Positions 1 through 11,781 of a DNA stretch of 11,781 nt are shown here, one piece after another (the stretch's first letter is position 1; each line of letters opens with the position of its first letter). A model generated the notes under the pieces. The model ran no database searches. It was given only the letters and a program-made list of their open reading frames with translations, and was not told where the DNA came from. The position numbers were made by a program, and so were the translations under genes. Source of the DNA: Candidatus Parvarchaeota archaeon (GTDB lineage Archaea > Nanobdellota > Nanobdellia > CSSed11-243R1). Where the stretch lies: NCBI GenBank assembly GCA_003563585.1, contig PWUQ01000056.1, positions 1-11,781 of the forward strand, in the 5' to 3' direction.

Positions 1-13
1 AGACCACAGGCCC
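1..13 (-). tRNA. Probable 5' end of a tRNA gene, cut by the window edge
   Basis: Read on the minus strand these bases are GGGCCTGTGGTCT. This fits a tRNA beginning: a seven-base acceptor strand (GGGCCTG), the invariant T at position 8, G9, and a D-stem strand GTCT identical to that of the tRNA-Gly in this window. An AT-rich box (TTTTAAAAT on minus, about 35-43) lies 22-30 nt upstream, as expected for a tRNA promoter. The rest of the gene lies beyond base 1, so the anticodon is unknown. Archaeal tRNA-Val genes often begin in a similar way, but that is only a guess. Thirteen bases cannot prove a tRNA. Confidence 0.45.
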
Positions 14-46
14 TTGAAAAATTAAAGATAATTTATTTTAAAAGAC

Positions 47-331
47 TTACGATATTTGACAAATGTTATCTATGCAAACACAGTTAATGTCTTCTTTTGT
101 TTCTTCAAGGCAGAATTCTGTAGGTTTTATTGAGTAACAGCCACCACAATAAAAAAAGCAATCTCTATCCTCAACACAACTTTTTAAAGATGCTTCAGTT
201 GTTTCGCTATATATTAAACCAAACCTTTTAGCATTCAAATAAACCAGGATGAACAAAACAAAGCCTAATACGATTATTATAATTCTTCCGTGTTTTAATA
301 TCGTGTAATACACGAAGTCAGATAATGACAT
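47..331 (-). CDS. Small membrane-anchored eight-cysteine-cluster protein
   Basis: A 94-residue protein of unknown function. Residues about 16-33 form one hydrophobic membrane segment after a short, weakly charged N-terminus. The rest (about 34-94) is polar and holds eight cysteines at 52, 58, 62, 65, 74, 84, 86 and 91. A cysteine cluster next to a signal anchor suggests an extracytoplasmic domain held by up to four disulfides, of the kind seen in small secreted or surface proteins of DPANN archaea. The ATG lies one base after the stop of the zinc-ribbon gene at 333-614, with no strong Shine-Dalgarno site, so it is probably co-transcribed and translationally coupled. A tRNA-like start follows 33 nt after the stop. 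The topology is inferred from hydrophobicity alone, and a metal-binding role is a less likely alternative. Confidence 0.75.
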   Translation of the reverse strand: MSLSDFVYYTILKHGRIIIIVLGFVLFILVYLNAKRFGLIYSETTEASLKSCVEDRDCFFYCGGCYSIKPTEFCLEETKEDINCVCIDNICQIS

Positions 332-332
332 T

Positions 333-614
333 TTATTCTCTTGCTTGGGCTTTTAATAGTTCTTTTATCCTTGGTCTAACATCTCTGCTAACTTGTTCTA
401 TTAGCTCTTTAGATTTACCTTCTAATCCTTTAGCACAATTTTTACATATTTTTTCTCTGAAAACTTCCATAGTAGGACCTTTCCATTTCATACCAAGTTC
501 CAAGCTAAATGTTTGTGTACAAGGATTGCAAACGTCTTTTTCACAAACAGGACATTTACCTGAAGAGATTCTGTCTCCACAAACATCACAAACCCTAACA
601 TTTACTTCTACCAT
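333..614 (-). CDS. Small zinc-ribbon protein with four CxxC motifs
   Basis: A 93-residue soluble protein. It has four CxxC pairs: C9/C12, C21/C24, C29/C32 and C57/C60, enough to bind two zinc ions. The C-terminal third (about 64-93) is charged and probably helical. I cannot assign a function. Small multi-CxxC proteins of this kind are common in archaea and may bind nucleic acid or a protein partner. The start is supported by a good Shine-Dalgarno site, AGAGGTG on minus (620-626), five bases upstream. A TATA-like box lies farther up at about 646-660. The eight-cysteine membrane protein follows one base after the stop, so the two form a short operon. Confidence 0.8.
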   Translation of the reverse strand: MVEVNVRVCDVCGDRISSGKCPVCEKDVCNPCTQTFSLELGMKWKGPTMEVFREKICKNCAKGLEGKSKELIEQVSRDVRPRIKELLKAQARE

Positions 615-619
615 CTAAA

Positions 620-660
620 CACCTCTGTTTATTTTAAGTTTCATTTAATATAAATATTTA
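620..660 (-). promoter_or_regulatory. Promoter and Shine-Dalgarno site of the zinc-ribbon gene
   Basis: On minus, an AT-only box (TAAATATTTATATTA, 646-660) lies about 26 nt upstream of the Shine-Dalgarno sequence AGAGGTG (620-626). The transcript would begin close to the ribosome-binding site. The box sits directly behind the 3' end of the tRNA-Gly gene. Confidence 0.5.
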
Positions 661-680
661 TGTAAATGCGGCGACCGGGA

Positions 681-732
681 CTTTCATAACCTTTCTTTTG
701 GTAAAACTTTTCTTTCGCAAAGAAAAGGTTGT
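681..732 (-). other. tRNA intron 3, in the T-loop (59/60)
   Basis: A 52-nt intron between A59 and T60 of the tRNA-Gly. The junction folds as a bulge-helix-bulge. The T stem is the outer helix. TTCA (735-738) pairs with TGAA (683-686) as the central helix. The three-base bulges are AAA and AGT, cut after their second base. After one C-A mismatch the intron closes with a 7-bp helix, AACCTTT (724-730) with AAAGGTT (688-694). An alternative 9-bp hairpin, CTTTTCTTT with AAAGAAAAG around GCG (707-727), is also possible. The intron shares sequence with intron 1. Confidence 0.82.
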
Positions 733-753
733 TTTGAACCCGGGTCACAAGCT

Positions 754-772
754 ATTTGCTGTTTTTCAACAG
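754..772 (-). other. tRNA intron 2, canonical anticodon-loop position (37/38)
   Basis: A 19-nt intron between A37 and A38. The fold is a textbook bulge-helix-bulge. The anticodon stem is the outer helix. Anticodon-loop bases TTGC pair with intron GCAA as the central 4-bp helix. The three-base bulges are CAC and ATA. The intron ends in a TGTT/AACA stem capped by a GAAA tetraloop. Confidence 0.87.
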
Positions 773-795
773 TGGCAAGCTCGCATCCTAACCAT

Positions 796-851
796 TCTCC
801 AACCTTACCTGCAGCTCCTTTTTATGAAGCTTTTTTTCGCAAGAAAAGGTC
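796..851 (-). other. tRNA intron 1, in the D-loop (about 16/17)
   Basis: An intron of about 56 nt in the D-loop. A bulge-helix-bulge can be drawn. The central helix is TCTA (854-857) with TGGA (798-801, one G-U pair). The three-base bulges are GGG (851-853) and GAA (795-797). The inner helix is ACCTT (846-850) with AAGGT (802-806). The outer helix is weak, so this is a relaxed form and the ends may shift by one or two bases. Splicing as drawn gives a ten-base D-loop containing GG followed by TTA; a cut two bases earlier on the 5' side and one base later on the 3' side would leave the commoner AGTGGTTA loop. Confidence 0.72.
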
Positions 852-891
852 CCTAGACTATCGCCGCATTAAAACTAAAAAAATTATTAAG

Positions 892-901
892 TAAATATAA
901 A
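892..901 (-). promoter_or_regulatory. TATA box of tRNA-Gly
   Basis: TTTATATTTA on minus, 25-34 nt upstream of the tRNA 5' end at 867. It lies back to back with the TATA box of taw1, so 868-952 is a short bidirectional promoter region. Confidence 0.55.
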
Positions 902-919
902 GTTTGCGTAATAGAACTA

Positions 920-930
920 TTTTTAAATAT
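920..930 (+). promoter_or_regulatory. TATA box of taw1
   Basis: TTTTTAAATAT centred about 28 nt upstream of the ATG at 953. No Shine-Dalgarno site lies before the start, so a leaderless transcript is likely. Confidence 0.55.
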
Positions 931-952
931 GTAATTAGGCTTTTATGTTATC

Positions 953-1897
953 ATGAGCGATAATGAATTAAACGAAAAACAAAAAAGAATCTTTATTAAG
1001 CAGCATTATGGTTTAGCAGGAAATCATTCAGCCGTAAAAGTATGTGGGTGGACTCGAAAATCACTTCACGATAAAGGTGTTTGTTATAAACAAAAATTTT
1101 ATGGAATCCCTTGTCATAGATGCCTACAATTTACACCAACAGTTAATTCATGCACTCAAAATTGTAAATTTTGTTGGAGACTTGGAAGATACAAATATGA
1201 ACAATTTAATAATTGGGATGAACCAAAAGAAATAGTCAAAAAGAGCATAGAAGCACAGAAAAGATTATTGTCAGGATTTCCAGGCTCTGAATATAATATT
1301 AAAAAATGGGAAGAGGCACAAAAACCTAAACAAGTAGCTATATCTCTTGCCGGAGAACCTACAATATATCCAAAACTTGGAGAACTTATAAAAGAATTTC
1401 ATAAAATGGAGATGAGTACTTTTCTAGTTACAAATGGAACTCTTCCTGAAAAATTGAAAAATTTAAAAGAATTGCCAACACAGCTTTATGTTACTTTAGC
1501 AGCACCAGATGAAGAAACATTCAATAGTCTTTGCAAACCAAACATAAAAAATGCTTGGGAAAAATTAAATCAAACATTAGAATTATTGAAACAATTAGAC
1601 ACTAGAACTGTTATAAGATTAACATTAGTAAAAGGACATAATATGCACTCTATTGAAAAATATGCAGAATTAATTAAAAAAGCAGAACCTGATTTTGTGG
1701 AGGTCAAAGCTTTTATGAGTGTGGGTGGAGCTAGAAAACGTTTAGAATATGAAGCGATGCCATTTCACGAAGAAATTGTAAATTTTGCTAAAAAATTAGG
1801 CAAACTTTTAAAAATGAAATTTGCTGATGAGCAAAAAGAGAGTAGGGTTGCGCTCCTTACAAATATAAATAAAAAAAATTGGAATGTTAACGCTTAA
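953..1897 (+). CDS. taw1: tRNA 4-demethylwyosine synthase (TYW1/Taw1 family)
   Basis: Radical SAM enzyme that joins two carbons of pyruvate to m1G37 of tRNA-Phe to form the tricyclic 4-demethylwyosine, the first committed step of wyosine synthesis. The 314 residues are usual for the archaeal enzyme. C67, C71 and C74 form the CX3CX2C motif (CTQNCKFCW) for the SAM-binding [4Fe-4S] cluster. C31, C44 and C57, spaced 13 and 13, match the second-cluster ligands of the family. K46, two residues after C44, matches the lysine proposed to form the pyruvate Schiff base. A glycine-rich GEPT segment lies near residues 134-137. The ATG follows a TATA box by about 25 nt. The gene is transcribed away from tRNA-Gly and converges on eS1, with the two stop codons overlapping in one TTAA. 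Later wyosine-pathway genes are not in the window. Confidence 0.95.
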   Translation: MSDNELNEKQKRIFIKQHYGLAGNHSAVKVCGWTRKSLHDKGVCYKQKFYGIPCHRCLQFTPTVNSCTQNCKFCWRLGRYKYEQFNNWDEPKEIVKKSIEAQKRLLSGFPGSEYNIKKWEEAQKPKQVAISLAGEPTIYPKLGELIKEFHKMEMSTFLVTNGTLPEKLKNLKELPTQLYVTLAAPDEETFNSLCKPNIKNAWEKLNQTLELLKQLDTRTVIRLTLVKGHNMHSIEKYAELIKKAEPDFVEVKAFMSVGGARKRLEYEAMPFHEEIVNFAKKLGKLLKMKFADEQKESRVALLTNINKKNWNVNA

Positions 1898-2553
1898 TCT
1901 TCACTCGTTTTTTCTTTAGTAGAAATTTTTGTTTTTTTCAATTTATCTGGTTCTGACTTCTTTTTTCTTATTATGTCTTTTTTCTCTTTCAGAAGTCTAA
2001 TTTTTACTATATCTAAAAATCTTAAGGGATAAACTTTACTAACTCTACTTTTTATTTCTCTTTGCATTTTATTTGTGGATAAAGTTATTATCAAAGAACC
2101 TATTTCGAAAGAAGAAATAGCTTTTTTTATTTCCTCGCTTATTGCTTTTCTTAATGCTTTTTTCTGAGAAACACTACATTTTCTCAATGTTATAGCAACC
2201 GTTTTTATTCTATAATTTTTATTATCTTTTAATTTAACATCGTTGACTACTTCGATTTTATTAATTCTTTTTCTTACCATTCTTTGTATAAATGATTTTG
2301 AAAGTTCATACTGTGTGATTTTTGTGTGAGCTTTTTCTCCTTCCAACCTATCAATTTTCAATTTCAATTTTATATTTTGTTTTGTCATATCTCTATTTAT
2401 ATTAGATAATTGTGTTTCGATAACCCTTCCATTTAATTCACTAGGTTCTTTTGCAAGTGTTTCAGAGAATGGAATTTCCCCAAAAACCTTTGGAGAAAGT
2501 ATTGAAAACCATTTCTTTTTCTTTACTTTTTTACGTTTTATTTTTTTGGCCAT
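1894..2553 (-). CDS. rps3ae: Small-subunit ribosomal protein eS1 (S3Ae)
   Basis: Archaeal/eukaryotic ribosomal protein eS1, located near the mRNA exit region of the 30S subunit. About 219 residues. It opens with a lysine-rich patch, followed by the family segment WFSILSPKVFGEIPFSET and an ELNGRVIETQLSNI stretch. The C-terminus is rich in Lys and Glu. I place the start at the ATG at 2551-2553 rather than the TTG one codon earlier, because GGTGA (2558-2562) then stands four bases upstream, the same spacing as in uS15. The TGA stop of uS15 is inside that Shine-Dalgarno sequence, so the two genes are tightly coupled. The stop overlaps that of taw1 on the other strand. Confidence 0.95.
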   Translation of the reverse strand: MAKKIKRKKVKKKKWFSILSPKVFGEIPFSETLAKEPSELNGRVIETQLSNINRDMTKQNIKLKLKIDRLEGEKAHTKITQYELSKSFIQRMVRKRINKIEVVNDVKLKDNKNYRIKTVAITLRKCSVSQKKALRKAISEEIKKAISSFEIGSLIITLSTNKMQREIKSRVSKVYPLRFLDIVKIRLLKEKKDIIRKKKSEPDKLKKTKISTKEKTSED

Positions 2554-2557
2554 CAAA

Positions 2558-3013
2558 TCACCTTAACAATAACTCCGCTGTTTGTCTTGAATATATCCAA
2601 TCTTTTGGAAGCTTGCCTTTTTTCTTATAATATTTGATAAGTCTTTTTATTTTTGATTCATTAAGTTGCAATCCTCTTTTCGATATTTTATCATTTTTAT
2701 TTTTTTCAAGATGTTTGGATATCATTATTGCCTTTTCTATTAAATTGTGTAAATCTTCAGGTATTTTTTTTGACAAATCATTATCTTCCAAAATTTTTGT
2801 TATTTTTTTATTTGTTATAGATTTAACATCAGAAATTCCATATACATCTCTAAGCAACAAGCCTATTTCTGAAGTTGATTTGCCTTCTTTTGCATATTTT
2901 AAAACTAATTTTTTTACTTCTTCTGGCTTATACTTTATCCAACTAGGAGGTGTTTTCCTTATTGGTTTTGTAGAGCCACTTTTTCCTCTTTTTCTTGAAT
3001 GCATTCTTGCCAT
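2558..3013 (-). CDS. rps15: Small-subunit ribosomal protein uS15
   Basis: Ribosomal protein uS15 (S15P/S13e), which binds 16S rRNA in the platform of the small subunit. At 151 residues it has the usual archaeal length. Typical segments are the N-terminal MARMHSRKRGKSGS, the PPSWIKYKPEEV stretch, the SEIGLLLRDVYGI helix, and the C-terminal KRGLQLNESKIKRLIKYYKKKGKLP that contacts rRNA. The start is fixed by GGGTGA (3018-3023 on minus) four bases upstream. A TATA-like box lies at 3081-3092, leaving a leader of about 45 nt that can form a hairpin (3028-3049). First gene of a two-gene operon with eS1. Confidence 0.96.
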   Translation of the reverse strand: MARMHSRKRGKSGSTKPIRKTPPSWIKYKPEEVKKLVLKYAKEGKSTSEIGLLLRDVYGISDVKSITNKKITKILEDNDLSKKIPEDLHNLIEKAIMISKHLEKNKNDKISKRGLQLNESKIKRLIKYYKKKGKLPKDWIYSRQTAELLLR

Positions 3014-3017
3014 TAAA

Positions 3018-3092
3018 TCACCCGATCAAAATTCGCTACCACGAAATTTGTCTTGTTAGATATTAATTCCAATTAAAACCTATTTTTAAAGG
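3018..3092 (-). promoter_or_regulatory. Promoter and leader of the uS15-eS1 operon
   Basis: On minus, ACCTTTAAAAATA (about 3080-3092) looks like a TATA box with a short flanking element. About 25 nt downstream begins a leader of roughly 45 nt with a stem of eight positions and one mismatch, AAATTTCG with CGAATTTT (3042-3049 and 3028-3035). The Shine-Dalgarno sequence GGGTGA (3018-3023) follows it. Confidence 0.45.
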
Positions 3093-3099
3093 TTTGGGT

Positions 3100-3699
3100 T
3101 TACGCGTACCTTCCTCTTTTTTCAATTTTCTCCATTCTCTCTATAACCTTCTCTTTCTCTTTCAAGGTATAATTTTCTAAAATTTTTTTAAATACTAATT
3201 TCCATATTTTATTGTGTTTGGCGATTAACGCTCTTTTTATCAGATTTAAATCAACTGCAAAATCCTCTATTTTTTTAGAATTTTTTCCAAGTCCAAAATC
3301 AACTATGTATAACTCCCCATTATTTAAAATTATATTTGATGTCGTTAAATCTCCATGCATTATACCAGAAGAATGAAGCTTCGTAATATTTTTTCCTATT
3401 TTATGACAAACATCTTCTCTCTTTTTTTTGTCAAATTTTTCTAAAAAGTCCTTAAGTATTTTACCTTCTATGAATTCCATAGTTATCTTATATTCTTCCA
3501 TATCTTTTTCTACAATTGCTGGTACCGTAATTCCATTTCTTCTTGCTTTAACCATTAAATTTACTTCATTTAAAGTTCTTTTTCTTCTCAGTTTTTCATC
3601 TAATTCTTTTATTCTATAACCTTTAGAAACTCTTTTTTTTACTAAGTATGAGTTCTTTTTGTATAATATAGCTTCAGCACCACGTCCTATAAAATGCAT
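3100..3699 (-). CDS. bud32: KEOPS complex kinase/ATPase Bud32
   Basis: Small RIO-like kinase that acts as an ATPase in the KEOPS complex, which supports Kae1 in making t6A37 in tRNA. The 199 residues are near the usual length. The N-terminus FIGRGAEAILY is the short glycine loop of the family. K21 in the LVKKR stretch is the likely ATP-binding lysine, and E45 (RTLNEVNLM) its salt-bridge partner. HGDLTTSN gives catalytic D117 and N122, and DFG gives D134. The C-terminus is basic (EKRGRYA), like the KEOPS-binding tail. The gene stands alone, not fused to Kae1, which is about 6 kb away on the same strand beyond the protease gene. A TATA-like TTATAAATA on minus (3719-3727), about 24 nt before the ATG, suggests a leaderless transcript. 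Confidence 0.95.
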   Translation of the reverse strand: MHFIGRGAEAILYKKNSYLVKKRVSKGYRIKELDEKLRRKRTLNEVNLMVKARRNGITVPAIVEKDMEEYKITMEFIEGKILKDFLEKFDKKKREDVCHKIGKNITKLHSSGIMHGDLTTSNIILNNGELYIVDFGLGKNSKKIEDFAVDLNLIKRALIAKHNKIWKLVFKKILENYTLKEKEKVIERMEKIEKRGRYA

Positions 3700-3718
3700 A
3701 AATCTTTAATATAAGATA

Positions 3719-3727
3719 TATTTATAA
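3719..3727 (-). promoter_or_regulatory. TATA box of bud32
   Basis: TTATAAATA on minus, centred about 24 nt before the bud32 ATG at 3699, with no ribosome-binding site between. It is divergent from the protease promoter. Confidence 0.45.
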
Positions 3728-3753
3728 TATTTAGGGAAAAGGAAACAATAACT

Positions 3754-3761
3754 TTATAAAT
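3754..3761 (+). promoter_or_regulatory. TATA box of the subtilase gene
   Basis: TTTATAAAT follows a purine-rich stretch (ggaaac). Transcription should begin near 3780-3785, at or just after the first ATG (3778). This favours the in-frame ATG at 3790 or at 3802 as the real start. Confidence 0.5.
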
Positions 3762-3777
3762 ATGTTATTACTATATA

Positions 3778-4110
3778 ATGGTGTATTGGATGGGTTTTTT
3801 TATGAAAAACAAAAAATTGGGCACTTGGATGATATTCATCAGTATAATTTCAGTAGTTTTAGTTGGCTCTTTTTTAAGTGGTTATTTCTTATTTGAAGAT
3901 TCTTCATTCATAGAAGAACTCGAAGAAGACTCAGTAGTTTTAGTTTTTGGAGAGAAAGAATTATCCTTCGGATATGTTAATGATACTAATGTTAATTGGA
4001 TATTGCAAGAAGATGTTAACGCAACTGTATTAGTTAGTGGAAAAAGCGGTGTTATAATTGACCCTTTGCTTTTAGATGAGACTTATCTTAAAGATGAGAA
4101 TTATACTTAA
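3778..4110 (+). CDS. N-terminal part of an interrupted secreted subtilase (signal anchor and start of propeptide)
   Basis: A 110-codon frame that ends at an in-frame TAA (4108-4110). The same frame continues without another stop to 8598 as the subtilase. Residues 9-14 (MKNKKL) are basic. Residues about 16-36 are hydrophobic and form a signal peptide or anchor. The following acidic, beta-rich part reads like the beginning of a subtilase prodomain. Three in-frame ATGs are possible (3778, 3790, 3802). The TATA position favours 3790 or 3802, and GGTG (3780-3783) lies six bases before 3790. Alone this would be a small secreted peptide. Its sense comes from the downstream half, which lacks any export signal. 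The break may be a nonsense mutation, a sequence error or a readthrough site. Confidence 0.7.
   Translation: MVYWMGFFMKNKKLGTWMIFISIISVVLVGSFLSGYFLFEDSSFIEELEEDSVVLVFGEKELSFGYVNDTNVNWILQEDVNATVLVSGKSGVIIDPLLLDETYLKDENYT
4108..4110 (+). other. In-frame TAA that splits the subtilase reading frame
   Basis: The reading frame is open from 3778 to 8598 except for this one codon. It lies in the second arm of a 9-bp inverted repeat, TTATCTTAA (4083-4091) and TTAAGATAA (4107-4115). TAA is the normal stop of several neighbours (taw1, bud32, eS1, eS31), so it is not a globally reassigned codon. Confidence 0.85.
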
Positions 4111-4134
4111 GATAATCTTCCTGTAATTGTTTTT

Positions 4135-7100
4135 TTGGATTGTGGGGGAAATGCGAAAGATCCAATTAGTTTAATGAATGTTGAATCTACTTTTAGCAAT
4201 TCAAGAAATTTATTTCAAAGTAAATACACTCTAAAAAATACAATACCTACTTTTTGTGCGGTTTCTGTTGATATAAATGAAACAGAATTAAGAGAAATTA
4301 TTTCTTTAGATTTTGTTCAAGGAATATTTCTTGATAAAAAATATCACGTGAATCTTAATGAGTCCATCGGGAGAATAAACGTTGAGGAAGTTTGGAATCT
4401 TACTGATTCAAATGATTTTTATGTAAATGGGACAGGAATGACTATAGCTATTTTAGATACAGGCTTAGATTTTGAACATCCAGATTTCCAAGGAAAAGAG
4501 ATATTATACGAAACCTTTATTCCAAATCCACCTTCAACAGACAAACACGGACATGGAACTCATGTAGCTTCCATTGCAGCTGGAACTGGAAATGCCTCAG
4601 ATGGAAATTTTACTGGCGTGGCTCCAGATGCGAATTTGATAGTTGGAATGGTTATGAGACCACAAGGTTTCGGACATACATCAGAGATATTAAATGGTAT
4701 AGAATGGGCAATAAATAATGAGCCAGATGTTATAAGCATAAGTTTTGGCTCAGGACTTTCTGGAGATGGAACTGATTTAATTTCTCAAGCCTTAGATTAT
4801 GCTGTAGAACAAGGAATTGTTGTATCTGTTTCTGGAGGAAACTTGGGAGAATACGGATTTTTTTCTACTGGTAATCCTGCTTCTGCAAGAAAAGTAATAA
4901 CGGTTGGAGCATATGATAAACACACAGGAGAGACTGCTTTTTTTAGTAGCAGAGGTCCAACTTTAGATGGAAGATTTAAGCCAGATGTGCTCGCTCCAGG
5001 TGTTTATATATGTGCTGCAAACTCGTCAGAAGGAAGTATGGGACGTACAGAAGGAATAGGTATATGTGACAATGAATATTATTTGGGTGCTTCAGGAACT
5101 TCTATGTCTTCACCACATGTTGCTGGTGCTGCAGCTCTTATACTTCAAAAAAATCCAGAGTATACTCCAGAAATTATAAAATCTATTTTTATAATTACAT
5201 CTGAAGATTTAGAAAATTCTTTTTACGAACAAGGAGCAGGAATAATAAATGTTTATAACGCAATAAATTCGGAAATATATACAGAACCATATTCTATAGA
5301 TTTTGGGATAATATCTAATGAAACAATTAAAAATAAAGTGGTTAGAGTAGAAAATTTGATGGATGAAACAATATCCTTAAATTTATCTGAAACTACAATT
5401 GTTGATGAAAATGGAGAAGTTTTTGATATATTAAATTTGAATAAAACAAGTCTAGAAATAGAATCAAAAGAATCTGGTTATTTTGAAATTGAATTAGAAG
5501 TTGATGATGACTTATTTGGATTTAGTAAAGGATACGTGAAGATAGAATCAAACCAAATGAATTATTCAATTCCAGTAGCTTTCGGAAGATACGCTAGAGT
5601 CGTTGTAGGTGTTTCAGACGGAGACACTATTTTAAGACCTCATGCTATATTGGTTTACAATAGAGATGATTATTCAGATTTTAAACTTGTTAGAAATGAT
5701 AAAAGATTTGGAACTGAATTTGGAAATAATTACACGTTTTTTTTGAGAGATGGAAATTATAAGATTGTAGTGATTGGAGACCAACTATTCGAAAGTCCTA
5801 CAGAACATTTTAAAGATTATAATTACATATTAGGAGAAGATTTAGATATAACTTATAAAGATAATTTAATGAAAATTTATGATTTAAATGAAGTACCTGT
5901 AATAAATTATCCAACTAACTCTTTTGATGAAGAAAAATTAAAAGTTGAATATCTCGAAGGAATGTTAAAATGTGATTTTGATGGTGACATGTATAGGTTC
6001 CAATATTTTATTTTGAATACTTTTCATGAGAGTACTGGAAAATTTTATATTTCAAATAATATATGTAACGAACAGGAATTTTATTTAGGATTTTATGGAA
6101 CTTTAGAGGACCCTCATGAAGTTTCAATTGACCCAGAGAATAAAAGCTTTGTTCAACAAGAATATTATTTTGGAGGCTGGTTGGTTGATGAGTATATCGA
6201 AAATGAAATATATTTAGATTTTGAAAACTATAGCACAATTGATTTGGAATATTTAGTTCCTTCGCATGTAGATTATGATTTATATTTATACGAATCTTCA
6301 CATATCGCTGCAGCGAATTTTTGGCTTCAACCATATTGGTTTTCACAATTTGCAATAGTAAGAAGGCATTATGTGCCCTTTGAGAGAATTAACTATCATT
6401 TAAGTGATGGATGGAACTATAGACATATGAATATACTAAATTATGCAGAACACAATCACCAAATTAGAGAAAATTTAAATCCTTTTAGGATTGAAATAAA
6501 CGAAACTCCTATGAATTACAGTTTTTCTTCAGGAAAACACACATATAATTTCACATCCTTTCAACCTTACATATATACTATATCAGATACACAATATTTA
6601 AACATAACTACTGTTGGACCCTCAGTTATTTCTGGAGGGGGAAATATATTCTCAAAAAATTCGCATACTACTAGTCCTTTGATAAATCCAACTGTGTGGA
6701 TATATTATAATGGAAACCTTATAGATAATTTTCCTAGAACCTCCATGAATTTTTGGAACTCTTTTAGTCAGGCAAGATACAGCAAAGGAAATTACTTAGT
6801 TGAAATGAATTTACCTATAGCATACCCAGTTCCTAATAATGTTTTTATAAGTGCGGAATTTGATTATGATGAAAACATAAATTTGCCTGTGTTTATGGGA
6901 ATTCAATACGAACCATTCTTCGATTTTGAAGAACCTATGGAGATATATTTTGAATTTAATAATGAGGAAACTGTTTCATTCGAATATAAATTTGAAGGGG
7001 GAGATTGGACTGAAAAAACAGTGGAAATTGTAAATGATTCATATTTTGTAAATATTACTGAACCAGAAAATCAATATGTAGATTTTAGAATAAACGCAAC

Positions 7101-8598
7101 AGAAGAAGGAGGAAATCCAGTTTCTTATACAATAACTCAAGCTGCATCACCTCATAGAATGGAAATCTCCGTTCATTTTGATTTAAATACAACTACTGCT
7201 TATCCAGGAGATTTTCTAAAAATAGAAGGCAATCTTGGTATAGAACCAGAAGGAGCAAAAGATTTTAGATTAACATACTTGATGGGTGATGAAAGAGGTT
7301 ACATATACACATATTCAAGTGAAAATTTATTTGAAAAAATTATTCAAGTACCTGAATCTGTAAACAATGAAATAATAAATTTTACAATAATGTTTGAAGA
7401 AATGGGTGCGTATGAACAAGGATTAAAAAAGACGGAAATAGATATTATAATACCATTTAAACTTTCTACCGAAGATAAATACCATTATGTTTCAAATGAA
7501 GATTCATTTAATTTATTTTTAGATATTGAAAATTTATTAACTGTAGAAGATTATTATGAAATATCATATCAAACTAATTTAGAAAATGTAGAATTTGGTA
7601 TATCAAATCCAACCATACCAGCTATGAATAACAAAACATCTATAATAGAAATCGATTTAGATGATGAGTCATGTGGCAATTATTTTATAGATATATCTGT
7701 TTTGTCGACTGTTACTGGTTACACTTCGACTCAAAATTTTGATATAGAAGTTTATTCATTAACGCCTCCGGAAATAACAATATTATCTCCTCAAAACCAA
7801 ACATATAGTCAAAAAGAAATAGAACTTAATGTAACTGCAGATAAAGAGATAGATACTTGGTGGTATTCTTTAAATACTGCAGAAAATCAAACATTTGATT
7901 CAAACACAACGATTATAGCACAAGAAGGTAAGAACGAAATAGTTGTTTGGGGAAATGACACATTAAATAACATAGGTTCTAGTGAATTAATTTTTACTGT
8001 CGAAATAAAAAAATCAACCCCGAGTCCAGGAGGTCCAACTCCACCAGTACAAGAAGAAATTGAAACTAAAATAAAAAGAGAAATAGATTCAATTACATTT
8101 GAAAATATATTTGCAGGAGAATTATATAAGATAACTGAAGATTATTCTTTTTCAATAAAGGAGATTATATTTAAAAACAATTTATCTAGTGGAGAAATAA
8201 ATCTTTTTATGGACTCCAAGCCAGATGTCGAAATTCAGAACTCTTATTTATATCTCAGGATTCAAAAAGATTTTTCAAATGAGGATATAGAACATTTAAT
8301 TTTAGCATTTAATGTTTCAAAAAATTGGGCTGAAGAAAATTATATCAACTGCGAGAGTATATCTCTTTTTAAATTTGAGAATCAACAATGGAACGAACAA
8401 AAAACCAGTTTCGTTGATGAAGATGAACATTATTGTTATTTTGAATCTGAGTTAGAAAGTTTATCTTATTTTGCTATAGCTGGTGAAACAGAAATAATTA
8501 CATTTTTTGATGTATTGAAAGCTATTGATGAGTATTATAGTGGGATTATTGACTTTTGGGAAGTTTTAGTTATGATAGATAATTATTACTTGGTGTGA
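4135..8598 (+). CDS. Giant secreted subtilisin-like serine protease (S8), main part
   Basis: The frame is open from 4111; 4135 is only its first possible TTG start. The start encodes most of an I9-like propeptide (VIVFLDCGG onwards), about residues 1-75. The S8 domain spans about 90-380, with catalytic D108 (AILDTG), H140 (HGHGTHVAS), S323 (GTSMSSPHVAG) and oxyanion N236 (SGGN), so the protease looks intact. An Fn3-like domain probably follows (about 385-485). The large middle part (about 490-1205) is unassigned, aromatic and rich in N-x-S/T sequons. Then come an Ig-like domain (about 1211-1288), a Pro/Gly linker (PSPGGPTPP), a PGF-pre-PGF-like domain (about 1308-1450) and a helical tail with two similar FxxVLxxIDxYY units (1452-1487). 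The role is probably surface or secreted proteolysis. There is no PGF-CTERM anchor. The 3' end overlaps the convergent GTPase gene by 13 bp. Confidence 0.9.
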   Translation: MDCGGNAKDPISLMNVESTFSNSRNLFQSKYTLKNTIPTFCAVSVDINETELREIISLDFVQGIFLDKKYHVNLNESIGRINVEEVWNLTDSNDFYVNGTGMTIAILDTGLDFEHPDFQGKEILYETFIPNPPSTDKHGHGTHVASIAAGTGNASDGNFTGVAPDANLIVGMVMRPQGFGHTSEILNGIEWAINNEPDVISISFGSGLSGDGTDLISQALDYAVEQGIVVSVSGGNLGEYGFFSTGNPASARKVITVGAYDKHTGETAFFSSRGPTLDGRFKPDVLAPGVYICAANSSEGSMGRTEGIGICDNEYYLGASGTSMSSPHVAGAAALILQKNPEYTPEIIKSIFIITSEDLENSFYEQGAGIINVYNAINSEIYTEPYSIDFGIISNETIKNKVVRVENLMDETISLNLSETTIVDENGEVFDILNLNKTSLEIESKESGYFEIELEVDDDLFGFSKGYVKIESNQMNYSIPVAFGRYARVVVGVSDGDTILRPHAILVYNRDDYSDFKLVRNDKRFGTEFGNNYTFFLRDGNYKIVVIGDQLFESPTEHFKDYNYILGEDLDITYKDNLMKIYDLNEVPVINYPTNSFDEEKLKVEYLEGMLKCDFDGDMYRFQYFILNTFHESTGKFYISNNICNEQEFYLGFYGTLEDPHEVSIDPENKSFVQQEYYFGGWLVDEYIENEIYLDFENYSTIDLEYLVPSHVDYDLYLYESSHIAAANFWLQPYWFSQFAIVRRHYVPFERINYHLSDGWNYRHMNILNYAEHNHQIRENLNPFRIEINETPMNYSFSSGKHTYNFTSFQPYIYTISDTQYLNITTVGPSVISGGGNIFSKNSHTTSPLINPTVWIYYNGNLIDNFPRTSMNFWNSFSQARYSKGNYLVEMNLPIAYPVPNNVFISAEFDYDENINLPVFMGIQYEPFFDFEEPMEIYFEFNNEETVSFEYKFEGGDWTEKTVEIVNDSYFVNITEPENQYVDFRINATEEGGNPVSYTITQAASPHRMEISVHFDLNTTTAYPGDFLKIEGNLGIEPEGAKDFRLTYLMGDERGYIYTYSSENLFEKIIQVPESVNNEIINFTIMFEEMGAYEQGLKKTEIDIIIPFKLSTEDKYHYVSNEDSFNLFLDIENLLTVEDYYEISYQTNLENVEFGISNPTIPAMNNKTSIIEIDLDDESCGNYFIDISVLSTVTGYTSTQNFDIEVYSLTPPEITILSPQNQTYSQKEIELNVTADKEIDTWWYSLNTAENQTFDSNTTIIAQEGKNEIVVWGNDTLNNIGSSELIFTVEIKKSTPSPGGPTPPVQEEIETKIKREIDSITFENIFAGELYKITEDYSFSIKEIIFKNNLSSGEINLFMDSKPDVEIQNSYLYLRIQKDFSNEDIEHLILAFNVSKNWAEENYINCESISLFKFENQQWNEQKTSFVDEDEHYCYFESELESLSYFAIAGETEIITFFDVLKAIDEYYSGIIDFWEVLVMIDNYYLV

Positions 8599-9416
8599 AA
8601 TTCTACAACATCATTATTTTTTAAATTAAATTTCAAACCAACTCTTCTTTCTTGAACTTTCGCTTTCTTTCTGTAAATTTTTGCAAATTTGAATTTGTCT
8701 ATAAAATCCTTATGTATTTTTTCTCCGATATCTTTGACTGTAGCATTTTCTTTCATAGCTATTGGTGTTTTTTCCACATCTTTTCCAGGTTCTTTTGTGT
8801 ATACTTTTATTAAATTTAATTTATCCCATATTTTTTGTTTCATAAATTCAAAATCTTTAGATTTTATTGAAATATATTGCTTATCTAAACCAATTTCAGA
8901 TTTTAAAAAATTTAAATCATCTTCATTTTTTATTACGAAACAAATTAAGTCGCATGTGTATATAAGACTTCTAAATTCTCCACATTTTTCATAAAAACCC
9001 TTGTATACAGAGGGAATTTCTATTAATTGTATCTGTATTCCATCTATGTCCAACATTGCAACTTCCGGGGTTTTTGTTTCAAAAGGTATTGAAGTAGATT
9101 TTAAATTTTTGTTGCAGAGTTTATTCAAAATATAGGATTTACCAGAATTTGGCTTTCCGAGAAGACAAACCTGCGCAGCTCCTTCCTTTTTAATCCCTTT
9201 TCTTCTAGAACCACGTTTTTTTAGAGCTTCTTTATCGATTTCTTTTTTTAATATGGATATTTTTCTTCGTATTTCGCCTCGTACTTTTTGACTCGCTTTA
9301 TGAGATGGAATCACCGAAAGCATTTTTTCTAAAATTTTTATTTTACCTTCTCTACTTTTTGTAGCGGAATATTCATCTTCAAGTTTATAGTATTCTGGTG
9401 GAAGATTAGCTGGCAT
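8586..9416 (-). CDS. Degenerate DRG-like GTPase with TGS domain
   Basis: A 276-residue relative of the DRG/Obg translational GTPases. The N-terminal 75 residues are charged helices. The P-loop GKPNSGKS is at 87-94, and a switch I-like TKTPEVAML at about 114-122. The G3 motif, normally DxPG, reads EIPS (133-136). I see no NKxD guanine-specificity motif, and the S5D2L insert of DRG proteins is missing, which explains a length about 90 residues below the usual DRG. The C-terminal TGS domain (about 203-276, from IKVYTKEPG to VVEFHTK) is well kept. GAGGT on minus (9425-9429), inside the end of sua5, lies eight bases before the ATG. The gene overlaps sua5 by 11 bp, so it is translationally coupled. 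It may bind nucleotide without being a standard GTPase. Confidence 0.85.
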   Translation of the reverse strand: MPANLPPEYYKLEDEYSATKSREGKIKILEKMLSVIPSHKASQKVRGEIRRKISILKKEIDKEALKKRGSRRKGIKKEGAAQVCLLGKPNSGKSYILNKLCNKNLKSTSIPFETKTPEVAMLDIDGIQIQLIEIPSVYKGFYEKCGEFRSLIYTCDLICFVIKNEDDLNFLKSEIGLDKQYISIKSKDFEFMKQKIWDKLNLIKVYTKEPGKDVEKTPIAMKENATVKDIGEKIHKDFIDKFKFAKIYRKKAKVQERRVGLKFNLKNNDVVEFHTK

Positions 9417-10023
9417 TTTTTAATACCTCTTCAATTTCCTCTTTCGATATAGGTCCTTTTCTTAGTATTTTTATTTTTTTATTTTCATCAAATTTTGCTA
9501 TAGTTGAAACCTCTTTTTTTTTGAGATTTCCCCCATCAACTATTAAGTCAACTTTATTATTGAAATCCTTTATTACGTCTTTTATTTTATAATTTGTTTT
9601 TTCTCCAGAATAATTTGCACTGCTTGCTACGATAGGAAGTCCCAATTTTTTTGAAAGATTTTTTGCTATTTTATTCGAAGATATTCTAAAAACAAATTCC
9701 ACATTAGCTATATCTGGAAAATTTTTTCTTTTTGGAACGACTAAAGTTAATGGACCTGGCATGAATTCATTTATCAATATTCTATCAACCTTTTTTAGCT
9801 TCCCAAATTTTTCAGCCATCGCCAAATCTGAAACAATAACACTCATTTTTTTCTTTACACTTCTTTTTTTTATTTTATATATTTTTTTTATTGCATCAAC
9901 ATTTGTTAAATCGCAACCAATTCCATATGCAGTTTCTGTTGGATATATTATTACTTTTCCTTTTCTGAGAAATTCGACTGCAATTTTTAATCCGTCTTTA
10001 TCTGATTTTACAATAATAGTCAT
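9406..10023 (-). CDS. sua5: Threonylcarbamoyl-AMP synthase (Sua5/YrdC family)
   Basis: Makes threonylcarbamoyl-adenylate from threonine, bicarbonate and ATP, the substrate that Kae1 transfers to A37 of tRNA. At 205 residues it is a bare YrdC domain without the extra C-terminal Sua5 domain. Motifs: YPTETAYGIG (27-36), the KKR of the KxR motif (52-54), MPGPLTLV (88-95) and SSANYSG (134-140). GGAGA on minus (10031-10035), in the last codons of kae1, stands seven bases before the ATG, and only one base separates the two genes. The order kae1-sua5 places both halves of t6A synthesis in one transcript. Confidence 0.95.
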   Translation of the reverse strand: MTIIVKSDKDGLKIAVEFLRKGKVIIYPTETAYGIGCDLTNVDAIKKIYKIKKRSVKKKMSVIVSDLAMAEKFGKLKKVDRILINEFMPGPLTLVVPKRKNFPDIANVEFVFRISSNKIAKNLSKKLGLPIVASSANYSGEKTNYKIKDVIKDFNNKVDLIVDGGNLKKKEVSTIAKFDENKKIKILRKGPISKEEIEEVLKNAS

Positions 10024-10024
10024 A

Positions 10025-10999
10025 TTAATTTCTCCAACTTATTTTCACTTCTTCTGCTCGCCATTTTGGATTTATGTCAATTTTTTTATAATTTTTTGTA
10101 GCATCTTTTTTAGCAAGAATCCCGTTCCAACTTATCATCGCACCATTATCTCCAGCAAGTTCCATTTTCGGAGCACTAAAACTAGCACCCCTCTCTTCAC
10201 ACATAATTCTACACATCTCTTGAAGCCTTTTATTAGCAGCAACACCTCCAGTTAATATAAGTTCTTTTTTGTTTGTGTGTGCCATTGCTCTTTCTGTTAT
10301 TTCAACAAGCATTGCAAAACAAGTTTCTTGTAAGGAATAACATATATCTTCTAAATCGTTTTTTTCAATCATTTTTAATAATTTAGTAGATGTTCCCGCA
10401 AAAGATACATCCATTCCTTTCACAGAATATGGCAATTCGATATATTTTTTACCTTTTTTTGCAAGTTTTTCTATTTTAGGTCCTGCGGGAAAATCTAACC
10501 CTGCCTTTCTTCCGAAAGTATCTAATAGATTACCTATCCCTATATCTTGAGTCTCTCCGAATATTCTATATTTTTTTTCTTGAAAGGCTATTATTTGTGT
10601 ATTTCCTCCAGAGACATATAACATTACAGGGTCTTTAAAATTTGAATTAAGTTTTCCAATCTCCAAATGTGCTATTGCGTGATTAACTCCAATTAAAGGT
10701 ACGTTCCATTTTTTAGCGAGCTCTTTAGCTTTATTAAGCCCAACCAAAAGACATGGAGGAATACCTGGACCTGTTGCAACTGCAATTAAATCGGGTTTTT
10801 CTATGTGAGATTCTTTAATAGCTTTTTTTATTACTATGTCTGCATTTTTTTGATGGTGTTCCTTTGCTTTTGTAGGATCTATTCCCCAAGATGTAGGTGG
10901 TTTATAGTGGGATTTGATGTTAGCGATTATTTCTCCCCAATCTCCAGAAATCCCTATACCAAAAGTATGTGCTGTCGACTCAATACCTAAACATATCAT
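10025..10999 (-). CDS. kae1: tRNA N6-adenosine threonylcarbamoyltransferase Kae1
   Basis: Catalytic KEOPS subunit (Kae1/OSGEP/TsaD family, ASKHA fold), which transfers the threonylcarbamoyl group to A37 of tRNAs that read ANN codons. Its 324 residues are full length for the unfused archaeal form. Metal ligands are H107 and H111 (NHAIAH) and D284 (AGDNGAM). Other family segments are GIESTAHTFG (5-14), ATGPG (75-79), VSGGNTQ (129-135), GMDVSFAG (195-202) and LTGGVAANKRL (249-259). It is not fused to Bud32, which is encoded separately at 3100-3699. The start lacks a Shine-Dalgarno site, but a TATA-like box at 11021-11030 suggests its own leaderless transcript in addition to readthrough from eS31. 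Confidence 0.97.
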   Translation of the reverse strand: MICLGIESTAHTFGIGISGDWGEIIANIKSHYKPPTSWGIDPTKAKEHHQKNADIVIKKAIKESHIEKPDLIAVATGPGIPPCLLVGLNKAKELAKKWNVPLIGVNHAIAHLEIGKLNSNFKDPVMLYVSGGNTQIIAFQEKKYRIFGETQDIGIGNLLDTFGRKAGLDFPAGPKIEKLAKKGKKYIELPYSVKGMDVSFAGTSTKLLKMIEKNDLEDICYSLQETCFAMLVEITERAMAHTNKKELILTGGVAANKRLQEMCRIMCEERGASFSAPKMELAGDNGAMISWNGILAKKDATKNYKKIDINPKWRAEEVKISWRN

Positions 11000-11020
11000 A
11001 AAAAATTTTAATAATTAGAA

Positions 11021-11030
11021 TATTAAAAAT
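11021..11030 (-). promoter_or_regulatory. Internal TATA box before kae1
   Basis: ATTTTTAATA on minus, centred about 26 nt before the kae1 ATG, in the 43-bp gap after eS31. There is no ribosome-binding site, so a leaderless kae1-sua5-GTPase transcript is plausible. Confidence 0.45.
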
Positions 11031-11042
11031 GCTTTGATGTTT

Positions 11043-11294
11043 TTATTTGGACTCTTTTTCTTCTTTTGGTTCTTTGCTTTTATTTTCAATTTCTTTTTTT
11101 ATGTATTCTGTGTATCCACATTTACCGCACGCCCACCTATTCTTATGCTTACCCATAAAAACTCCAGCTCCGCATTTGGCACAAATCTTATTCGTTCTTT
11201 TACCTTCTTTATCATATAATTTCCATTTTTGAGAAGGATTTTTTCCCTTTCCTCTTTCTTTTTTACCTTTTTTTTCCTTTGCCTTTTTTGCCAT
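11043..11294 (-). CDS. rps27ae: Small-subunit ribosomal protein eS31 (S27ae)
   Basis: Zinc-ribbon protein of the small subunit. It has 83 residues. A very basic N-terminus of about 20 residues comes first, then the QKWKLYDKEGK stretch, then a zinc ribbon with C38, C41, C56 and C59 (CAKC and CGKC). A lysine- and glutamate-rich tail (about 65-83) extends past the usual archaeal end. Eukaryotic copies are made as ubiquitin fusions; this one is not. GGTGA on minus (11301-11305), inside the end of the eS24 gene, lies six bases upstream of the ATG. Two bases separate the genes. Confidence 0.96.
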   Translation of the reverse strand: MAKKAKEKKGKKERGKGKNPSQKWKLYDKEGKRTNKICAKCGAGVFMGKHKNRWACGKCGYTEYIKKEIENKSKEPKEEKESK

Positions 11295-11296
11295 TA

Positions 11297-11781
11297 CTAT
11301 TCACCTTTTTTCTTTTCTTCTATTTCTTCTTTTTCCTCAGATTTTCCTTCCTTTTTTTCTTCTACTTTTTCCTCTTCTTCCTTCCCCTCTTTTGTTTCTT
11401 CTTCATTCTCATCTTCCTTAGATTCTTCTTTCTCCGTTTCCTTTACTTCTGCTTTTCCCTCTTTTTTCTCTTCCTTTGTTTCCTCTTTTTTCTCTTCAGA
11501 TTTTTCTTCAACTTTATTTCTTTTAATTATATATTTTGGTTCATATTTATCCAATGTTTTTTCATCTGCATAAACATTTACATTACAGATTATTTTTCTA
11601 TTTCCAAAAACATTAGCCATCTTTTTAACAACCACCAACTTATCTTCAGCGTTTAATTTCTTTGAAAATTCTTTCTTAACAACCAATCTGCTTGGTGGTG
11701 CTTCTGGATAAATAACTAAAACCTCCAACTCTTTTCGATTTATAGGTTTATTTTCTTTTTGATTTACTATGTCTATTTCCA
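11297..11781 (-). CDS. rps24e: Small-subunit ribosomal protein eS24 with long charged tail (start cut by one base)
   Basis: Ribosomal protein eS24. The frame runs to the window edge, where the last two bases read TG on minus, followed by codons for EIDIVNQKENKPINRKELEV. This matches the family N-terminus, so the ATG is almost certainly completed by the first base outside. The full protein would be 161 residues. The eS24 domain ends near KYEPKYIIKRN, about residue 89. The remaining 70 or so residues are a tail of almost only Lys and Glu with some Gly, Ser and Thr, absent from ordinary eS24 (about 100 residues). The stop is TAG. First visible gene of the eS24-eS31-kae1-sua5-GTPase operon; its promoter lies outside. 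Confidence 0.93.
   Translation of the reverse strand, partial: EIDIVNQKENKPINRKELEVLVIYPEAPPSRLVVKKEFSKKLNAEDKLVVVKKMANVFGNRKIICNVNVYADEKTLDKYEPKYIIKRNKVEEKSEEKKEETKEEKKEGKAEVKETEKEESKEDENEEETKEGKEEEEKVEEKKEGKSEEKEEIEEKKKGE

Follow-up and report, generated by a model that had tools for sequence, protein, structure and literature searches.

The 11,781-nucleotide stretch of DNA analysed here (the window) carries a tRNA-Gly(GCC) gene with three intron-like inserts, and by their sequence introns 1 and 3 are copies of one interspersed element of about 40 nt. The reading that we prefer, with a probability of roughly 0.7, is that the gene yields a spliced tRNA-Gly(GCC), and that its introns 1 and 3 come from a portable repeat that has turned into a bulge-helix-bulge (BHB) intron in structured RNA genes. 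A BHB is a 4-bp helix between two 3-nt bulges, and it is the motif that the splicing endonuclease cuts. An earlier sequence-only reading of this DNA had recognised the triple-intron gene; it overlooked the repeat kinship of introns 1 and 3, because other sequences are needed to see it. Our comparison centred on six genomes of one family (G000 to G005); all genomes compared are incomplete assemblies, the window's own (G000; 536,796 bases, 112 contigs) being 71% complete. We infer that the host is a DPANN archaeon.

A tRNA-Gly(GCC) gene interrupted at three sites

The gene lies on the minus strand, a point absent from the sequence-only reading. Its layout, together with that of an open reading frame (ORF) used as a synteny marker, is as follows:

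667..867, minus strand: tRNA-Gly(GCC) gene, 201 nt, 72 nt after in-silico splicing (ARAGORN on the joined exons, and synteny)
853..867, minus strand: exon 1, tRNA positions 1-15 (ARAGORN on the joined exons)
795..852, minus strand: intron 1, 58 nt, D-loop 15/16, putatively repeat-derived (core match 816-849)
773..794, minus strand: exon 2, end of the D-arm and anticodon GCC, up to position 37
754..772, minus strand: intron 2, 19 nt, canonical site 37/38, no repeat origin recognisable
733..753, minus strand: exon 3, positions 38-59
681..732, minus strand: intron 3, 52 nt, T-loop 59/60, putatively repeat-derived (model match 688-728; exact pattern 693-728)
667..680, minus strand: exon 4, positions 60-73
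333..614, minus strand: zinc-ribbon-like ORF (by eye; without a Pfam match), synteny marker

Read along the minus strand, the 5' part consists of the acceptor strand GCGGCGA, U8 and A9, the D-arm stretch GUCUAG and then, after 58 nt, UGGUUAGGAU. The anticodon arm runs CGAGC UU GCC A and, beyond 19 nt, A GCUUG, with UGAC as the variable region; in the T-arm, CCGGG UUCAAA is separated by 52 nt from U CCCGG, which is followed by the acceptor strand UCGCCGC and A73. When 852-795, 772-754 and 732-681 are removed, ARAGORN calls the 72-nt joined exons tRNA-Gly(gcc), which bears out the earlier claim of a triple-intron tRNA-Gly(GCC) with inserts in the D-loop, at 37/38 and in the T-loop at 59/60; the joined length had been given as 74 nt and is 72 nt. 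The BHB folds were also as described, two clear and one relaxed: the 4-bp central helix is paired at 3/4 positions for intron 1 (relaxed) and at 4/4 for introns 2 and 3. ARAGORN makes no call on the unspliced 203-nt stretch at this locus, and in the whole window no tRNA is found by ARAGORN, nor by Rfam at its gathering threshold. The earlier warning that scanners may miss this gene therefore holds for the two that were run, ARAGORN and Rfam, which overlook it and would report tRNA-Gly(GCC) as absent.

A second tRNA-Gly(GCC), for which the earlier reading had suggested a check, was not found in the 71%-complete assembly of the window's genome. That genome does contain a tRNA-Gly(UCC) gene, on contig C92, with three inserts at sites identical to those in tRNA-Gly(GCC). 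A sequence resembling a tRNA-Gly remnant, with the element, adjoins this C92 gene. The syntenic tRNA-Gly(GCC) gene is also interrupted in the relatives: by three inserts in G001 (D-loop, anticodon loop and T-loop), by two in G004 (D-loop and anticodon loop) and by three in G005 (D-loop, anticodon loop and a third between positions 53 and 54). Once these inserts are removed, ARAGORN calls each of the three orthologues tRNA-Gly(gcc), and in each, as judged by eye, the start of the zinc-ribbon ORF follows the gene as it does in the window. The D-loop site holds versions that differ among G000, G001, G004 and G005, and the insert at the 37/38 site is element-like in both G004 and G005. On contig C9 of G004, the D-loop intron of tRNA-Gly(GCC) (L378) is seemingly one element nested within another.

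Introns throughout the tRNA set

For a view of the whole tRNA set, 20 tRNA genes of G000 were assembled by hand from RF00005 and similarity matches, each being checked by ARAGORN; some of the anticodon introns were placed by ARAGORN, and the intron of the C89b gene is uncertain. Seventeen of the 20 genes have introns (27 in total, eight of them at the T-loop 59/60 site); the three without any are tRNA-Arg(GCG), an initiator-like tRNA-Met and tRNA-Pro. We excluded from this set a bacterial-looking tRNA-Asp with an encoded CCA (contig C87; L008 86-159), the contig being probably foreign to G000. As described in PMC8450103, archaeal tRNAs have up to three introns each, and the highest count among the genomes assessed there is 71 introns in 46 genes; the 27 introns in 20 tRNAs of G000 are of that order.

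The BHB central helix has at least 3/4 pairs in all 15 introns tested of these 27 (4/4 in 11; mean 3.73), as against a mean of 2.40, with 45% reaching at least 3/4, in a control in which exon and intron ends from different sites were paired. At 24 borders in seven hand-spliced genes of the relatives, where the borders were set by eye, the helix is 4/4 at 10, 3/4 at 7 and 2/4 at 7. The genome G002, which belongs to another genus, has 36 RF00005 matches versus 16-19 in the other family genomes, and for this reason it looks less intron-laden. Differences are also seen within a genus: G000 has a T-loop intron in tRNA-Gly(UCC), and G001 does not.

Four tRNA-Leu genes of G004 and G005 (L134, L115, L317 and L322) have introns in the D-loop, anticodon loop and T-loop together with a 33-34-nt insert in the variable arm, and are called tRNA-Leu after four cuts. 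We considered the variable-arm piece as a fourth intron and set it aside: its BHB is weak (2/4 or 3/4) and it may instead represent a long variable arm. In view of that weak BHB, the maximum number of introns that we claim for a gene is three.

One repeat family with a three-strand core

A search of G000 with the tRNA-Gly(GCC) gene matched six other places, five of them through the intron 3 region; the sixth was tRNA-Gly(UCC), matched along its length. Introns at the D-loop, anticodon and T-loop sites approximate one core, roughly CCTTTTCTTTGnGAAAGAAAAGCTnnACCAAAAGAAAAGG, and the T-loop introns of several G000 tRNAs have nearly identical sequences. Similarity between introns at different sites gave a mean local score of 28.0 (57 pairs) versus 16.6 (sd 0.57) for 60 dinucleotide shuffles. 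Similar introns are found, then, in different tRNAs and at different sites, which is the hallmark of the Thermoproteales type. Intron 2 of tRNA-Gly(GCC) is without likeness to the element, although at 19 nt it is too short to tell, and the T-loop intron of tRNA-Met looks unlike the element family. Our model R1 uses sequence alone and was built from 8 trimmed copies; a single model made from intronic and intergenic copies detects both kinds. With a loose T-loop pattern, for which the backward pattern also matched in the family (up to 2 per genome), 17 loci of the relatives were read, G002's three being left out: 12 are tRNAs and 5 are not.

The element has three strands: a pyrimidine strand and a purine strand, joined in a hairpin that contains a C.C mismatch, and then another purine strand. 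Strand 1 is X-C-CTTTTCTT; a loop follows, and then strand 2, AAGAAAAG-C-X'; a linker that mostly ends in ACC leads to strand 3, AAAAGAA(AAGG). In the hairpin of strands 1 and 2, X pairs with X', the variants of X/X' including CGA/TCG, GCA/TGC, CAC/GTG, AAC/GTT, ACA/TGT and TGA/TCA, among others. Strand 3 is the mirror image of strand 2; within introns, its additional pairing with strand 1 creates the inner BHB helix.

The third strand is present in 191 of 198 hairpin cores, a count that is not independent since a pattern that includes all three strands helped to select the loci. X was left free in that pattern; among the 191 cores with a third strand, 181 have an X that is the reverse complement of X'. 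In cores other than those with AAA, X and X' are complementary in 82/90 (shuffle mean 8.8, maximum 18, in 2000 shuffles); a narrower covariation expression had given 52/52 in a first test. In 87 family loci (150,246 bases) there are 102 hairpin cores; X pairs with X' in 90 of them, and 98 have the third strand, the corresponding means from 20 shuffles being 0.2, 0.0 and 0.1. Because of shared ancestry, the copies counted here are not independent events.

Copies inside and outside tRNA genes of the family

Model matches in the six family genomes number 395 at E ≤ 1 (50, 46, 38, 64, 91 and 106), many of them weak. We classified by eye 100 of the better matches (42 in G005, 23 in G004, 14 in G003, 11 in G000, 7 in G001 and 3 in G002), and 68 of these 100 lie inside tRNA genes, every one in the sense orientation. 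The tRNA-internal share is 30/42 in G005, 16/23 in G004, 9/14 in G003, 7/11 in G000, 5/7 in G001 and 1/3 in G002. The remaining 32 comprise intergenic copies, copies in 16S-23S spacers and downstream of tRNAs, a tandem pair (L137), and copies in rRNA and RNase P RNA matches. One of them, within a 16S rRNA gene match (L116, G005:C8:3208-3238), is a BHB-bordered insert, the removal of which presumably restores the 16S sequence. In G005, the Rfam match to RNase P RNA contains a copy in antisense (L131 782-821), and a similar insert is found in G003 (L337), at a place with no Rfam RNase P match at gathering. A further antisense copy is located inside a 23S rRNA match (L330, G004:C22:18540-18578), where it adjoins an apparent sense copy. 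The cores avoid ORFs of at least 100 codons: 24/101 lie within them in the family loci, versus 0.65 for random positions, and 29/105 in the genome_contigs loci described below, versus 0.83 at random positions.

Three loci deserve separate description. At G005:C10:129077-129112 (L129), the element separates two near-identical short coding starts (CTTCAATGGCAC) that look like the start of a threonyl-tRNA synthetase gene. A copy is conserved in two species at the seeming 3' end of the same gene (L147, G000:C45:1784; L150, G001:C53:4146). Beside the D-loop insert L074 there is a 10-bp direct repeat, no more than a candidate for a target-site duplication.

Copies in other archaea

The exact pattern CCTTTTCTTN{1,10}AAGAAAAGYTNNACCAAAAGAA occurs in at least 118 stretches of genome_contigs. 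The 80 exact-pattern matches listed are all archaeal by title and come mostly from ANME-1/Methanophagales; also among the matches listed are Bathyarchaeia, Altiarchaeota, Diapherotrites, Micrarchaeota, Woesearchaeota, Parvarchaeota, Aenigmatarchaeota, Methanosuratincola and others. At 55 ANME-1-titled loci, X is AAA in 59/68 cores, and, to the extent that flanks of 70 nt reveal it, none of the ANME-1 copies read is tRNA-internal. By eye, the ANME-1 loci (L155-L234) contain many AAA-type copies, often with an inverted second unit of the CCTGTGCTAAG type adjoining. Outside ANME-1, the copies at a Micrarchaeota locus (L225), a Diapherotrites locus (L182) and a Woesearchaeota locus (L206) each lie in an apparent tRNA gene, again as judged by eye.

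The exact pattern is present in 5/371 genomes of an evenly drawn sample from the window's phylum; three of the five belong to this family, and the element is patchy on that account. G005, which has exact copies, is not in this sample. The pattern read backward is present in 0/371 of the same genomes. Carriage of the element by viruses, plasmids or phages was considered and rejected: the exact pattern has 0 matches in viral_contigs, and the element pattern has no match in plasmids and phages. These plasmids and phages are the non-archaeal controls for the element pattern, and the statement that all matches are archaeal refers to the 80 listed.

Splicing endonuclease and transposase genes

A PF01974 gene on contig C21 of G000 encodes a protein of 177 aa with 66-76% identity to those of G002, G004 and G005, in each of which a single copy was found; none was found in the incomplete assemblies of G001 and G003. 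The residues Y, H and K, which we take to be catalytic in the M. jannaschii alpha4 endonuclease, are kept in this gene and also in a gene on contig C95 (L047 378-941, minus strand). We considered the C95 gene as a second endonuclease subunit of G000 and set it aside because it is only 38-40% identical to the family protein; by its sequence, the C95 contig is probably foreign to G000. The sequence-only reading had associated triple-intron tRNAs with endonucleases of broad specificity, a link that finds no support in the C21 gene, which is family-like and retains Y, H and K. Typing of the endonuclease, also suggested there, turned up one alpha-like gene each in G002, G004 and G005, its close counterpart on C21 of G000, and no gene in G001 and G003. 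The family may have a divergent or missing endonuclease subunit, such as a beta subunit that falls in an assembly gap. As described in PMC6379350, relaxed BHBs are removed efficiently only by (alpha beta)2 and epsilon2 enzymes. Many of the introns here are strict BHBs, which an alpha4-type enzyme could process; the weaker ones fit less clearly. The occurrence of non-canonical introns in a family whose sole confident endonuclease looks alpha4-type bears on the requirement for broad specificity (PMC6379350).

A Y1 transposase was considered as the mobiliser of the element in the family and set aside, PF01797 having been found in 0/6 family genomes. PF01797 is present in 10/10 genomes reached via ten ANME-1-type loci (one has Methanosarcinales in its title), and an element copy is found in 4/10 fetched transposase loci of these ANME-1-type genomes.

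A proposed route from repeat to intron

In the reading that we prefer, the host's BHB splicing endonuclease and ligase would remove the three introns from the precursor RNA to give tRNA-Gly(GCC). The element's inverted strands 1 and 3 would supply the inner helix of the bulge-helix-bulge, and because each copy carries these strands, a landed copy could be spliced. The outer 4-bp helix depends on the site, since the last bases of the insert must match the upstream exon: the insert ends with UGAA after UUCA in the T-loop, with GGA after GUCU in the D-loop, and with the complement of positions 32-35 in the anticodon loop. These site-dependent ends suggest either that insertion is guided by a match to the exon (as in reverse splicing) or that only matching inserts survive. 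Insertions into a structured RNA gene would be spliced out and tolerated if their 3' end pairs with the upstream exon; copies landing elsewhere would persist as intergenic repeats; and repeated gain, replacement and decay of copies could give rise to the intron-packed tRNAs of this family. If copies were simply inserted as DNA, in either direction, the sense orientation of all 68 tRNA-internal copies would not be expected. This orientation speaks for an RNA step or for a fold that depends on orientation, and the antisense copies outside tRNAs argue for DNA-level movement as well. We incline, with some reserve, to a broader proposal: a non-autonomous archaeal three-strand hairpin repeat may act as an 'introner' for BHB introns, one that brings the inner BHB helix with it, inserts into genes for tRNA, rRNA and other structured RNAs, survives through removal by the endonuclease, and would have made most of the non-canonical introns in the family, including those of triple-intron and perhaps four-intron genes.

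The direction of events could be the reverse, the introns coming first: excised (circular) intron RNAs would be copied back into DNA, at other tRNAs, at rRNA and at intergenic sites, and the repeats would be retro-copies. Reverse splicing would give just the sense orientation seen in 68/68 tRNA-internal copies of the 100 matches read, and intron ends that pair with the upstream exon could guide such RNAs to a target. We nevertheless hold this to be unlikely, albeit worth serious attention, bearing in mind that the element is common in ANME-1, where the copies read are not in tRNAs as far as the 70-nt flanks show and where, unlike in the tRNA copies, AAA is so prevalent as X (59/68 cores at 55 loci); antisense copies in the RNase P RNA and 23S matches are also at odds with it. 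Alternatively, introns might have spread among tRNA genes only, in the style of Thermoproteales (a process proposed by Fujishima et al. 2010, as summarised in PMC4090602), in which case the intergenic repeats would be an unrelated hairpin family. The nearly identical T-loop introns of several tRNAs fit that proposal, but the three-strand core, the C.C mismatch and the X:X' rule are common to intronic and intergenic copies, and one model made from both finds both, so that we consider it distinctly improbable.

Two further alternatives would dispense with a mobile repeat or with splicing. Convergence, by which AT-rich genomes yield AT-rich BHB introns, takes its appeal from the AT-richness and low complexity of the introns, but the shuffle controls are exceeded, the linker and the third strand are shared, the backward pattern is in 0/371 genomes, and the strict pattern is spread over several archaeal phyla, going by record titles; these controls already count against convergence for most copies, and we find it scarcely credible. 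That the locus is instead a decaying pseudogene with unspliced insertions would be in keeping with the apparent tRNA-Gly remnant, with the element, beside the C92 gene. It is very unlikely, given that this is the only tRNA-Gly(GCC) found, that in four species the exons at the syntenic place join into a clean tRNA-Gly, and that tRNA-Gly(UCC) has inserts at the same sites; by the same logic, 17/20 tRNAs would be dead.

Relation to known systems

Triple-intron tRNAs, non-canonical sites and the spread of introns between tRNAs are already known (PMC11291895, PMC4090602, PMC8450103). What is added here is that the introns are tied to a recognisable element with extragenic copies and with relatives in several archaeal groups, features that, along with the element's anatomy, make intron gain traceable species by species. 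Our literature search, of open-licence papers, found no paper linking archaeal tRNA introns with an interspersed repeat.

In Thermoproteales, tRNA introns have transposed between tRNAs by a mechanism that is called unknown, and supposedly acts at the DNA level, in the account of PMC4090602. The present introns resemble those described there in being near-identical at canonical and non-canonical sites, in their recent gain and in their BHB borders; unlike those, they belong to a host outside the order Thermoproteales, in a DPANN family, and the intron family is also found outside tRNAs and in other archaeal groups. Intron gain from a mobile element has been proposed for tRNA gene disruption in Caldiarchaeum (PMC3293823), although the element described there is plasmid-like and integrates at tRNA-Thr, whereas here a repeat of about 40 nt is the intron itself, in many tRNAs. 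In the Asgard lineages Atabeyarchaeia and Freyarchaeia, most tRNA genes are interrupted, as here, and more than half have multiple introns, often at non-canonical sites; those introns are not tied to a repeat family in the text available to us of PMC11291895.

Among repeats, there is a likeness in form to the bacterial intrastrand-triplex repeats PIT, BoxC and TM_ECO, the last of which is always intergenic in E. coli MG1655 (PMC4666352). PIT and TM_ECO share with our element a length of about 37 nt, a pyrimidine stem, a purine stem, a second purine strand, intergenic positions and many copies. As described in that source, TM_ECO has a G/C-rich sequence and a second loop of 3 nt, whereas the present element is A/T-rich with a longer second loop, has the covarying X:X' across a C.C mismatch, and serves as an intron in RNA genes. 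REP and REPIN sequences are also short hairpin repeats, accompanied by RAYT (Y1) transposases (PMC2817692, PMC3116915); the ANME-1 copies, often beside an inverted second unit by eye, are reminiscent of these, but unlike REP with RAYT, the element occurs here without a Y1 transposase in 6/6 family genomes. Eukaryotic introners are mobile elements that create introns by means of their own splice signals (PMC11782384). They are spliceosomal, whereas the introns here are of the BHB type, for the tRNA splicing endonuclease.

Elsewhere in the window, positions 3778-8598 encode a very large subtilisin-like (Peptidase_S8) protein that is apparently split: an ORF of 110 aa stops at 4108-4110, and an ORF of 1487 aa with the S8 domain starts at 4135.
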